From Asticcacaulis sp. AND118 (GTDB lineage: Bacteria; Pseudomonadota; Alphaproteobacteria; Caulobacterales; Caulobacteraceae), in the NCBI RefSeq assembly GCF_020535245.1, contig NZ_CP084910.1, forward strand, positions 720,501-784,500: a stretch of DNA of 64,000 bases, read 5' to 3'. Each line of letters begins with the position of its first letter. Within the stretch, counting starts at the first letter, position 1. Under the pieces are notes generated by a model. The model saw only the letters and a program-made list of their open reading frames with translations. It had not been told where the DNA came from and did not search any database. Made by a program: the position numbers and the translations under genes. Positions 1 to 64,000 of the stretch are shown here, in pieces.

Positions 1-1158
1 CTCAAGCTGACGCGCGACGAATGTTGCGCCGAACTGGACAGCGTCGGTCGCGACTTTGTCGGCCGTCACCTTCAGGCGCGCGCCATCTTCCTCGACCGCT
101 TCAAGGCGATCAAGGGCATGATCGGCCGCGCCATCGAAGGTATAGAGGAGATAGACGAAGACCATGCCGCCCTGATCGGCGCCTATTTCTGTCAGGAATA
201 TTCCTTCGAAGCGGCGGCGATCATGAACCCGTCGGTGGTCGTGCATCCGGACCAGAACGGCACGCCCGAAGGCGCGGTGCGATTTCTGATGTCGGTGCGC
301 ACAGTGGGCGAAGGGCATATCTCGACCATCTCCTTCCGCGAAGGCGTCTTCCACGGCGACGGCACGGTCAAGCTGGAGCCGGATTCCGACTTCATCGTAG
401 CGGCCAGGCCGGCGCAGGGCGCGACCGACGGACCAGTGACGCTGATGCGGCATAAGGTCTGTTCGGTGTCGGGCACGGTCATCTTTCCGGTGACGCGGGC
501 TCAGGCGAACGGTCTGGAGGACCTGCGCATGGTGCAGTTCACCGACGAAGACGGCGATACGACCTATCTCGGCACCTACACCGCCTATTCCGGGCGCGAG
601 ATCGGTTGCGAACTGTTCGAGACCGAGGATTTCGACACCATCTACCTGACGCCGTTTCGCGGACTGGCGGCGACGCACAAGGGGCTGGCCCTGTTCCCGC
701 GCAAGATCAACGGGCGCTATGCGGCGATCGGGCGGCTTGATCACGAAAGCCTCTACTATCTCGAAACCGACGACCGCATGGTGTGGAACTACGGGGACCG
801 CATCGTGTCGCCGAAATTCCCCTGGGAAATGGTGCAGATGGGCAATTGCGGCTCGCCCATCGAACTGGACGCCGGATGGCTGGTGTTTACGCATGGTGTC
901 GGGGCCATGCGCCGCTATTGTCTGGGGGCGGTGCTGCTCGATAAAAACGATCCGCGTCAGGTTATCGGACGGTCGAAGACGCCCATCCTGTCGCCGGACG
1001 AAGGCACGCGCGAAGGCTATGTGCCGAACGTCGTCTATAGCTGCGGGGCGATGAAGCACGGCGACTGGATATTCCTGCCCTATGGCGTGGCCGATTCCTC
1101 GATCCGCTTCGCTTCGCTGAAGGTGTCGGACATCCTTCAGCACCTGCGGCCCTTCTGA
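1..1158 (+). CDS. GH130-like glycoside phosphorylase/hydrolase (5' partial)
   Basis: The reading frame is open from base 1, so the true start lies outside the window; about 385 codons are visible. The protein has the repeated beta-blade pattern of GH130 (mannosyl-glycan phosphorylase/hydrolase) enzymes: an early FNPS-like MNPSVVVHP segment, a GTYTAYSG segment and a final WIFLPYGVADSS segment with the aromatic and acidic residues expected of a five-bladed propeller. GH130 enzymes act on beta-mannosides or mannosylated glycans; the substrate cannot be read from sequence. It overlaps the next gene by one base (TGATG), suggesting co-transcription. A second GH130-like gene lies at 9947-11065. The family call is from motif recognition. 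Confidence 0.7.
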   Translation, partial: LKLTRDECCAELDSVGRDFVGRHLQARAIFLDRFKAIKGMIGRAIEGIEEIDEDHAALIGAYFCQEYSFEAAAIMNPSVVVHPDQNGTPEGAVRFLMSVRTVGEGHISTISFREGVFHGDGTVKLEPDSDFIVAARPAQGATDGPVTLMRHKVCSVSGTVIFPVTRAQANGLEDLRMVQFTDEDGDTTYLGTYTAYSGREIGCELFETEDFDTIYLTPFRGLAATHKGLALFPRKINGRYAAIGRLDHESLYYLETDDRMVWNYGDRIVSPKFPWEMVQMGNCGSPIELDAGWLVFTHGVGAMRRYCLGAVLLDKNDPRQVIGRSKTPILSPDEGTREGYVPNVVYSCGAMKHGDWIFLPYGVADSSIRFASLKVSDILQHLRPF

Positions 1159-2237
1159 TGGACGGCAGCTTTCCCCTTTCGGAGACCCTGGCGGATGCGA
1201 GTGCGCAGGCCAAAGCCTGTGGTCTGCGTTACGTCAATGACCGGCGGCCCGGTTTTACGCGGCGTCGGTACGGCAAGCGCTTCGTCTATTTCGACACCCG
1301 CGGCGAGCGGATCGAAGATGAGAAGGCGAGGGGGCGTATAGATCGGCTGGCCATTCCGCCGGCATGGAAGGACGTGTGGATATGCCCCTTTGCCAACGGC
1401 CATATTCAGGCCACCGGCACCGACGCCAGGGGACGCAAGCAATACCGCTATCACACCGAATGGCGCAGCGTGCGCGACGCCACCAAGTTCGGCCATATAT
1501 TGCGCTTCGGCGAGGTGCTGCCACGTATCCGCGCCGCCGTGCGCGCCGATATGGGCAGGCGTACCCTGAGCCGCGAAAAGGTGCTGGCCACCGTCGTCTA
1601 CCTGCTGGAAAAAACGCTGATCCGCGTCGGCAATGACGAATATGCCCGCACCAACAAATCCTACGGCCTGACCACGCTGAAGGACGAGCACGTCTCGGTC
1701 GAGGGGCAGAGCGTGCGTTTCCGCTTCACGGGCAAATCAGGCAAGGCATGGAACCTGAAACTGACCGACCGTCGCGCCGCCGCCGTCATCCGCCGGCTTC
1801 AGGACCTGGGCGAGCAGGAATTGTTCGCCTGGGTCGATGCCGATGGCCGGGTGCACGACGTCACCTCTTCGGACGTCAACGCCTATCTGAAAGAAATCAG
1901 CGGCGAGGCGGTGACGGCCAAGGATTTCCGCACCTTTACCGGCACGGTTCTGGCGGCGCTGGCGCTGCAGGCCTTCGACGCCTTCGAGACCCAGACCCAG
2001 GCCAAGCGCAACCTGAAGGCCGCCATCGAAGACGTGGCGCGGCGGCTCGGCAATACGCCCGCCGTGTGCCGCAAGGGCTACGTCCATCCGGAGGTGATCA
2101 ACGCTTATCTGGACGGAGCGTTAAGTGCGCAGATCGTCGATATCATCGACTCCGAGCTAAGCGCCGCTTCGGAACTCGACCCCGATGAGGTGATGGTGCT
2201 GGCGTTTCTGAAAAAGCGCCTGTCGGTTCAGGCCTGA
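1158..2237 (+). CDS. DNA topoisomerase IB (poxvirus/bacterial type)
   Basis: A 359-aa type IB topoisomerase, which relaxes supercoils by nicking one strand through a 3'-phosphotyrosyl intermediate. The N-terminal part holds the bacterial TopIB recognition domain (IPPAW near residue 71, then a GRKQYRYH segment). The C-terminal catalytic domain has KDFRTF (Arg about 258) and the active-site tyrosine in KGYVHP (Tyr about 308). Length suits the bacterial family. The ATG overlaps the stop of the preceding gene by one base. It converges with the following minus-strand gene and overlaps its 3' end by 10 bases. No symbol is given because usage differs among genomes. Confidence 0.92.
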   Translation: MDGSFPLSETLADASAQAKACGLRYVNDRRPGFTRRRYGKRFVYFDTRGERIEDEKARGRIDRLAIPPAWKDVWICPFANGHIQATGTDARGRKQYRYHTEWRSVRDATKFGHILRFGEVLPRIRAAVRADMGRRTLSREKVLATVVYLLEKTLIRVGNDEYARTNKSYGLTTLKDEHVSVEGQSVRFRFTGKSGKAWNLKLTDRRAAAVIRRLQDLGEQELFAWVDADGRVHDVTSSDVNAYLKEISGEAVTAKDFRTFTGTVLAALALQAFDAFETQTQAKRNLKAAIEDVARRLGNTPAVCRKGYVHPEVINAYLDGALSAQIVDIIDSELSAASELDPDEVMVLAFLKKRLSVQA

Positions 2238-3790
2238 ATTTCCGCCAGCAGCCGGCTCAGGCTGTCGAGATTGACCGGCTTGGTCAGGTGGTGGTTGAAG
2301 CCGGCGTCGAAGGCGGCCTGACGGTCGCTGTCCTGCCCCCAGCCGGTCTGGGCGATGACCACCGTATCGTGCAGTTCAGGGCGCTTGCGCAGTTCGCGGC
2401 ACACATCGTAGCCGTTCATGCCCGGCATGCCGATGTCGAGCAATATGACGTCGGGGGTTTCGTTCGCTGCGGCGTCCAGCGCCGCGACGCCGTCGTGCAC
2501 CGTGCGCGTGCGGTGACCGATCAGGTCCAGCATCCAGCTTGTCGTTTCAGCGGATTCGCGGTTGTCGTCGACCACCAGCACATTGAGCGTCTTCGCCGCC
2601 TGCATCGTGCCTGCCGGATTATCCGCCCCTTGCGGCGCCGGGGCCAGAGGCAGGCGCAGTTCGAAGGTCGAACCGCGGTTCTGCCCCTCGCTTTCGGCGT
2701 GGATGCTGCCGCCATGCAGCGACACCAGCTTTTGCGCCAGGGCCAGCCCGATGCCCAGCCCGCCCTGCGCACGGTGGATGTTGCGATCGACCTGGGTGAA
2801 CAGTTCGAACACCCTGGGCAGCATGTCGGCGTCGATGCCGAGACCGGTGTCGCTGACGCGCAGTACGGCCTGTCCGCCGTCACGGCGCAGGCTGAGCCCG
2901 ATGCGCCCGTCTTCGGGGGTGTATTTGGCGGCGTTGTTGAGCAGGTTGGCGACGATCTGCGCCAGTCGCGTCAGGTCGCCATCGACCCACAATTCCTCAT
3001 CCGGCAGGTCGAGCGCAAAGCTGTGCCCGGCCTGATCGATCACGGGGCGGGCCGTTTCCACCGCCGCCTCGACCACTGAACGCAGGGTCAGGTGCTCGCG
3101 TTTCAGCTCGATCTTGCCCTGACTGACGCGCGACACGTCGAGCAAATCGTCGACCAGGCGCACCAGATGCGTCATCTGACGGTCCATCATGTCGCGCACA
3201 TTGCCGGCCATCGGGCTGTCCGGGGCCATGCGCAGAATCTGCAGGCCGTTGCGGATCGGGGCCATCGGATTGCGCAGTTCGTGCGCCAGCGTGGCGAGGA
3301 AGACGTCCTTGCGATGATCGGCCTCGCGCAGGGCTTCCGACGTACGCTGGATCTCGTCCGTCTGGGCCTGAAGCGCATCGCGTTGCTGGGCGATCTGGCG
3401 GCGCTGTTCGTACAGTTCGACGAAGATCTCGACCTTCGATTTGAGGATATCGCCCTCGATGGGCTTTTGCAGAAAATCGACGGCTCCGGCTTCGTAGCCG
3501 CGGAAGCGGCGCTCGCGCCCGGCGGTGCCGGCGGTGAGGAAGATGATAGGGATGCGGCGCGTGCGCTCGGCCCCGCGCAAGGTTTCGGCCAGTTCGAAGC
3601 CGTCCATCTCCGGCATCTGAACGTCGAGCAGGGCCAGGGCGACTTCCTGTTTGAGCAGGATTTCCAGCGCCTCGACACCCGAACGCGCCTTGAGCAGTTG
3701 AAGGCCCTCACGCCGCAGCAGGGCTTCCAGCGCCAGGAGGTTCTCGTCGAGATCGTCGACCAGCAGAATGGGAACGGGCGCGGACATCAT
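2228..3790 (-). CDS. Hybrid sensor histidine kinase, REC-HisKA-HATPase-REC
   Basis: About 520 aa if it starts at 3790, where its ATG overlaps the CheB stop by four bases (ATGA); a second in-frame ATG follows at 3787. Order: N-terminal receiver (LLVDD near residue 8, phospho-acceptor Asp in LLDVQMPEMDG), a coiled linker, HisKA with phospho-acceptor His about 170 (LAHELRNP), HATPase_c, and a C-terminal receiver (VVDDNRES, LLDIGMPGMNG). There is no membrane segment, so it is cytosolic and takes its input from the N-terminal receiver. The last receiver shares AQTGW and HHLTKPV motifs with the lone receiver at 8803-9180, suggesting duplication within the cluster. It is the last gene of a five-gene minus-strand signalling cluster. 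Confidence 0.93.
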   Translation of the reverse strand: MMSAPVPILLVDDLDENLLALEALLRREGLQLLKARSGVEALEILLKQEVALALLDVQMPEMDGFELAETLRGAERTRRIPIIFLTAGTAGRERRFRGYEAGAVDFLQKPIEGDILKSKVEIFVELYEQRRQIAQQRDALQAQTDEIQRTSEALREADHRKDVFLATLAHELRNPMAPIRNGLQILRMAPDSPMAGNVRDMMDRQMTHLVRLVDDLLDVSRVSQGKIELKREHLTLRSVVEAAVETARPVIDQAGHSFALDLPDEELWVDGDLTRLAQIVANLLNNAAKYTPEDGRIGLSLRRDGGQAVLRVSDTGLGIDADMLPRVFELFTQVDRNIHRAQGGLGIGLALAQKLVSLHGGSIHAESEGQNRGSTFELRLPLAPAPQGADNPAGTMQAAKTLNVLVVDDNRESAETTSWMLDLIGHRTRTVHDGVAALDAAANETPDVILLDIGMPGMNGYDVCRELRKRPELHDTVVIAQTGWGQDSDRQAAFDAGFNHHLTKPVNLDSLSRLLAEIQA

Positions 3791-4356
3791 GCGGCCACCT
3801 TCAGCAGTTCGACGGCAATACGGTCGAGCGGCACTATCTGCGCCTGCGGGCACAGGTCGCGTGCGGTTTCCGGCATCAGACGCGCGTAGGCGGCTTCGGG
3901 CGACTGGATCAGGCCGCGCCCACCCTGAGCCACGACAGCGCGCAGACCGGCCGCGCCATCTTCATTGGCGCCGGTGAGAATGATGCCGGTCAGGTTCGCG
4001 CCATAGACGTCCGCCGCCGTTTCGAAGAGGACGTCAATGGACGGTCGCGAGAACCACACCGGCGCTTCATTAGACAGGGCGATGCTGAAATCCGGTTCGA
4101 CCAGCACATGATAGTCGGGCGGCGCGAAATAGATGGTGCCGGGCTCGATAGGCGCCTTGTCTTCGGCTTCGACGACGCGCATGCGGCACTTTTCCGCGAA
4201 CAGTTCGGCCATGACGCTGGGCTTGTTCGGCGGCAGGTGGATGACCACCAGCACGGCGCAGTGGTCGGACGGCAGTTGCGGCAGGACGTTCAGGAGGGCT
4301 TCCACCCCGCCGGCCGATGCGCCGATCACTATTGCCTTATTCACCCCCTTGTTCAT
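3787..4356 (-). CDS. cheB: CheB-type methylesterase domain protein without receiver
   Basis: A 189-aa protein consisting only of the CheB esterase/deamidase domain. The catalytic triad is visible: Ser14 in GASAGG, His40 in VIHLPP and Asp133 in TGANEDG. Canonical chemotaxis CheB carries an N-terminal receiver that gates the esterase; it is absent here, so any control must come from partners. The gene overlaps the upstream cheR and downstream kinase genes by four bases each, indicating translational coupling. No MCP, CheA or CheW lies nearby, so the pair probably modifies proteins of this kinase system rather than flagellar chemoreceptors; that is inference. Confidence 0.93.
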   Translation of the reverse strand: MNKGVNKAIVIGASAGGVEALLNVLPQLPSDHCAVLVVIHLPPNKPSVMAELFAEKCRMRVVEAEDKAPIEPGTIYFAPPDYHVLVEPDFSIALSNEAPVWFSRPSIDVLFETAADVYGANLTGIILTGANEDGAAGLRAVVAQGGRGLIQSPEAAYARLMPETARDLCPQAQIVPLDRIAVELLKVAA

Positions 4357-5183
4357 GCCGCTTCCCGCTTCTGATACAGGCGTTCGTCACGCGAAAATTC
4401 GTCGAAATTGCCGCTCTGGCTGGTGAAACGCAGCGTCTCCTTCGAGCCCAGCCCCAGAAACCCCTTGCGCGACAGCGAGTCGGCGAACAGGTTCACAGCC
4501 CGGTTTTGAAGTTCGCGGTTGAAATAGATCAGCACATTGCGGCAGGACACGAACTGCGTTTCGGCAAAGACGGCGTCGGTGACCAGCGAATGGTCGGAAA
4601 AGACCACGCGCTTGCGCAGGGACTTGTCGAACGTGGCCGCGCCATAGGCCGCCGTGTAGTAGTCCGACAAGGACGTTCGCCCTCCCGACAGGCGGTGGTT
4701 CTCGGTGAACAGCCGCATACGGTCAAGGTCGTAGACGCCCGCCTCGGCCTTGCGCAACGAATCCTGATTGATGTCGGTGGCGTAGAACAGGGTGCGTTCC
4801 TCCAGCCCTTCTTCACGGAACAGGATGGCGAAGGAATAAAGCTCTTCCCCTGTCGAGCAGCCGGCAATCCATATCTTCAACGACGGGTAGGTCTTCAGAT
4901 GCGGCACGACCTTTTCGCGGATGACACGAAAATGGGCCGGGTCGCGGAACAGCTCGGACACCTGCACCGTCAGATAGCTCATCAGCGTGCCGAGCATATT
5001 TTCATCGTGCAGGACCATGTCCTGCAGCATGGAGATCGAACGGCAACCGAACTGATCGCGCGCCTGCAACAGGCGGCGCTTGATCGAGGCCATGGCGTAG
5101 CCGCGAAAATCATAGTGATATTTGAGATAGATCGCTTCCAGGAAGAGGCGGATCTCTATGTCCTCGATCTTGTTATGCACCAC
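4353..5183 (-). CDS. cheR: CheR-type protein-glutamate methyltransferase
   Basis: A 276-aa SAM-dependent methyltransferase. The N-terminal helical CheR_N part spans about residues 8-75 and the catalytic domain holds the SAM-binding IAGCSTGEE motif near residue 113, ATDIN after it, and the CheR signature CRNVLIYF near residue 224. The family methylates glutamates, classically on chemoreceptors. It is coupled by a four-base overlap to the CheB-domain gene, and the upstream neighbour is a CHASE3 hybrid kinase with a long coiled coil rich in Glu and Gln, which resembles a possible methylation substrate. The ORF ends with normal CheR length and has no TPR extension. Confidence 0.93.
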   Translation of the reverse strand: MVHNKIEDIEIRLFLEAIYLKYHYDFRGYAMASIKRRLLQARDQFGCRSISMLQDMVLHDENMLGTLMSYLTVQVSELFRDPAHFRVIREKVVPHLKTYPSLKIWIAGCSTGEELYSFAILFREEGLEERTLFYATDINQDSLRKAEAGVYDLDRMRLFTENHRLSGGRTSLSDYYTAAYGAATFDKSLRKRVVFSDHSLVTDAVFAETQFVSCRNVLIYFNRELQNRAVNLFADSLSRKGFLGLGSKETLRFTSQSGNFDEFSRDERLYQKREAA

Positions 5184-5288
5184 ACGCCACGCACGCCAGC
5201 CGATAAGTGAACCACCAGTTTATTGCGATCCCGAATAAAAATAAAATCAGTAACTGCACGGAACGAAGGAAAGCTCTGGGATTGCGGG

Positions 5289-8200
5289 TCACCGCGGCAC
5301 CCAGACCCGCACCAGCGACACCAGCTTTTCCACATCGAGCGGTTTGGCCATGTAGTCGTTGGCTCCGGCTTCGAGGCAGCGTTCCTGATCGTCCTTCATC
5401 GCCTTGGCGGTCAGCATGATGACGGGCAGTTTCTTCCATTCGGGGCGCTTGCGAATTTCGCGCGTCGCGGTCAGGCCGTCCATTTCCGGCATCATGACGT
5501 CCATCAGCACCAGATCGACGGCGGTATCGGGAGAGGCCTGCGCCGCCTCCAGCGCGTCGAGCGCTTCGCGGCCGTTGCGGGCGATCTGCACGATGGCCCC
5601 CAGCGGTTCGAAGATGTTGGTGACGGCGTAGATATTGCGCACGTCGTCCTCGACCACCAGCAGACGACGGCCCTCCAGCATATTGTCGCGGCCCTTGGCC
5701 TTGTGCAGCATCTTCTGCTGCTCCGGCGACAGGTCGGAGACCATCTGGTGCAGGAAGAGGGTCACTTCGTCGAGCAGACGCTCGGGCGACTTCGCGCCCT
5801 TGATGATGATCGACTTGGAATAACGGCGCAACTTCTGCTCGTCGGCGGAGGACAGCTCACGGCCCGTATAGACGATGACCGGCGGGAAGGCGTAGTCCTG
5901 CTCGCTGGACAGAGTCTCCAGCAGGGCATAGCCGCTGGCGTCGGGTAGGCTGAGGTCGAGCACCATGCAGTCGTAGGTGTGCTCCTTCAACTCGGAGAGA
6001 CATTCTGCGGCTGTGCCGACGGCCACGGTTTCCACGTCCTGCGTCTTGAGCAGCGCCATGACCGAGTCGCGCTGCACCTCGTCGTCCTCGACGATCAGCA
6101 CGCGGCGCATGCGCTTTTCGAGGCGGGTTTCGAGTTGGGTGAAGGCGTCGACCAGTTCCTCACGTTTGACCGGCTTGAGCATATAGCCGATCGCACCCAT
6201 AGACAGGGCGGCGTGCATATAGTCGTTGGCCGAGACGACGTGCACGGGGATATGCCGCGTCTTCGGGTCGCGCTTGAGGCGATCAAGCACCGACAGACCC
6301 GAATGGTCGGGCAGGCCGACGTCGAGCACCACGGCGGCGGGCGTGTACTGACGCACGATCAGCATGGCGTCTTCGGCGGTGGTGGCGATCATGCACTGAA
6401 AGCCCAGGTCCTGCGCCAACTCATACAGAATGCGCGCAAAGGACGGATCGTCTTCGACGGCCAGCAGCAGACGCTTGTCGCCGGACAGGCGGTCGCGGTC
6501 GTCCGGGATGCGCGGGCGCGCCGGCAGATCGGGCGCGGCCGGGGTCTCGGCGAAGGTTTCGATGACCGGTGGTCTGGGCGCCGCCAGCGGAATGTCACGC
6601 GGGGCCACCTGCTGCGGGTCATAGACCAGCGGCAGGACGAGGGTGAAGGTCGAGCCCTGACCCGGCTCGCTCTGCAACTCGATATGCCCGCCCAACAGGC
6701 GCGACAACTCGCGCGAGATCGACAGACCGAGACCCGTGCCGCCGTACTTGCGCGAAATGGTCGAATCCGCCTGCCGGAAGGCTTCGAAGATGCTGCGTTG
6801 CTGTTCTTCGGAAATGCCGATGCCGGTATCGGTGACGGCGAAGCGCACCTTGCCGTCGTCATCGGAAATGCGCAGCACCACCGAACCGCTCTCGGTGAAT
6901 TTCAGCGCGTTCGACAGCAGGTTCTTCAGCACTTGCTCCAGACGCTGCCGGTCGGAGTCGAACAGTTCCGGCAGATTTTCGTCGGCCTCGACACGGAAGC
7001 TGAGCTTCTTCTCGTTGGCCAGCGGCTCGAACATCCGCGTCATATCGCTGGCCAGGCGGCGGAACGAGACGGGCTCGGCCGTGATGTCCATCTGCCCGGC
7101 CTCGATCTTAGACAGGTCGAGAATATCGTTGATCAGGGCCAGCAGGTCATTGCCCGATGACTGGATGGTGCGGGCGAACTTGACCTGTTCCTCGGTCAGA
7201 TTGCCGTCGCGGTTGTCGGCCAGCAGCTTGGCGAGGATGAGCGAGGAATTGAGGGGCGTGCGCAGTTCGTGGCTCATATTGGCCAGGAAGTCGGACTTGT
7301 AACGGCTGGCCTGCTCCAGTTCCTGCGCCTTGGCCATGATGTCGGCGGCGCTGCGGTTCAGATCGTCCTTTTGCAACTCCAGCATACGCGTCTGTTCGGA
7401 CAACTGGACATTGGTCTGCTCCAGTTCGGCCTGCTGCTGTTCGAGGCGCAGATGCGACTCCTTGAGCGCGCGGCTCTGTTCCTCAAGCTCTTCGTTATTG
7501 ACCCGCAATTCCTCGGACTGGGTCTGAAGCTCCTCGGACTGCCGCTGGGTTTCTTCAAGCAGGTTCTGCTGCATGGCCCGATAGTTGGCGGAGCGCATGG
7601 CCATGCTGACGAACTCGGCGACGCGCTCCATCAGCATGAGCACGGTATTGTCGACCGGCGTAAGGAAGCCCAGTTCGATCACGCCGTCGATGAGCCCTTC
7701 CGAGGCCGCCGGCGCGACCACCACGTGCCGCGGACGCCATTGTCCCAGCGCCGTGCCGACAGCCAGATGCGTCTCCGGCAGATCGATCAGATGCACGGCC
7801 TTGCCGTCGGCGGCGACCTGCCCCACCAGCCCTTCGCCGATCTTGACGGTATCGGGAACGTCAGAGCCGCCAGCTACGCCGAACGTGGCGACCTGCTTGA
7901 GGATGGCGCCGTCCTTGATGAAGACGGCGCCGGCCCTGGCGCCCGTATATTCGGCCAGATAGGACAGCAGGCTGCGGCCCAGTTCGTCCACGCGCTGTTC
8001 GCCCATGGCGGCGGCGCTGAGGCCCACTTCGCCGGCTTGGATCCACTCCTGACGGCGGGCAGCCTCGGCGGCGCGCCGGACAAGGTAGGCGATGATCAGG
8101 GTCAGGATGAGGCCGGAAATCGCCGTCAGCACCACAGCGACAACAGCGGTCGTATAGGCCGCTTTCATTTCCTCAAGGCGTTGGCTGCGGCGCGTGCGCT

Positions 8201-8735
8201 CTTCGCTCTGCATGGCGGCGACGAGCACGCGCACCTGATCCATGTCGGCCTTGCCCTTGTCCGTACGCACCACTGAGGCCGCGGCGTCGAAGCCCTGCGT
8301 CCGGCGCAGCGCCACGGTGTCTTCCAGTTCCGTCAGCTTGGAATTGACGCGATATTTGAGCGAGACCATACGCGCTTCCTGCGTCGACGAGCCCTTGATC
8401 AGGTTGTCGACGGCGGCGGTGCGTTCCTTCACGGCCAGAACCGCCTCGGTATAAGGGGTCAGATAGGTGTCCTGACCGGTCAGGAGGTAGCCGCGCTGAC
8501 CGGTCTCGGCGTCCTTCACGGTCGACAGCAGTTCGTTGAGGCTGAGGATCACTTCGTGCGTCTGGGCGACCTGCCGCGCATTCTGATTCAGCGTCGAAAT
8601 ATTGGAATAGGAAATAAGCCCGGTGCCCACAAAAAACAGGGCGACAAAGATGAGTGAGGCCAATACGCCATAGTCAGCGCGCTGGAGACGTGCGGCTTTT
8701 TCCGCCTGTTCGATAATCTTCGCCCGGTGTGGCAT
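5289..8735 (-). CDS. CHASE3-GAF hybrid histidine kinase with three receiver domains
   Basis: An 1148-aa membrane-bound kinase. Domains in order: transmembrane helix (about 25-45), periplasmic CHASE3 sensor (about 45-185), second transmembrane helix (about 190-215), GAF domain (about 240-385), a long coiled coil rich in E/Q/L heptads (about 395-475), HisKA with phospho-acceptor His489 (MSHELRTP), HATPase_c, and three receivers in the last 420 residues (VVLDVGLPDHSG, MVLDLSLPDASG, LMDVMMPEMDG). This architecture is well known in alphaproteobacteria, often beside CheB/CheR domains. About 105 bases separate it from cheR and 67 from the lone receiver gene upstream; all are on the minus strand. The ligand of CHASE3 is unknown. 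Confidence 0.95.
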   Translation of the reverse strand: MPHRAKIIEQAEKAARLQRADYGVLASLIFVALFFVGTGLISYSNISTLNQNARQVAQTHEVILSLNELLSTVKDAETGQRGYLLTGQDTYLTPYTEAVLAVKERTAAVDNLIKGSSTQEARMVSLKYRVNSKLTELEDTVALRRTQGFDAAASVVRTDKGKADMDQVRVLVAAMQSEERTRRSQRLEEMKAAYTTAVVAVVLTAISGLILTLIIAYLVRRAAEAARRQEWIQAGEVGLSAAAMGEQRVDELGRSLLSYLAEYTGARAGAVFIKDGAILKQVATFGVAGGSDVPDTVKIGEGLVGQVAADGKAVHLIDLPETHLAVGTALGQWRPRHVVVAPAASEGLIDGVIELGFLTPVDNTVLMLMERVAEFVSMAMRSANYRAMQQNLLEETQRQSEELQTQSEELRVNNEELEEQSRALKESHLRLEQQQAELEQTNVQLSEQTRMLELQKDDLNRSAADIMAKAQELEQASRYKSDFLANMSHELRTPLNSSLILAKLLADNRDGNLTEEQVKFARTIQSSGNDLLALINDILDLSKIEAGQMDITAEPVSFRRLASDMTRMFEPLANEKKLSFRVEADENLPELFDSDRQRLEQVLKNLLSNALKFTESGSVVLRISDDDGKVRFAVTDTGIGISEEQQRSIFEAFRQADSTISRKYGGTGLGLSISRELSRLLGGHIELQSEPGQGSTFTLVLPLVYDPQQVAPRDIPLAAPRPPVIETFAETPAAPDLPARPRIPDDRDRLSGDKRLLLAVEDDPSFARILYELAQDLGFQCMIATTAEDAMLIVRQYTPAAVVLDVGLPDHSGLSVLDRLKRDPKTRHIPVHVVSANDYMHAALSMGAIGYMLKPVKREELVDAFTQLETRLEKRMRRVLIVEDDEVQRDSVMALLKTQDVETVAVGTAAECLSELKEHTYDCMVLDLSLPDASGYALLETLSSEQDYAFPPVIVYTGRELSSADEQKLRRYSKSIIIKGAKSPERLLDEVTLFLHQMVSDLSPEQQKMLHKAKGRDNMLEGRRLLVVEDDVRNIYAVTNIFEPLGAIVQIARNGREALDALEAAQASPDTAVDLVLMDVMMPEMDGLTATREIRKRPEWKKLPVIMLTAKAMKDDQERCLEAGANDYMAKPLDVEKLVSLVRVWVPR

Positions 8736-8802
8736 CGAGAGTCCGCTGAGTGAAAGCTGATTTTATGTTTGGGTCGGCGGCGGCTTCGTTAAGCCGCGCA
8801 TC

Positions 8803-9180
8803 CTAGTTCCTGACGTGCATTTCGCCGGCTATGGTATTCAGAACGTTTTCAAGGGTCTGCAGGTCCACGGGCTTGGTCAGGTGATGCGCAAAACCGGCCT
8901 GGGCCGACTGTTCGCGGTGCTCGCGCTCGTCCCAGCCGGTCTGAGCTACGAAGACGGCGTCGGCATGGATGGGCTTGGCCCGCATTTCGCGACACAGGTC
9001 GTATCCGCTCATACCGGGCAGGCCAATATCCATCATGACGACATCCGGGCGATAGTCCTCTCCATCGGCCAGCGCCGCCTTGGGCGTCAGGCTTATGCGG
9101 TAGTCATACCCCAGCATCTCGATGATCCAGCCGGCCGTTTGAGCCAAGGCTTCGTTGTCCTCTACGATGAGAATTTTCAT
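8803..9180 (-). CDS. Stand-alone response regulator receiver protein
   Basis: A 125-aa single receiver domain with no output domain: acidic pair in IVEDNE, phospho-acceptor Asp51 in MMDIGLPG and the conserved Lys in HHLTKPVD. Such proteins act as phosphate sinks, relays, or allosteric partners of another protein. It is the first gene of the minus-strand signalling cluster and resembles the C-terminal receiver of the kinase at 2228-3790 in the AQTGW and HHLTKPV segments, so it may compete for the same phosphodonor. The upstream gene-free region (9181-9580) would carry its promoter. Confidence 0.93.
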   Translation of the reverse strand: MKILIVEDNEALAQTAGWIIEMLGYDYRISLTPKAALADGEDYRPDVVMMDIGLPGMSGYDLCREMRAKPIHADAVFVAQTGWDEREHREQSAQAGFAHHLTKPVDLQTLENVLNTIAGEMHVRN

Positions 9181-9580
9181 GGGTGTCCCTGATGCGTGTA
9201 CTGGGGTGTAGATATATGTATAGAGGCGGGCCGCCGGATTACGCAGACGCTACATACAGACAGGCAAAACCGGACGCGGGTCCATGCGCGCCCGGGCAAA
9301 ACAATAGGGCCTTTTTTATGACAAGGCAACCATATGCACAGGATTTGGGAAATATAGCGCCGCTCTTTGCGAACTAATCGGGCGTATATCGCGCTTATGG
9401 ATTATTTATATTTTGATAGTGATGAAAATAAGTAATAATTGAAATTGGTTAAATGCATGTATTTTTCAGGAATATAGATATTATATTTAAATTTGTGTAT
9501 TAAATGTATTTAATATTGTATTTTAGTGCGTAGAAATTATTTCTTCTTGCAAAATCTTTGCGGTGGCTGAAAGTGCGCCG
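9181..9580. other. Gene-free stretch with an AT-rich core
   Basis: About 400 bases between the receiver gene and the 58-aa gene. No credible coding frame was seen. Roughly 9385-9550 is strikingly AT-rich (many TATTTA/AATATT runs) compared with the GC-rich surroundings. It must contain the promoter of the signalling cluster and may bind nucleoid proteins; no clear operator was recognised. Confidence 0.5.
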
Positions 9581-9757
9581 TCAATAAGTGCTTGGCGGAT
9601 CGGAGGCCGGGAAAGTGTCTTCGACCATATTGTCCACCTGATCTTCGCACAGGTTATTGCGTACCGCGCGGTCTTCGCGCTGGCAGCGTTTCAGCGTGCG
9701 TTGAGGGTGCATGAAGCCGTCGCAGAAGGCTCTGGCGATGCGCAGGGTCTGAAACAT
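9581..9757 (-). CDS. 58-aa protein with C-terminal FPASDPPS motif
   Basis: A short ORF of 58 codons, below common length cut-offs. It starts at an ATG preceded by a good GAGG Shine-Dalgarno about nine bases upstream. The C-terminal third reads DNMVEDTFPASDPPS, matching a motif found at the C-terminus of many small uncharacterised proteobacterial proteins (recalled from family knowledge). The N-terminal half is basic and contains three Cys. It stands alone between the AT-rich region and a divergent GH130-like gene. Function unknown. Confidence 0.75.
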   Translation of the reverse strand: MFQTLRIARAFCDGFMHPQRTLKRCQREDRAVRNNLCEDQVDNMVEDTFPASDPPSTY

Positions 9758-9946
9758 GGTTTCCTCGCTTTGTCGGTTGTCCCCAGCCTAGCGTCGGTCG
9801 CATAAAAGCGACAGTTGGCTCACCGTACGACATGCAAAGAGCCGGTAATGAGGTGTCCACGGTTTCTGCGCTCATTTTGGCCTTGATTCTGGATGGCAAT
9901 TTTACAGGGCGTCGACGTCAATGGCCTCTACTTCAGGGAGGTTTGC

Positions 9947-11065
9947 ATGTCCTTTGCCCTTGATCGCCTGATCGTCCGTCCCGATGATATCGACCTGTCC
10001 CTTTCGCCGATGGCCGGGCATTTCGCCGCTGAAACCTATGTGCTGGGGGCGTTCAATCCGGGGCTGACGCGCCTGCCGAACGGCAATCTGCTGCTGATGG
10101 TGCGGGTCGCCGAGGCTCTGCGCACGCCGATCCGCGACCACCATGTTCATTCCATTCGCTGGGAAGACGGCGCCTACCGGATCGATGCGTGGCCGCTGGA
10201 ACTGACCGATACGTCGGATCCGCGCACCTTTACGCTCAGGGGGGGCAAGTCGAAGGTGATGGCCCTGACCTCCCTGTCATGGCTGCTGCCGGTCGAACTG
10301 ACGCCGGACGGGCGGGAGGTTGTGGCCTTCCACTACGACAAGGCCATCGTGCCGGAAGCATCTTTCCAGTGTTACGGCGTCGAAGACCCGCGCATTTCAA
10401 AGGTCGGAGATCGCTGGCTGATGACCACCTGTTCGGTCAGTCCGGAGCGCCAGTGCACGACCCTTTACACCTCGGACAACGGGCTCGACTGGCGCTTTGT
10501 GGATGTGGTGCTCGATCATCAGAACAAGGACATGCTGATTTTCGAAGGGCTGATCGACGGTCAGTACTGGGCACAAACCCGGCCTCTGGGGGAAGTCTAT
10601 TTTGCCTATCCGCCCGGCAGCGAGTGGCACGCCGGGCCGTCCATCAATCTCGCCACCTCGCCCGACTCTTTGCATTGGAAACCGCATCGCAACCCCGGTC
10701 TTCGGCCGCAGGCGGGGTCGGTGGCGACCGCACGCATCGGGGGAGGCGCGCCCCCCATACTTACCGAAAAGGGTTGGCTGGCCTTATGGCACGGGGTCGA
10801 GCCGAAGGAACTGATCGGCGTCTATCGCACCTACTGGTCGCTACTCGACCGCGACGATCCGTCGAAGCTCGTCCATACCGGGCCGACGCCGCTGCTGGAG
10901 GCCGCGCCGGACCTGACGCGGCCCATCGAGCCTCAGATGTATATTCGCGACGTGGTGTTCACCACGGGGATCGTCGATGCAGGCGATCATTATATCGTGG
11001 CGTCGGGGGAGGCGGACCTCGCCTGCCGCATAACGCACATACCGAAGCGGGTGTTTAGCCTGTAG
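9947..11065 (+). CDS. GH130-like glycoside phosphorylase/hydrolase
   Basis: A 372-aa protein beginning at the ATG at 9947, which has an AGGGAGG ribosome site eight bases upstream; an in-frame start at 9893 lacks this. GH130-type signatures include FNPGLTRLPNGN near the N-terminus (family FNP), a GVEDPRIS segment typical of the catalytic region, GGGAPPILTEKGWLALWHG and a C-terminal DVVFTTG segment with GE in ASGEADL. These enzymes cleave or phosphorolyse beta-mannosidic linkages. It shares the fold with the gene at 1-1158 but is clearly diverged. It is monocistronic, followed by an inverted repeat. Confidence 0.82.
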   Translation: MSFALDRLIVRPDDIDLSLSPMAGHFAAETYVLGAFNPGLTRLPNGNLLLMVRVAEALRTPIRDHHVHSIRWEDGAYRIDAWPLELTDTSDPRTFTLRGGKSKVMALTSLSWLLPVELTPDGREVVAFHYDKAIVPEASFQCYGVEDPRISKVGDRWLMTTCSVSPERQCTTLYTSDNGLDWRFVDVVLDHQNKDMLIFEGLIDGQYWAQTRPLGEVYFAYPPGSEWHAGPSINLATSPDSLHWKPHRNPGLRPQAGSVATARIGGGAPPILTEKGWLALWHGVEPKELIGVYRTYWSLLDRDDPSKLVHTGPTPLLEAAPDLTRPIEPQMYIRDVVFTTGIVDAGDHYIVASGEADLACRITHIPKRVFSL

Positions 11066-11075
11066 GAAGGATTGG

Positions 11076-11220
11076 CCACGGAAAACACCGAAAGCACGGA
11101 AAAAGTGCAAGGGGTATCTCCCGCGCGAAGCCCCCCCTGTCCCATACGATGCGCAAGGATGAAGGCTCTTCGGGCCAGATGGGTTCCGCAGCCTTTCCGT
11201 GCTTTCTGTATTTTCCGTGG
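11076..11220. repeat. Intergenic inverted repeat, 27-nt arms
   Basis: The left arm (11076-11102) and right arm (11194-11220) are reverse complements with two mismatches out of 27; each arm is built of CCACGGAAAA and GAAAGCACGGAAA units. The 91-base centre shows no coding potential. It fills the gap between the convergent GH130-like and wrbA genes. Related CACGGAA-type intergenic repeats occur in many genomes, so this is probably a mobile or REP-like intergenic element; it could also end transcription from both sides. Confidence 0.75.
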
Positions 11221-11228
11221 TTAAAAAT

Positions 11229-11828
11229 CTAACCAAACAGCTTGATCGCCGTTTTGGCGACCAGTTCGCCCTGAAAACGCGCGCCGTTCAGTTCGTTCTC
11301 GCTCGGCTGGCGCGAACCGTCACCATCGGTAATGGTCGATGCGCCATAGGGCGAGCAGCCTGTGACTTCGGACACGCCCATCTGTCCCTGGAACGCATAG
11401 GGCAGGCCGACAATGATCAGGCCCATATGCAGGAGGTTGGTGATGATCGAAAACTGCGTCGTTTCCTGACCGCCGTGCTGGGTGGCCGAAGAGGTGAAGG
11501 CCGCCCCGACCTTGCCGTTCAGTGCGCCGCGCGCCCATAGCGGGCCCGTCTGATCCCAGAAGGCCGCCATCTGAGAGGCCATGCGCCCGTAGCGCGTCCC
11601 TACCCCGACGATAATGGCGTCGTACTGTTCCAGATCCTCGACCCCGGCCACCGGGGCCGCCTGATCGAGCTTGAAATGCGCGTTTTGAGCAACGTCCTGC
11701 GGCACGGTTTCCGGCACGCGCTTGATGTCGACCTCGGCCCCGGCGTTGCGGGCGCCTTCGGCAACGGCCTCGGCCATCGTCTCGATATGTCCGTAGCTGG
11801 AATAGTAAAGCACGAGAACCCTGGCCAT
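11229..11828 (-). CDS. wrbA: NAD(P)H:quinone oxidoreductase, WrbA family
   Basis: A 199-aa flavodoxin-like protein matching WrbA in length. The FMN phosphate-binding loop is at the N-terminus ([12 protein letters not shown]), followed by [11 protein letters not shown] and the [10 protein letters not shown] segment near residue 113, both diagnostic for WrbA. The enzyme reduces quinones by two electrons with NAD(P)H and limits redox cycling. It is divergent from argS across about 285 bases that should contain both promoters. It ends just inside the preceding inverted repeat element. Confidence 0.96.
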
Positions 11829-12113
11829 TATGACGCTCCGTTTTTGCGTGGAATGGCGCGGAGAGTGGGCGTCCGGTGCTCATGAAAAAATGGGCGCTTA
11901 TCGGGTGCAGATAAAAAGCGCATAAAAACAGGATAAGGGGTTTGCGGTCTGTTTATGCAGCGCAAGCGCGCGAAATGGCGTTTTTTGACGCTCCGCTTAC
12001 GGGCGTTGAGTTTAGCCCCTCCTTCGGTGCGACCTGTGGGCGTCCCTCTGATCCTTGATATTTGATTGCGTTTGCCATAGATGCAGGCCCTTATTCTGTA
12101 CAAGGGATTTCCT

Positions 12114-14165
12114 ATGAATGCGCTCGCTGAGGTCAATTCGTCACGCCTGTCGGAGGTCAACGCTTTTGTTGCGCGTTACCGCCGTGAGCGCGCGGCCTCG
12201 GCTTCGGTGGCTTTCGACGCCTATCCCCTGCCGCGGCTGGAAAAGCGCATCACCACCGCCCTGTCGGCGAGGGCGGGACAAGCGCTGGATATCAAGTTCG
12301 ACTTCATCGACCGCGCCAAGATGGGCGGCGATCTGGCTCTGCGTTTCCCGCAACTGCTGAAGGACGGCGGCCCCAAGGGCTTCATGGCCAACCATCTGCC
12401 GTGGATCGTCGAGATTCTCAGCGGCCCGGATTTCGCCGATGCCATCGCCAAACTCGAAACCAAGGGCATGTATATCAACCTGACCCTGTCCGACGGCTGG
12501 ATGCTGAGCGGGGCACAGGCGGTCACTGACATTGGTGCGCATTTCGGCGATTCCGACGCGCTCAAGGGCCGTTCGGCGGTGGTCGATTACTCGTCTCCCA
12601 ACGTCGCCAAGACGCTGCACGCCGGGCATATCCGCTCGACGATTGTGGGCCACGTCCTGTCGAACCTGTGGGAGCGTTCGGGTGCCGACACCTTCCGCGT
12701 CAACCACATCAACGACTTCGGCGGCTTCGGCTTCATGCTGGAGGGCTATCGCCGCTTCGGCGCGGTCTTTCCGGCCGATTTCGGCGATAACGACAAACTG
12801 CTGGAAATCTACAGAATCCGCCGCTCGGTCGAGCGTATCCTCGAAGGGGCCAAGCCGTCTGCCGAATGGGAGGCCGAAGACGCCGCCATTGCCGGGCGCT
12901 ACTTTCCCGGCGCGACCAATCTCGACGCGCTGAAAGCGGCGTTCGGCGATTATGTTGCGGCCTCAGATGCGCGTTTCCGCGCGCTGGAGCAGGGCGATGC
13001 CGCCGAGGTTGCGCTGTGGATCGACATGGTGAAATGGAGCCTGCAATCCTTCGAAGGCTTCTACGACGCGCTGAACATCCATTTTGATCTGGTGCTGGGC
13101 GAAAGCTTCTACTATCAGGCCGGCGACGCCACGGTCGAAGCCGCGTTGCAATCGGGCAAGGCGGTGATCTACACCGAGGCCCATGCGCAAGAGGCCATCG
13201 CCATCGAAGAGGCGCGTTTCGCCGCCGGTGACATCGGTGAGATCGAGCGCGACACGCTGATCAAGTCGATCCGCAAGGACATCGGCGCGGCGGTGGTCCT
13301 GCTCGACAATAATGAGCGCTTCGTGGTGCGCCGCGCCGACGGCCAGAGCATCTATTCGACCCGCGACATGGGCGCCATCAGGTTGCGTTCGGAGATGTTC
13401 GACCCGACGGACACCTTCTACGTGGTCGGTCAGGAGCAGCAGGTCCACTTCAACCGCCTGTTCCGTTCGGCCTACGTCACCGGCATCGCCGACCCGGCCC
13501 GCACGACGTTCCAGCACGTCTATTTCGGCTTCTATGTCGATGCGCAGACCGGCAAGAAGCTCTCGTCGCGTCAGTCGGTGTCGAACGTCATCGGCCTCCT
13601 GTCGGCGGCGCAGGTCTATTTCCGTAACCGCCTCTCGGACCGGGTGGATTCGGACGAGGCCGAACTGAGCCGCGCGGCGCAGGAACTGGCCATCGGCTCG
13701 ATCGTGTTCAACGACCTCAAGCAGGACCTTAAGGGCGCGGTGGAAATCGACGCCTCGGACATGGACGCCACCATTGCCGGGTTCGAGCGTTCGGGCGGGG
13801 CCTATGTGGTCTATGCGGCGTGCCGCGCGCGCAGCATCCTGCGCAAGAACGGTGGCGGCGTGGCCAAGCTGGACGGCCTGAACCCAGAATTTAACTATCA
13901 GATCGACGCGCAGGAAGCCGACCTGCTGCTCAAGGTGCAGCAGATCCCGCAGAAGGTCGTGGCGGCGGCCAAAGCGGCCAATCCGTCTGTGCTGGTGCGT
14001 CACCTGATGGACGTGGCGGCGATCTACAATTCCTATTACACCCGCGTGCCGGTGATCAGCGACGGCGTCGCCAATCCGGCGCGTCTGGTCATTACCCAGG
14101 CGGTGCAGGTAGCCCTGACCCGCGCCCTGTCGATCTGCCATATCGAGTGTCCCGAAGCGATTTAA
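12114..14165 (+). CDS. argS: Arginine-tRNA ligase, divergent form
   Basis: A 683-aa class I synthetase that charges tRNA-Arg. The start at 12114 has an AAGGGA ribosome site; an in-frame ATG at 12081 does not. An N-terminal tRNA-binding (Add-1-like) domain precedes the HIGH motif, here HAGH within SSPNVAKTLHAGHIRSTIVG, the typical ArgRS context. The KMSKS loop is replaced by KKLSSRQ, and the C-terminal anticodon-binding helical domain ends with an SYYTRVPV segment characteristic of ArgRS. It is longer than the usual 550-600 aa and has NDFGGFGFM where most enzymes have GDWGTQFG. It could be the sole ArgRS or a second, specialised one. Confidence 0.85.
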   Translation: MNALAEVNSSRLSEVNAFVARYRRERAASASVAFDAYPLPRLEKRITTALSARAGQALDIKFDFIDRAKMGGDLALRFPQLLKDGGPKGFMANHLPWIVEILSGPDFADAIAKLETKGMYINLTLSDGWMLSGAQAVTDIGAHFGDSDALKGRSAVVDYSSPNVAKTLHAGHIRSTIVGHVLSNLWERSGADTFRVNHINDFGGFGFMLEGYRRFGAVFPADFGDNDKLLEIYRIRRSVERILEGAKPSAEWEAEDAAIAGRYFPGATNLDALKAAFGDYVAASDARFRALEQGDAAEVALWIDMVKWSLQSFEGFYDALNIHFDLVLGESFYYQAGDATVEAALQSGKAVIYTEAHAQEAIAIEEARFAAGDIGEIERDTLIKSIRKDIGAAVVLLDNNERFVVRRADGQSIYSTRDMGAIRLRSEMFDPTDTFYVVGQEQQVHFNRLFRSAYVTGIADPARTTFQHVYFGFYVDAQTGKKLSSRQSVSNVIGLLSAAQVYFRNRLSDRVDSDEAELSRAAQELAIGSIVFNDLKQDLKGAVEIDASDMDATIAGFERSGGAYVVYAACRARSILRKNGGGVAKLDGLNPEFNYQIDAQEADLLLKVQQIPQKVVAAAKAANPSVLVRHLMDVAAIYNSYYTRVPVISDGVANPARLVITQAVQVALTRALSICHIECPEAI

Positions 14166-14848
14166 GCCGAGGGACACCGGCCTTTCAGCGGGCAGTCGGC
14201 GCAGGCCGGCTGCACCGCATGGCAGAAGGTGTGCCCCAGCCGCTTGAGCAGCCAGTGCAGTTCCGAAAGGTCCGGCGCTCCCCAGCGGTCGGCGGCGGAC
14301 ATGATCAGCTCATAGGCGCTGTCCGGCGTGGCCTTTGGCCCGATCACGCTCAGCCGTCTCAGGCACCTCAGCACATGGGTGTCGAGCACCATGGCTGCCT
14401 GATGCAGACCGCTGAAATTCATCACTGCCGAAGCTGTGCGTGGCCCGACGCCCGGCAGGGACTGCAGCCAGCCGCGCGCTGCCTCGACAGGAGCGCGGCT
14501 GAGCGGCGTCAGGTCGAAATCGGGAAAGCGGGCGGCAATGCGTGTCAGCGCCAGCGCCAGATTGCGCGCCTTGTCCGTCGCAAAGGTGACGGGCGCGATG
14601 ACGGCTTCGATCTCTTCTGCCGTTGCGCCGGCCATGTCTGCCCAGTTCGCCCAGCGGGCCCGCACATCGGCATGGGCCTGACGCGACACCTCATCCCTGG
14701 TGCGCGCCGACAGGACCGAGCGTATCAGCGCATCCATCGGATCATAGAGCGTCGGGCGCGTTTCCGGTCCCGGTCCGAACGTGGATTTCAGCCGGGAGCG
14801 GATATCGATCAGGTCGCCTTCGAGGCCGAAATCGAACAGGGAGCGCAT
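14162..14848 (-). CDS. Endonuclease III-like DNA glycosylase with [4Fe-4S] cluster
   Basis: About 228 aa from the ATG at 14848; the frame stays open further upstream but would run into ahpF. It has the helix-hairpin-helix LPGVGPRTA, the catalytic Asp in VLDTHVLR, and a C-terminal iron-sulphur loop with Cys spacing C-X6-C-X2-C-X5-C, all features of the Nth/MutY superfamily for base excision repair of oxidised pyrimidines. The lyase lysine of E. coli Nth (GVGRKTA) is Arg here (GVGPRTA), so beta-lyase activity is uncertain. The ORF converges on argS, and the two stop codons overlap. Confidence 0.85.
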   Translation of the reverse strand: MRSLFDFGLEGDLIDIRSRLKSTFGPGPETRPTLYDPMDALIRSVLSARTRDEVSRQAHADVRARWANWADMAGATAEEIEAVIAPVTFATDKARNLALALTRIAARFPDFDLTPLSRAPVEAARGWLQSLPGVGPRTASAVMNFSGLHQAAMVLDTHVLRCLRRLSVIGPKATPDSAYELIMSAADRWGAPDLSELHWLLKRLGHTFCHAVQPACADCPLKGRCPSA

Positions 14849-14889
14849 ATCCAGATATAAGAACAAAATAAGAACATTTGCAATATGAG

Positions 14890-14920
14890 AAAAGCCACCT
14901 CCGATTGGGAGGCGGCTTTT
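14890..14920 (-). terminator. Rho-independent terminator of ahpF
   Basis: A 13-base-pair stem with one mismatch (AAAAGCC.CCTCC / GGAGG.GGCTTTT) and a 5-base loop, 21 bases beyond the ahpF stop codon. T-rich flanks occur on both sides. Confidence 0.8.
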
Positions 14921-14940
14921 CTTTTCACAACCGTTCCGGC

Positions 14941-16530
14941 TCAGGCAGCGATGACGTCCGCCGGGCCCGTGGTGCGGATCAGGTGGTCGAAGGCCGAAAG
15001 CGACGCCTTGGAGCCTTCGCCCATGGCGATGACGATCTGCTTGTACGGCACGGTCGTGCAGTCGCCCGCTGCAAAGACGCCCGGCAGCGAGGTTTCGCCG
15101 CGCGCATTGACTTCGATCTCGCCATGCTTCGACACGGCGATCGTGCCTTTCAGCCATTCGGTGTTGGGCACCAGACCGATCTGGACGAAGATGCCTTCCA
15201 GTTCGATGTCGTGCGTAACGTCGTGGATGCGGTCCTTGTAGGTCAGGCCGACCACCTTGTTGCCGTCGCCCCTGACCTCGGTCGTCTGGGCATTGGTGAG
15301 GACCTTGACGTTCGGCAGGCTGTAGAGCTTGCGTTGCAGGACCGCGTCGGCGCGCAATTCGGCGGCGAACTCCAGCAGGGTCACTTCGGCGACGATGCCG
15401 GCCAGATCGATGGCCGCTTCGACGCCCGAATTGCCGCCGCCGACGACCGCCACGCGCTTGCCCTTGAACAATGGTCCGTCGCAGTGCGGGCAGTAGGCCA
15501 CGCCCTTGTTCTTGTACTCGGTTTCGCCGGGCACATTCATATTGCGCCAGCGCGCGCCGGTCGACAGGATGACGGTGCGCGACTTGACCGATGCGCCGCT
15601 TTGCAGCTTGACCTCGATCAGGCCGCCCGGAGCCGAGGCCGGGATCAGTTGCGTCGCGGTCTGGAGGTTCATGATATCGACCTCATAGTCCTTGACGTGC
15701 TGCTCCAGCGCCGTGGCCAGTTTGGGGCCTTCGGTGTGCGGGACCGAGATGAAGTTCTCGATATCCATGGTGTCGAGCACCTGACCACCGAAGCGTTCGG
15801 CGACGACGCCCGTGCGAATGCCCTTGCGTGCCGCATAGATGGCCGCCGAAGCGCCGGCCGGACCGCCGCCGACCACCAGCACGTCGAATTCCGACTTGGC
15901 GGCGATCTTTTCGGCCTCACGCGATTGCGCGCCGGTGTCGATCTTGGCCAGAATCTGTTCCAGACCCATGCGGCCCTGACCGAAGGGCTCGCCATTCAGC
16001 AGGATAGTCGGCACGGCCATGATCTGACGCTTTTCGACCTCGTCCTTGAACAGGGCGCCGTCGATGGCGACGTGCTTGATCCTGGGGTTGAGGACGCTCA
16101 TCAGGCTCAGGGCCTGCACCACGTCGGGGCAGTTCTGGCACGACAGCGAGAAATAGGTTTCGAAATGAAGCTCGCCGTCGATGTCGAGCGCCTTGACCTG
16201 TTCGATCACGTCGGCCTCGACCTTGGGCGGGTGGCCGCCGACCCACAGCAGGGCCAGCACCAGAGAGGTGAACTCGTGCCCCATGGGCAGACCGGCGAAG
16301 GTCACGGCGACCTCGGGGCTGCCGCTGCGCACGATGTCGAAGGACGGCACGCGCTCGCCGCCGGAGGACACGGTGACGCTCACCTTGTCCGACGCCGCGA
16401 CGATGTCTTCGAGCAGTTCGACCATCTCGCGCGACTTGGCGCTGTCGTCGGTGTGGGCGAGCAGTTCGATCGGGGTGCGCAGGTTTTCGAGATAGGCCTT
16501 CAGTTGGGCCTTCATGCCGGCGTCAAGCAT
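14941..16530 (-). CDS. ahpF: Alkyl hydroperoxide reductase subunit F
   Basis: A 529-aa flavoprotein disulfide reductase that passes electrons from NAD(P)H to AhpC. The N-terminal double-thioredoxin domain carries the CQNC redox pair near residue 131. The thioredoxin-reductase-like body has the FAD motif [12 protein letters not shown] near residue 217, the active CPHC motif near residue 345, the NAD(P) motif [12 protein letters not shown] and the C-terminal GVFAAGDCT. Length and order match AhpF. It lies downstream of ahpC on the same strand with a GC-rich hairpin between them, and ends at a clear terminator. Confidence 0.97.
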
Positions 16531-16625
16531 GGCTTACTCCATAAAATATCGTGAAAATCATTGTCTATATGTCCGGCCCGCGAGCCGGAGATAGGGAGAA
16601 TGACTCGATGAACCTGCGGAGGGGA

Positions 16626-16653
16626 CATGGGGGGAGGCGGGCCTCCCCCCATG
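16626..16653 (-). promoter_or_regulatory. Perfect intercistronic hairpin between ahpC and ahpF
   Basis: A perfect 12-base-pair stem (CATGGGGGGAGG / CCTCCCCCCATG) with a four-base loop, eight bases after the ahpC stop. No U-tract follows on the minus strand, so it is more likely an mRNA-stabilising or attenuating hairpin that keeps AhpC output above AhpF than a full terminator. Confidence 0.7.
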
Positions 16654-16660
16654 CATAACT

Positions 16661-17224
16661 TTAGATCTTGCCGACCAGGTCGAGCGACGGGGCCAGGGTC
16701 TTTTCACCCTCTTCCCACTTCGCCGGGCAGACTTCGCCGGGGTGCGACGCGACGTATTGCGCGGCCTTCACCTTGCGGAACAGTTCGGTGGCGTTGCGGC
16801 CCACGCCTTCCGAGGTGATTTCCATAAACTGGATGACGCCTTCCGGATCGACCAGGAAGGTGGCGCGGTCGGCCAGGCCGACGCCCGGACGCATCACGTC
16901 GAAATTGTTGGTGATGGTGCCCGACTGGTCACCGACCATGTAGTAGTTGATCTTGCCGATGGCAGGCGAGGTGTCGTGCCAGGCCTTGTGCGAGAAGTGC
17001 GTGTCGGTCGAGACGGAATAGACTTCGACGTTCAGCTTTTGCAGGTCCGGATAGATGCCGGCCAGGTCTTCCAGCTCGGTCGGGCAGACGAAGGTGAAGT
17101 CGGCCGGGTAGAAGAAGAAGATCGCCCATTTGCCCTTGGTGTCGGCATCCGAAATATCGACGAACTTGCCTTCCTTGTACGCGGTGGCCTTGAAGGGCTT
17201 GATCGGGGTATTGATGAGGGCCAT
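16661..17224 (-). CDS. ahpC: Alkyl hydroperoxide reductase subunit C (2-Cys peroxiredoxin)
   Basis: A 187-aa typical 2-Cys peroxiredoxin reducing H2O2 and organic peroxides. The peroxidatic Cys47 lies in DFTFVCPTE and the resolving Cys in GEVCPAKW near residue 165; the C-terminal extension matches bacterial AhpC length. The partner reductase ahpF follows 130 bases downstream. The promoter should lie in the AT-rich region just upstream (about 17278-17338). In many alphaproteobacteria OxyR controls this pair, but no oxyR gene is present here and no convincing OxyR site was identified. Confidence 0.98.
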
Positions 17225-17728
17225 TGGAAAATCCTTTCATGAAATGGACAACGCTGTATTCCCCATTTCGATGCAAAAGACAAATCTATAATTTTTATAT
17301 TATTCATAAATTTGATTTATAATTGTATATAGAGATGGACTCTCTACTCTGTGCGGAATTGCCGTTATAAATATGACAAAATGGCATTAAACCCGACAAT
17401 GCCGGCTGGCATTGCCCCTTTTGTGACATAAAGGCCACGAGCCCTGTCAACCGTGAAAAAAAAAGCAAATGTCCAGTAGAAAGGACAACGTTGTCATGAT
17501 AGCGGTATCGACACAATAAGCGACTCAAGTCGTAACTGGGAGAAACGCGCGGGGTCTTGTCTGCCGTGCCGATAACTGAGCCGGAAGTCGTCGCAAGTGA
17601 CGGCGATCCCAGCCGCTATGTGTTTAATCAGTACCGTGGCTTTGTCCGTTAAGGAAAGATCCGACGGCGACGTCACGCATCCGAATTGCGTTTTTATTAG
17701 TAAAAGATACAACTTCTGGGAGGAAAAC
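17225..17728. other. Divergent intergenic region between ahpC and TonB receptor
   Basis: About 500 bases without a convincing gene. An AT-rich block near 17278-17340 probably serves ahpC. A 12-base LacI-type palindrome at 17484-17495 and a long leader precede the receptor, whose own AGGAAAA ribosome site is at 17721. Confidence 0.6.
17484..17495. promoter_or_regulatory. LacI-family-like operator GACAACGTTGTC
   Basis: A perfect 12-base palindrome with a central CG, the hallmark of LacI-family operators; related sites precede sugar-responsive TonB receptor genes in Caulobacter, sphingomonads and Xanthomonas (family knowledge). It lies 234 bases upstream of the receptor ATG. No lacI-type gene is within the window, so the regulator would be encoded elsewhere. 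Confidence 0.6.
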
Positions 17729-20700
17729 ATGACAACACCGATTCTCGGTGCGTCTTCGCACGGCCCGCGTCGTGCACTTCGTAATCTGGTCCTTTGCAGC
17801 GCGTCTGGTTTAGCGATGCTTGCGGGAGGTGCGTATGCGCAGGAAGCGGCGCCTGCGGTGGACGACAGTATTGAAACCGTTGTGGTGACGGGCGTTCGCG
17901 GTTCGCTGCAGCGTTCGATGAACATCAAGCGCAACGCGTCGGGCGTGGTCGATGCGATCACGTCTGAAGACATCGGCAAGTATCCGGACACCAACCTGGC
18001 CGAATCGGTCCAGCGCATTCCGGGCGTGTCGATCGACCGCACCAACGGCGAAGGTTCGACCGTGACCGTGCGCGGCTTCGGTCCGGGCTTCAACCTGGTG
18101 ACGCTGAATGGCCGCGTGATGCCGGCGGCGCAGATCAACGCCGTGGGTTCGGGTAACGGCACCGCCGGCGGCGGTTCGCGTAATTTCGACTTCTCCAGCA
18201 TCGCGTCGGACGGCGTGTCGGGCTTTGAAGTCTACAAGACCGGTAAGGCTCATGTCGCTTCGGGCGGCATCGGCGCGACGCTGAACATCAAGACCCTGCG
18301 TCCGATCGGCAAGTCGGGCACCTCGGGTTCGCTGTCGGCCAAGGCGGTGCACGGCGAAAACCTGATCGACGGCAAGGACTGGACGCCGGAAATCGCGGGC
18401 ACCTACAAGTGGACCAACGAAGACAACACCTTCGGCGTGGCCCTGTTCGGTCAGTTCGCCGAAAAAGACGTGGCGACGCGTCAGGCGACCCAGAACAGCT
18501 GGAACCTCGACACCCGCGATCAGTTCTACAGCCCGTCGAGCGGTCGTCTGCGCTATGCGTCGAACCAGACCACGCTGCTGACGCAGATCACCAATCCCCC
18601 GCCGGCCGGTGCGCTGGTCGCCTATCCGAACGACAGCCGTTACGCCCTGTCGGAAACGCACAATGAGCGCAGCAACCTTGTGGCCACGGCGCAATGGCGT
18701 CCGGTTGAAAACTGGCTGTTCACGGCGGATGCCCTGTACGTTCAGAACGAAGCGACCGAACTGCGCGCCGAACAGACCAACTGGTTCAACCGTCCGTTCG
18801 ACCAGATCGTGTTCGAAAAGGGCGCTTCGGGCATCTATAACGCCGTCTTCCTGCAGGAAAACCTGTCGGGCGTGAAGGACATCGGCTTTGAACAGCAGTT
18901 GGTCAGCCTCAAGAGCACGCTGAAGTCGGTAGGCTTCAACGCGGTGTGGGACATCAACGACAAGATGAGCCTGACCTTCGACGCGCATTCGTCCGAAGGC
19001 GAGGTTCTGCCGAACAATCCGGACGGTTCGACCACGGTCGCCATCTCGATCGGCGCGCCGGTGATCGCCTCGCACTCGGTGGACTTCCGCGGTGAAATCC
19101 CGGTTCAGAAATACACCATCAACGACGCGCTGCGCGGCAACAACAATGGCCGTCTCGATGCGGGCGATCTGGGCTCTCAGGTGGGTCGCACCTGGACCAA
19201 CAGCCAGACCAACAAGATCGACGAATTCAAGGTCGATTTTGCCTATGACTTCGACGGCGAAAGCCGCTTCGACGCCGGTATCGACCTGCTGAAGTCGGAA
19301 ATGACGACGACGACGGGTTCGACCTATCAGGCGCTGGGCGACTGGGGTATCTCGCGTCCGGGCGACGTGGCGCAATACGCGCCGGGCCTGATCACCACCT
19401 ATGATCTGGGGGGGCTGTTCCAGGACTTCACGCCGGGTCAGTCGAACATCGCCTTCCGCGGCAATGCGCTCGACATCTACCGCGCGCTGGCCAAGGGCTA
19501 TAACCAGTCGCTGCCGACCACCTCTTTGACGGCCAACACCATCGAAGAAGAAATCAAGGCGATCTATGGTCAGTTGACCCTGAAGGGCGACTTCCTCGGC
19601 AAGCCGGTCGGTATCGTGGCCGGTCTGCGCTACGAAAAGACCAATGTGACGGCTTCGGCCCTGCAAAGCGTCCCGACGGCCATCCGCTGGACCGCTGACA
19701 ACGACTTCGCCACCGATTTCGGCACCGGCGTCGCCACCCTCAGCAGCCAGGCGGACTACGACAACTGGCTGCCGAACCTCGACATCTCGTGGAATGTGCG
19801 CGATGACGTGACGGTGCGGGCGTCCTACTCCAAGACCATCGCGCGGGCGGCCTATGGCAACATGTACGCCACGACGACGGTCAACACGCCGCCGCGTCCG
19901 ACCGCCAACGGCACCAATCCGACGGCGTCTTCGGGCAACCCGGCCCTGCTGCCGCTGGAATCGTCGAACATCGACTTCTCGGCGGAATGGTACTACGGCC
20001 CGGCCAACTACGTGTCGATCGGCTTCTACAACAAGGACGTGGCCAACTTCATCGGCACGGGCCGCGTAACGCAGACCCTGTTCGACCTGCGTGACCCGAC
20101 CGCCGCGACGCCGGGCTCGCGCTCGGGCACGGCCAAGACCGCGCTGGGTGAACTGGGTCAATCGCCGACCGACGTCAACCTGTTCACCATGACCGCCCTG
20201 GTCATCAAGAACAACGGCAACACGACGGCGGCCAAGAACGAGTACACCGCCAACTCGACCAACGGTAACCTCAATCAGGCCTTCGTGGACCAGATCCTCG
20301 CCGCCTATGACATTACCGCCAATTCGAGCGATCCGCTGTTCAACTTCGACACCGCCATTCCGGTCAATAACAAGACCGCGAACATCCACGGCTTCGAACT
20401 GGCCATCCAGCACTTCTTCGGCGACAGCGGTTGGGGTGTGTCGGGCAGCATGACGACGGTTGAAGGCGACATCGGCTTCGACAACTCGGCGGCGCCGGGC
20501 ACGCTTCAGTTCCCGCTGCTGGGCCTGTCGGACACCTACAACGTCACCCTGATCTACGACAAGGGTCCGCTGTCGGGTCGTCTGGCCTATAACTGGCGCG
20601 ACAAGTACATCGCCAACACCAATGTCGGCGCGCAGGGCGACCCGCAGTACTTCGAGGAGTTCGGCGTGCTGGACGCCTCGGTCAACTACACGGTGACGCC

Positions 20701-20836
20701 GAACATCCAGATCACCTTCGAAGGTCTCAACCTGACCAAGGAGCACATCCGCCAGTACGGCCGCGACACCTCCAACATCTACTTCGCTCAGGAACTCGAT
20801 ACCAGATACCAAATCGGCGTCCGATATAAGTTCTAA
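17729..20836 (+). CDS. TonB-dependent outer-membrane receptor (carbohydrate type)
   Basis: A 1035-aa receptor starting at the ATG with a GGGAGGAAAA site. Signal peptide at about residues 1-38, a TonB-box-like ETVVVTG, then the plug domain (YPDTNLAESVQRIPGVSIDR and TVRGFGP) and a 22-strand-type barrel ending in the aromatic YKF. The long form with a GSLQRSMNIKRN start is the class found in Caulobacterales and Sphingomonadales beside SapC and tryptophan-halogenase genes, generally implicated in uptake of oligosaccharides or other large nutrients. Regulation by a LacI-type repressor is suggested by the upstream palindrome. It is followed by a strong hairpin and then sapC. Confidence 0.95.
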   Translation: MTTPILGASSHGPRRALRNLVLCSASGLAMLAGGAYAQEAAPAVDDSIETVVVTGVRGSLQRSMNIKRNASGVVDAITSEDIGKYPDTNLAESVQRIPGVSIDRTNGEGSTVTVRGFGPGFNLVTLNGRVMPAAQINAVGSGNGTAGGGSRNFDFSSIASDGVSGFEVYKTGKAHVASGGIGATLNIKTLRPIGKSGTSGSLSAKAVHGENLIDGKDWTPEIAGTYKWTNEDNTFGVALFGQFAEKDVATRQATQNSWNLDTRDQFYSPSSGRLRYASNQTTLLTQITNPPPAGALVAYPNDSRYALSETHNERSNLVATAQWRPVENWLFTADALYVQNEATELRAEQTNWFNRPFDQIVFEKGASGIYNAVFLQENLSGVKDIGFEQQLVSLKSTLKSVGFNAVWDINDKMSLTFDAHSSEGEVLPNNPDGSTTVAISIGAPVIASHSVDFRGEIPVQKYTINDALRGNNNGRLDAGDLGSQVGRTWTNSQTNKIDEFKVDFAYDFDGESRFDAGIDLLKSEMTTTTGSTYQALGDWGISRPGDVAQYAPGLITTYDLGGLFQDFTPGQSNIAFRGNALDIYRALAKGYNQSLPTTSLTANTIEEEIKAIYGQLTLKGDFLGKPVGIVAGLRYEKTNVTASALQSVPTAIRWTADNDFATDFGTGVATLSSQADYDNWLPNLDISWNVRDDVTVRASYSKTIARAAYGNMYATTTVNTPPRPTANGTNPTASSGNPALLPLESSNIDFSAEWYYGPANYVSIGFYNKDVANFIGTGRVTQTLFDLRDPTAATPGSRSGTAKTALGELGQSPTDVNLFTMTALVIKNNGNTTAAKNEYTANSTNGNLNQAFVDQILAAYDITANSSDPLFNFDTAIPVNNKTANIHGFELAIQHFFGDSGWGVSGSMTTVEGDIGFDNSAAPGTLQFPLLGLSDTYNVTLIYDKGPLSGRLAYNWRDKYIANTNVGAQGDPQYFEEFGVLDASVNYTVTPNIQITFEGLNLTKEHIRQYGRDTSNIYFAQELDTRYQIGVRYKF

Positions 20837-20857
20837 ATCCCCTGAGTGCCTGAGTGG

Positions 20858-20885
20858 GAAAGGCCGCGGGCGACCGCGGCCTTTC
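20858..20885 (+). terminator. Hairpin terminator after TonB receptor
   Basis: A perfect 12-base-pair stem (GAAAGGCCGCGG / CCGCGGCCTTTC) with a GCGA tetraloop, 21 bases after the receptor stop. The T-tract is interrupted (CTGTCTTGCTCTT), so some read-through into sapC is plausible. Confidence 0.8.
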
Positions 20886-20950
20886 CTGTCTTGCTCTTGC
20901 CGTCTCGCGCAGGAGGCGTAAGTTGTTCCGTGTCCAGTGAAAGTGCCCGC

Positions 20951-21655
20951 ATGTCCAACGCCGTTCTTCTCGATAATGTCAAGCATCACGACCTGAGGGT
21001 CATAGGCGGCCACGGCCAGTCCTTCGGCGACAGCGTCAACGAAATTCCCGTCTTCGCGACTGAGTTTGCCGAGCTTCAGCGCGACTATCCGCTCTATTTT
21101 CGCGAAGCCGAGGGGGGCGGGTTTCAGGCCTTTGCCCTGCTGGGTCTCGACAAGGACGAGAACCTCTTTCTGGCCGACGGTCAGTGGCAGGCGCGCCACG
21201 TCCCGGCCATGAGCCAGCGCGGGCCCTTCCTTATCGGGATGCGCGACGATGGCCCCATGCTGATGGTCGATCTCGACCACCCCCGCCTCAGCCGCAGCGA
21301 AGGCGAGCCGGTCTTTCTGCCGCACGGCGGCAATGCGCCCGCTCTGGAGCGCCACATGCGCGCGCTGCGCACCATCCATCAGGGTGTCGAAATCAATGCC
21401 GCCATGTTCGCCGCCCTTCAGGCCGAGGGCCTGATCGCGCCGGTGGAAATCGCCATCCGCCTCGACGACACCACCGAATACAAGATGCCGGGCCTGTTCT
21501 CGATCAGTCAGGAGGCCCTGTCGTCGTTGAGCGGGGAGGCCTTGGAACGTCTGAACCGCGCCGGCTTCCTGTCGCTGGCCTTTCAGGTCGTGGCGTCGAT
21601 GGGCAATATGGCCCGCATCATCGAACTGAAGAACCGCAAGCGGGCCGGGGTGTAA
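20951..21655 (+). CDS. SapC family protein
   Basis: A 234-aa protein of the SapC family, named after a Campylobacter S-layer locus; no enzymatic role is established. Family features are a central FLIGMRDDGPMLMVD segment and the conserved order of the C-terminal helix. The start at 20951 is chosen because upstream in-frame codons run through the receptor terminator. The next gene begins on the last base of its stop codon (TAATG), so sapC, the cupin and the halogenase form one unit. In these loci SapC always accompanies a TonB receptor and halogenase, pointing to a shared role in envelope or nutrient handling. Confidence 0.88.
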   Translation: MSNAVLLDNVKHHDLRVIGGHGQSFGDSVNEIPVFATEFAELQRDYPLYFREAEGGGFQAFALLGLDKDENLFLADGQWQARHVPAMSQRGPFLIGMRDDGPMLMVDLDHPRLSRSEGEPVFLPHGGNAPALERHMRALRTIHQGVEINAAMFAALQAEGLIAPVEIAIRLDDTTEYKMPGLFSISQEALSSLSGEALERLNRAGFLSLAFQVVASMGNMARIIELKNRKRAGV

Positions 21656-22689
21656 TGGCCGGAATTACACGTCGCACCGAGGTCCTGACCGGCGTGTCCG
21701 CGGACGCCATTCCCTTCGACACGCTGATGGAGGGGCAAAGGCCTGTCGTGCTCAAAGGCGTAGCGCGTGACTGGCCGCTGGTGCGCGACGGTCTGAACAG
21801 CCCCCGGGCAGCCATGGATCACCTGCGGCGTTTCTATCAGGGACGGCCCGTGACCGCCTATACGGGCGCGCCGGAAATTGGCGGGCGGTTCTTCTATCGC
21901 GAAGATATGGGCGGACTGAATTTCAGCGCCGCGCGCACCGATCTGGGGGCGTTTCTTGACGCCGTGGCGGCGCACCTCGATGACCCCGCGCCGCCCTGCT
22001 TTTATATCGGTTCGACCGATCTGGGTTTGTATCTGCCGGGCCTGCGCGAGGCGGGCAACGAGCTTATGCTGAACCATTCCATGTTCGCCGCCTATCCGCC
22101 GCTGGCCAGTATCTGGATCGGCAATCGCACCACGGCGACCTGCCATTTCGACATGTCGCATAATATCGCCGTCTGTGTCGCCGGGCGGCGGCGCTTCACA
22201 CTGTTCCCGCCGGATCAGGTCGAGAATCTCTATCCCGGCCCCCTGGAGCCGACGCCGGGGGGGCAGGTGGTCAGTCTGGTCGATTTCCGCGATCCGGATT
22301 ACGACCGGTTTCCGGGTTTCCGTGCCGCCGAGTCCGCCGGTCAGGTGGCCGAGATGGAGCCCGGCGACATCCTCTTTTACCCGGCCCTGTGGTGGCACCA
22401 TGTCGAGGCGCTGGGGCCCTTCAACATCCTCATCAATTACTGGTGGAACACCTCGCCCGCCTTTATGGACACGCCGATGAACACCCTGCTGCACGGCCTG
22501 CTCAGCCTGCGCGACCGGCCGGAGCCGGAAAAGGCCGCGTGGAAGGCGCTGTTCGACTATTACATTTTCGGGCCTTCCGAGCGCGCCGGGGCGCATATCC
22601 CCGAAACGGCGCGTGGGGCGTTGGGGACGCTGGACGAGATGACGGCGCGGCGTCTGCGCGCGCAACTGCTGCAAAAACTGAATCGCTGA
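21655..22689 (+). CDS. Cupin-like (JmjC/cupin_8) oxygenase-type protein
   Basis: A 344-aa protein of the cupin_8/JmjC-like family of Fe(II)/2-oxoglutarate hydroxylases. The metal facial triad is visible as HFD near residue 164 (TATCHFDMSHN) and a later His in WWHHVEALG near residue 246; the segment DILFYPALWWHH matches the family. Known relatives hydroxylate protein or small-molecule side chains. The substrate here is unknown; its place between SapC and a flavin halogenase suggests that both enzymes may modify the same compound. The frame is open upstream into sapC, but the ATG overlapping the sapC stop is the natural start. Confidence 0.85.
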   Translation: MAGITRRTEVLTGVSADAIPFDTLMEGQRPVVLKGVARDWPLVRDGLNSPRAAMDHLRRFYQGRPVTAYTGAPEIGGRFFYREDMGGLNFSAARTDLGAFLDAVAAHLDDPAPPCFYIGSTDLGLYLPGLREAGNELMLNHSMFAAYPPLASIWIGNRTTATCHFDMSHNIAVCVAGRRRFTLFPPDQVENLYPGPLEPTPGGQVVSLVDFRDPDYDRFPGFRAAESAGQVAEMEPGDILFYPALWWHHVEALGPFNILINYWWNTSPAFMDTPMNTLLHGLLSLRDRPEPEKAAWKALFDYYIFGPSERAGAHIPETARGALGTLDEMTARRLRAQLLQKLNR

Positions 22690-22699
22690 GGGGAAAGAC

Positions 22700-24172
22700 A
22701 TGCCACCGATCAAGAAGGTAGTGATTGCCGGCGGCGGCACGGCGGGCTGGTGCGCGGCGGCGGCCCTGTCGAAGCTGCTGGGCTCTGTGCTCGACATCAC
22801 CCTGATCGAGTCGGAAGAGATCGGCATTGTCGGCGTAGGTGAGGCGACCATCCCCACCGCGCGCACCTTCCACCACTTCCTCGGCATCGACGAGCGCGCC
22901 TTCCTTAAGGCGACCAATGCCACCTACAAGCTGGGTATCGCCTTCGAGAACTGGGCGCGCGATGGCGACCGCTACATCCACTCCTTCGGCGAGATCGGCA
23001 AATCCAACTGGATGGCCCCGTTCCACCACGTGTGGATGGCGGCGCGCGACAAGGGCTTCGGCGGCGATCTGGGCGATTATTGTTTCGAGCTTCAGGCGGC
23101 GGAAGAGGGCAAGTTCTTCACCTCGGATACGGCGCGCATCAACTACGCCTACCACTTCGACGCCGTGCTTTATGGGCGGTTCCTGCGGCAATTCAGCGAG
23201 GCCAACGGCGCCAGACGCATCGAAGGCCGCATCCGCCAGGTGCGTCAGGACAGCGAGAGCGGCTTCATCACCGGGCTGGAGCTGGAGTCGGGTGAAGTCA
23301 TCGACGGCGATCTGTTTATCGACTGCACGGGCTTCAAGGGGCTGCTGATCGAGGAGACTTTGAAGACCGGCTTCGAGGACTGGAGCCACTGGCTGCCGAC
23401 CGACCGGGCGCTGGCCGTGCAGACCGCGTCGGCAGGTCGGCTCGATCCCTATACGCGGGCGGTGGCGCACGGCGAAGGCTGGCGCTGGCGCATCCCGTTG
23501 CAGAACCGCGTCGGCAACGGACTGGTCTATTCCAGCGCGCACCTGTCGGATGAGGCGGCGCGCGAGCGGCTGCTGAGTCTGCTCGACGCCGAGCCGCTGA
23601 CTGAGCCGCGTTTGATCCGCTACCGCACCGGGCGGCGCAGGAAGATATGGAACAAGAACTGCCTGACGGTCGGTCTGTCGAGCGGCTTCATCGAGCCGCT
23701 GGAATCGACCAGTATCCACCTGTTCCAGGTCGCCGTGACGCGGCTGATTCAGATGTTCCCCTTCGGCGGCATCACCGAGGCGGTGACCGATCATTATAAC
23801 GACATAGCGCGGCGCGAGATCGAAAAGGTGCGCGATTTCGTGGTGCTGCACTACAAGCTGACCCAGCGCGACGACACGGATTTCTGGCGCGAGCGGCGCG
23901 AGATGAGCGTGCCCGACAGCCTGACCGAGCGGCTGGAGATGTTCCGCGAGCAGGCCCACGCCTGGCAGGCGGCGGACGACCTGTTCCGCGTCGATTCCTG
24001 GGTGCAGGTCCTGCTGGGGCAGAGACTGGAGCCAAAGTCGCATCACGCCATCGGCAGCCTGATGAGCGATGCGCAACTGCGTCAGGCGCTCGACGGACTG
24101 AAAAGCCATATCACGCGCACCGTCGCGGCCATGCCGACGCACGAGGCGTTTTTGAAAAGCTATCTGGCGTAA
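22700..24172 (+). CDS. Flavin-dependent tryptophan halogenase family protein
   Basis: A 490-aa flavoprotein. FAD-binding GGGTAGW is at residues 11-17, the catalytic lysine equivalent to PrnA Lys79 is Lys77 (NATYKLG), the GWRWRIP motif (halogenase WxWxIP) is near residue 257, and the GFIEPLEST segment supplies the conserved Glu. All residues needed for hypohalous-acid chemistry are present. Homologues in TonB-receptor loci have no proven substrate and may halogenate indoles or other aromatics. It follows the cupin gene by 10 bases and needs a separate flavin reductase, not seen nearby. Confidence 0.92.
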   Translation: MPPIKKVVIAGGGTAGWCAAAALSKLLGSVLDITLIESEEIGIVGVGEATIPTARTFHHFLGIDERAFLKATNATYKLGIAFENWARDGDRYIHSFGEIGKSNWMAPFHHVWMAARDKGFGGDLGDYCFELQAAEEGKFFTSDTARINYAYHFDAVLYGRFLRQFSEANGARRIEGRIRQVRQDSESGFITGLELESGEVIDGDLFIDCTGFKGLLIEETLKTGFEDWSHWLPTDRALAVQTASAGRLDPYTRAVAHGEGWRWRIPLQNRVGNGLVYSSAHLSDEAARERLLSLLDAEPLTEPRLIRYRTGRRRKIWNKNCLTVGLSSGFIEPLESTSIHLFQVAVTRLIQMFPFGGITEAVTDHYNDIARREIEKVRDFVVLHYKLTQRDDTDFWRERREMSVPDSLTERLEMFREQAHAWQAADDLFRVDSWVQVLLGQRLEPKSHHAIGSLMSDAQLRQALDGLKSHITRTVAAMPTHEAFLKSYLA

Positions 24173-24173
24173 A

Positions 24174-24200
24174 GGTCGCGGGGTAGCGCGCCCCGCGACC
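24174..24200. terminator. Convergent hairpin between halogenase and EF-hand gene
   Basis: A perfect 10-base-pair stem (GGTCGCGGGG / CCCCGCGACC) with a 7-base loop immediately after the halogenase stop and 12 bases before the EF-hand gene stop. No long T-tract follows; a bidirectional role is likely. Confidence 0.65.
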
Positions 24201-24212
24201 GAAAATCAGGGA

Positions 24213-24476
24213 TCAGTGACCCGCCTTCGCCTTTTCCTTGGCTTTGTAGGCGATCATCTCTTCCTTAGAGATCATCTTGTCGCCATTGGTGTCGGCTTCC
24301 ATGAACATCTTGTCGGCGGCCGCACGGTGCTCTTCCATGCTGACCATGCCGTCGCCATTGGTGTCCATCTTCTTCAGATGGTCTTCGACCATCTTCGTCT
24401 TGTCGCCTTCGCCGGCGAAAGCGGGGGCGGAAAGGGCGAGACCCAGGGCACAGACGGCTGCAAGCGCTTTTTTCAT
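24213..24476 (-). CDS. Small secreted EF-hand calcium-binding protein
   Basis: An 87-aa protein with a clear signal peptide (about residues 1-21, cleavage after AFA) followed by two EF-hand loops, DTNGDGMVSMEE near 38-49 and DTNGDKMISKEE near 62-73, each with the D-x-N-G-D ligands and terminal Glu needed for Ca2+. The tail is rich in Lys and Ala. It is exported to the periplasm or beyond; its partner is unknown. It is monocistronic and converges on the halogenase operon. Confidence 0.92.
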   Translation of the reverse strand: MKKALAAVCALGLALSAPAFAGEGDKTKMVEDHLKKMDTNGDGMVSMEEHRAAADKMFMEADTNGDKMISKEEMIAYKAKEKAKAGH

Positions 24477-24606
24477 AAGGCTATCCTCTCTGAATGACTG
24501 ATACTGCCGGGGAGATATTCCGCGACGGCGCTTTCATATCCGGAGAATAATCAGGCCTCGATACGCTTTTTACGCGAATCTGTGCGGCTGTCCGAAGGCG
24601 GCCTAT

Positions 24607-26235
24607 TCAGGCCCGGTCGAGGATTTCGCGGACCTTGGCCCCCAGTTCCTCGATGGTGAAGGGTTTGCCGATCAGATCGACCCCGACATCGAGCGTACCG
24701 TTGTGCACGACAGCATTGCGGGTATAGCCGGTAGTGAACAGCACCCTGAGATTTGGCTGCCGCAGCTTTGCCTCGCGCGCCAGCTTGGCGCCGTTGATGT
24801 CGGGCATGACCACATCGGTGAACAGGAGCGCGATGTCGGAACGCGCTTCGATGATCGACAGGGCCGCCAGGGCGCTGTCGGCTTCCAGCACGCGATAGCC
24901 TAATTCGGTCAGGGCATCGACGCTGAATTGCCGCACGATGGCCTCGTCCTCGACGACGAGAATGGTTTCCTGAAACTCGCCCATCGGCAACTGACCGGCT
25001 TCGGCCGCGACTTCGACATCCTCTGTGACGGTCGTCACACGCGGCATGTAGATCTTGACCGTCGTGCCGACACCGGGCTCGGAATAGATTTTCACGTGCC
25101 CGCCGGACTGTTTGACGAAGCCGTAGACCTGACTGAGCCCCAGACCTGTGCCCTTGCCGACCTCTTTGGTGGTGAAGAAGGGGTCGAAGGCCTTGGCCAC
25201 CACCTCATCCGGCATACCGGTGCCGGTGTCGGTCACGGCGATCATCACGTACTGACCGGAAATGGCCCCCAGATTGGCCGCGGCATAGCGGTCGTCCAGC
25301 CAGGTGTTCTGCGTCTCGATGGTCAGCTTGCCGCCGTCCGGCATGGCGTCGCGGGCATTGATGGCGAGATTGAGTATAACGTTTTCGAGCTGGTTGGGAT
25401 CGGCGTGGGTGCGCCACATGCCGCCCGACAGGACGGTTTCCAGCTTGATATGACCGCCCAGCGAATGCCGCAGCAGGTCGGACATGCCGGACACCAGCCG
25501 GTTGATCTCGATGGGTTCCGGGCGCAGGGGCTGCTGCCGCGAAAAAGCCAGCAGGCGCTGGGTCAGGGTGGCGGCCCGCTTGGCGCCTTCCATGGCCGAC
25601 TCGACGTAGCGTTTGGCGCGCGGATCGGTTTCGCCAACTCGGCGCAACAGCAGGTCCAGCGAGCCGATGACGACGGCCAGCATATTGTTGAAATCGTGGG
25701 CGATGCCACCGGTGAGCTGACCCACGGCCTCCATCTTCTGGGCCTGACGCAGGGCCTCGTCCACGGCCTCGCGTTCGGCCAGAGTGTCGGCGATGCGGCG
25801 CTCCAGCGTCTCGTTCAGTTCGCGCTGAGCGGCTTCGGCGCGGATACGGTCGGTGATGTCGTTAAACAGCACGGCCACATGGGGTTCGTGCGGGTCGCCG
25901 ACCTTAAAGGCCGACACTTCCAGATGGCGGCCGGTGGCCACCAGTTCGCGGCGGAAGCGGATCGGATTGCCCGTCTTGAGAACGCCGCCGTAAAGCTCGA
26001 CCCAGCCGTCGGCTTCGTCAGGCACCATTTCGCGCACCTTCTGCCCGACGACATCGGGGATGCCGGCATGGCGCTCATAGGCCGCGTTGGCCTCGATATG
26101 GATATAGTCGCTCATCGGGCCGTGCGGGCCGTCGAAGAATTCGATGATGCAAAAGCCCTCGTCCATGGACTCGAACAGGTTGCGATAGCGGTCGCGACCG
26201 GGTGTCTCCGCAGGGGTGCGGTTATCGTCGTTCAT
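24607..26235 (-). CDS. PAS hybrid sensor histidine kinase
   Basis: About 542 aa from the ATG at 26235; an in-frame TTG three codons upstream is less likely. No membrane helix. A PAS domain occupies roughly residues 18-135 ([14 protein letters not shown]), followed by a short coiled coil, HisKA with phospho-acceptor His180 ([13 protein letters not shown]/NtrB-like type), HATPase_c with the [13 protein letters not shown] lid and a C-terminal receiver with Asp in [12 protein letters not shown]. This class usually signals to an orphan response regulator. It stands alone, divergent from tRNA-Ala. Confidence 0.93.
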
Positions 26236-26363
26236 GGAGTGCAATCTGCGCCGTGTAAAGATGACGACACCCTATAGACGCCCCTTGGCGGCGCAAGCTC
26301 TATTGCGTCCTCAGTCATGTCTCATTTGAGTACCACGCGGAAGCGCAGGCTGCGTTCCGGGCA

Positions 26364-26399
26364 ATAAAAAACGGCTCCCTCTTCGCGAGGCAAGCCGTT
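26364..26399 (-). terminator. Rho-independent terminator of tRNA-Ala
   Basis: On the minus strand a stem of AACGGCT/AGCCGTT plus an inner CCTC/GAGG is followed by a T6 tract; it lies 18 bases beyond the tRNA 3' end. Confidence 0.85.
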
Positions 26400-26416
26400 G
26401 GTTTCATCCCGACGAA

Positions 26417-26492
26417 TGGTGGAGCTAAGCGGATTCGAACCGCTGACCTCCTCATTGCGAACGAGGCGCTCTACCAACTGAGCTATAGCCCC
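26417..26492 (-). tRNA. tRNA-Ala (anticodon CGC)
   Basis: A 76-nt cloverleaf with encoded CCA. The acceptor GGGGCTA pairs with TAGCTCC (one G-T pair), the D arm has AGTTGGTAGA, the anticodon stem CCTCG/TGAGG encloses loop TTCGCAA giving anticodon CGC (reads GCG), and the T arm has GGTTCGAATCC. Confidence 0.96.
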
Positions 26493-26618
26493 ATCCGTCG
26501 TGGAAGGCGTCTTTTAATCGAACGTCGGAGACTGTCAAGTCGGGTTTGACTTGTTATAGCTACGGACGCCGCTATATTCATAAAAAGGCCGGGCAAGGCC
26601 GGTTCCCAAGGGTTTTCC

Positions 26619-26927
26619 ATGATCGATTTCGTTTTCTTCGTTCTCAACGGTATTCTGTCCTTCGCCGTGTGGGTGATCATCATCAGCGCGATCCTGAGCT
26701 GGCTGGTGGCCTTCAATGTCATCAACACGCGCAATCCGGGCGTCTTCCGCTTCATGGAAATGCTGGACCGCCTGACCTACCCGATCCTTGAGCCTTTTCG
26801 TCGCATAATCCCGAATCTGGGCGGCATCGACATCAGCCCAATCATCGCCATCCTGATCATTCAGGGGATGCAGCGTTATCTCCTGCCGATGGCGCGCGAG
26901 AGCCTGTACCGTTTGACGGGGATGTAA
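26619..26927 (+). CDS. YggT family membrane protein
   Basis: A 102-aa protein with two hydrophobic helices (about 5-30 and 68-90) joined by the conserved loop [14 protein letters not shown], diagnostic for YggT. The family sits in the inner membrane and is linked to osmotic tolerance, cell division or membrane integrity in different bacteria. It is followed after one base by a DUF167 gene, a pairing (yggT-yggU) common across proteobacteria. Confidence 0.93.
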
Positions 26928-26928
26928 T

Positions 26929-27201
26929 TTGGCCCGGCTGGTCGTGCGTCTGACGCCCAAGGCGGCGTCGGACCGGATCGATGGCTGGGAGAGCGATGCG
27001 CAGGGGCGGGCGTACCTCAAGGTGCGCGTGACCGCCCCGCCTATCGAAGGCCGCGCTAACGAAGCGCTGATCGCCTTTCTGGCCAAGCGGTTGAAGGTGC
27101 CGAAGTCCCGTCTGTCGCTGGTCTGCGGGGACACTTCGCGTCTCAAGCAGATCGAGATCGAAGACATGGACGAGGCGGAATTAAAGGCATTGCTGACATG
27201 A
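26929..27201 (+). CDS. DUF167 (YggU) family protein
   Basis: A 90-aa protein whose conserved core VTAPPIEGRANEALIAFLAK defines DUF167. The start is a TTG one base after the yggT stop; no ATG is available before the conserved domain. Function is unknown; structural relatives bind nucleic acid weakly. A strong terminator starts on the last base of its stop codon. Confidence 0.92.
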   Translation: MARLVVRLTPKAASDRIDGWESDAQGRAYLKVRVTAPPIEGRANEALIAFLAKRLKVPKSRLSLVCGDTSRLKQIEIEDMDEAELKALLT

Positions 27202-27234
27202 AAAACCCCGCCGGAACGCTCCGGCGGGGTTTTT
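27201..27234. terminator. Bidirectional rho-independent terminator
   Basis: An A5 tract, a perfect stem CCCCGCCGGA..TCCGGCGGGG and a T5 tract between the convergent DUF167 and leuB genes; it suits both strands. Confidence 0.92.
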
Positions 27235-27256
27235 CATGTGGCGCGGTACGAAAGCT

Positions 27257-28318
27257 TTACGCGGCGGCCTTGGCGGCGTGGATTTGCGCCACGATGGCCT
27301 TGGTCACTTCCGAACCCGGCAGGTTGCCGCCGACGTCCCTGGTGAGTTGGCCGGCCTTGATCACCGCTTCGATGGCGGCGTCGAGCGCGTCGGCTTCGGT
27401 CGGCAGGTTCAGCGTGAAGCGCAGCATCATCGACACCGACTTCAGCGTGCCGATGGGGTTGGCGAGGTCCTTGCCGGCGATGTCCGGAGCCGAGCCGTGG
27501 ATCGGCTCATAGAGACCCTTACCGGACCCCAGCGAGGCCGAACCCAAGAGGCCGATCGAACCCGGCAGAACCGAGGCGAGGTCGGACAGGATGTCGCCGA
27601 ACATGTTTTCGGTGACAATGACGTCGAACGACTTCGGACGGGTGACGAGGTGCATGGCCATCGAATCGACGAGGGCGTGCTCCAGCTCGACGTCCGAATA
27701 TTCGGCCTTATGCAGCTTGATGACGGTTTCGCGCCACAGACGCGAGGTCTCGATGACATTGGCCTTATCGACTGAGGTCACCTTGTTGCGACGCTTGCGG
27801 GCGGCCTCGAAGGCCACGCGGGCGACGCGCTCGACTTCAGCGACGGTGTAGACGCACTCGTCGGTGGCCGAGGTTTCGGTGCGGGTCTGCTTGCCGAAAT
27901 AGAGGCCGCCGGTCAGTTCGCGCACGATCAGCATGTCGGCGCCCGCGACGATCTCTTCCTTCAGCGGCGAGCGGAAGGCTTGCGACGCCGGCACGTCCAT
28001 CGGACGCAGGTTGGCGAACAGGCCCATCGACTTGCGCACGGCCAGCAGGCCCTGCTCCGGACGCTTGGGTTGCAGGTCCCACTTCGGACCACCGACCGCG
28101 CCCAGCAGCACGGCGTCGGCGGCCAGACAGGCGGCGTCGGTGTCGGCAGGGTAGGGATCGTTGCGTTCGTCGATGGCGATGCCGCCGATCAGCTTTTCTT
28201 CGAAATTGAAGGTGTGGCCGTAGGCTTCGCCGATGGCCTTGAGCGCGGACACGCCTGCGGCGGCGACTTCGGGACCGATGCCGTCACCCGGCAGCACGAC
28301 GATGTTGAAGGTGGACAT
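27257..28318 (-). CDS. leuB: 3-isopropylmalate dehydrogenase
   Basis: A 353-aa NAD-dependent decarboxylating dehydrogenase, third step of leucine synthesis. Conserved segments include LPGDGIGPEV at the N-terminus, the RELTGGLYFGK substrate-binding motif near residue 134, DKANV near 190, and the metal-binding DILSDLASVLPGS near 246 with the NAD-binding GSAPDIAGKDLANP. It is the last gene of the branched-chain amino acid cluster, 32 bases after leuD, ending at the shared terminator. Confidence 0.97.
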   Translation of the reverse strand: MSTFNIVVLPGDGIGPEVAAAGVSALKAIGEAYGHTFNFEEKLIGGIAIDERNDPYPADTDAACLAADAVLLGAVGGPKWDLQPKRPEQGLLAVRKSMGLFANLRPMDVPASQAFRSPLKEEIVAGADMLIVRELTGGLYFGKQTRTETSATDECVYTVAEVERVARVAFEAARKRRNKVTSVDKANVIETSRLWRETVIKLHKAEYSDVELEHALVDSMAMHLVTRPKSFDVIVTENMFGDILSDLASVLPGSIGLLGSASLGSGKGLYEPIHGSAPDIAGKDLANPIGTLKSVSMMLRFTLNLPTEADALDAAIEAVIKAGQLTRDVGGNLPGSEVTKAIVAQIHAAKAAA

Positions 28319-28350
28319 AATAATTTTCCAGTATGTGACGCAGTAAGGGC

Positions 28351-28941
28351 TCAGGCAGCTTTATTGTTGGCTTGCTCGTAGGCTTCGATTTCCGGCAGGC
28401 GCTTGAGCAGCCAGCCCATGGCGTCCACGCCTTCCAGCAGGCACTGGCGCGCGAAGGCTTCGACCTGAAAGGTAACGGCGGTGCCGTCTTCCAGCGTCAG
28501 GGTGCAGGATTCGAGGTCGATGGTGACGCGCTGCTGCGGGTTTTGCGTCAGCTTGTCGTGGATGTCGGGCGACACCACGACCGGCAGCAGACCGTTCTTC
28601 AGGCTGTTCGACTTGAAGATGTCGGCGATCTCGGTCGAGATGACGGCCTTGAAGCCATAGTCCATCAGCGCCCACGGGGCGTGCTCACGCGACGAGCCGC
28701 AGCCGAGATTGTTGCCGGCCACCAGCACGCGGTGCTCGCTCGCGTCGATCTCGTTGAGGATATGCGGCTTGTTCGAGCCGTCGGCATTGTAGCGCCAGTC
28801 GTTGAAGGCGACCTTGCCCAGACCCGCCTTGGTGGTGGTGGTCAGGAAGCGCGCCGGGATGATCTGATCGGTGTCGATATTGGCTTCCGGTAGCACGACG
28901 ATGCGCGAGGAGAAGCTGTGGTTGGGTTCTTGGTTCGACAT
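28351..28941 (-). CDS. leuD: 3-isopropylmalate dehydratase small subunit
   Basis: A 196-aa small subunit with the swivel-domain signatures NIDTDQIIPARFL, NLGCGSSREHAPWAL (substrate-binding loop) and IADIFKSNSLKNGLLP. With LeuC it isomerises 2- to 3-isopropylmalate. The frame stays open upstream through a repeat element, but the ATG at 28941 has a GAAAGAGA ribosome site and matches family length. It is separated from leuC by an inserted palindromic repeat of about 130 bases. Confidence 0.96.
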   Translation of the reverse strand: MSNQEPNHSFSSRIVVLPEANIDTDQIIPARFLTTTTKAGLGKVAFNDWRYNADGSNKPHILNEIDASEHRVLVAGNNLGCGSSREHAPWALMDYGFKAVISTEIADIFKSNSLKNGLLPVVVSPDIHDKLTQNPQQRVTIDLESCTLTLEDGTAVTFQVEAFARQCLLEGVDAMGWLLKRLPEIEAYEQANNKAA

Positions 28942-28960
28942 TTGGGTTCTCTTTCTACCT

Positions 28961-29089
28961 CCTCCCCTGCGAAGCGGGGGAGGTGCCGAGCTTGTCGAGG
29001 CGGAGGGGGCAAAACCATCGGAGGAGGCCCCCTCCACCACGTCGTGGTCCCCCTACCCCGCTACGCCCAAAGGCTTGCAAGGGAGGAGA
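28961..29089. repeat. Palindromic intergenic repeat, family A (copy 1)
   Basis: Starts CCTCCCCTGCGAAGCGGGGGAGGT and carries a GGCGGAGGGGGC core, then CCCCCTCC and a decayed right end (GGGAGGAG). It lies between leuC and leuD. The same units recur at 35121-35246 and 55403-55517. This copy is the most degenerate. Confidence 0.85.
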
Positions 29090-29094
29090 AAAGT

Positions 29095-30510
29095 TTACGC
29101 GCTCTCAAGCTGCATGAATTGACGGGGGTCGGCCACGTGGCCGGCGATGGCGGAAGCGGCGGCCGTAGCGGGCGAGGCCAGCACGGTGCGCGAGCCGGGC
29201 CCCTGACGGCCTTCGAAATTGCGGTTCGAGGTCGAGACGGCCAGTTGGCCCGGCAGCACGAAGTCGCCGTTCATGGCGATACACATCGAGCAGCCCGGCA
29301 GACGCCATTCGGCGCCGGCTTCGAGGAAGACCTCATGCAGGCCTTCCTTCTCGGCTTCGACGCGGACCCATTCGGAGCCCGGCACGATCAGGGCGCGCAC
29401 GCCCGGAGCGACCTTGCGGCCCTTCATGATGGCGGCGGCGGCGCGCAGGTCAGCCATGCGGCCGTTGGTGCACGAACCGATGAAGACCACATCGACCTTC
29501 TCCACCTCGCGGGCCTCGCCGCCGGTGAAGCCCATGTACTTCAGTGCGCGTTCTTCGTCTTCGTTGGCGGCCACCGGCACGCCACGGACGATTGGCGCGC
29601 CTTGGTCGGGCGAGGTGCCCCAGGTGGCCATCGGCTCGATAGCCGAACCGTCGATGGTGATTTCGGTATCGAAGGTCGCACCGGCGTCGGACTTCAGTTC
29701 CAGCCATTGCGCGGCGGCTTCGTCATAGGCCGCGCCTTGCGGCACGTACTGACGGCCACGCAGCCACTCGACCGTCTTCTGATCGGGGGCGATCATGCCG
29801 CAGCGGGCACCGGCTTCGATCGACAGGTTGCAGACCGTCATGCGGCCTTCCATGTCGAGCGCTTCGATGACCGGGCCAGCATATTCCAGCGCGTAGCCGG
29901 TGCCACCTGAGAAGCCGAGCGTATTGATGACGGTCAGCGCCACGTCCTTGCCCGTCACGCCCGGTTGCAGCGCGCCGGTGATGTTGATGCGCATGGTCTT
30001 GGGCTTGCGTTGGGCCAGACACTGGGTGGCCAGAACGTGACCGACTTCCGAGGTGCCGATGCCGAAGGCGATGCAGCCGAACGCGCCGTGGGTCGAGGTG
30101 TGCGAGTCGCCGCAGACGACGGTGAAGCCCGGCTGTGTCAGGCCCATTTCCGGCCCGATGACGTGGACGACGCCGCGGTTTTCGGCGTCGTAGCCGAACA
30201 GGCGCAGACCGTGGTTCGCCGCATTGGCCTCCAGCGTCTCGACCTGCGTCTTGGCCTGAGCCGTGACGTAGGGGCGGTTGCCCTGCGCATCGGGGGCCAG
30301 AGTCGGGATCGAGTGGTCGAGCGTGGCAAAGGTGCGGTCCGGACGGCGGACCTTCAGGCCGCGCGCTTCCAGTTCGGAAAAGGCCTGAGGACTGGTCACC
30401 TCATGAACCAGATGCAGGTCGATATAGAGAACGGCGGGCTTGTCCGCGCCTTCTTCCTCAACGATGTGGCGTTCCCACACCTTCTCGAACAATGATTTGG
30501 GTTTTGACAT
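29095..30510 (-). CDS. leuC: 3-isopropylmalate dehydratase large subunit
   Basis: A 471-aa aconitase-family subunit. [4Fe-4S] ligands are visible in IGSCTNGR near residue 345 and in [11 protein letters not shown] near residue 405; [15 protein letters not shown] near 130 is the other family hallmark. Together with leuD it performs the isomerisation step in leucine synthesis. The ATG at 30510 begins [15 protein letters not shown], matching family starts; longer in-frame extensions are not credible. It follows ilvE across about 115 bases that hold a strong hairpin. Confidence 0.97.
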
Positions 30511-30558
30511 GATGGTCGTCCTGAGTGCCTTCGGATACGCGGCTGTCCGTACAGTCAG

Positions 30559-30600
30559 GCCCCCGCCGCTGCGGTTCGGTTGAACCGTAGCGGCGGGGGC
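30559..30600 (-). terminator. GC-rich hairpin between ilvE and leuC
   Basis: Arms of 19 bases (GCCCCCGCCGCT.CGGTTC / GAACCG.AGCGGCGGGGGC, one mismatch) around a GGTT loop. No T-tract follows on either strand, so it may act as a partial terminator or mRNA-stability hairpin dividing the ilv and leu halves. Confidence 0.6.
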
Positions 30601-30625
30601 GCTGGTGTCGGGCAGGCCTTCTGAT

Positions 30626-31567
30626 TTATGCCGGAACCTTGGCGTCGACATAGTCGAGCCAGCCCCAGCGGTCTTCGGTGGTGCCGTTGAACAGGCCGTG
30701 GAAACGTTCCTGCAACAGCTTGGTGATCGGTCCCGGACCGTTTTCGCGGGTCGGGATGTCGTCGATCGAGCGGATCGGGGTGATTTCAGCCGCCGTGCCC
30801 GTCATGAAGACTTCGTCGGCGAGGTAGAGCATTTCGCGCGGTAAATCCTGTTCGAGGATTTCGATGCCTTCGGCGCGGGCCAGCGTCAGCACGGAGTTGC
30901 GCGTGATGCCGCCCAGAATCGAGGCCGAAACCGGCGGGGTGTAGATCTTGCCGCCCATCATCAGGAACAGGTTTTCACCGGCCCCTTCCGACAGACGTCC
31001 GTCGACGCCGAGGCCCAGACCTTCGACATAGCCCTTCGAGCGCGCTTCGCGGCCGATCAGGTAGGACGACAGGTAGTTGCCGCCAGCCTTGGCCATGACG
31101 GGGATGGTGTTCGGCGCAGCGCGGTTCCACGACGAGACGATGACGTCCACGCCCTTGGTCAGGCCCTCGTCACCGAGGTAAGCGCCCCACGGGAAGGCGG
31201 CGATGGCGACATCGACCTTGACGTTTTCGGGCTTCGGCGTGACACCCATGCCGCATTCGCCGAGGAAGGCGATGGGGCGCAGATAGGCCGACTTCAGGCC
31301 GTTGACGCGCAGGATTTCCTTGCACGCGGCGTTGAGTTGTTGAAGCGTGTAAGGGACCGGCATGTGATAGATGCGGGCCGAATCGAGCAGGCGCTGGGTG
31401 TGCTCGGTCAGGCGGAAGATGGCCGGGCCCCTGGGCGTGTCATAGGCGCGCACACCCTCAAAAACGGACGTGCCGTAGTGGAGCGCGTGGGTCATGACGT
31501 GGACCTTGGTGTCCTCCCACGGCTTCAGTTCACCGTTGAACCAGATTTTTTCAGCGAGCGGTTTCAT
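30626..31567 (-). CDS. ilvE: Branched-chain amino acid aminotransferase
   Basis: A 313-aa fold-type IV PLP enzyme making Leu, Ile and Val from their 2-oxo acids. The PLP lysine lies in [10 protein letters not shown] near residue 159; [17 protein letters not shown] and GTAAEITPI are family signatures. It starts 17 bases inside the 3' end of leuA, so translation is coupled. It belongs to the same minus-strand cluster as all other pathway genes except ilvD. Confidence 0.96.
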
Positions 31568-33134
31568 GTTGTTTCTCAGAATTCAGGTTATTCGAGGCAT
31601 TCTTCCTGTCGTGCAGGAAGACGTATTTTTCAAAAGCGTCGCACATGGCGCGAAGCCCGGCCCATACAGGGTCGGGGCCGCGACCACGGCCCCGATATGC
31701 CTCACCCTTAATCTGTAAACTGATTTCTGCAAAGGCCCCGCCATCGAAGGTGAACCCCGACTGGATGATTTCGCAGTCATTGACACGCGCCTCGATCTGA
31801 TAGGCGTCCACCAAGGCGCGGAACCCGGCCTCGAAAGCGTTGAGCCCCGTGGCCGTGACCTTCAACGGTTCGCCGTTGTCGCGGAACAGGTCGAGCGTGA
31901 TCGAAACGAAGTCTCTGGTGACTTCGCTCGACACCTTGAACAGGCGCGCGTCGTCCTTGTCGGCATTGTCGCGCGTCAGAAGCGACATCAGCTCGAACTC
32001 GTCGATTTCGCCGATCTCGTCCGCGCGGCGCTTGAAGGCGGCGAACAGGTCGCCCAGCGACAACTCGTCGAGGTCGAAGCCCAGCGCCGCCGCCTGCTTG
32101 GCGATGGCGTGGCGGCCCGAATGTTTGCCCAGCACCAGGTTGGACTTTTCCGCGCCGACGTCTTCGGGGCGCATGATCTCATAGGTGCGCGCGTCGGTCA
32201 GCATGCCGTGCTGATGGATGCCGGATTCGTGGGCGAAGGCGTTGCGGCCGACGACGGCCTTGTTGCGCATGACGATGGTGCCGGTGGCGCGCGACAGCAG
32301 GTGGCTGGCCTTGCTCAGCAGCGGCGTGTGGATGCCGGTGTGCAGCTTGAACAGTTCCGGGCGCGTGCGCAGCGCCATGACGACTTCTTCCAGCGCCGCA
32401 TTGCCCGCGCGCTCGCCGATGCCGTTGATGGTCACTTCGATCTGACGCGCACCGGCTTCGAGCGCGGCCAGCGTATTGGCGACGCCGAGGCCGAGATCGT
32501 CGTGATTGTGCGCCGACAGGATGACGTGCGGGTGATCCTTCAGGGCCGCCTTCAGGTCGGAGAAGATCTGGAAGATCTCCTTCGGCGTGGTGTAGCCGAC
32601 CGTGTCGGGGATGTTGAGCGTGCGCGCCCCGGCTTCGGCCGCGGCGATGCAGACCTCGTGCAGGAAGTCCTGTTCGGTGCGGATGGCGTCTTCCGGCGAG
32701 AACTCGACTTCATCAAAAATGGTCGAGGCGTAGCTGACGGCCTTGTGAGCGATCTCGACCACCTGCTCGCGCGTCTTCTTCAGCTTGGCCGCGCGATGGA
32801 TGGGCGAGGTGGCGAGGAAGATGTGGCAGCGCTTGCGCTTGGCCGGCAGGAGCGCACGGGCGGCGGCGTCGATGTCGGACTCCAGCGCACGCGAAAGCGA
32901 GCAGAAGGTCGGACCGACGACTTCGCGGGCGATGGTGCGGATGGCTTCCTCATCGCCGGGCGAAGAGGCGGCGAAACCGGCTTCGATGACGTCCACGCCC
33001 AGATCCTTGAGCGTGTGGGCCAGCATCAGCTTGTCCTTGACGCCCAGCGAAAAGCCGGGGGCCTGTTCACCATCGCGCAAGGTGGTGTCGAAGACGATGA
33101 CGCGGTTGGGGTCGTTGGGGACTACGGCATTCAT
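31551..33134 (-). CDS. leuA: 2-isopropylmalate synthase
   Basis: A 527-aa enzyme condensing acetyl-CoA with 2-oxoisovalerate. The catalytic TIM barrel has [13 protein letters not shown] at residues 14-26 and the metal ligands in [10 protein letters not shown] near 208; the C-terminal allosteric LeuA domain (about 395-500) is present, so leucine feedback inhibition is expected. It lies eight bases downstream of the ilvM-type gene and overlaps ilvE. Confidence 0.97.
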
Positions 33135-33142
33135 GATGGAAC

Positions 33143-33424
33143 TCAGGCGCTCAGTTTTTCGGCGGATGGCTCGGCATTTTGCGCCCGTTCCGGCGCGTGC
33201 TCAAGCCGCTTGATGCCATAGAGGCGATCGATTTGCAGGCCCAGAATATCGATATTGCGGCCCGCATCGCGCGGACGCACGGTGACGCTCAGGCCGCGCG
33301 TGTCGGCCCCCAGGTCGTACATGTCGATTTGGTCGATGTGGAAGCCGCGGCGTTCGATGAGGCCGAGCACACGCAGGAGCGTGCCTTCCAGACGGTCGAT
33401 CTCAATATGAATCGATTGGCTCAT
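33143..33424 (-). CDS. Acetolactate synthase small subunit, short IlvM-type
   Basis: A 93-aa protein with one ACT-like domain ([21 protein letters not shown]) and no second C-terminal domain, unlike the 160-185 aa IlvN/IlvH regulatory subunits. It resembles E. coli IlvM in size. It should activate the catalytic subunit encoded just upstream, with which it overlaps by 23 bases, but valine feedback may differ from IlvN-type enzymes. Symbols ilvM, ilvN and ilvH are used variably, so none is assigned. Confidence 0.88.
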
Positions 33425-35090
33425 CCCAGCGCTCCTCCATCATTTCAGCGTTCGACGCGCCCGGCGGCACCAGCGGCCAGACGTTTTCGCGCGGGTCGAT
33501 CAACACATGCAACAGGGTCGGGGCGTCGGCGGCCAACAGCCGGTCGATGGCGCCCTCGACCTCATGACGCTGGGTGATGCGGAATGCGCTCAGCCCGAAC
33601 GCCTTGGCGACTTCGACGAAGTCCGGATTATCGGACAGGTCGATTTCGCTGTAGTTTTCTTCGTAGAACAGTTCCTGCCACTGACGCACCAGCCCCAGCG
33701 AGGAATTGTCGAGCAGGACGATTTTCAGATTGATGCCGTAGCGCCGCAGCGTCGCCATCTCCTGAATATTCATCATGAAGCTGCCGTCGCCGGACACCGT
33801 GACGACGTGGTGGTCGGGCAGGCCGAGCTTGGCCCCCATACCGGCAGGCAGGCCGTAGCCCATCGCGCCGGAGCCGCCTGAGGTCAGGTGCGCCAGATTC
33901 TGCTCGAATTCGCAGTGCTGGGCGACCCACATCTGATGCTGGCCGACGTCACAGGCGACGATGAACTTCTTGCCCGCCTTTTCCGACAGCGACTTGAGCA
34001 GGCCCGGCGCATAGACGCCCTTGCCCGGCGCATCGTACTTGAAGCGGTGCTGCCACTTGTTCGTCTTGTTGAACTTCACCCATTCCGAGATGTCGGGCAT
34101 CTTCGGCTGAAGCGCGGGCAGGGCCTGCTTCAGGTCGCCCAGAATGGCGACGTCGGCGCGGCGGTTCTTGTGGAATTCGGCCGGGTCGATGTCGAAATGG
34201 ATGACCTTGGCGTGGGGCGCGAAGGCCGACAGCTTGCCCGTGGCGCGGTCGTCGAAACGCGCGCCGACGGCGATCAGCAGGTCGGTTGCCTGCACGGCCA
34301 TATTGCCGGCACGGGTGCCGTGCATACCCAGCATCCCCAGATGCAGGTCGTGATAGGTCGAGACCGTGCCGAGGCCTTTCAGCGTCGAGACGAAGGGGAT
34401 GCCGGTGCGTTCGACAAAGTCGCGCATCTCGGCATCGGCATCGGCCATGTGCACGCCGCCGCCGATATAGAGGAGGGGCTTTTGGGCCTGTTCGATCAGA
34501 GCCCTGGCAGCGTCGATGCTTTCGGCCTTGGGCGCAGGCGGCGTCCAGGCGGGCAGTTCGCCCATTTCGGAGGCTTCGACAAAGCTGGCGGCGACGTCCT
34601 TCGGAATATCGACGAGGACCGGGCCCGGACGGCCTTCCTTGGCGATGGCGAAGGCGCGGGCGAGGATAGCCGGGATTTGCGCGGCGTCGCGCACCAGCCA
34701 CGAATGTTTGACGACCGGCAGGGTCAGGCCTAGAAAGTCCACTTCCTGAAAGCCGTCGGTGCCCATCAGGTGCGTCGCGACCTGACCGGTGATGAAGACA
34801 ACCGGGACCGAGTCCATATAGGCATTGGCGATGCCGGTGATGAGATTGGTCGCGCCGGGCCCGGAGGTGGCCATGCACACGCCGACGCGGCCGGTGGCGC
34901 GGGCGTAGGAATCGGCGGCGAAGGACGCGCCTTGCTCGTGGCGCACCAGAATGTGACGCAGGCCGGACCCGGCCAAGGCGTCGTAGATCGGCATGATGGC
35001 GCCGCCCGGATAACCGAACAGCACGTCTACGCCCAGCGCTTTCAGCGTTGAGATGACGAGTTGCGCGCCGGTCGGTTTATTGGTGGGCAT
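33402..35090 (-). CDS. ilvB: Acetolactate synthase large (catalytic) subunit
   Basis: A 562-aa ThDP- and FAD-dependent enzyme making acetolactate and acetohydroxybutyrate. The catalytic Glu is in VRHEQGAS near residue 48, the FAD region includes [12 protein letters not shown], and the ThDP/Mg motif [12 protein letters not shown] is near residue 425. The ATG at 35090 (MPTNKPTG) is taken; a frame open further upstream runs into a repeat. The symbol could equally be ilvG or ilvI. It precedes the ilvM-type subunit and follows ilvC after a palindromic repeat. Confidence 0.95.
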
Positions 35091-35120
35091 GAGTCTACTC
35101 GGTGTGATGGTTTTTATCAT

Positions 35121-35246
35121 CCTCCCCTGCTTGCGGGGGAGGTGGCGGCGAAGCCGACGGAGGGGGCATTTCATATGAGGGATGCCCCCTCCGTCATTTT
35201 CGCTTTAGCTCAATGACACCTCCCCCGCTTTCGCAGGGGAGGAGGG
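35121..35246. repeat. Palindromic intergenic repeat, family A (copy 2)
   Basis: Outer arms CCTCCCCTGCTTGCGGGGGAGGTGG and CACCTCCCCCGCTTTCGCAGGGGAGG are inverted, and an inner pair GACGGAGGGGGCAT/ATGCCCCCTCCGTC folds as well. It occupies the whole gap between ilvC and ilvB within the operon. Confidence 0.9.
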
Positions 35247-35253
35247 GCATGGC

Positions 35254-36255
35254 TTAACCGTTACCTTTTTGGTTCAGCCACGACATGCGCGAACGCAGGT
35301 CACGACCGACGCTTTCGATCGGATGCTCGAGGTCCTGACGCATCAGGGCCGAATAACGCGGACGGCCGGCCATGTTTTCGAGGATCCAGTCGCGCGCGAA
35401 GTCACCCGATTGAATGTCGTTGAGCACTTCTTCCATGCGCTCGCGGGTTTCTTCGTTGATGATGCGCGGGCCCGAAACCAGATCGCCGTACTTGCAGGTT
35501 TCCGACACGAACGAGTGCATCTTTTCGAGGCCGCCTTCGTACAGCAGGTCGACGATGAGCTTGAGTTCGTGCAGCACTTCGAAATAGGCGATTTCCGGGC
35601 GGTAGCCGGCGTTGGTCAGGGTTTCAAAGCCCATCAGGATCAGTTCCGAGGTCCCGCCGCACAGAACGGCCTGTTCGCCGAACAGGTCGGTTTCGGTTTC
35701 CTCGCGGAACGAGGTCTCGATCACGCCGCCGACGGTGCCACCGATGCCGCGGGCATAGCCCAGAGCCTTGCGGGCGGCTTCACCGGTGACGTCGCGGTCC
35801 ACGGCGAACAGCGACGGCACGCCGCGGCCGCGCTGATATTCGCGACGGACGAGGTCGCCCGGACCCTTGGGCGCGACGAGGATGACGTCGAGGTCGGCGC
35901 GGGCGGTGACGCGGCCGTAGAGGACCGAGAAGCCGTGGGCGAAGAGCAGCGCCGCACCCTTGGGGGCGTAGGGCTCGATCTCGTCCTTATAGATGTCGGC
36001 GTGCGACATGTCGGGCGTCAGGAGCGCGATGATGGTGGCGTCCTTCACGGCGTCCTTGATTTCGGCGGTGGCGAGGCCGTCAGCCGTGGCCTTGGTGTGG
36101 CCGGCGCCGCCGGCGCGCACGCCGACGATCACGTCCGCGCCCGATTCCTTCAGGTTCTGGGCGTGGGCGCGGCCTTGCGAGCCGTAGCCGATAATGGCGA
36201 TGCGTTCGCCCTTCAGGCTGTCCGGCGAAACGTCGTCGTTGGTGTAGATTTTCAC
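35254..36255 (-). CDS. ilvC: Ketol-acid reductoisomerase (class I)
   Basis: A 333-aa short-form (class I) enzyme converting acetolactate to dihydroxyisovalerate with NADPH and Mg2+. The Rossmann motif [13 protein letters not shown] lies at residues 24-36; the metal-ligand helices have the conserved [12 protein letters not shown] near 190 and [13 protein letters not shown]. It follows the IlvD-C-like gene by 63 bases on the same strand. A family A repeat separates it from ilvB. Confidence 0.97.
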
Positions 36256-36318
36256 TTGGGAGGCTCCATTGAGTGCCGGCTTTGCCGGTCGCTTTGAAAG
36301 GAAAAGGGAAAAAGGTGA

Positions 36319-36855
36319 TCAGGCCTGAGCGGCAGCCGCTTCTGCCATCAGGGCGGCGTACTTGCCCATGGGCGCGAAGCCGTTCTTGACCTTCGAACCG
36401 CGCGGACCCTCCGCACGGCGCGCGACCATGTCGGCGTCGATGTCGAGACGGCGGTTCTTGATGTCGATGGTGATGGTGTCGAAATTCTGGACATAACGGA
36501 TGGCCTTGCCGACGTGACCGATCACGATACCATCTGACGATGCGGCGAAACGGCCATTCGAGATCAGGCTGATGTCGCGCAGGCCCGCCGCTTCGATCGC
36601 GCCGTAGATGGCCGACATTTCCGCTTCGTCCGCCGCCGCGATGACGATGGCCTCACCGTGGGCGACGCGGTCTTCCGCGATGGCGGCGATGGCGTCGGAT
36701 TCCATGGCGAAGACGCGGGCGCGGGCTTCGTGCGGGTCGCGCTCGAAACCGCCGCCGGTCATCACGCAGCCTTCCGGCGACAGCGACCCGTGCAGGATCA
36801 CGAAGTTCGAAGCGGGGAGGGAAGCCGGGTCGATGATGCGGGCGTGAGCGTTCAT
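36319..36855 (-). CDS. Stand-alone IlvD/Edd C-terminal-domain-like protein
   Basis: A 178-aa protein that aligns by eye with the C-terminal domain of dihydroxy-acid dehydratase. LHGSLSPEGCVM matches [12 protein letters not shown] of the real IlvD at 37488-39353, ARVFAMESDAIAAI matches [29 protein letters not shown] matches [15 protein letters not shown], and FDTITIDIKNRRLDI matches [15 protein letters not shown]. The catalytic-serine motif GRFSG is GRFAA, and the Fe-S cysteine ligands of IlvD are on the missing N-terminal part, so it cannot be a dehydratase. The frame is intact with normal codon use, so it looks functional. As first gene after the attenuator it may be a regulatory or scaffold subunit. 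Confidence 0.85.
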   Translation of the reverse strand: MNAHARIIDPASLPASNFVILHGSLSPEGCVMTGGGFERDPHEARARVFAMESDAIAAIAEDRVAHGEAIVIAAADEAEMSAIYGAIEAAGLRDISLISNGRFAASSDGIVIGHVGKAIRYVQNFDTITIDIKNRRLDIDADMVARRAEGPRGSKVKNGFAPMGKYAALMAEAAAAQA

Positions 36856-36924
36856 GGCGAAATCTCGGTGTGTGGGGTGGTACGCGGAATACTGAGTGAA
36901 AGATGTTAGGCGGCAGGCATGTAC

Positions 36925-36953
36925 AAAAAAGCCCGCTCTGGTCAGGGAGCGGG
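36925..36953 (-). terminator. Attenuator terminator upstream of the ilv/leu cluster
   Basis: On the minus strand a 7-base-pair stem CCCGCTC/GAGCGGG (36953-36947 with 36938-36932), an 8-base loop, then C and T6 (36930-36925). It lies 38 bases after the leader-peptide stop and 69 bases before the first structural gene. Confidence 0.85.
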
Positions 36954-37001
36954 AGGACGTTTGTTCCTCATTAGGCGGGTTTAGACCTGCGCTACCACTC
37001 C
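36946..37001 (-). promoter_or_regulatory. Proposed antiterminator pairing of the ilv attenuator
   Basis: On the minus strand, GGAGTGG (37001-36995), which includes the Trp codon before the leader stop, can pair over 7 bp (one G-U) with CCGCTCC (36952-36946), the 5' arm of the terminator. A ribosome stalled at the Val/Leu/Ile codons would leave GGAGTGG free; a ribosome reaching the stop would cover it and let the terminator form. Confidence 0.65.
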
Positions 37002-37186
37002 GTGATCATAGGACGTACAAGTACGCCTACGATGAGTAGGTTAATCAGGGCTACAATGGCGACGGACGCGGCAGCGGAAAGGTTCAGGGCGATCCCCGAA
37101 ACATCTTTCTGAGCAGCGATGGCGATAGCCTTGCGCACGTGTGCGTCTCCGTCTGGCGTGGCCACATTGACCGCGTCTGAGAGCAT
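36992..37186 (-). CDS. Probable branched-chain amino acid leader peptide (attenuation)
   Basis: A 64-codon ORF from the ATG at 37186; an in-frame TTG at 37219 gives 75. The last 25 codons encode VAIVALINLLIVGVLV before RPMITEW, with 12 Val/Leu/Ile in 16 codons. Several are written with codons rare in this GC-rich sequence: GTA four times, plus CTA, CTT and ATT. It ends just before a terminator, and its final codons form an alternative pairing with that terminator. This is the layout of ilv-type leader peptides. The hydrophobic stretch could instead be a transmembrane helix of a small membrane protein, the main alternative. The start codon is uncertain. Confidence 0.65.
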   Translation of the reverse strand: MLSDAVNVATPDGDAHVRKAIAIAAQKDVSGIALNLSAAASVAIVALINLLIVGVLVRPMITEW

Positions 37187-37487
37187 ATAGACTGAAAACC
37201 TTGCCGATTGCAAAGGCAAAATTGAAAAAAAATTTCTTGAGGCGGCGAATGCGCTGGTTAATCAGGTAAAAATTTATCTCATATTGCCATTAGTGGAAAT
37301 TATATTTCTGGTATGCGGGGTTGTCGAAAAAATTACCCCATAACCGCCGGGCTTTGCGCAAGACTTTCGCAGGAGCAAAAAAATGACTCCGGCGCCTTGT
37401 GGGCAAATGGCCGCCGCCGGCTCTGTTGCAATTCGCCGCGTTCGTTTTATATGGCCTACTATATATAAAGTAGTCACCGAGGTTCCC
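37187..37487. promoter_or_regulatory. Divergent promoter region between ilv leader and ilvD
   Basis: About 300 bases, AT-rich between 37220 and 37340, separating the minus-strand leader from plus-strand ilvD. It should hold both promoters. In Caulobacter a LysR-type regulator is known for ilvD, but no such gene is seen here. A GAGG ribosome site precedes ilvD. No operator was identified with confidence. Confidence 0.5.
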
Positions 37488-39353
37488 ATGCCCGCTTATC
37501 GTTCACGCACCACGACTTTCGGCCGCAACATGGCGGGCGCGCGTGCGCTCTGGCGGGCGACCGGCATGACCGACGCTGACTTCTCCAAGCCGATCATCGC
37601 GGTCGTCAACTCCTTCACGCAGTTCGTGCCGGGCCACGTCCACCTGAAGGATCTGGGGCAGATGGTGGCGCGCGAGATCGAAAAGGCCGGCGGCGTGGCC
37701 AAGGAATTCAACACCATCGCGGTCGATGACGGCATCGCCATGGGCCACGGCGGTATGCTCTATTCGCTGCCGTCGCGCGACCTGATCGCTGACAGTGTGG
37801 AATATATGGTCAATGCCCACTGCGCCGACGCCATGGTGTGCATCTCGAACTGCGACAAGATCACGCCGGGTATGCTGATGGCCGCCATGCGCCTCAACAT
37901 CCCCTGCATCTTCGTTTCCGGCGGTCCGATGGAGGCCGGCAAGGTGGTATGGCCGGACAAGGACGGCGTGAAGCGGACCCATGCGCTCGATCTGGTCGAC
38001 GCCATGGTGCAGGCTGCCGACGATTCCATCTCCGACGAACAGGTCAAGGCCGTCGAAGAAGCCGCCTGCCCGACCTGTGGTTCCTGCTCCGGCATGTTCA
38101 CCGCCAATTCGATGAACTGCCTGACCGAGGCGCTGGGTCTGTCCCTGCCGGGCAACGGCACGACTCTGGCCACCCATGCCGACCGCAAGGCGCTGTTCTG
38201 CGAGGCCGGTCGCCTGATCGTGGAAAACACCCGCCGCTATTATGAGACGGATGACGCTTCGGTCCTGCCGCGCTCCATCGCCACTTTCGAAGCGTTCGAG
38301 AACGCCATCCGCCTCGACATCGCCATGGGCGGTTCGACCAACACCGTGCTGCACCTTTTGGCGGCGGCGCAGGAAGCGGGCGTGGACTTCACCATGAAGG
38401 ACATCGACCGCCTGTCGCGCACGACACCCTGCCTGTGCAAGGTGGCCCCGGCGACGTCGAGCGTACATATCGAAGACGTTCACCGCGCCGGCGGTATTGT
38501 CGGGATTCTCGGCGAACTGCACCGCGGGGGTATGCTGCACGGCGAAGTGCCGACCGTGCACGCGCCGACTCTGGCCTCGGCCATCGCCCATTGGGACATC
38601 AAGCAATCGAACGACGAGCGCGTGGCGACCTTCTTCAAGGCCGCGCCGGGCGGCGTGCGCACGACCGTGGCCTTTTCGCAGGAGCGCCGCTGGGATGAGT
38701 TGGACTCAAACCGTCAGACGGGCGTGATCCGCTCGGTCGAGCACGCCTTCACCAAGGACGGCGGGCTGGCGGTGCTCTACGGCAATATCGCCGAGAACGG
38801 CTGCATCGTGAAGACGGCGGGCGTCGATGAGGAGATCTGGCGCTTCAACGGCAAGGCGCGGGTCTATGAGTCGCAGGAAGACGCGACCCAAGGCATCCTC
38901 AACAACGAAGTCCAGCCGGGCGAAGTGGTGGTCATCCGCTTTGAAGGGCCGCGCGGCGGTCCGGGCATGCAGGAAATGCTCTACCCGACCTCGTATCTGA
39001 AATCGAAGGGGCTGGGCAAGACGTGCGCGCTGCTGACCGACGGGCGGTTTTCGGGCGGCACGTCGGGCCTCAGCATCGGCCACGCTTCGCCGGAAGCCGG
39101 GCAGGGCGGCCTGATCGCGCTGGTCGAGAATGGCGACACGATCGAGATCAATATCCCTGAGCGCACGATCAGGCTGGCCGTATCGGACCCCGTGATTGCC
39201 GAGCGCCGCGCCAAGGAAGAGGCGCGCGGCAAGGACGCCTATACGCCCAAGAACCGCGAGCGCTATGTCTCGGCGGCGCTTCAGGCCTATGCGGCCATGG
39301 TCACCAGCGCCGATACCGGCGCGGTCAGAGATGTGAGTTTGCTGCGGAAGTAA
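37488..39353 (+). CDS. ilvD: Dihydroxy-acid dehydratase
   Basis: A 621-aa Fe-S dehydratase forming 2-oxo acids for Val and Ile. The start [17 protein letters not shown] matches the family; an upstream in-frame ATG at 37383 is not used on that basis. Cluster cysteines are seen in [12 protein letters not shown] near residue 121 and [17 protein letters not shown] near residue 195, and the catalytic serine in [10 protein letters not shown] near residue 522. Length fits the 610-620 aa enterobacterial type. It is divergent from the other pathway genes, which carry a truncated C-terminal paralogue. Confidence 0.97.
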
Positions 39354-39447
39354 ATCCCTTTCGCCGCACGCGGGGAGAGGGGGTAGTTTTTCATTCCCAA
39401 TTCATCTGGCGCGTCGTATCGTCCCCTCATCAACAGGGGACACCATA

Positions 39448-40164
39448 ATGGACCGGCGTTTTTTCATAGCGGCACTGATTTCGGCAGGATGGACGACGAC
39501 GGCGTCGGCCGAAAGCGACCTGTCGAAGATCATCAAGTCGGTCACGGCGTCCAAGGGTGGGCTGACCAATGCGCAGGCCGATTCCGGGTTGCGTGAAGCC
39601 TTGTCGTTGGGGGCCGCCGCTGCCGTAACGCGCGTGGGGAAAACCGACGGTTACTGGGCCGACAATCTGATCCGCATTCCGCTGCCCGATACCTTGTCCA
39701 AGGTGCAAAGAACGTTGAAGCCGCTGGGGATGTCCGGCGCGCTCGATGACGTGCACCTCAAGATGAACCGTGCCGCCGAAACCGCCGCGCCGGTGGCTAA
39801 AAGCCTGTTTGTCAATGCGATCAAGGCCCTGACCATTCAGGACGCCATCGGCATCGTCAGGGGCGGACCGACCTCAGGTACGCAGTACCTGCAAAAGACG
39901 ACGACGCCGCGCCTGACGACCCTGTTCACGCCGCCGATCCAGACAGCGCTTCAAGAGACGGGGGCGGTGCAGGCGCTCGACCGCGCCATTCAGCGCAACG
40001 GCCTGAACAGCTACATCAAGAAAGAGCCGAAGGTCTATCTGAGCGAGTTTGCCGTAGGCAAGGCGCTGGGCGGCCTGTTCCACTATGTGGGCACAGAAGA
40101 AACGGCCATCCGCACCGATCCGGCCAAGCGCACCAGCGCTATCCTCAAGACGGTGTTCGGATAG
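39448..40164 (+). CDS. Secreted DUF4197 family protein
   Basis: A 238-aa protein with a signal peptide (about 1-21, TASA cleavage) and the DUF4197 core: LREALSLGAAAAV, a YWADNLIRIPLP segment and KALTIQDAIGIVRGGPTSGTQYL near residue 130. The family is predicted periplasmic, with no known function. It stands as a single gene after ilvD with its own short upstream region. Confidence 0.88.
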   Translation: MDRRFFIAALISAGWTTTASAESDLSKIIKSVTASKGGLTNAQADSGLREALSLGAAAAVTRVGKTDGYWADNLIRIPLPDTLSKVQRTLKPLGMSGALDDVHLKMNRAAETAAPVAKSLFVNAIKALTIQDAIGIVRGGPTSGTQYLQKTTTPRLTTLFTPPIQTALQETGAVQALDRAIQRNGLNSYIKKEPKVYLSEFAVGKALGGLFHYVGTEETAIRTDPAKRTSAILKTVFG

Positions 40165-40340
40165 TCGCCGCCCCGTTCAAATAAAAGTCTTACAATTGAC
40201 GATTGAACTTGACGCAATTTGCGCAAAGTTCATTATGGCGCGCAGGGGCGAGCGTTGCCGCGCCGTATAAAATCAGACCCGGAAACGGGCTAAAATACGG
40301 GCCGCAAAGGTCTCGACAGGGAAGAAAAAGGGGGAAGCCG

Positions 40341-41873
40341 ATGCGTCAGCGCATTGCGATGAAGTTTCATGCCGGTTTGTGCGCCGTTGTGATGGCAGCC
40401 GTGCCGTTGGGGGTATTGGCTCAGACGACTCAGGCACCGGCACCTCAAACCGTCGCCAAGCCTGCCGAGACCAAGGCGACAACTGCGGCCCCCATTCAGG
40501 CCCCGGCGGCGAGTGGGGCTGAGGAGGTGACCGACGTCACCGTCTTCCTCAAGAAAAAGAGCAGTATTCCCGAACAGAATATGCGCATCGATACGCGCCG
40601 GGCGTCATCCTGCGGCTTCTTCGGCAGCGACGGCAGCGCCGACTATATCGCGGACTATATCCGCGACACGACGGGCAGCTACGATGCCAACGATCCTAAC
40701 AATTTCAGCGAAAACAGCCCCCTGGGCGACGCGTCGCGCGAAGGCGGTTCCACCATCTTCGACCAGCAGGAGCGGGGGACGGATGAATCCGGCGCCGAGA
40801 CCGGCAGTTCCGGTTGTACGGCTACCGACCGCAAGTTTGCGGCCGGTCGCGCCACGATCGCGCGGAACGACAAGACCATCTATCAGGCTTTCGACTTTTA
40901 CGATCAGAAAAAATACCCCGAAGCGCTGGAGATGTTCAAAACCGCCTACACCAAGATCGGTTACGAAGACGCCGCCTTCTATATCGCCAGGATGTACCTC
41001 GAAGGGCTGGGCACGCCCAGGAATCCGAAAGAAGCCATTGTCTGGTTCCGAAAGGTCGCCGAACAGCCCGTCGATCTGAGCAAGCCGCATCCGTTCGATC
41101 CGAAAGACCCGGAATATATGAATTCGCGGGCCGAAGCGACCATGACGCTGGCCAAGATTTACCTGACCGGCTACGGCGTGCCGCGCGATCAGAAGGAGGC
41201 GCTGAAGTGGTTCGAAAAGGCCGCTTCGATCGGCTTCATCCCGGCCTCGAAGATCGTCGGCGACGTCTATTATTACGGCAATGGCGTGCCGAAAGACCTC
41301 AATAAGGCCTTCAGGAACTATAGTGAGGCGGCGAAGTTCGGCTATGCGCCGGCTCAGTACGCGGTGGCGCAGATTCTGGAATTCGGCGAAGGTGACATCA
41401 AGGCCGATCCGCAGAAGGCTCTCGGCTGGTATAGCGAAGCCGCCAAGGTCAAGCATCCGGGCGCGCTCTACGCCATCGCCGTCGCCTACGACTCCGGTGA
41501 AGGTGTGGCCGCCGATCCGCAAAAGGCGCTGGTCTTCTACAAGGAAGCCGCGGTTGGCGGGAATCCGGACGCCCAGAACGCTATCGGTACCTACTTCTAT
41601 CAGGGCGGCCTGTTGCCCAAGGATGAGGTGGCGGCGCGTCAGTGGTTCGAGGTTGCCGCGCTGAACGGTCAGGCCGATGCGGCCTTCAATCTCGCTGTCA
41701 TGTATATGAAGGGCGAGGGCGGGCCGAAGGACGTGGTCAAGGCCTATGTCTGGTTTGCCGCCGCCCGCGTGAAGGGCCATGAAAATGCGGCGGCGGCCAT
41801 GAAGGCGGCCCAGGCGCAGATGACCGACGCCCAGAAGGCAGAGGTCGAAACGCTGTTCGCACCAAAAAAGTAG
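40341..41873 (+). CDS. Secreted Sel1-repeat (SLR) protein
   Basis: A 510-aa protein with a signal peptide (about 1-28), a low-complexity Ala/Pro/Thr linker (about 28-65) and a Gly/Ser/Asp-rich segment with two Cys. From about residue 205 onward it has at least six Sel1-like repeats of 36-40 residues, typified by A..Y..G.GVP.D...A..W..KAA..G. These alpha-alpha solenoids mediate protein-protein contacts, often in envelope or cell-cycle processes. The ATG at 40341 follows AAGGGGGAAG; the open frame extends to 40203 without a ribosome site. Partner unknown. Confidence 0.9.
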   Translation: MRQRIAMKFHAGLCAVVMAAVPLGVLAQTTQAPAPQTVAKPAETKATTAAPIQAPAASGAEEVTDVTVFLKKKSSIPEQNMRIDTRRASSCGFFGSDGSADYIADYIRDTTGSYDANDPNNFSENSPLGDASREGGSTIFDQQERGTDESGAETGSSGCTATDRKFAAGRATIARNDKTIYQAFDFYDQKKYPEALEMFKTAYTKIGYEDAAFYIARMYLEGLGTPRNPKEAIVWFRKVAEQPVDLSKPHPFDPKDPEYMNSRAEATMTLAKIYLTGYGVPRDQKEALKWFEKAASIGFIPASKIVGDVYYYGNGVPKDLNKAFRNYSEAAKFGYAPAQYAVAQILEFGEGDIKADPQKALGWYSEAAKVKHPGALYAIAVAYDSGEGVAADPQKALVFYKEAAVGGNPDAQNAIGTYFYQGGLLPKDEVAARQWFEVAALNGQADAAFNLAVMYMKGEGGPKDVVKAYVWFAAARVKGHENAAAAMKAAQAQMTDAQKAEVETLFAPKK

Positions 41874-41906
41874 TCTTGTTGCGAAACGACTGATAGAGAC
41901 AGGGAC

Positions 41907-42305
41907 ATGCGCGTCATGTCTCTTTTTCTGTGCCTGCCGCTGGTGCTGACCTCCGCGTCGGCGCGGGAAGCGCCCTTGCCGCCGGCCAAGGCCTTTGCGC
42001 TGAACTGGGAGCGGCGCGGCGATGAGTTGCGGCTTAACTGGCGCATGCCCAACGGCTATTACCTCTACCGCAGCCATATCGAAGCGACCGACGACGCTGG
42101 CCGCGCGCTTGCGCTCACCACACCGAAAGGCCAGCGCAAGGCCGATCCGACCTTCGGCGATACCGAGGTCTATTACCGCACGGCGCGCGCCACGGTCCGC
42201 CATGCCGGTGCGGTGCGGCTGACCTATCGCGGCTGTCAGGAAGACGGCCTGTGCTATATCCCCGTCACCGTGCGCATTCCCACACAGGAGCGTTCGCGTC
42301 CATGA
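41907..42305 (+). CDS. Stand-alone DsbD alpha-domain-like periplasmic protein
   Basis: A 132-aa exported protein (signal peptide about 1-19) made only of a DsbD N-terminal (alpha) domain: NGYYLYRSHIEA, TFGDTEVYYR and the paired cysteines in YRGCQEDGLCYIPV. In DsbD this domain hands electrons to periplasmic thioredoxin-like partners. Here there is no membrane or gamma domain. It overlaps the DsbA-like gene by four bases (ATGA), so the two likely work together in periplasmic thiol exchange; the membrane electron donor must be encoded elsewhere. Confidence 0.88.
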   Translation: MRVMSLFLCLPLVLTSASAREAPLPPAKAFALNWERRGDELRLNWRMPNGYYLYRSHIEATDDAGRALALTTPKGQRKADPTFGDTEVYYRTARATVRHAGAVRLTYRGCQEDGLCYIPVTVRIPTQERSRP

Positions 42306-42928
42306 TCTCCCGCCGTCACCTGCTGGCTGCTGCGCCGGCTCTCCTCGCCGCGCCCGCTCTGGCTCAATCCGCGCCGCCCGTGCCGAAATTGCCCGAAGTG
42401 CATAACGACCCGCTGGCCCCTGTGCTGGGTAATCCGAGTGGCGACGTGACCATCGTCGAATATTTCGATTATCAGTGCGGCGTGTGCAAGCGCCTGCACC
42501 CCATGCTGCTCGACGTGGTGGCGCAGGACGGCAATGTCCGGCTGGTGCTGCGCGACTGGATCATCTTCGGCGAAGGCTCGCACTATGCGGCGCAGGTGGC
42601 CTTGGGGGCGCAGGCGCTGGGGCGGTATCTCGATGTGCACCTGGCCATGATGGCGACCGGCAGTCAGTTGACCAAGGGCGATGTCTTCGCCGCCCTGTCC
42701 TCGACCGGTTTGACGCCGGCCGCGGCCCTGGCGGCCTATCGCGAAAAGGCCGAGGCCTATGAGGCGCTGTTGCGGCGCAACGACGCGCAGGCCATGGGCT
42801 TCGGCTTCAGCGGCACGCCGTCCTTCGTCATCGGTAATGCCGTCTATCCGGGCGCTTTCCAGAGCCGCGTCGATCTGATGCAGGCCATAGCCGAGGCCCG
42901 CGCGCGCCAGAAGTCGTCAGCGATATAA
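42302..42928 (+). CDS. DsbA family thiol:disulfide interchange protein
   Basis: A 208-aa periplasmic thioredoxin-fold protein. The signal peptide begins MISRRHLLAAAPALL with a twin Arg and ends AQS near residue 23. The redox motif is CGVC near residue 59 (YFDYQCGVCKR), and the cis-Pro loop is GTPSFVIG near residue 177, a helical insertion lying between them as in DsbA/ScsC. It may oxidise or isomerise disulfides; coupling to the reductive DsbD-alpha-like gene favours an isomerase- or reductase-type role. Confidence 0.93.
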   Translation: MISRRHLLAAAPALLAAPALAQSAPPVPKLPEVHNDPLAPVLGNPSGDVTIVEYFDYQCGVCKRLHPMLLDVVAQDGNVRLVLRDWIIFGEGSHYAAQVALGAQALGRYLDVHLAMMATGSQLTKGDVFAALSSTGLTPAAALAAYREKAEAYEALLRRNDAQAMGFGFSGTPSFVIGNAVYPGAFQSRVDLMQAIAEARARQKSSAI

Positions 42929-42930
42929 AG

Positions 42931-42959
42931 AAAAAAGGCCGCTCCGGAAGGAACGGCCT
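42931..42959 (-). terminator. Rho-independent terminator of actP
   Basis: On the minus strand a 10-base-pair stem with one mismatch (AGGCCGTTCC / GGAGCGGCCT) is followed by T6; it lies about 90 bases beyond the actP stop. Confidence 0.8.
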
Positions 42960-43047
42960 CAGTCAACAGACACGCTTACGCTACAGGACCAGAGTCTCAT
43001 GCCGAAATGTGGACACCACTTTTGGGCATGAGGCGTTATCAAAGGCG

Positions 43048-44721
43048 CTAATGATCCACCGCCCCGGAAGCCCCCAGACCGGTCTGGGAGCGGACGAACT
43101 GGGCGAAGAACTTTTCGCGCTCGGCCTTGGCCTGGGCGGAATTGTCCGTCACCGAGAAGAACCAGATACCCGCAAAGGCGGCGATCATGGCGAACAGGGC
43201 CGGATACTTGTACGGGAAGATCGCGGCTTCGTGGTGCAGGACGTCGACCCAGACGGTCGGGCTCAGAACCGTGAGCGTCAGGGCCGTGATCAGGCCCATG
43301 GCCCCGCCGATGACCGCCCCGCGCGTGGTCAGCTTCGACCAGTACATGCTGAGGAACAGGATGGGGAAGTTGGTCGCCGCCGCCACTGAGAAGGCCAGCC
43401 CTACCATGAAGGCGATGTTCTGCTTCTCGAAGACGATGCCGAGGACGATGGCGACGACGCCCAGCACGATGACCGCGCCCTTTGACACCGCCATCTGTGT
43501 CTTTTCATTGACGTTCCCGCCGCGCAGCACGTGGGTGTAGAGGTCGAGCGCTACTGACGACGCCCCGGCCAGAGCCAGCCCCGCCACGACGGCGAGGATG
43601 GTGGCGAAGGCTACGGCCGAGATGAAGCCGAGGAAGAAGTCGCCGCCCACGGCCTTGGCGAGGTGCACGGCGGCCATGTTCGATCCGCCCAGAAGCTCGC
43701 CCGCCGCGTCCTTGAACGCCGGATTGGTGCCCACCAGCAGGATGGCGCCGAAGCCGATGACGAAGGTCAGGATGTAGAAGTAGCCGATGAAGCCGGTGGC
43801 GTAGAAGACCGACTTGCGGGCCTCCTTGGCGTCGCTGACGGTGAAGAAGCGCATCAGGATGTGCGGCAGGCCGGCGGTGCCGAACATCAGGGCCAGACCC
43901 AGCGAAATGGCCGAGATCGGGTCGCTGATCAGCACGCCGGGTGCCATGATGGCGTCGCCCTTCGGGTGGACTTCGACGGCCTTTTCGAACAGGGCGGCGA
44001 AGTCGAAATTGACCGATTTCAACACCATGACCGCCATGAAGGTCGCGCCCGACAAAAGCAGCACGGCCTTGATGATCTGCACCCAGGTCGTGGCCAGCAT
44101 GCCGCCGAACAGCACGTAGAGGACCATCAGCACACCGACCATCACCACGGCGATCAGGTAGTCGAGACCGAACAGGAGCTGGATCAATTTGCCCGCGCCA
44201 ACCATCTGGGCGATCAGATAGAAGGCGACGACGGTCAGGGAGGACAGGGCCGACAGGAAGCGGATCGGCTTTTGTCCCAGCCGGTACGAGGCCACGTCCG
44301 AGAAGGTGAACTTGCCGAGATTTCTCAACCGTTCGGCCATCAGGAACAGGATGATCGGCCAGCCGACGAGGAAGCCGATCGAATAGATCAGTCCGTCGAA
44401 ACCCGAAGTGAAGACCTGCGCCGAGATGCCGAGGAAGGACGCTGCCGACATGTAGTCGCCGGCGATGGCCAGACCGTTCTGAAAGCCGGTGATCTTGCCG
44501 CCGGCGGTGTAATAGTCCTTGGTCGAGGCCGAGCGCGCCGAGGCCCATTTGGTTATGCCCAGTGTCAGGACGATGAAGGCCAGGAACATGGCGATGGCGA
44601 TATAGTTGGTGCCTTGCTTCTGCACCTCGCCATTGATGGAATCGGCCAGGACGAGCGCCGGGATGGCGCTGATGAGGGCCGCGCCGAACAGGGCGTGCCA
44701 GCTAAACGAAAAGCCCTTCAC
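43048..44721 (-). CDS. actP: Cation/acetate symporter
   Basis: A 557-aa sodium:solute symporter (SSS family) with about 13 hydrophobic segments. Family hallmarks are [31 protein letters not shown] near the N-terminus (first Na+ site region), the [14 protein letters not shown] loop near residue 285 and a cytoplasmic C-terminus. It takes up acetate and related short acids. It overlaps the upstream DUF485 gene by four bases, the standard yjcH-actP arrangement; the matching acetyl-CoA synthetase gene is at 59514-61460. Confidence 0.95.
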
Positions 44722-45032
44722 TGACCGGCCTCCTCAAGGATTTCGCGCACCTTGCGGTCGAACTCGCCATTGGCGCGCTGCACATAGATGCCGGTAAGGA
44801 TGAAGGACAGGATGATCAGACCGAGACCGGCGGGAATGCCCCAAGTCAGGACCGACTCCGGCCGGATGCGCATGCCCAGCAGTTGCGGATCGAAGGCGAT
44901 CAGGCAGACGAAGCCGTAATAGGCCAGCAGCATGATGACCGACAGCGTCCAGGCGAAACGCCCGCGCTTTTTGACCAGCGCCTGAAATTTCGGGTTGTCG
45001 TAGATACGACGATAGACCTCGTCGGAACTCAT
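44718..45032 (-). CDS. DUF485 (YjcH) membrane protein
   Basis: A 104-aa protein with two transmembrane helices (about 27-48 and 64-85) and the DUF485 start [20 protein letters not shown]. The family is encoded just upstream of actP and is thought to be an accessory of the transporter. The stop codon overlaps the actP start (ATGA). The promoter must lie in the 275-base gap up to 45307. Confidence 0.93.
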
Positions 45033-45307
45033 TTCGGGTTGTCCTTCCTGCCTGTGACCTTGATGATCTTTGACCTTGATGCCCGGTCTTTACCGCCTTC
45101 CTGTTTGACGGAAGGTCATCACATTAAATTAGGCCCCGCCGGTTGCGGGCGCCAGTAAGACTTTAGTCGTCGCAGATTTGGTCAAATCGACTGATGTGTC
45201 AACGACGACACGCCGCGCGGCGGCATTCCTGTAAAGGGTTAATTTGTCTTGCTTCTAACAGGATTATCCCCGATGTTGCCTGGGGAATTCACGCCTTGGG
45301 GGGCGAT

Positions 45308-46672
45308 ATGCCGGATCGGGATGCGCTGGACGCAAAGACAGCCAGGGTCAGGCCCGCGGGCGGGGCGAAGGCCTTCTGGCTTCCCTTCTTCGACGGCACC
45401 ATCCTCGACGCCTTTTTCTACAAGGCTGAAAATGAGGATCGTCTGCGCGGCCTTTACAGGGAATTCAACGGATTTCACGAACTGGAACAGCGTGAAACCA
45501 AGACCAAGCGCATTGAAGCCTATGCGGATATTCTGAGGGATGACGAAACGCGGCGGAATCTCGAAGAAAAGATGAACATGTATTTCAACGATACGGTTGA
45601 AATGTTTCCCTATGCCCGGCGCAACCTGTCGCGCGACAAAGGTGTGACTGACCTGCGCATCTTTAATCCGGACGCCTATTTCAAGGTGGTGATCGCCATG
45701 ATCCAGCGGCGCTTTCCCGGCGGTACCGATGGCAAGATCGGCGATCAGGACGTGCGGGACATGACCACCTGCCTGCGGGTTCTGTACAAGGAAGACCTCT
45801 GGAATCTGATCCGCCGGCGGCGGTCTGACGCCTGGGGGCGTATGTGGGCCGGTTTGCTGTGGATGGCATTCAACGCCATTATCTTTCCGCTCATTCTGGA
45901 GCTTATGCCGCGTCTGTATCCGGGGATAGAGCCCGCCATCGCTATCGGCTGTGTCGGCGCGTTGACTCTGTTGGGGCTGCTGTCTATGGTGTGGGGTGTT
46001 TTCGCCCACCGCGACTTCCTGCGACAGATAAGAATAACCTATGAAAGCGCCCTGAAAACCTCGGCCAGCAATCTGCGCAATGCTCTCCATGCGCGGCTGA
46101 CCGAATCCGTCTCATTGATCTCTCAGATTATGGCGCGGATAGACCGGGAAAAATGGGATCTGAAGGCGGAAGACCGTCTCAAGGAGTGGCCGGACAAGGT
46201 GACCCACTGGTCGAAACTGGCCTTCTGGCTGGCGGCGCGGGTTGAGGCCATGGAAGAATTTATTCAAGCCGAGATGTGGCTCATCCGCCGTACCCATTTC
46301 GGTCTTCGTCACGTCGCGGGCCTCATCTCGTTTGGCCTCTATGCGACCCTGGTCCTGCTGGTGGCCGGTTTGATTACTCTGGTCGTTTTCATTCTGCCCC
46401 AGATCGGGGTGGGCGCGACGACGCTGTGGGTGACCGCTGCTTCGTTGTTAAGCCTGGCCGTGGGTAATCTTCTGTTGGGTCTGGCCACCATACTGAATGC
46501 ACAGAACTATGCCCTGCCCGAAATCGAGCTTCAGGACATTCTCCAGATGCACCTGATCATGGGGCATAAGGATACCAAGCTGCATGATGAAATTGCGGAG
46601 TTGATCAAGCGGGAAAAGATCAGCATTCTCCATGACGAAGATCTGCAAAAAGGTCCGAAGCCCCGGACATAA
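45308..46672 (+). CDS. Uncharacterised membrane protein, four predicted TM helices
   Basis: A 454-aa protein starting at the ATG behind a GGGGGGCG site; the frame is open to 45194 without a better start. The soluble N-terminal 185 residues are rich in Arg, Asp and Glu (RETKTKRIEAYADIL). Two hydrophobic helices (about 184-235), a cytosolic middle region, then two more (about 345-410) follow, ending with a charged tail. No known domain was recognised. It is not obviously operonic with actP (divergent) and is followed by a secreted cyclophilin 53 bases downstream. Confidence 0.82.
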   Translation: MPDRDALDAKTARVRPAGGAKAFWLPFFDGTILDAFFYKAENEDRLRGLYREFNGFHELEQRETKTKRIEAYADILRDDETRRNLEEKMNMYFNDTVEMFPYARRNLSRDKGVTDLRIFNPDAYFKVVIAMIQRRFPGGTDGKIGDQDVRDMTTCLRVLYKEDLWNLIRRRRSDAWGRMWAGLLWMAFNAIIFPLILELMPRLYPGIEPAIAIGCVGALTLLGLLSMVWGVFAHRDFLRQIRITYESALKTSASNLRNALHARLTESVSLISQIMARIDREKWDLKAEDRLKEWPDKVTHWSKLAFWLAARVEAMEEFIQAEMWLIRRTHFGLRHVAGLISFGLYATLVLLVAGLITLVVFILPQIGVGATTLWVTAASLLSLAVGNLLLGLATILNAQNYALPEIELQDILQMHLIMGHKDTKLHDEIAELIKREKISILHDEDLQKGPKPRT

Positions 46673-46725
46673 AGAACGGCTCTTCAGACCCTGTGCCCCT
46701 GCTGTTTTCCGGATTGAGTTTATTG

Positions 46726-47607
46726 ATGAAACCCTTCGTCTGGCTGTTCCTTCTGGCTTTCGCCTCCGCCCCTGCCACCGCGCAGGATAAACCCGTCACG
46801 CCGTCCTCCGTCCTTGAAGCCGCGCCAGCCACCGTATGGAAGGACATCCCGGCAGAAGACCTGATGGTCATGACCCTGGCCGACGGTTCCAAGGTCGTGG
46901 CGCAACTGGCGCCCGCCTTTGCGCCGGTGCATGTGGCCAATGTCCGCGCCTTTGCCCGCGCCAAGTGGTGGGATGGCGCCGCCATCATCCGCGCGCAGGA
47001 CAATTACGTGACGCAATGGGGCTGGCCCGATGAACCTGAGCCGAAATACCCGGACACGGTAAAGGCCGAGCCGCCCGCCGAATACGAACAACCTCTGTCG
47101 AAAAGCTTCCGCGCTGTGCCGTACCGCGACGTCTATGCGGCGCAGGTCGGCCATATCGACGGCTGGCCGGTGGCTTCCGATGGTAAGGTGCAGTGGCTGC
47201 CGCACTGTTACGGCATGATCGGCGTGGCGCGCGGACTTAATCCGGATACCGGTTCGGCCTCTCAGCTCTACACGCTGATCGGTCACGCGCCGCGTCACCT
47301 CGATCGCAATATCGCCATGGTCGGCCGCGTCGTGTCGGGCATGGAGAACCTCAGCACCCGCGCGCGCGGCACCGAAGCGCTGGGCTTTTACAAGACGGCG
47401 GAGGAACGCACGAAGATCGCTTCGGTGACGATCGCCTCCGATCTTCCGTCCAAAGAGCGTCCGGCCCTCCAGTATCTCGATACGCGCAGCCCGACCTTCG
47501 ACGCCTGGGTGAAAGCCCGCGCCAATCGTAAGGACGACTTCTTCGCTGTTCCGGCCGGAGCGGTGGATATTTGCAACGCTTTGCCCCCCATTCGTCAGAA
47601 ACCCTAA
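46726..47607 (+). CDS. Secreted cyclophilin-type peptidyl-prolyl isomerase
   Basis: About 293 aa from the ATG at 46726, giving a clean signal peptide (MKPFVWLFLLAFASAPATAQ); a GTG at 46693 is the alternative start. The cyclophilin fold is recognisable in PVHVANVRAFARAKWWDGAAIIRAQDN's pattern of helix plus the active-site strand and the later GMIGVARG and LIGHAPRHLDRNIAMVGRVV segments, but the catalytic Arg/Phe/Gln surroundings are divergent (IIRAQ, VTQWG). It may act as a periplasmic folding helper with reduced isomerase activity. Confidence 0.85.
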   Translation: MKPFVWLFLLAFASAPATAQDKPVTPSSVLEAAPATVWKDIPAEDLMVMTLADGSKVVAQLAPAFAPVHVANVRAFARAKWWDGAAIIRAQDNYVTQWGWPDEPEPKYPDTVKAEPPAEYEQPLSKSFRAVPYRDVYAAQVGHIDGWPVASDGKVQWLPHCYGMIGVARGLNPDTGSASQLYTLIGHAPRHLDRNIAMVGRVVSGMENLSTRARGTEALGFYKTAEERTKIASVTIASDLPSKERPALQYLDTRSPTFDAWVKARANRKDDFFAVPAGAVDICNALPPIRQKP

Positions 47608-47667
47608 AAAAGGGCTTTTGCGGTGGCCCCGCCCGTGCCAACACTGAAAAGGTTAACGGGTGGGAAT

Positions 47668-48471
47668 ATGGGTTTGTTCCGTAAAATTATCGGCGCGGTG
47701 CTGAGTCTGATGCTGCTGGTCAGCCAGCTCTACGTGCTGGGCGGCGCGCTGGACCAGCGTGAGCGCGCCGAGCGCCTTTCGCGCGACATCGCGCGGCTGG
47801 AGCCGGAAGTGGGGCAGTCGAAAGACTTCATCGCCCTGATGCAGACCCGCGACACGCCGGCCATCCGCGGTCAGGTCAATGCCGACTATATCGACGCCAA
47901 TTTCGACCTGATCATGGAGCGCGTTTACCTCTACCTGCCGCAGGAAGCGCCGCGCAATATCCAGCCCGTCGGCTATATGGTGCGTGAAATGAGCGGCAAG
48001 CGCTTCGTTTTCGTGGCGCTGGAATACGAGTTCTCCGACCGCTGGATCATCGCCACCATCACGGTCGAGCCGACGTCGGGCAAGCAGGCGGTCGCCGGCT
48101 TCAACATCAATACCTACACCTCGTCGTTGTTCGAGCGCACGCAGTTCCGTCTGGATGGGCAAAGCGTCGAGCACTACGCTCTGCTGGGGCTGGCGGTGAT
48201 CAATCTGATCTTCTGCGCCGTGACCCTGTTCATCTGCATCGCTGCGCCGCGTGTGCGCTGGCGCTTCGTGTGGATCGCCGTGATCCTGCTGGGCGTCGGG
48301 CTGATGAGCTTCAACTGGCTGGAAGGGCGCATGGCGCTCAACCTGCTCAGCGCCAATTTGCCGCCGTCGCGGTTCAGTCTGGCGCTGTATCAGCCGCTGA
48401 TCATCCTGCTGTCCATACCGCTGGGGGCTATCCTGTTCTGGATGAATTTCCGCAAGCTGACGCGGGCGTGA
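47668..48471 (+). CDS. Uncharacterised inner-membrane protein
   Basis: A 267-aa protein preceded by GGGTGGGA. An N-terminal helix (about 7-27) anchors a roughly 130-residue periplasmic domain, with three more hydrophobic helices in the last 100 residues (about 171-193, 199-217, 240-260). No family was recognised. It follows the cyclophilin by 60 bases on the same strand, so co-expression is possible. The domain order (one TM, extracytoplasmic domain, three TM) resembles sensor-like or envelope-maintenance proteins, but nothing more specific can be supported. Confidence 0.82.
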   Translation: MGLFRKIIGAVLSLMLLVSQLYVLGGALDQRERAERLSRDIARLEPEVGQSKDFIALMQTRDTPAIRGQVNADYIDANFDLIMERVYLYLPQEAPRNIQPVGYMVREMSGKRFVFVALEYEFSDRWIIATITVEPTSGKQAVAGFNINTYTSSLFERTQFRLDGQSVEHYALLGLAVINLIFCAVTLFICIAAPRVRWRFVWIAVILLGVGLMSFNWLEGRMALNLLSANLPPSRFSLALYQPLIILLSIPLGAILFWMNFRKLTRA

Positions 48472-48625
48472 CCGCAGTCTTTTGGGGCTGTGCGATAAAG
48501 GCCACGGCCAGCGGAAAAGCGGCGGACTCGCCTCTCAGGCGCGTAATGCCCTCTGGCCATGTCTCTCCGCCCGTGTAAATTTCCCCGGTAAATAGACAAG
48601 ACTTTTTCCGGTGTGGGGACAGATA

Positions 48626-49333
48626 ATGGAAAAAGAGTGGGGCGGGCTTTCACAAAAGCTTCAAATATTTCGCGCGCATTTTCTGCATATCTGCGTGTTC
48701 GCGCTAATATTCGAACTTTTGTATCTGTGGGCCTATTTCGCATCGGCGCGGCTGAATTTCATATCCTTCCTGTCGCTTTACGATATTGGCCTGAACTATA
48801 TCTATTTTCTGTGCCTGACCCTGTTGGTGGCGGTCCTCAGCCATGCTTTCCTGTTCGCCAAAATCAAGGCTCCGGAGGCGGAAGGCGTCAAGCGTAAGGG
48901 CGGCGCGCACGTCTATATCTATGCCGCGCTGGCCATTGGGGTTGCGGGCGGCGTGTCCGCATTGAAATGGCTGGCGGTGCAGCAGAACAGTTCGGTCGAC
49001 CGGGTGGCGGCGGACCTTTTGTCCAAATATGTCGTCATTCTGGAAGCGCCGGTGGTGATGGCCGTGTTGTTCTCGCTGGGCTTCATCCTGTTGGTGATCT
49101 GGCTGATCGAGTCGCGGAAAATCCTCAACGGCACCTACCGCGACGCCATTTCCGCCTTTATCGCCTTCCTGCTGATCCTGACGCCGCTGGCGGGCCTGAG
49201 CTACGGTTTTTCAAAGCGCGTCTGGTGGCTGATCTCGGAAACCGACGGCGCGGCCATGGAATACTGGGCCGGGTCGCAATACGTCATTTCTTACCGCGAA
49301 GGCCGGTTGAGCTTGCAGCCTGAAGGCCGTTGA
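48626..49333 (+). CDS. Uncharacterised multi-helix membrane protein
   Basis: A 235-aa protein; the ATG at 48626 is preceded by GGGGAC, and a GTG five codons earlier is possible. Five hydrophobic segments are visible (about 20-45, 55-80, 95-115, 140-160, 175-195), then a soluble tail ending SLQPEGR. No family was recognised. It marks the last GC-rich gene before the AT-richer island with pseudogenes. Confidence 0.78.
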   Translation: MEKEWGGLSQKLQIFRAHFLHICVFALIFELLYLWAYFASARLNFISFLSLYDIGLNYIYFLCLTLLVAVLSHAFLFAKIKAPEAEGVKRKGGAHVYIYAALAIGVAGGVSALKWLAVQQNSSVDRVAADLLSKYVVILEAPVVMAVLFSLGFILLVIWLIESRKILNGTYRDAISAFIAFLLILTPLAGLSYGFSKRVWWLISETDGAAMEYWAGSQYVISYREGRLSLQPEGR

Positions 49334-49366
49334 AGGCGATCTCGAACGGGCTTATTACGGCTCGTT

Positions 49367-49462
49367 ATGAAAGCGAGCATTGCCCCCAGAGCGTTTGACG
49401 TCGAAAAAGCCCTGGACACACTCCTCCGCGTCTTCTGGCGCAAAACGGCATATGGACTATAG
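49367..49462 (+). pseudogene. Fragment of a TetR-family regulator (N-terminus only)
   Basis: Thirty-one codons that read as the start of a TetR DNA-binding domain: PRAFDVEKALDTLLRVFWRK corresponds to the usual RAFD..EAL..AL.VFWRKGY, after which a TAG stop appears and the helix-turn-helix is lost. No continuation was found in other frames with confidence. Interpreted as a decayed gene remnant. Confidence 0.6.
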
Positions 49463-49501
49463 TGGATAAATTCTCCCTGTCGGCCATGTCAATTGTGGCT
49501 C

Positions 49502-49706
49502 ATGGATATGAAAAGGATTGTTGGGCAAAATGTGCAAAGGTATCGCCTTTCGGCGGGCCTGACCCAAGAACAACTCCCAATTAACGGGATTTGGCTAAAA
49601 CTATCTAAGCGGCCTTGAGCGTGGGCAACGCAATCCGACGGTGGTGACACTCTTTGAAATTTCCCAAGCGCTAAATGTCACCCCTGCTGATCTCGTCAGC
49701 CAATAA
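49502..49706 (+). pseudogene. Broken Xre-family (HTH_3) transcriptional regulator
   Basis: The frame starting at 49502 gives the first helix-turn-helix part (NVQRYRLSAGLTQEQ). One extra base then shifts to the +1 frame, where NYLSGLERGQRNPTVVTLFE continues to SQALNVTPADLVSQ and a stop at 49704-49706. In that frame a TAA also falls at the position of the usual Arg before NYLSGLERG. With one frameshift and one nonsense codon the whole 68-residue HTH_3 domain is restored, so this is a recent pseudogene, or less likely a sequencing error. It is too disrupted for ORF callers. Confidence 0.8.
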
Positions 49707-49818
49707 ATTAGCGTTGCCAACCACTCCGCACTCTCACTTCAGTAGCCCTTCATCTAAAATGCCCGTTTAAATTCCAATAAACGGTGATATGCAGATTTGC
49801 GTCTCTAGGGAGATTCCA

Positions 49819-50307
49819 ATGAAGTCTGTTGTAGTTGGTCTTGTCGGCTCCTTGGTCGCTGGTTGTGCGATGGCTGAACCATTGGCCTCATGCGGTGATG
49901 AAAAAGGCATGGCCTATTACGTCACAGCAGGGAGAGTGACTCCTGACGCTGGCGGATGGCAAGAAGACGCTATAACGGGTGGAAGTGTCACACTGGACTT
50001 CTCAGCCGCCAACGGTCTTGATGTTCTGTTTTATGATGCCAAAAAGACCATCCAATCCGCAAAGGGGGGTGGTGCGGAGGTCAAGCCAATTGCACTTGGC
50101 GAGAAAAATATCTCGGTCCTAGTAAGCTACAAAGGCAATACGGCTGAGATTTATGATTTTTACGAGAATGATCTTGGCATTCAGGAATTTGCACATTTGG
50201 TTTTGAAGCCAGCTAATACACTCGTTCCGAAAGCGGCTGTATACGTAGGGCAATGCAAATTTTTTGATCTCACATTGTTGAACAATTATCTGAACAAAAA
50301 CAAATGA
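49819..50307 (+). CDS. Uncharacterised exported protein
   Basis: About 162 aa from the ATG at 49819, which follows AGGGAG; an in-frame ATG ten codons upstream lacks this. A signal peptide (about 1-21, ending MAEP) precedes a beta-rich mature domain with two Cys (near 27 and 148) that may form a disulfide. Codon use and base composition are clearly more AT-rich than the surrounding genes, indicating horizontal acquisition. No family recognised. It overlaps the next gene by four bases. Confidence 0.72.
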   Translation: MKSVVVGLVGSLVAGCAMAEPLASCGDEKGMAYYVTAGRVTPDAGGWQEDAITGGSVTLDFSAANGLDVLFYDAKKTIQSAKGGGAEVKPIALGEKNISVLVSYKGNTAEIYDFYENDLGIQEFAHLVLKPANTLVPKAAVYVGQCKFFDLTLLNNYLNKNK

Positions 50308-50594
50308 AGCGTGGTCGCTCGCTTATCCTATTAGCTTGTCTATGTTTAATCGCCTGTAGTCGTGATGATAAAGGACCCGATCAATGGGATGCTTTTGTAT
50401 ATCCGGATATAGACAACATGGATCGCCACGAAGAGTACAAGGGATTTAAGACCTTTGAGCTCTGCCAACAGGCGGCTGTCGATCGTATTAGATTGCTAAG
50501 TAATCCCGAAAACGCCGACTATGAGTGTGGCTATAGATGTAAGCCGAGGCCCGATATGGGCGGTCTGACTATTTGCAAAGAGACACGAAAATAG
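50304..50594 (+). CDS. Small putative lipoprotein
   Basis: A 96-aa protein with a lipoprotein signal peptide: hydrophobic segment then LIAC lipobox, putting the lipidated Cys at about residue 18. The mature part is short and charged, with four Cys in its second half (ELCQQAA, YECGYRCKP, ICKE). Its ATG overlaps the stop of the upstream exported protein, so the two form an exported pair with the same low GC content. Function unknown. Confidence 0.75.
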   Translation: MKRGRSLILLACLCLIACSRDDKGPDQWDAFVYPDIDNMDRHEEYKGFKTFELCQQAAVDRIRLLSNPENADYECGYRCKPRPDMGGLTICKETRK

Positions 50595-50711
50595 CGGTTA
50601 GCTCTGTTGTGGCTCGGACAGCTAGAACAAGCGATGCTAGGGCAACAATTCACCCTAATCTCACTAAATTTAAGGCATTAATTTTACTGAAAAAGTTCTC
50701 AAAAAGAGAAA

Positions 50712-50787
50712 TGGTGCCGCTTAGGTGACTCGAACACCTGACCCCCTCATTACGAATGAGGTGCTCTACCGGCTGAGCTAAAGCGGC
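50712..50787 (-). tRNA. tRNA-Thr (anticodon CGT)
   Basis: A 76-nt cloverleaf with encoded CCA: acceptor GCCGCTT pairs with AAGCGGC, anticodon stem CCTCA/TGAGG encloses TTCGTAA giving anticodon CGT (reads ACG), and the T arm has GTGTTCGAGTCAC. Its 3' end faces the AT-richer island at 49334-50711, the usual geometry for integrase attachment. Confidence 0.96.
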
Positions 50788-50886
50788 ACTTTGATGCAGG
50801 CGCATAATCGCCCGCCCCGGTTCGGAGAGCGCTGTTTACAGGCTCCCATACCAGTTTGGCAAGGGCTCCGCGGCCTGACTGTGCAA

Positions 50887-52434
50887 TTATTTTGTGGGTT
50901 TTGCCTTGCGGGTGCGCGGCTTGGGCGTCGGGGCCACGGTTTCGGCCTCGTCCAGGTCGTGTCCGGCAATGGCGGCGTCGTACCCGTCGGGACTGAGGGC
51001 CAGATTGTCGGGCAGGGGCGCGGGCGCGGTCTTCTTCTGCGCCGCCTTGACGAAGGGCATGGACGGTACGTAGCGCGTCGGCATGTCGGGCACGTCGGGC
51101 AGGCACTTGTCCGCGCGTTCGTGGCGCGGGTGGGCCAGCGCGCCGGTTTCGGCATAGGCCAGCACCAGCGCCGTCCAGTCCGACGGCGTGTAGGTAAACG
51201 CCTTGCCTTCCGGATCGAGGTCGGACCAGTCGGGCTCGGCCTTGGCCAGAGACGCCTTGGCGACCCAACCGCGTGCGCCGTCCACGTCCTGAACGGCCAG
51301 CGCCGCCTTGGCCATCAGGCCGCACAGGCGGCGCGTCAGGCGTTCGTCGCTCAGTTCGTCTTCAAGCGCCGCCGTGGCGCGCTCGATATCGGCGCGCACG
51401 CCGCTGAGCACGGCCCGTTCGACCTCCAGCAGGCGGCTTTCGCGGTGCTGCGGGTTGCGGTCGATCAGCCCTTGCAGGCGGCGGGCGCGGTCCTTGGGCG
51501 TCTCGTCATTGACCAGATCGCGGTAGGCCAGCCAGATGGCGGGGTGCGGTTGGGCGGCGTAGGCGGCTTCCAGCACGTCTTCGGCGCGGCCCAGCTTGTT
51601 ATGGGCGGCCAGAAGCCGCGCGGCGATGACGGCGCCGGGGGCGAACATGGGCTGGAGCTTGGCGGCGCGCACGGCGTAGTCGAGCGCCTGTTCACGGATC
51701 TGCGCTTCCGGGGCGGTCTCCAGACGGGCGGCGGAGGCCGCCATCAGGGCGGCGCGGGCGCGTTCGGCGAAGATCGGCGAGACCAGCTTGCGGTTCAGCG
51801 CGCCTTCGACCAGGTCGAGGGCTTCGGCCCATTCGCCGGCGGTCGACCGGGCTTCGAACAGGGTCTTGAAGGCCCACATGGCGGGCTTGGGCTGGTTATA
51901 GCCTTCGGCGGCGAGGCGGATGGCCTCGGCGCGGTCGCCTTCGGAAATGGCGAGGTTCATCAGGCCGCGCAGGCCGGCCAGCTTCAGTTCCGGCACGGTC
52001 AGCATGGCCGAATAAGCGGCGCGGGTGGCGGCCGGGTCGTTAGCGGTGTCGGCGGCCAGCGCGTTGAGGATGCGCACCAGGGCAACATTGTCGTGCAGGT
52101 CGACGGCCTTCACGGCGTGGCGGCGGGCTTCGGCTCCGTCACCGGAGGCCACGGCGATAAAACCGCGCGTCAGGGTCTCTTCGCCCTGACGGCGGCGGGC
52201 GGCGGCGCGCTGACGTTCGGCGCGTTGAGGCGCGCGCGACATCCACAGGACGAGGTTCCAGAAACAGACGGCGGCGAAGGCAAGAAAGCCGACGGCGATG
52301 ACCGCGGCGGCGGCCGGGGTGTCGATGCGATAGCCAAGCCAGACCAGCGTGGCCGTGCCGGGGTCGCCCGCGACGGCGAAGGCGACGGCGATAAGGATGA
52401 GGACGCCGAGGAAGATCAGGAGGGTGCGGATCAC
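50887..52434 (-). CDS. HemY-N-type TPR membrane protein
   Basis: About 515 aa starting at a GTG whose last bases overlap the mitofilin-like gene stop (GTGA). Two N-terminal transmembrane helices (about 3-21 and 40-61) form the HemY_N domain, followed by a long TPR-type helical region and a Pro/Lys-rich tail. In alphaproteobacteria this protein (Orf52) is encoded with the mitofilin homologue and heme genes. It is distinct from protoporphyrinogen oxidase HemY of Gram-positives. A role in inner-membrane organisation or heme-complex assembly is inferred from context. Confidence 0.88.
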   Translation of the reverse strand: MIRTLLIFLGVLILIAVAFAVAGDPGTATLVWLGYRIDTPAAAAVIAVGFLAFAAVCFWNLVLWMSRAPQRAERQRAAARRRQGEETLTRGFIAVASGDGAEARRHAVKAVDLHDNVALVRILNALAADTANDPAATRAAYSAMLTVPELKLAGLRGLMNLAISEGDRAEAIRLAAEGYNQPKPAMWAFKTLFEARSTAGEWAEALDLVEGALNRKLVSPIFAERARAALMAASAARLETAPEAQIREQALDYAVRAAKLQPMFAPGAVIAARLLAAHNKLGRAEDVLEAAYAAQPHPAIWLAYRDLVNDETPKDRARRLQGLIDRNPQHRESRLLEVERAVLSGVRADIERATAALEDELSDERLTRRLCGLMAKAALAVQDVDGARGWVAKASLAKAEPDWSDLDPEGKAFTYTPSDWTALVLAYAETGALAHPRHERADKCLPDVPDMPTRYVPSMPFVKAAQKKTAPAPLPDNLALSPDGYDAAIAGHDLDEAETVAPTPKPRTRKAKPTK

Positions 52435-53426
52435 AGGCCCATCTCCGGACGGCCGGTCTCCGGCTGAATCGTGATGCCAGCGCCCACGTTGACGCCACCG
52501 GTGGCCAAATCTGCGCCATTGGCCGTGCTGTAATTGGCCTGGCTGAGGCGGCTCAGGGCGTCGACCGTGATGCGGCGGGTGGTGGTGTCGACCAGCACGC
52601 GGTTGCGCGCGTCGGTCAGCCACGGCTTGAGCGCGGTTTGCGCGGTAGTGGGCAGGGTGGCCAGCATGCTCAGCGCGCCGTTGAGGTCGCCTTCGTCGAG
52701 ACGGCCTTGCGCCTGTAGCAACAGGGCGTCGGGGCCGCGCGCGGCGCTATCGACGCGGCGGATGCTGATCAGGCTGCCCAATGCGTTCGACAGGCGCGAC
52801 AGAAAGCTGTCGTCGGTTTTGGCGCCGGCGGCGGTGCGGGCCTTGGCGGCAAATTCGGGGAAGCTGAGCGCCAGAGCGATCTCGCTGGGGACGCCCTTTT
52901 GCGCCAGCGGACGCAGAGGTGCGACCAGCGCCGTGTCGGTCAGGCTCTTCTCGACGTCGGCCAGTTCGGACAGGAAAGGCTGAGACCCCTTGGCCGCCTG
53001 TTGCAAACCGGAGGCCGAAGTCGCTGCGGCGGCGGCCTGAATCAGCAGGCGCTGATTGGCTTCGAGGCGATCGAGGCGGGCGCTGAGGCGCGACAGGGCG
53101 ACGGGATCAGAAGCGTAGCCCTGACCTTGCGGGGTTTCGACGGCGGCTTGCGCCTGACGCACACGCAGCGCGTTCAGTTCGGCGGTCAGGCGGGCGATTT
53201 CGGAGTCTTTTTCGCTGTCGGCGGAAATGGCGGCGGCGCTCGGCAGCGCGCCGACAAAGCTTTTCTGCGCCGCCTCTTTCATCAGGCCGTAACCCAGCAC
53301 GCCCAGCGCCAGCACGACGAATACGATAGGGAAGGCGAAGGCGATGATCAGCGGACCGCGCCCCCAGCGGGCCTTTTCCGGTTCTGCCGCGGCAGGGATC
53401 GGGTTCGGGGCGAAGTCGTCGGTCAT
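52431..53426 (-). CDS. Mitofilin (Mic60)-like membrane protein
   Basis: A 331-aa protein: a short Pro-rich cytosolic N-terminus, one transmembrane helix (about 27-49), a coiled coil (about 72-140) and the C-terminal mitofilin domain, whose ALSFPEFAAKA and ALLLQAQGRLDEGDLNGALSMLA segments are characteristic. Alphaproteobacterial relatives are homologues of mitochondrial Mic60 and shape intracytoplasmic membranes in some species; the gene neighbourhood hemC-hemD-mitofilin-hemY is conserved (family knowledge). It overlaps the downstream gene by four bases, and hemD ends 15 bases upstream of its start. Confidence 0.85.
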   Translation of the reverse strand: MTDDFAPNPIPAAAEPEKARWGRGPLIIAFAFPIVFVVLALGVLGYGLMKEAAQKSFVGALPSAAAISADSEKDSEIARLTAELNALRVRQAQAAVETPQGQGYASDPVALSRLSARLDRLEANQRLLIQAAAAATSASGLQQAAKGSQPFLSELADVEKSLTDTALVAPLRPLAQKGVPSEIALALSFPEFAAKARTAAGAKTDDSFLSRLSNALGSLISIRRVDSAARGPDALLLQAQGRLDEGDLNGALSMLATLPTTAQTALKPWLTDARNRVLVDTTTRRITVDALSRLSQANYSTANGADLATGGVNVGAGITIQPETGRPEMGL

Positions 53427-53440
53427 GTCGGTCCGTTAAG

Positions 53441-54124
53441 TTAAAGCCGCGCGAGCAGGGCCTCTTCGTCCGGAGAAGCCGCCACCTCTATGTTTAGGCC
53501 CGCAGAGGGTAAATTTCCAGTGAAATTGAGGTGTTCACGCAACCGCTGGGCGGTAGCCTCCGATATGCAGATGACCGTGGCCTCGGACGCCGTCAGGTAG
53601 GGGGCGCAGGCTTCGGCGGCGCGCGGCGAATGCAGCAGGACGTGGGTGATGTCGTTGAGGCGTACGCGGGCTTCGGGGGCGTCGCGCCCGACCGTCCGGT
53701 AGTAGATCGCCGGGGTGATGTCGAGGCTGGACAGGGCGCGCATCAGGTCCTGCGCCGGGATTTCCGGTCGCAGGTAAAGGATGGGGCCTTCGGGGCCTAT
53801 GGCGCGCAGGAGGGCGATCAGGTCCTTGGCGTCGCCGGCCGCACTGTGGACCCTGGTGAAGCCGGCTTGGCGCGCAGCGTCCGCCGTGGCGTCGCCGACG
53901 GCCCAGACGCTCTGATGCCGGCTGACGTGCTGGGTAGTGAAGGAACTGAGCCCGTTGATCGAGGTGGCGATGATGTGGTCGTAGCGCGCCGCGTCGATGG
54001 CGGGAGTAAGGTTTTCGACGGCCAGCAACGGATCGACCAGCGTTTCGAACCCGCGCTCGCGCACCCGCGCAGCGGTGGCTTCGGCTTGCGGCTGGGTGCG
54101 GGTAATCCATATTAATTCGCTCAC
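53441..54124 (-). CDS. hemD: Uroporphyrinogen-III synthase
   Basis: About 227 aa from a GTG at 54124 that has GAGGT six bases upstream; a TTG nine codons earlier is the alternative. The bilobed HemD pattern is visible: TRTQPQAEATA at the N-terminus, ATSINGL near residue 54 and the second-lobe HVLLHSPRAAEA near 160. It closes hydroxymethylbilane to uroporphyrinogen III. HemD is weakly conserved, but the position after hemC supports the call. Confidence 0.9.
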   Translation of the reverse strand: MSELIWITRTQPQAEATAARVRERGFETLVDPLLAVENLTPAIDAARYDHIIATSINGLSSFTTQHVSRHQSVWAVGDATADAARQAGFTRVHSAAGDAKDLIALLRAIGPEGPILYLRPEIPAQDLMRALSSLDITPAIYYRTVGRDAPEARVRLNDITHVLLHSPRAAEACAPYLTASEATVICISEATAQRLREHLNFTGNLPSAGLNIEVAASPDEEALLARL

Positions 54125-54234
54125 GGCTACCTCACTGCGTTCGGGCCCCAATATCTAAGAAAACCGGGGGGGTGCGGCGCAGGGGCACCGACGCCCAGTC
54201 GGGCGCTTTTTTCTACAGTGAAAAAGCTAAAAAT

Positions 54235-55179
54235 TTAGCCCATATACTGGATCAGTTGATCGCCCGCCTCGTCGCGGATCGATTGCCCCAGCCGCAGGCC
54301 CAGCGCGCGGGCGGTGTCCGGTGTCGGCGAAGCGAGGCTTTCGCGACGCTGCCAGCGGGTCCTGCCGTCGGCGGTCAGGGCTTCGACGAACAGGGTCAGG
54401 GTATCGTCTTCGATTTTGGCGTAGGCGCCGACCGCCGTGCGGCACGAGGCTTCGAGGGATTCCAGCGCGCCGCGTTCGGCCGAAATTTGCAGATGGGTTT
54501 GCGGGTGGTGCAGGCGTCTGATCCACTCCTGATCGAGATCCGCCGTGCGGCATTGCACCGCCAGCGCGCCCTGACCGGGGGCGCAGGGGAACAGGTCGGG
54601 GTCGATATAGGACTTGATATGGGCCTCAAGGCCCATGCGCTTCAGCCCCGCGGCGGCGAGAAGGATCGCGTCGCAATGCCCGGCCTCCAGCTTCGACAGG
54701 CGCGTATCGACATTGCCGCGCAGCATGACGACCTCAAGGTCCGGACGGACGGCCAGCGCCTGCGCCTGACGCCGCAGCGAAGCGGTGCCGAGTTTGGCCC
54801 CCTGCGGCAGGTCTTCGAAGCTGCGATACTTGACTGAGACGAAGGCGTCGCGCGGGTCTTCGCGTACGGGGAAGGCGCACAGGCTGAGGCCGGGGATTTC
54901 CTGGGCCGGCATGTCTTTCAGCGAGTGCACGGCGACATCGACTTCGCCGTTGAGCAGGGCGTCCTCGATCTCCTTGGTGAAAAGCTGCTTGCCGCCGGCC
55001 TCGATCAGACGGCGGTCCTGAATACGGTCGCCCTGCGTGGTGATGATGACCAGCGGCGCGATCTCATGCGACAGGGCGGGGTCGTGGCCGAGGGCGGCGA
55101 CGATCTGGCGCTGAACCCAGCCGCATTGCGTGGTGGCCAGCCGCGAGCCGCGCGTACCGATTTTCAGAAGTGCCGTCAT
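54235..55179 (-). CDS. hemC: Porphobilinogen deaminase (hydroxymethylbilane synthase)
   Basis: A 314-aa enzyme polymerising four porphobilinogens. It shows LKIGTRGSRLATTQ at the start, the catalytic Asp in VHSLKDMPA near residue 86, the substrate-binding GTASLRRQAQ, and the dipyrromethane-cofactor Cys in LEASCRTAVGA near residue 245. It lies upstream of hemD, separated by 110 bases on the minus strand. Its start faces two palindromic repeats and the divergent tsaD. Confidence 0.97.
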   Translation of the reverse strand: MTALLKIGTRGSRLATTQCGWVQRQIVAALGHDPALSHEIAPLVIITTQGDRIQDRRLIEAGGKQLFTKEIEDALLNGEVDVAVHSLKDMPAQEIPGLSLCAFPVREDPRDAFVSVKYRSFEDLPQGAKLGTASLRRQAQALAVRPDLEVVMLRGNVDTRLSKLEAGHCDAILLAAAGLKRMGLEAHIKSYIDPDLFPCAPGQGALAVQCRTADLDQEWIRRLHHPQTHLQISAERGALESLEASCRTAVGAYAKIEDDTLTLFVEALTADGRTRWQRRESLASPTPDTARALGLRLGQSIRDEAGDQLIQYMG

Positions 55180-55195
55180 GAGCTTTCCAAACTTT

Positions 55196-55301
55196 CCCTT
55201 CTCCCTTGAGGGAGAAGGTGGCCCGACAGGGCCGGATGAGGGGGAGGTCGGCGCGGATCGCCCCCCTCACCCCAGCCCTCTCCCTCAAGGGAGAGGGGGC
55301 C
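55196..55301. repeat. Palindromic intergenic repeat, family B
   Basis: Inverted arms CCCTTCTCCCTTGAGGGAGAAGG and CCCTCTCCCTCAAGGGAGAGGGGG flank an inner GGATGAGGGGGAGG/CCCCCCTCACCCC pair. It is a different consensus from family A but has the same two-stage palindrome layout; this type is widespread in proteobacterial intergenic regions. Confidence 0.85.
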
Positions 55302-55402
55302 AAGAAAGAACGCGTTCCATGTTTGCTTCTTCCTAAAATTTCGTCCCTTGGGTTGCAAGCCCCTTGACCTGCGGCCATTTGGCCTTTTGAGGTTGAAATC
55401 GT

Positions 55403-55517
55403 CCTCCCCTGCGAAGCGGGGGAGGTGGACGCGAAGCGGACGGAGGGGGCCCTTCCGTCGGTTTTGCCCCCTCCGGCGAGACGGGCTCGCCATCTCCCCC
55501 GCTTCGCAGGGGAGGAG
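55403..55517. repeat. Palindromic intergenic repeat, family A (copy 3)
   Basis: Outer arms CCTCCCCTGCGAAGCGGGGGAGG and CTCCCCCGCTTCGCAGGGGAGG are almost perfect inverted copies; an inner pair GACGGAGGGGGC/GCCCCCTCC is also present. The right edge GGAGGAG is the only Shine-Dalgarno-like sequence before tsaD at 55528. Confidence 0.9.
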
Positions 55518-55527
55518 AAAGGTACTT

Positions 55528-56661
55528 ATGAGTTTATGCGTACTGGGTATCGAATCGAGCTGTGACGAAACCGCCGTCTCTGTGGTGAGACGCGGCGACG
55601 ACGGTGCGGTCGAAGTCCTGTCTTCCGTCATCCATTCGCAGGTGGTGGCGCACGCCGCCTATGGCGGGGTCGTGCCGGAAATCGCCGCGCGCAGCCACGT
55701 CGAAACCATCGACGATCTGGCGCGGCTGGCCCTGGCGCAGGCCGCGGAAAAAGGCGTGACGGCGGACGATCTCGATGCCGTGGCCGCGACCGCCGGGCCG
55801 GGCCTGATCGGCGGGGTCATGGTCGGGTTAAGCTTCGCCAAGGGGTTCGCCCTGTCGCGCGGTCTGCCGCTGATCGGGGTCAACCATCTCGAAGGGCACG
55901 CCCTGTCGGTGCGCCTGACGCACGATGTGACGTTTCCCTTCCTGCTGCTGCTGGTCTCCGGCGGCCATTGCCAGCTTCTGCACGTGCGCGGTGTCGGTAA
56001 TTACGAACGGCTGGGGACCACGATCGACGACGCGGCGGGCGAAGCCTTCGACAAGATCGCCAAGAGTCTCGGCCTCGGCTATCCGGGCGGTCCGGCGCTG
56101 GAGGCGGAGGCAGCCGAGGGCGACGCCACGCGCTTTACGCTGCCACGCGCGCTGCTGGGACGTAAAGACTGCGATTTTTCCTACTCGGGTCTGAAAACCG
56201 CTGCCGCCAAGATCGCCATGGAGCAGGTCAAAACACCTCAGGACCGCGCCGATCTGTGCGCCTCGGTGCAGGCGGCCATCGCGCGGCAACTGGTCGAACG
56301 CTCCGACCGCGCCATGCAGGCGTTCAAGGTGGAAACCGAGGTCGAGCGTCCGGCCTTTGTCGTCGCCGGAGGGGTCGCCGCCAACAAGACGGTGCGCGCC
56401 GAACTGTCGGCCCTGGCTGAAAAGCATGGGTTCGCGTTTGTCGCCCCGCCGCTCGCCTATTGCACCGACAATGCGGCGATGATTGCGCTGGCCGGGCTGG
56501 AACGCTTTGCCGAAATGCGCGCCGCGCCCGATTATGATGGGGAAAAGCAGGTCCGTGACGGCCTGTCGGCGCTGGCCCGCCCGCGCTGGCCCCTTGACGA
56601 GCGCCGCGCAGTCAGTGCACCCATACACAAGTATTCGGGACGCAAGGGAGCCAAGGCTTGA
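55528..56661 (+). CDS. tsaD: tRNA N6-adenosine threonylcarbamoyltransferase
   Basis: A 377-aa essential enzyme that makes t6A37 on ANN-decoding tRNAs with TsaB, TsaC and TsaE. It begins [18 protein letters not shown], the family N-terminus; the open frame further upstream is only the repeat. The metal-binding histidines are in NHLEGH near residue 114, and ASNK P-loop equivalents are in [11 protein letters not shown] near residue 285. It overlaps gpsA by four bases (TTGA). The usual tsaD-gpsA pairing of proteobacteria supports both calls. Confidence 0.97.
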
Positions 56662-57674
56662 CCCAATTCGCGCACGCCAAAGCCTTTGACAAGGTGGGCA
56701 TTATCGGAGCCGGGGCCTGGGGGACGGCTCTGGCGCAGGTCGCCGCCCGTGCGGGGCGCGAGGTGCTGATCCAGTGCCGCGAACCGGAAGTGGCCGAATC
56801 GATCAATGCGCGTCACGTCAATGCGCTCTACCTGCCGGACCGGGAATTGTTGCCGGAAGTGAAAGCGACCGCCGATCTGGCCGATCTGGCAGGGTGCGAC
56901 TTGATCCTCGCCGTGCCGCCGGCCCAGCATATGCGTGGTTCGCTCAAGGCGTTTGCGCCCTATGTGACCGACGGCTTGCCGATCGTGCTGTGCGCCAAGG
57001 GCGTCGAGCGTGGCAGCGATTGCCTGATGAACGAGGTGCTGGCGGCGACCCTGCCGCAGGCGCGCGCGGCCGTGCTGTCCGGGCCGTCTTTCGCCGCCGA
57101 AGTGGCGCGCGGCCTGCCGACGGCGGTGACGCTGGCGTGCAAGGATGCCGATCTTGGGGCACGGATTTCCACGACTCTGGCGACGCAAACCTTCCGCCCG
57201 TACCTGATCGACGACATGATCGGCGCCGAGGCCGGTGGCGCGCTGAAGAACGTGCTGGCCATCGCCTGCGGGATTTCCGAAGGCAAGGGGCTGGGGCGTT
57301 CGGCGCACGCGGCCCTGATCACGCGCGGTTTTGCCGAGATGACGCGACTGGCCGTGGCGCTGGGGGCGGAAGCCGAGACCCTGGGCGGGCTGTGCGGCAT
57401 GGGCGATCTGGTCCTGTCGTGTTCGTCGCCGCAATCGCGCAATATGAGCGTCGGTCTGGCGCTGGGCGGCGGCAAGACGCTGGCCGAAGCGCTGGAAGGC
57501 AAGATTTCGGTCGCCGAAGGGGTGGAGTCGGCCCCGGCGGTCAAGCATCTGGGCGAAAAGCTCGGCGTCGATCTGCCGATCTGCAACATGGTCGCGACCA
57601 TCCTGTCGGGCGAGGCCAGCGTGGACGAGGCCATCGGCGAACTGATGTCGCGTCCGCTGAAGACGGAACGTTAG
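56658..57674 (+). CDS. gpsA: Glycerol-3-phosphate dehydrogenase [NAD(P)+]
   Basis: A 338-aa cytosolic dehydrogenase making sn-glycerol-3-phosphate for phospholipids. NAD-binding [14 protein letters not shown] is near residue 14, the catalytic Lys lies in [14 protein letters not shown] near residue 195, and [14 protein letters not shown] near 250 matches the family. It starts with TTG overlapping the tsaD stop; no ATG precedes the Rossmann motif. It is followed three bases later by the Rieske gene. Confidence 0.96.
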
Positions 57675-57677
57675 GCC

Positions 57678-58031
57678 GTGGTCGCGCCGCCGGCCGGCAC
57701 CGTGATCTGCACCTGGGCGGCGCTGCGGGAGACCGGCACGGTCCTGTACCGCAAGAACGGCTTTTTCGGCTTTGTGGTCCTCGATGACTATCTGCCGCGC
57801 GGCTATGTCGATGCCTGCCCGCACAGCGGCATGCCTCTGGGTGGCGGATTGGCCGAAGACGATCTGGACGGCGCGCACTATCAAACGCGCGAGCAGGACG
57901 TGATCGTCTGCTCATGGCACAGCGCGTCGTTCCTCAAGGAAAACGGACTGTGCATTGGCGGTCCCTGCGCCGGCGATCATCTGGAAGCCTGGCCGGTCGA
58001 GCGCCGCGGCGATGAAGTGGTGACGATCTAA
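57678..58031 (+). CDS. Rieske [2Fe-2S] domain protein
   Basis: A 117-aa ferredoxin-like Rieske domain. The two cluster-binding boxes are C-P-H in DACPHSGMPL near residue 47 and C-S-W-H in VCSWHSASF near residue 79. The spacing between them is longer than the common 15-17 residues. It starts with GTG three bases after gpsA and may be translated from the same mRNA. Such small proteins serve as electron carriers or non-oxygenase Rieske subunits; the partner is unknown. Confidence 0.85.
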   Translation: MVAPPAGTVICTWAALRETGTVLYRKNGFFGFVVLDDYLPRGYVDACPHSGMPLGGGLAEDDLDGAHYQTREQDVIVCSWHSASFLKENGLCIGGPCAGDHLEAWPVERRGDEVVTI

Positions 58032-58065
58032 TACTGCTGTGCTAATATTTGGTACAGCAGGAGTA
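58031..58065. promoter_or_regulatory. Candidate ParD operator/promoter palindrome
   Basis: An imperfect inverted repeat ATACTGCTGT / ACAGCAGGAGTAT centred near 58047, just upstream of the antitoxin ATG at 58071. Its position fits autorepression by the ParD-ParE complex. The AGGAG of the right arm also serves as ribosome site. Confidence 0.55.
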
Positions 58066-58070
58066 TCGTT

Positions 58071-58313
58071 ATGACGCGCACGACTTCCATGTCTCTGGGG
58101 GAACATTTCACCAGATTTATCGCCACGCAGGTCGAAGAGGGCCGCTATGGCTCGGCGTCCGATGTGGTGCGCGCCGGATTGCGGCTGCTCGAAGAACATG
58201 AGGCCAAGATCAAGGCGTTGCAGCAGGCGCTGATCGAAGGCGAACAGTCCGGCGTTGCCGAAGCCTTTGACGGTGAAGCCTTTCTGAAAGAGATGCGCGC
58301 CGATCATGGCTGA
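58071..58313 (+). CDS. ParD-type antitoxin
   Basis: An 80-aa antitoxin with the ribbon-helix-helix start ([34 protein letters not shown]), a ParD/CC2985 signature, and a flexible acidic C-terminus that would wrap the toxin. It overlaps the toxin gene by eight bases, antitoxin first, as in ParDE modules, and probably represses its own promoter through the palindrome upstream. Confidence 0.92.
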
Positions 58314-58593
58314 GACCTATCGCCTTCGACCGGCGGCGCGTGCCGATCTCGCCGATATCTGGCGATATAGCCGCACGCAATGGTCGGTCGATCAGGCAGA
58401 TCGCTATACGCGGTTGTTGATGACGGCGTTTGACGATCTGGCATCGGGCCGACGAAATGGCAAACCCGTCGTAGTGAGGGTGGGCTACCTGAAATATGCC
58501 TGCGGCTCACATATCATCTATTATCGGTTGGACAATGGACTCGAAATCGTTCGCGTTCTGCATCAGCGCATGGATGTCGAGATCAATCTTTAG
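58306..58593 (+). CDS. ParE-type toxin
   Basis: A 95-aa RelE/ParE-fold protein: [21 protein letters not shown] at the start, [27 protein letters not shown] in the middle and VRVLHQRMD at the end match ParE. The ParE family commonly poisons DNA gyrase. Chromosomal copies support stability of the region or stress responses; the active form needs the antitoxin encoded just upstream. It converges on the creatininase-family gene 11 bases away. Confidence 0.93.
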
Positions 58594-58604
58594 TCAGTGG
58601 CAGT

Positions 58605-59351
58605 TTAGGGCCGTTCCTCTGCTTCGAACTTCGCAATATCCTTCAACAACGCCGGGACCGCGGCCTCAAGGATCTGACGCCCCAGTTCGATGCTAGCGAG
58701 CGACGAGTCCGAGCCGATGCGTCCGTCGGGAAAGCGCGCACGATAGTCGAGCGCGTCGCGGATGGGGCCGTTCGGCGCAATCGGCGGGTCCATCGGCACG
58801 TCGCGCACGGCTTCGGGATAGGCGGCCCAGGTCAGGGCGATCTCGGAGGGCGTGGCATGGCTGCCGTGGCCTGTGGGAAAGAGGCGCGCACAAAGGGGCA
58901 TGATGCCCGGCAGATCCCACCAGTTCGACAATTTCAGCGCGAAGGGACAGCGCGTACCCTTCCATGACCATTGGCTGTAAATTTCCGAAAAGGCGGCTTC
59001 GATAGAGGCGACATTGCCGCCGTGGCCGTTGAGGAAATAGATGCGCTCAAAGCCATGTCGGCCAAGCGACTTTACCCAGTCCTCGATTGCGGCCATGAAG
59101 GTCGAGGGGCGCAGCGAGATCGTCCCCGGAAAGCCAAGATGGTGCTGCGCCATGCCGATATTGAAGGTCGGGGCGACCAGAATATCGCCTTCCTTTTCCG
59201 CGGCATGGGCGATGATTTCCGGGCACAGCCAGTCGGTGCCGAGCAACCCCATCGGGCCGTGCTGCTCGTTCGATCCGATAGGGATGATGACCGTCTTCGA
59301 GGTCTGGAGGCGGGCCTCGATTTCCGGCCAGGTGGAATGGGCGAGATGCAT
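58605..59351 (-). CDS. Creatininase-family amidohydrolase
   Basis: A 248-aa protein with the metal-binding pattern of creatininases: Glu and His in SNEQHGPMG near residue 30, Asp in GTDWL, the LNGHGGN motif near residue 110 and Glu in TPSEIAL near residue 170. The family includes creatinine amidohydrolase, MftE and formamide hydrolases acting on small cyclic amides. The substrate is unknown here and no associated pathway genes lie nearby. It is divergent from acs. Confidence 0.9.
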   Translation of the reverse strand: MHLAHSTWPEIEARLQTSKTVIIPIGSNEQHGPMGLLGTDWLCPEIIAHAAEKEGDILVAPTFNIGMAQHHLGFPGTISLRPSTFMAAIEDWVKSLGRHGFERIYFLNGHGGNVASIEAAFSEIYSQWSWKGTRCPFALKLSNWWDLPGIMPLCARLFPTGHGSHATPSEIALTWAAYPEAVRDVPMDPPIAPNGPIRDALDYRARFPDGRIGSDSSLASIELGRQILEAAVPALLKDIAKFEAEERP

Positions 59352-59513
59352 GGCGGCCTCACAGAACGGTCAAAATAGGGTTCCATGCAGATAGGCAATA
59401 TACGACCTATTGCCAAGTTTCACGGCCAATCAAATTGTGGTTGGCTGGCTCGACAGGGCCGTGGAGGCGTCTTATCTCTACGGCAGATAAGCAAGAATAT
59501 GTGTGAGGACGCC

Positions 59514-61460
59514 ATGACGGTCGATACGCTGAACAATACGAATCTCTTTCCGGTGCCGGCCACCTACCCGCGCGCCCATAGCGTGACGGCGGCGGACCTT
59601 AAGGCGCAAAACGATCTGGTGACGTCCGATCCGTGGGCGCACTGGCGCACTCTGGGCGAGGCGCTGGATTGGGTGAAGCCCTTCACGCAGGTCAAGGATG
59701 TCTCCTTCAACCGGGAGGATTTCCGTATCCGCTGGTTCCACGATGGCCAACTGAACGTCGCGACCAACTGCATCGACCGCCACCTGCCGCACAAGGCCGA
59801 TACGGTGGCCTTTATTTTCGAGGGCGACGAACCGGGCGATTCCTATACCGTCACCTATGCTCAACTGGCCGAAGCCGTCGGCAAGCGCGCCAACCTGTTG
59901 AAAAAATATGGCGTGAAGAAGGGCGACCGCGTCACCATCTACATGCCGATGGTCCCGGAAGCGGCCTATTTCATGCTGGCCTGCGCGCGCATCGGCGCCG
60001 TACATTCGGTGGTTTTCGGCGGCTTCTCGCCCGACAGTCTGGCCGGCCGCATCAATGACTGTCAGTCGGAATACGTCGTCACCACCATCGAAGGCCGTCG
60101 CGGCGGCAAGTCGATCCCACTCAAGGCCAATACCGATCTGGCCCTGCTGCAATGCCCCGGCGTGAAGCAGGTCTTCGTCACCGGCAATGGCTGTTCGCTG
60201 AGCCATGACGGACGCGATCTGTGCGTCGATCCGGAACTGGAAACCCTGAGCGCCGACTGCCCGGCGGAGCCGATGAACGCCGAAGACCCGCTGTTCATCC
60301 TCTATACATCGGGCTCTACGGGTAAGCCCAAGGGCGTACTGCACACCACCGGCGGCTATCTCTCCTGGGCGGCCTATACGTTCAAGACCGTCTTCGACTG
60401 GCACGAAGGCGACGTCTACTGGTGCACCGCCGATGTCGGCTGGGTGACCGGCCATTCCTATGTCGTCTATGGCCCGCTGGCCAATGCCGCCACCTCGCTG
60501 ATCTTCGAAGGCGTGCCGAACTACCCCACTGTGTCGCGCTTCTGGGAAGTGATCGACAAGCATCAGGTGACGACCTTCTACACTGCGCCGACGGCCATCC
60601 GCGCCCTGATGCGCGAAGGCGATGCGCCGGTGCTCAAGACCTCGCGCAAGTCGCTGCGCCTGCTGGGCTCGGTGGGCGAGCCGATCAATCCGGAAGCCTG
60701 GCTGTGGTATCACCGCGTCGTCGGCAACGCGAACTGCCCCATCGTCGACACCTGGTGGCAGACCGAGACGGGCGGCCATCTGATCACGCCGGTGCCGGGC
60801 GCGACGGCGCTCAAGCCGGGTTCGGCGACCCGGCCGCTGCCGGGTATCGAGGCCTGTCTGGTCGATAATGAGGGCAAGGTGCTGACCGGCGCGACCGAAG
60901 GCAATCTGTGTATCTGCGACTCGTGGCCGGGTCAGATGCGTTCGGTCTTCGGCGACCATCAGCGTTTCATCGAGACCTACTTCTCGACCTATCCCGGCAA
61001 ATACTTCACCGGCGACGGTGCACGCCGCGACGAGGACGGCTATTACTGGATCACCGGTCGCGTGGATGACGTGCTGAACGTTTCCGGTCACCGTCTCGGC
61101 ACCGCCGAGGTCGAAAGCGCGCTGGTGGCGCACAATGCCGTGGCCGAAGCCGCGGTGGTCGGCTTCCCGCACGACATCAAGGGCCAGGGCATCTACTGCT
61201 ACGTCACGCTGGTGAAGGGAGCGACGCCCACCGACGAACTGAAGACCGAACTGCGCAACTGGGTTCGCCGCGAAATCGGCCCGATTGCTTCGCCGGACGT
61301 CATCCAGTGGGCGCCGGGCCTGCCCAAAACACGCTCAGGCAAGATCATGCGCCGTATCCTGCGCAAGATTGCCGAACGTGATGTGGCTAATCTGGGCGAT
61401 ATCTCGACCCTGGCCGATCCGTCTGTGGTGGCGGACCTCGTGAAGGGCGCGGGCCTGTAA
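59514..61460 (+). CDS. acs: Acetyl-CoA synthetase
   Basis: A 648-aa AMP-forming enzyme; the family length is about 650. The start at 59514 follows TGAGGAC and is preferred over in-frame ATGs at 59499 and 59385. The ATP-binding P-loop [10 protein letters not shown] is near residue 265, [11 protein letters not shown] near 412, and the acetylation-controlled lysine sits in [10 protein letters not shown] near residue 611. With actP/DUF485 (43-45 kb) it supports growth on acetate. Strong terminator follows. Confidence 0.97.
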
Positions 61461-61467
61461 TAAAAAA

Positions 61468-61498
61468 GAAGCCCCGGACTGCTCCGGGGCTTCTTTTT
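61468..61498 (+). terminator. Rho-independent terminator between acs and hemerythrin gene
   Basis: A perfect 10-base-pair stem GAAGCCCCGG/CCGGGGCTTC flanked by A6 and T5, eight bases after the acs stop and three before the hemerythrin stop; it works on both strands. Confidence 0.93.
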
Positions 61499-61500
61499 GA

Positions 61501-61950
61501 TCATGCATCCGCCATCATATCCTTCTTGAGGGCGTCCATATCCTTGGCCAGTTGCCGGGCCTTGGCGGCGTCGAAGTAGCTCTTGGCCTTTTCGAACAGG
61601 CTGCCTTCCTCCTCCTCGAAGTGATGCGCGCAGGCGTGTTTAAGTTCCCCGAAAGCGATCATCCACTCGTCGCTCGATGTCGTCGCCGTCGAAATCCGTT
61701 CGAGAATCTTTTCGATCTCGTCATGCTCTTCGTTGGTGTGATCGAGCTTCTTTTCCACGGCCTTTGAGCGCGTGGCCTTGTCCATGGCCAGATAGAAGCT
61801 CTGCTCCTCGGCCTTGGCGTGAATGACCAGTTCGGCCTTCAGCGTGCGAAACAGCGACAGGCGCGTGCGATCGTCCGGCGCGTCGGCGACCTGATCCATC
61901 AGCTTTTCGAACCGCCGGTGGTCTTTCTTGATATAGTTGTAGATATCCAT
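61501..61950 (-). CDS. Hemerythrin HHE-domain protein
   Basis: A 149-aa four-helix hemerythrin-like protein. Iron ligands are present as His in KKDHRRFEKL, His in VIHAKAEEQSFY, the HTNEEHDEIE pair and HACAHHFEEEE. Such proteins bind O2 or NO, or guard against iron-sulphur damage. The ATG at 61950 has AGGAG 10 bases upstream; longer in-frame extensions overlap the glycosylase gene and are not credible. Confidence 0.92.
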   Translation of the reverse strand: MDIYNYIKKDHRRFEKLMDQVADAPDDRTRLSLFRTLKAELVIHAKAEEQSFYLAMDKATRSKAVEKKLDHTNEEHDEIEKILERISTATTSSDEWMIAFGELKHACAHHFEEEEGSLFEKAKSYFDAAKARQLAKDMDALKKDMMADA

Positions 61951-62047
61951 GGTCCTCGGCTCCTTTTTATTTTGAGAGCGGAGCATTTCATGGACGGTGT
62001 AAGGACGATATGGCGCACCCTCAATCCAGCGTAAGCCGAAGGTAAGT

Positions 62048-62695
62048 TTAGTTAAAAGACCGGTTGGCCTCGCCGCGCCTGACCGCGCCGTACCAGCCCC
62101 ACAGAGCGTGCGACACAACCGAGCGGTAGGGCGCCCAGCGCATCGCGCGCGTCCGGCAATAGGCTTCGTCCGGGCGGGCGTCGAGGCCGTCGAGCCAGCC
62201 GACGGCTTCGCGCAGCGCGATATCGCCGGTAGGAAAGATGTCGAGACGGCCTTCGCAGAACATCAGATAGACCTCCGCCGTCCAGCGGCCGATACCTTTC
62301 AGCGCCGTCAGGTGCGTGATGGCGTCTTCGATGTCGAGACCCCGCACATGGGCGAAATCGACCGAACGGTCGTGGACGGCTTCGGCCAGAATGCGCGCAT
62401 ATCTGACCTTGGGCCGCGACAGGCCATGACCGCGCAGCGCTTCGTCCGACAGGGCCAGCAGTCTGGCGGGCAGGACGTCCACCAGGCCGCCGCGCACCTT
62501 CTGCCAGATGGAGTCGGCGGCCTTGACCGACAATTGCTGTTCGACGATCAGGCGCAGCAGGCCCTCGAAGCCGTCGGCGCGGTGGCGGAAGTTGAGGTCG
62601 CCCACCGTGGCGAACAGGGGCACCAGCGCCGGATCGGCTTCGGCCAGGGCGGCCATATGGGCGCGTTCGAGGGGGACAAGATCACCGGTTATCAT
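62048..62695 (-). CDS. AlkA-type DNA-3-methyladenine glycosylase (HhH-GPD)
   Basis: A 215-aa base-excision glycosylase. The helix-hairpin-helix is LKGIGRWTAEVYLMF near residue 130, and the catalytic Asp lies in IFPTGDIALREA near residue 155, both typical of AlkA-like enzymes that excise alkylated purines. It lacks the Fe-S loop of the Nth family, as expected. It lies 97 bases upstream of the hemerythrin gene on the same strand. Confidence 0.92.
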   Translation of the reverse strand: MITGDLVPLERAHMAALAEADPALVPLFATVGDLNFRHRADGFEGLLRLIVEQQLSVKAADSIWQKVRGGLVDVLPARLLALSDEALRGHGLSRPKVRYARILAEAVHDRSVDFAHVRGLDIEDAITHLTALKGIGRWTAEVYLMFCEGRLDIFPTGDIALREAVGWLDGLDARPDEAYCRTRAMRWAPYRSVVSHALWGWYGAVRRGEANRSFN

Positions 62696-62773
62696 GGGCC
62701 GAGACTTACACGGATGCGCCCGTGCGTCACTTCCCGAATATTGCGGTGCTGTTCACTACTGACAGTTTCAGGC

Positions 62774-62801
62774 TTTTGGGGTCGCGCATCTGACCCCAAA
62801 A
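62774..62801 (-). terminator. Hairpin terminator after the protease-like gene
   Basis: A perfect 10-base-pair stem TTTTGGGGTC/GACCCCAAAA with an 8-base loop, 30 bases after the stop of the minus-strand gene; symmetrical T-runs allow either direction. Confidence 0.75.
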
Positions 62802-62831
62802 CCGCTTCACACTTTTGGGGATGCGCTTGGG

Positions 62832-63659
62832 TTAGCTCTGGATGCAGCCGACCTGCGCCACCCGGTAGTCGCGACGCAGCGTATCCGAGACGATGCCGTA
62901 ATTGCGCCGCGTCAGCAGGTCCTCATGCTCGAAATCGTAGGTGCGCGACGGCGTATGACCGATCTTGGCCAAAGTGGCCGGCGTCGAGGAATAGAGGCGG
63001 CCGCGGCGCGGCTTGGTCTTCAGCGTGATGCCGATGACCTGCGACTGGGCATCGAGGGTCGGGCCGCCCAGAAGCTTGTTGAGGCTGCCGGAAATGTCCT
63101 CCGTGTGGCCGGCTTCGGCCCAGGCCAGAACCGTCTCCGGCGACTCGAACCGCTTGCCGGTCTTGAGCTTGGTCTCGCCGATCAGGCGACCGGTGGCTTC
63201 ACCCACCTGATCGTGCGGGAAGCCTGGCATGAAGCCGCGCATACCCGGCTTGATCGTCTTGGGGTCGGCGAAGGGCAGGGGGCGCGCGCCGCTTTCGGTC
63301 ACCGCCAGCACGTAGTTGTCGAGGCTGCGCTTGTACTGGACGCGGATGCGCACGGCCAGATTGCCCCCCAGATTGAGGAAGGGGTAACGGCAGTTACGGA
63401 TGCTTTCGCGGGCCAGCACCCACTCGCCCGACTTCGACACCGAAAAGGCCGTGCCGCGATAATCGATATCGTTCATCAGCGGCAGGCTGATGACTTCGTT
63501 GTGCGAGAAGGGCGAATAGGTGGCGAATAGGGCCGCCTCGCCGGGGCTGGGCGGCGGCGGGGCGGGCGGCGACATCGACTTGTCGGCCCAGCGACCGGGC
63601 ACGATGACCATCAGCGCCACCGCCGAACCGTAGAGCAGCCAGTCGGGTATGAGGGCCAT
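62832..63659 (-). CDS. Trypsin-like fold protein lacking catalytic residues
   Basis: A 275-aa protein with an N-terminal hydrophobic anchor (about 7-24), a Pro-rich linker and a chymotrypsin/HtrA-like domain. GTAFSVSKSGEWVLARES corresponds to the usual GTGF.V...G.VLTAxH, but the His position is Ser. GGPTLDAQSQVIGI matches the usual GNSGGPLLD..G.VIGI, but the serine position is Leu (KLLGGP). It is therefore probably a pseudoprotease retained for binding. It lies downstream of a DUF350 gene on the same strand. Confidence 0.78.
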   Translation of the reverse strand: MALIPDWLLYGSAVALMVIVPGRWADKSMSPPAPPPPSPGEAALFATYSPFSHNEVISLPLMNDIDYRGTAFSVSKSGEWVLARESIRNCRYPFLNLGGNLAVRIRVQYKRSLDNYVLAVTESGARPLPFADPKTIKPGMRGFMPGFPHDQVGEATGRLIGETKLKTGKRFESPETVLAWAEAGHTEDISGSLNKLLGGPTLDAQSQVIGITLKTKPRRGRLYSSTPATLAKIGHTPSRTYDFEHEDLLTRRNYGIVSDTLRRDYRVAQVGCIQS

Positions 63660-63728
63660 GCTATGCCTTCTCCCAAAAAGAGGTGGCCGGCTTTTGGATC
63701 AGGGAAGGCATCTGAAAAACCCTCCGCC

Positions 63729-64000
63729 TTAGCCGGCGACGGCGGCGGCGAGGATCAGGGCGACGGCCAGCTTGCCTGCCACCAGCAGGACGGCGGCGGA
63801 AACTTCGCCCTCATCGATGCGCTGCGGCAGGCCGGCCAGCAGGAAGTCGACCAGACGGAAGACAAACAGTTGCAGCAGGACCGTCGCGCCGCCCCAGATG
63901 AGGATTTCGCGCACCGAGGTCGAGGCCGACATGGACGCACACAGCGGCACGGCCAGGCCAATGATCACGCCGCCATAGGCGACCGCAGCGGCGGAATTGC
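63729..64000 (-). CDS. DUF350 membrane protein (5' partial)
   Basis: The frame is open to the window end, so the N-terminus is outside; about 89 codons are seen. Three hydrophobic segments and the EVSAAVLLVAGKLAVALILAAAV repeat half match DUF350, a family of small inner-membrane proteins often linked to genes of polyamine or envelope-stress loci. The ATG/GTG at 63968 is only an internal possibility. It precedes the pseudoprotease gene by 69 bases on the same strand. Confidence 0.72.
   Translation of the reverse strand, partial: NSAAAVAYGGVIIGLAVPLCASMSASTSVREILIWGGATVLLQLFVFRLVDFLLAGLPQRIDEGEVSAAVLLVAGKLAVALILAAAVAG

Follow-up and report, generated by a model that had tools for sequence, protein, structure and literature searches.

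The window analysed here, a stretch of 64,000 nucleotides from Asticcacaulis sp. AND118, carries on its minus strand a short open reading frame (ORF), an intrinsic terminator and a cluster of nine genes (Table 1). The initial annotation, made from the sequence itself, had placed this cluster at 27257-36855 behind the terminator, where it is indeed present. It had also stated that the first ilv gene follows; a gene does follow, but rather than a classical ilv gene it is a stand-alone ILV_EDD_C domain. Among the genes after it, the ilvM-like gene has a presumptive label, given from similarity and position.

The terminator stem begins 38 nt after the stop codon of the ORF (TAG 36994-36992), the distance given by the initial annotation, and a consensus scan placed it at the same coordinates. 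The 7-bp pairing that had been described between GGAGTGG at the end of the ORF and CCGCTCC in the terminator, with one G-U, was likewise confirmed. Across 25 Asticcacaulis genomes, 68 to 74 nt separate the leader stop from the end of the T-run, and in 24 of them a terminator with a run of five or more T stands between the ORF and the first gene. Eight terminator-like sites (stem of 6 or more, followed by 5 or more T) were found in the window. Only the one at 36925-36953 follows a short ORF (12-80 codons, at least 40% Val, Ile or Leu in the last 25 codons) that bears a Shine-Dalgarno sequence.

Upstream, the likely leader promoter agrees with TTGCAA-18-TATATG at 10 or more of the 12 positions in 19 of the 25 genomes and diverges in the other six, the consensus having been drawn from the same 25-genome set that was scored. 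Another candidate promoter, TCGACA-17-TATAAT at 37327-37299, was set aside, as no comparable site is found at a common place in relatives.

Table 1 Features of the leader region and of the genes behind it, in window positions and in the direction of transcription
Feature	Positions	Strand	Description and basis
Likely leader promoter	37184..37213	-	TTGCAA 37213-37208, 18 nt, TATATG 37189-37184; aligned in 25 genomes
Shine-Dalgarno sequence of leader ORF	37147..37150	-	GGAG, 6-13 nt 5' of the aligned start in 25/25
Leader peptide ORF	36992..37138	-	Likely GTG start and 48 codons before the stop, VRKAIAIAAQKDVSGIALNLSAAASVAIVALINLLIVGVLVRPMITEW; 44-50 codons in 25/25
Control region	37016..37063	-	Val/Leu/Ile codons -23 to -8 before the stop; GTA-rich, with CTA, CTT, ATT
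Hairpin P1	37009..37029	-	Within the last part of the coding region; putative role as a pause hairpin for RNA polymerase
Antiterminator 5' arm	36995..37001	-	GGAGTGG, last two codons (Glu-Trp); invariant in 25/25
Helper hairpin P2	36972..36994	-	Directly 3' of the antiterminator 5' arm; fold of the window segment
Helper hairpin PH	36953..36969	-	GAGGA/TCCTC; predicted in 20/25
Antiterminator 3' arm	36946..36952	-	CCGCTCC, common to the terminator 5' arm; invariant in 25/25
Intrinsic terminator	36925..36953	-	CCCGCTC 36953-36947, N8, GAGCGGG 36938-36932, T6 36930-36925; consensus scan; T-run of at least 5 in 24/25 (not G149)
First cluster gene	36319..36855	-	Stand-alone C-terminal domain, IlvD/Edd dehydratase family; PF24877, E 4.8e-21
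Presumably controlled genes	27257..36255	-	ilvC, ilvG-type acetolactate synthase, ilvM-like, leuA, ilvE, leuC, leuD, leuB; Pfam (ilvM-like by similarity and position) and ORFs

Leader ORF and control codons

The ORF and its stop codon stand as first annotated, but the length of 64 codons does not. In all 25 genus genomes an aligned start codon (ATG, GTG or TTG) is preceded by GGAG; where two start codons were candidates (e.g. genomes G085 and G133) the alignment settled the choice. By this comparison the leader of the window likely starts at GTG 37138 and has 48 codons. The ATG at 37186, from which 64 codons would be read, was dropped because it forms the end of the conserved TATATG -10 box and because some relatives have no open frame 5' of the aligned start. 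A Pfam search with the 64-aa version returned no family.

The peptide is hydrophobic, and a KAIAIA...LA.SF pattern recurs among the leaders. In its N-terminal half, codons with a single difference comprise 34 synonymous and 19 nonsynonymous changes, and the latter are fewer than expected under neutrality (P between 1.5e-8 and 4.1e-7) based on 11 genome pairs, chosen greedily by highest identity and mostly of close relatives. Together with the GGAG and the start codon aligned across all 25 genomes, this depletion indicates, at the level of sequence, a short translated ORF. The substitution pattern suggests that the leader is translated and that selection acts on the peptide outside its control codons as well.

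Such selection makes a second function of the peptide a testable question. The 44-50-aa leader could have a functional N-terminal half and act in trans in addition to serving the attenuator, e.g. as a small protein inserted in the membrane and reporting branched-chain amino acid status, and there is a precedent in peTrpL of Sinorhizobium meliloti, a leader peptide reported to act in trans as well (PMC7298713). If so, one short gene would be both attenuator and regulator. We regard this as unlikely: the amino-acid selection and the recurrent pattern speak for it, but the selection may reflect only efficient translation, RNA structure at the start region or nascent-chain effects, and the 11 pairs behind it are mostly closely related.

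The C-terminal half of the ORF is where an attenuator would sense amino acid supply. It contains VAIVALINLLIVGVLV, encoded with four GTA, one CTA, one CTT and two ATT codons, exactly the codons that the initial annotation had noted in the last part of the ORF. Val, Leu or Ile codons are found at -8, -9, -13 and -17 relative to the stop in 24 of 25 leaders and at -14 in all 25. At -7 there is one in a single leader and at -6 in none; at -4, within the part covered by the ribosome, 20 of 25 leaders have one. Overall, these three amino acids make up 38% of leader residues versus 21% in twelve window genes, consistent with control codons.

The rarity of GTA that had been claimed for this GC-rich sequence is borne out by the twelve window genes, in which it accounts for 9 of 304 Val codons. 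In the window leader it accounts for 4 of the 6 Val codons after the start (binomial P = 1.1e-5). Across the genus the GTA share of Val codons is 81/116 in the control half and 0/36 in the N-terminal half, pooled counts that take related genomes as separate. With this confinement to the control half, the selective-charging theory of leader codon choice (PMC1183508) gains an example from outside E. coli.

Predicted folding of the leader RNA

When the isolated segment is folded freely, its minimum-energy structure contains the GGAGTGG/CCGCTCC helix in 25 of 25 genomes. The helix encloses two hairpins in 20 of them and a different inner fold in five; PH is not predicted in G089, G075, G068, G153 and G060, among the 25 genus genomes. 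P2 differs in the five-genome G089 clade and has one pair with two-sided changes. In P1, 84.5% of cells are paired, and its two outer pairs are unpaired in many genomes.

We then placed a ribosome on the leader as a mask extending 12 nt past the A-site codon. When the RNA was folded before the terminator 3' arm emerges (early folding), the antiterminator pairing exceeded 0.5 in 25 of 25 genomes at each tallied ribosome position between -15 and -7. At -6 it did so in 23 genomes, and with the ribosome at -5 or any later position up to the stop it did so in none. In the full leader, the terminator probability exceeded 0.5 in all 25 genomes with the ribosome at -6 to -2 and in 23 with it at -1 or at the stop. 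The initial annotation had proposed folding for mutually exclusive structures as a check, and the mask does move the leader from antiterminator to terminator between -7 and -5. The conserved Val, Leu and Ile codons end at -8, immediately 5' of this switch point. Footprints of 9-16 nt displace the boundary by a codon or two. For the window sequence with the ribosome at -10, the occlusion of CCGCUCC was 0.996, a value matched by none of 300 mononucleotide shuffles. In these computations the antiterminator is an alternative to the terminator, since it takes up the common terminator 5' arm and is blocked by a ribosome at the stop codon.

Equilibrium folding of the full leader is less clean than early folding in the model. 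The terminator probability exceeded 0.5 with the ribosome at -20 in 18 of the 25 genomes, at -15 in 7, at -12 in 4, at -8 in 10 and at -7 in 15. The model therefore needs an antiterminator that forms first and persists. With no ribosome on the RNA, early antiterminator pairing exceeded 0.5 in 12 of 25 genomes (0.10 in the window), so that default termination without translation may not be general.

Covariation, another check that had been proposed, was evaluated on an alignment of the genus genomes fitted to the terminator-form structure, and it was weak. The counts of 2 pairs with two-sided change and 10 further pair types did not exceed those in shuffles (426 and 497 of 500 were as high). 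In contrast, the 13 cells with two-sided change were above all shuffles (5.0 in shuffles). The main stems are hardly tested by covariation because they do not vary.

We consider it very probable that a ribosome-mediated transcription attenuator precedes the ilv-leu genes, as the initial annotation had proposed, its anatomy and folding being drawn from computation: the leader ORF and its control codons, the terminator, the antiterminator arms, the spacing and the place before the first cluster gene are conserved throughout the 25 genomes, and the predicted folding switches where attenuation requires it. Transcription would begin shortly after the -10 box, and the ribosome would load at GGAG and initiate at GTG 37138, a start supported by conservation. 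When charged tRNAs for Val, Leu and Ile are ample, the ribosome would reach the stop codon and cover GGAGUGG, upon which the CCCGCUC/GAGCGGG terminator would form and transcription would stop near 36925. With any of these tRNAs in short supply, the ribosome would stall at codon -8 or further 5' and leave GGAGUGG free to pair with the emerging CCGCUCC, in a stem around two hairpins (or the other inner fold in five genomes). This antiterminator would remove the terminator 5' arm, and the polymerase would read on into the ilv-leu genes as a response to starvation.

Distribution and comparison with known attenuators

The leader ORF lies before the first gene of the cluster in 25 of 25 Asticcacaulis genomes. 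A search with the 64-aa leader (E 0.001) matched 17 of 249 genomes of the family, once each, all of them Asticcacaulis and all beside the first cluster gene; the leaders of the remaining 8 genus genomes were located by position and alignment. The search gave no match in the other 224 family genomes. The initial annotation had named conservation of the peptide apart from the ilv context as grounds against attenuation, and among the 17 matches no such case was seen.

These distributions bear on whether the ORF instead encodes a small single-span membrane protein and has an ordinary terminator behind it, with Val, Ile and Leu residues forming a membrane helix and the ilv genes being read from another promoter. 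The hydrophobic peptide and the purifying selection outside the control codons would fit such a gene. Nevertheless we judge it very unlikely, given the position before the first cluster gene and the distance from stop to terminator, both conserved across the 25 genomes, the restriction of a rare codon to the control half, the match of the invariant GGAGTGG to a terminator arm, and the absence of a leader match from the 224 other family genomes searched.

Searches at the RNA level are in keeping with an attenuator confined to the genus. An exact-pattern scan of 84,980 species yielded 22 stretches, 17 of them from Asticcacaulis; the other five showed no ilv, leu or leader match. All 25 genus genomes are recovered by the RNA model R1, which was built from 14 of them. 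Outside the genus, strict filters leave 4 of the 224 family genomes with a match at E 0.05 (best 9.8e-4), and neither of the two best (L078 and L079) has an ilv, leu or leader match nearby. A second, weak R1 match occurs in some genus genomes. The best of these is in G141 (E 2.9e-6, L082), where inspection of the ORF list revealed nothing recognised as ilv or leu. By these sequence searches the attenuator is found only in Asticcacaulis among the 249 family genomes.

A structured leader and terminator before a biosynthetic operon could also belong to a riboswitch or a T-box, to which we give almost no credence. In Rfam, segment 36300-37700 of the window has nothing at the gathering score and one chance-level match (sX5, E 2.7), and the loci of 12 of 24 relatives have no match up to E 0.1. 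The Shine-Dalgarno sequence, control codons and codon-position bias form a coding signature that argues for a translated attenuator instead.

The proposed mechanism is that of the trp, his and ilvL attenuators and of the ilvBN leader in the same family. In Caulobacter crescentus, a translated leader with Ile and Val codons and a rho-independent terminator precede the acetolactate synthase genes ilvBN (PMC4117421, citing Tarleton, Malakooti and Ely 1994). As far as this source describes it, the arrangement resembles that of Asticcacaulis in its leader of branched-chain amino acid codons and its terminator before synthase genes, and it bears out the claim of leader attenuation in Caulobacter ilv genes. 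We examined 22 sister-genus loci (L117-L138), drawn from 44 sister-genus genomes with a match, and found candidate leaders of 9-17 codons with about 3-6 Val, Ile or Leu codons in 17 of them. With 44-50 codons, the Asticcacaulis leaders are indeed longer than classical ones, as had been claimed. Given the short sister-genus leaders and the lack of an Rfam match, we conclude that the Asticcacaulis form is a new, longer and genus-specific one of a known mechanism. To a family in which the other members examined have much shorter leaders, it adds a strongly conserved attenuator (25/25, no Rfam match) that precedes an operon of apparently out-of-class origin. A literature search, thin for subscription journals and with Asticcacaulis named in few queries, returned no paper on this leader.

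The short candidate ilvB leaders, present in 17 of the 22 loci L117-L138, often have GTGCGC at the start and ATCGTACTT. The start GGAG-N8-GTGCGC is common to Asticcacaulis and several sister-genus leaders, and GTACTT is also shared. These resemblances may reflect descent or convergent use of rare codons, and GGAG-N8-GTGCGC is suggestive only. Homology with the other Caulobacteraceae leaders was set aside as unsupported by R1: the ilvBN leaders share no common model with Asticcacaulis, and R1 has no supported copy outside the genus.

Outside the class, the gammaproteobacterial-type ilvL (ilvG/ilvM) and ilvC-ilvG leaders belong to the same operon type, with a leader rich in Val, Leu and Ile followed by a terminator. 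Their leader ORFs have 28-42 codons (7 of 11 loci), their Val control codons are by eye mostly GTG or GTC with some GTA, and the fetched stretches of the 11 loci contain no stand-alone IlvD C-terminal gene; as to descent, the two kinds of leader were compared by eye only. Comparable designs are described for the ilv-leu operons of two other bacteria, in sources whose descriptions are the basis of the likeness. The leaders of Staphylococcus aureus (26 aa, PMC5794164) and of Rli60 in Listeria monocytogenes (13 aa, PMC5864092) are rich in branched-chain amino acids and shorter than the 44-50 aa of Asticcacaulis; both are followed by alternative terminator and antiterminator structures, and CodY also regulates both.

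First cluster gene and origin of the operon

The first cluster gene, present in 25 of 25 genus genomes, has the ILV_EDD_C domain without the N-terminal domain, and its matches in G149 and G141 are flagged with one stop each. It reads GRFAAS where IlvD has GRFSGG, a motif whose serine we take to bear on dehydratase activity. Because of this replacement, the product is probably not an active dehydratase. Among the matches listed, frames of about 200 aa are those of genus members, and frames elsewhere have about 550 aa or more with three exceptions (207, 274 and 318 aa). The best match outside the genus among those listed is full-length and adjoins ilvC (G399).

With its counterparts in sister genera, the acetolactate synthase shares 43-48% identity. 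Of 398 phylum genomes, 53 reach E 1e-170, all of them outside the class, and to their synthases it is 51-62% identical. For IlvC, identity is 51-54% to six sister-genus genomes; of the genomes outside the class, three have matches of 58-62% and two others of 34-35% only. Since both proteins are closer to those of out-of-class genomes than to those of sister genera, the ilv-leu operon looks horizontally acquired from outside the class, a reading based on identities and gene order. In two of 11 out-of-class loci (L111 and L112), ilvC, ilvG and leuA come after a divergent ilvD, the same as in Asticcacaulis. We infer that these 11 loci are from Gammaproteobacteria, based on their leaders, which we take to be of the enteric type, and on an Rfam scan of nine of them, in which one locus had a match whose name refers to soft rot Enterobacteriaceae. 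Within Asticcacaulis, the fetched stretch of L116 (G014) has no leuA match between ilvE and ilvM, so that operon gene content seems to vary in the genus.

Between the leader and the divergent ilvD, 5' of the -35 box on the minus strand, there is an AT-rich near-palindrome of the GGAAAATTTTTCC type (37224-37236), seen by eye in many relatives. It is a possible regulator site or UP element.
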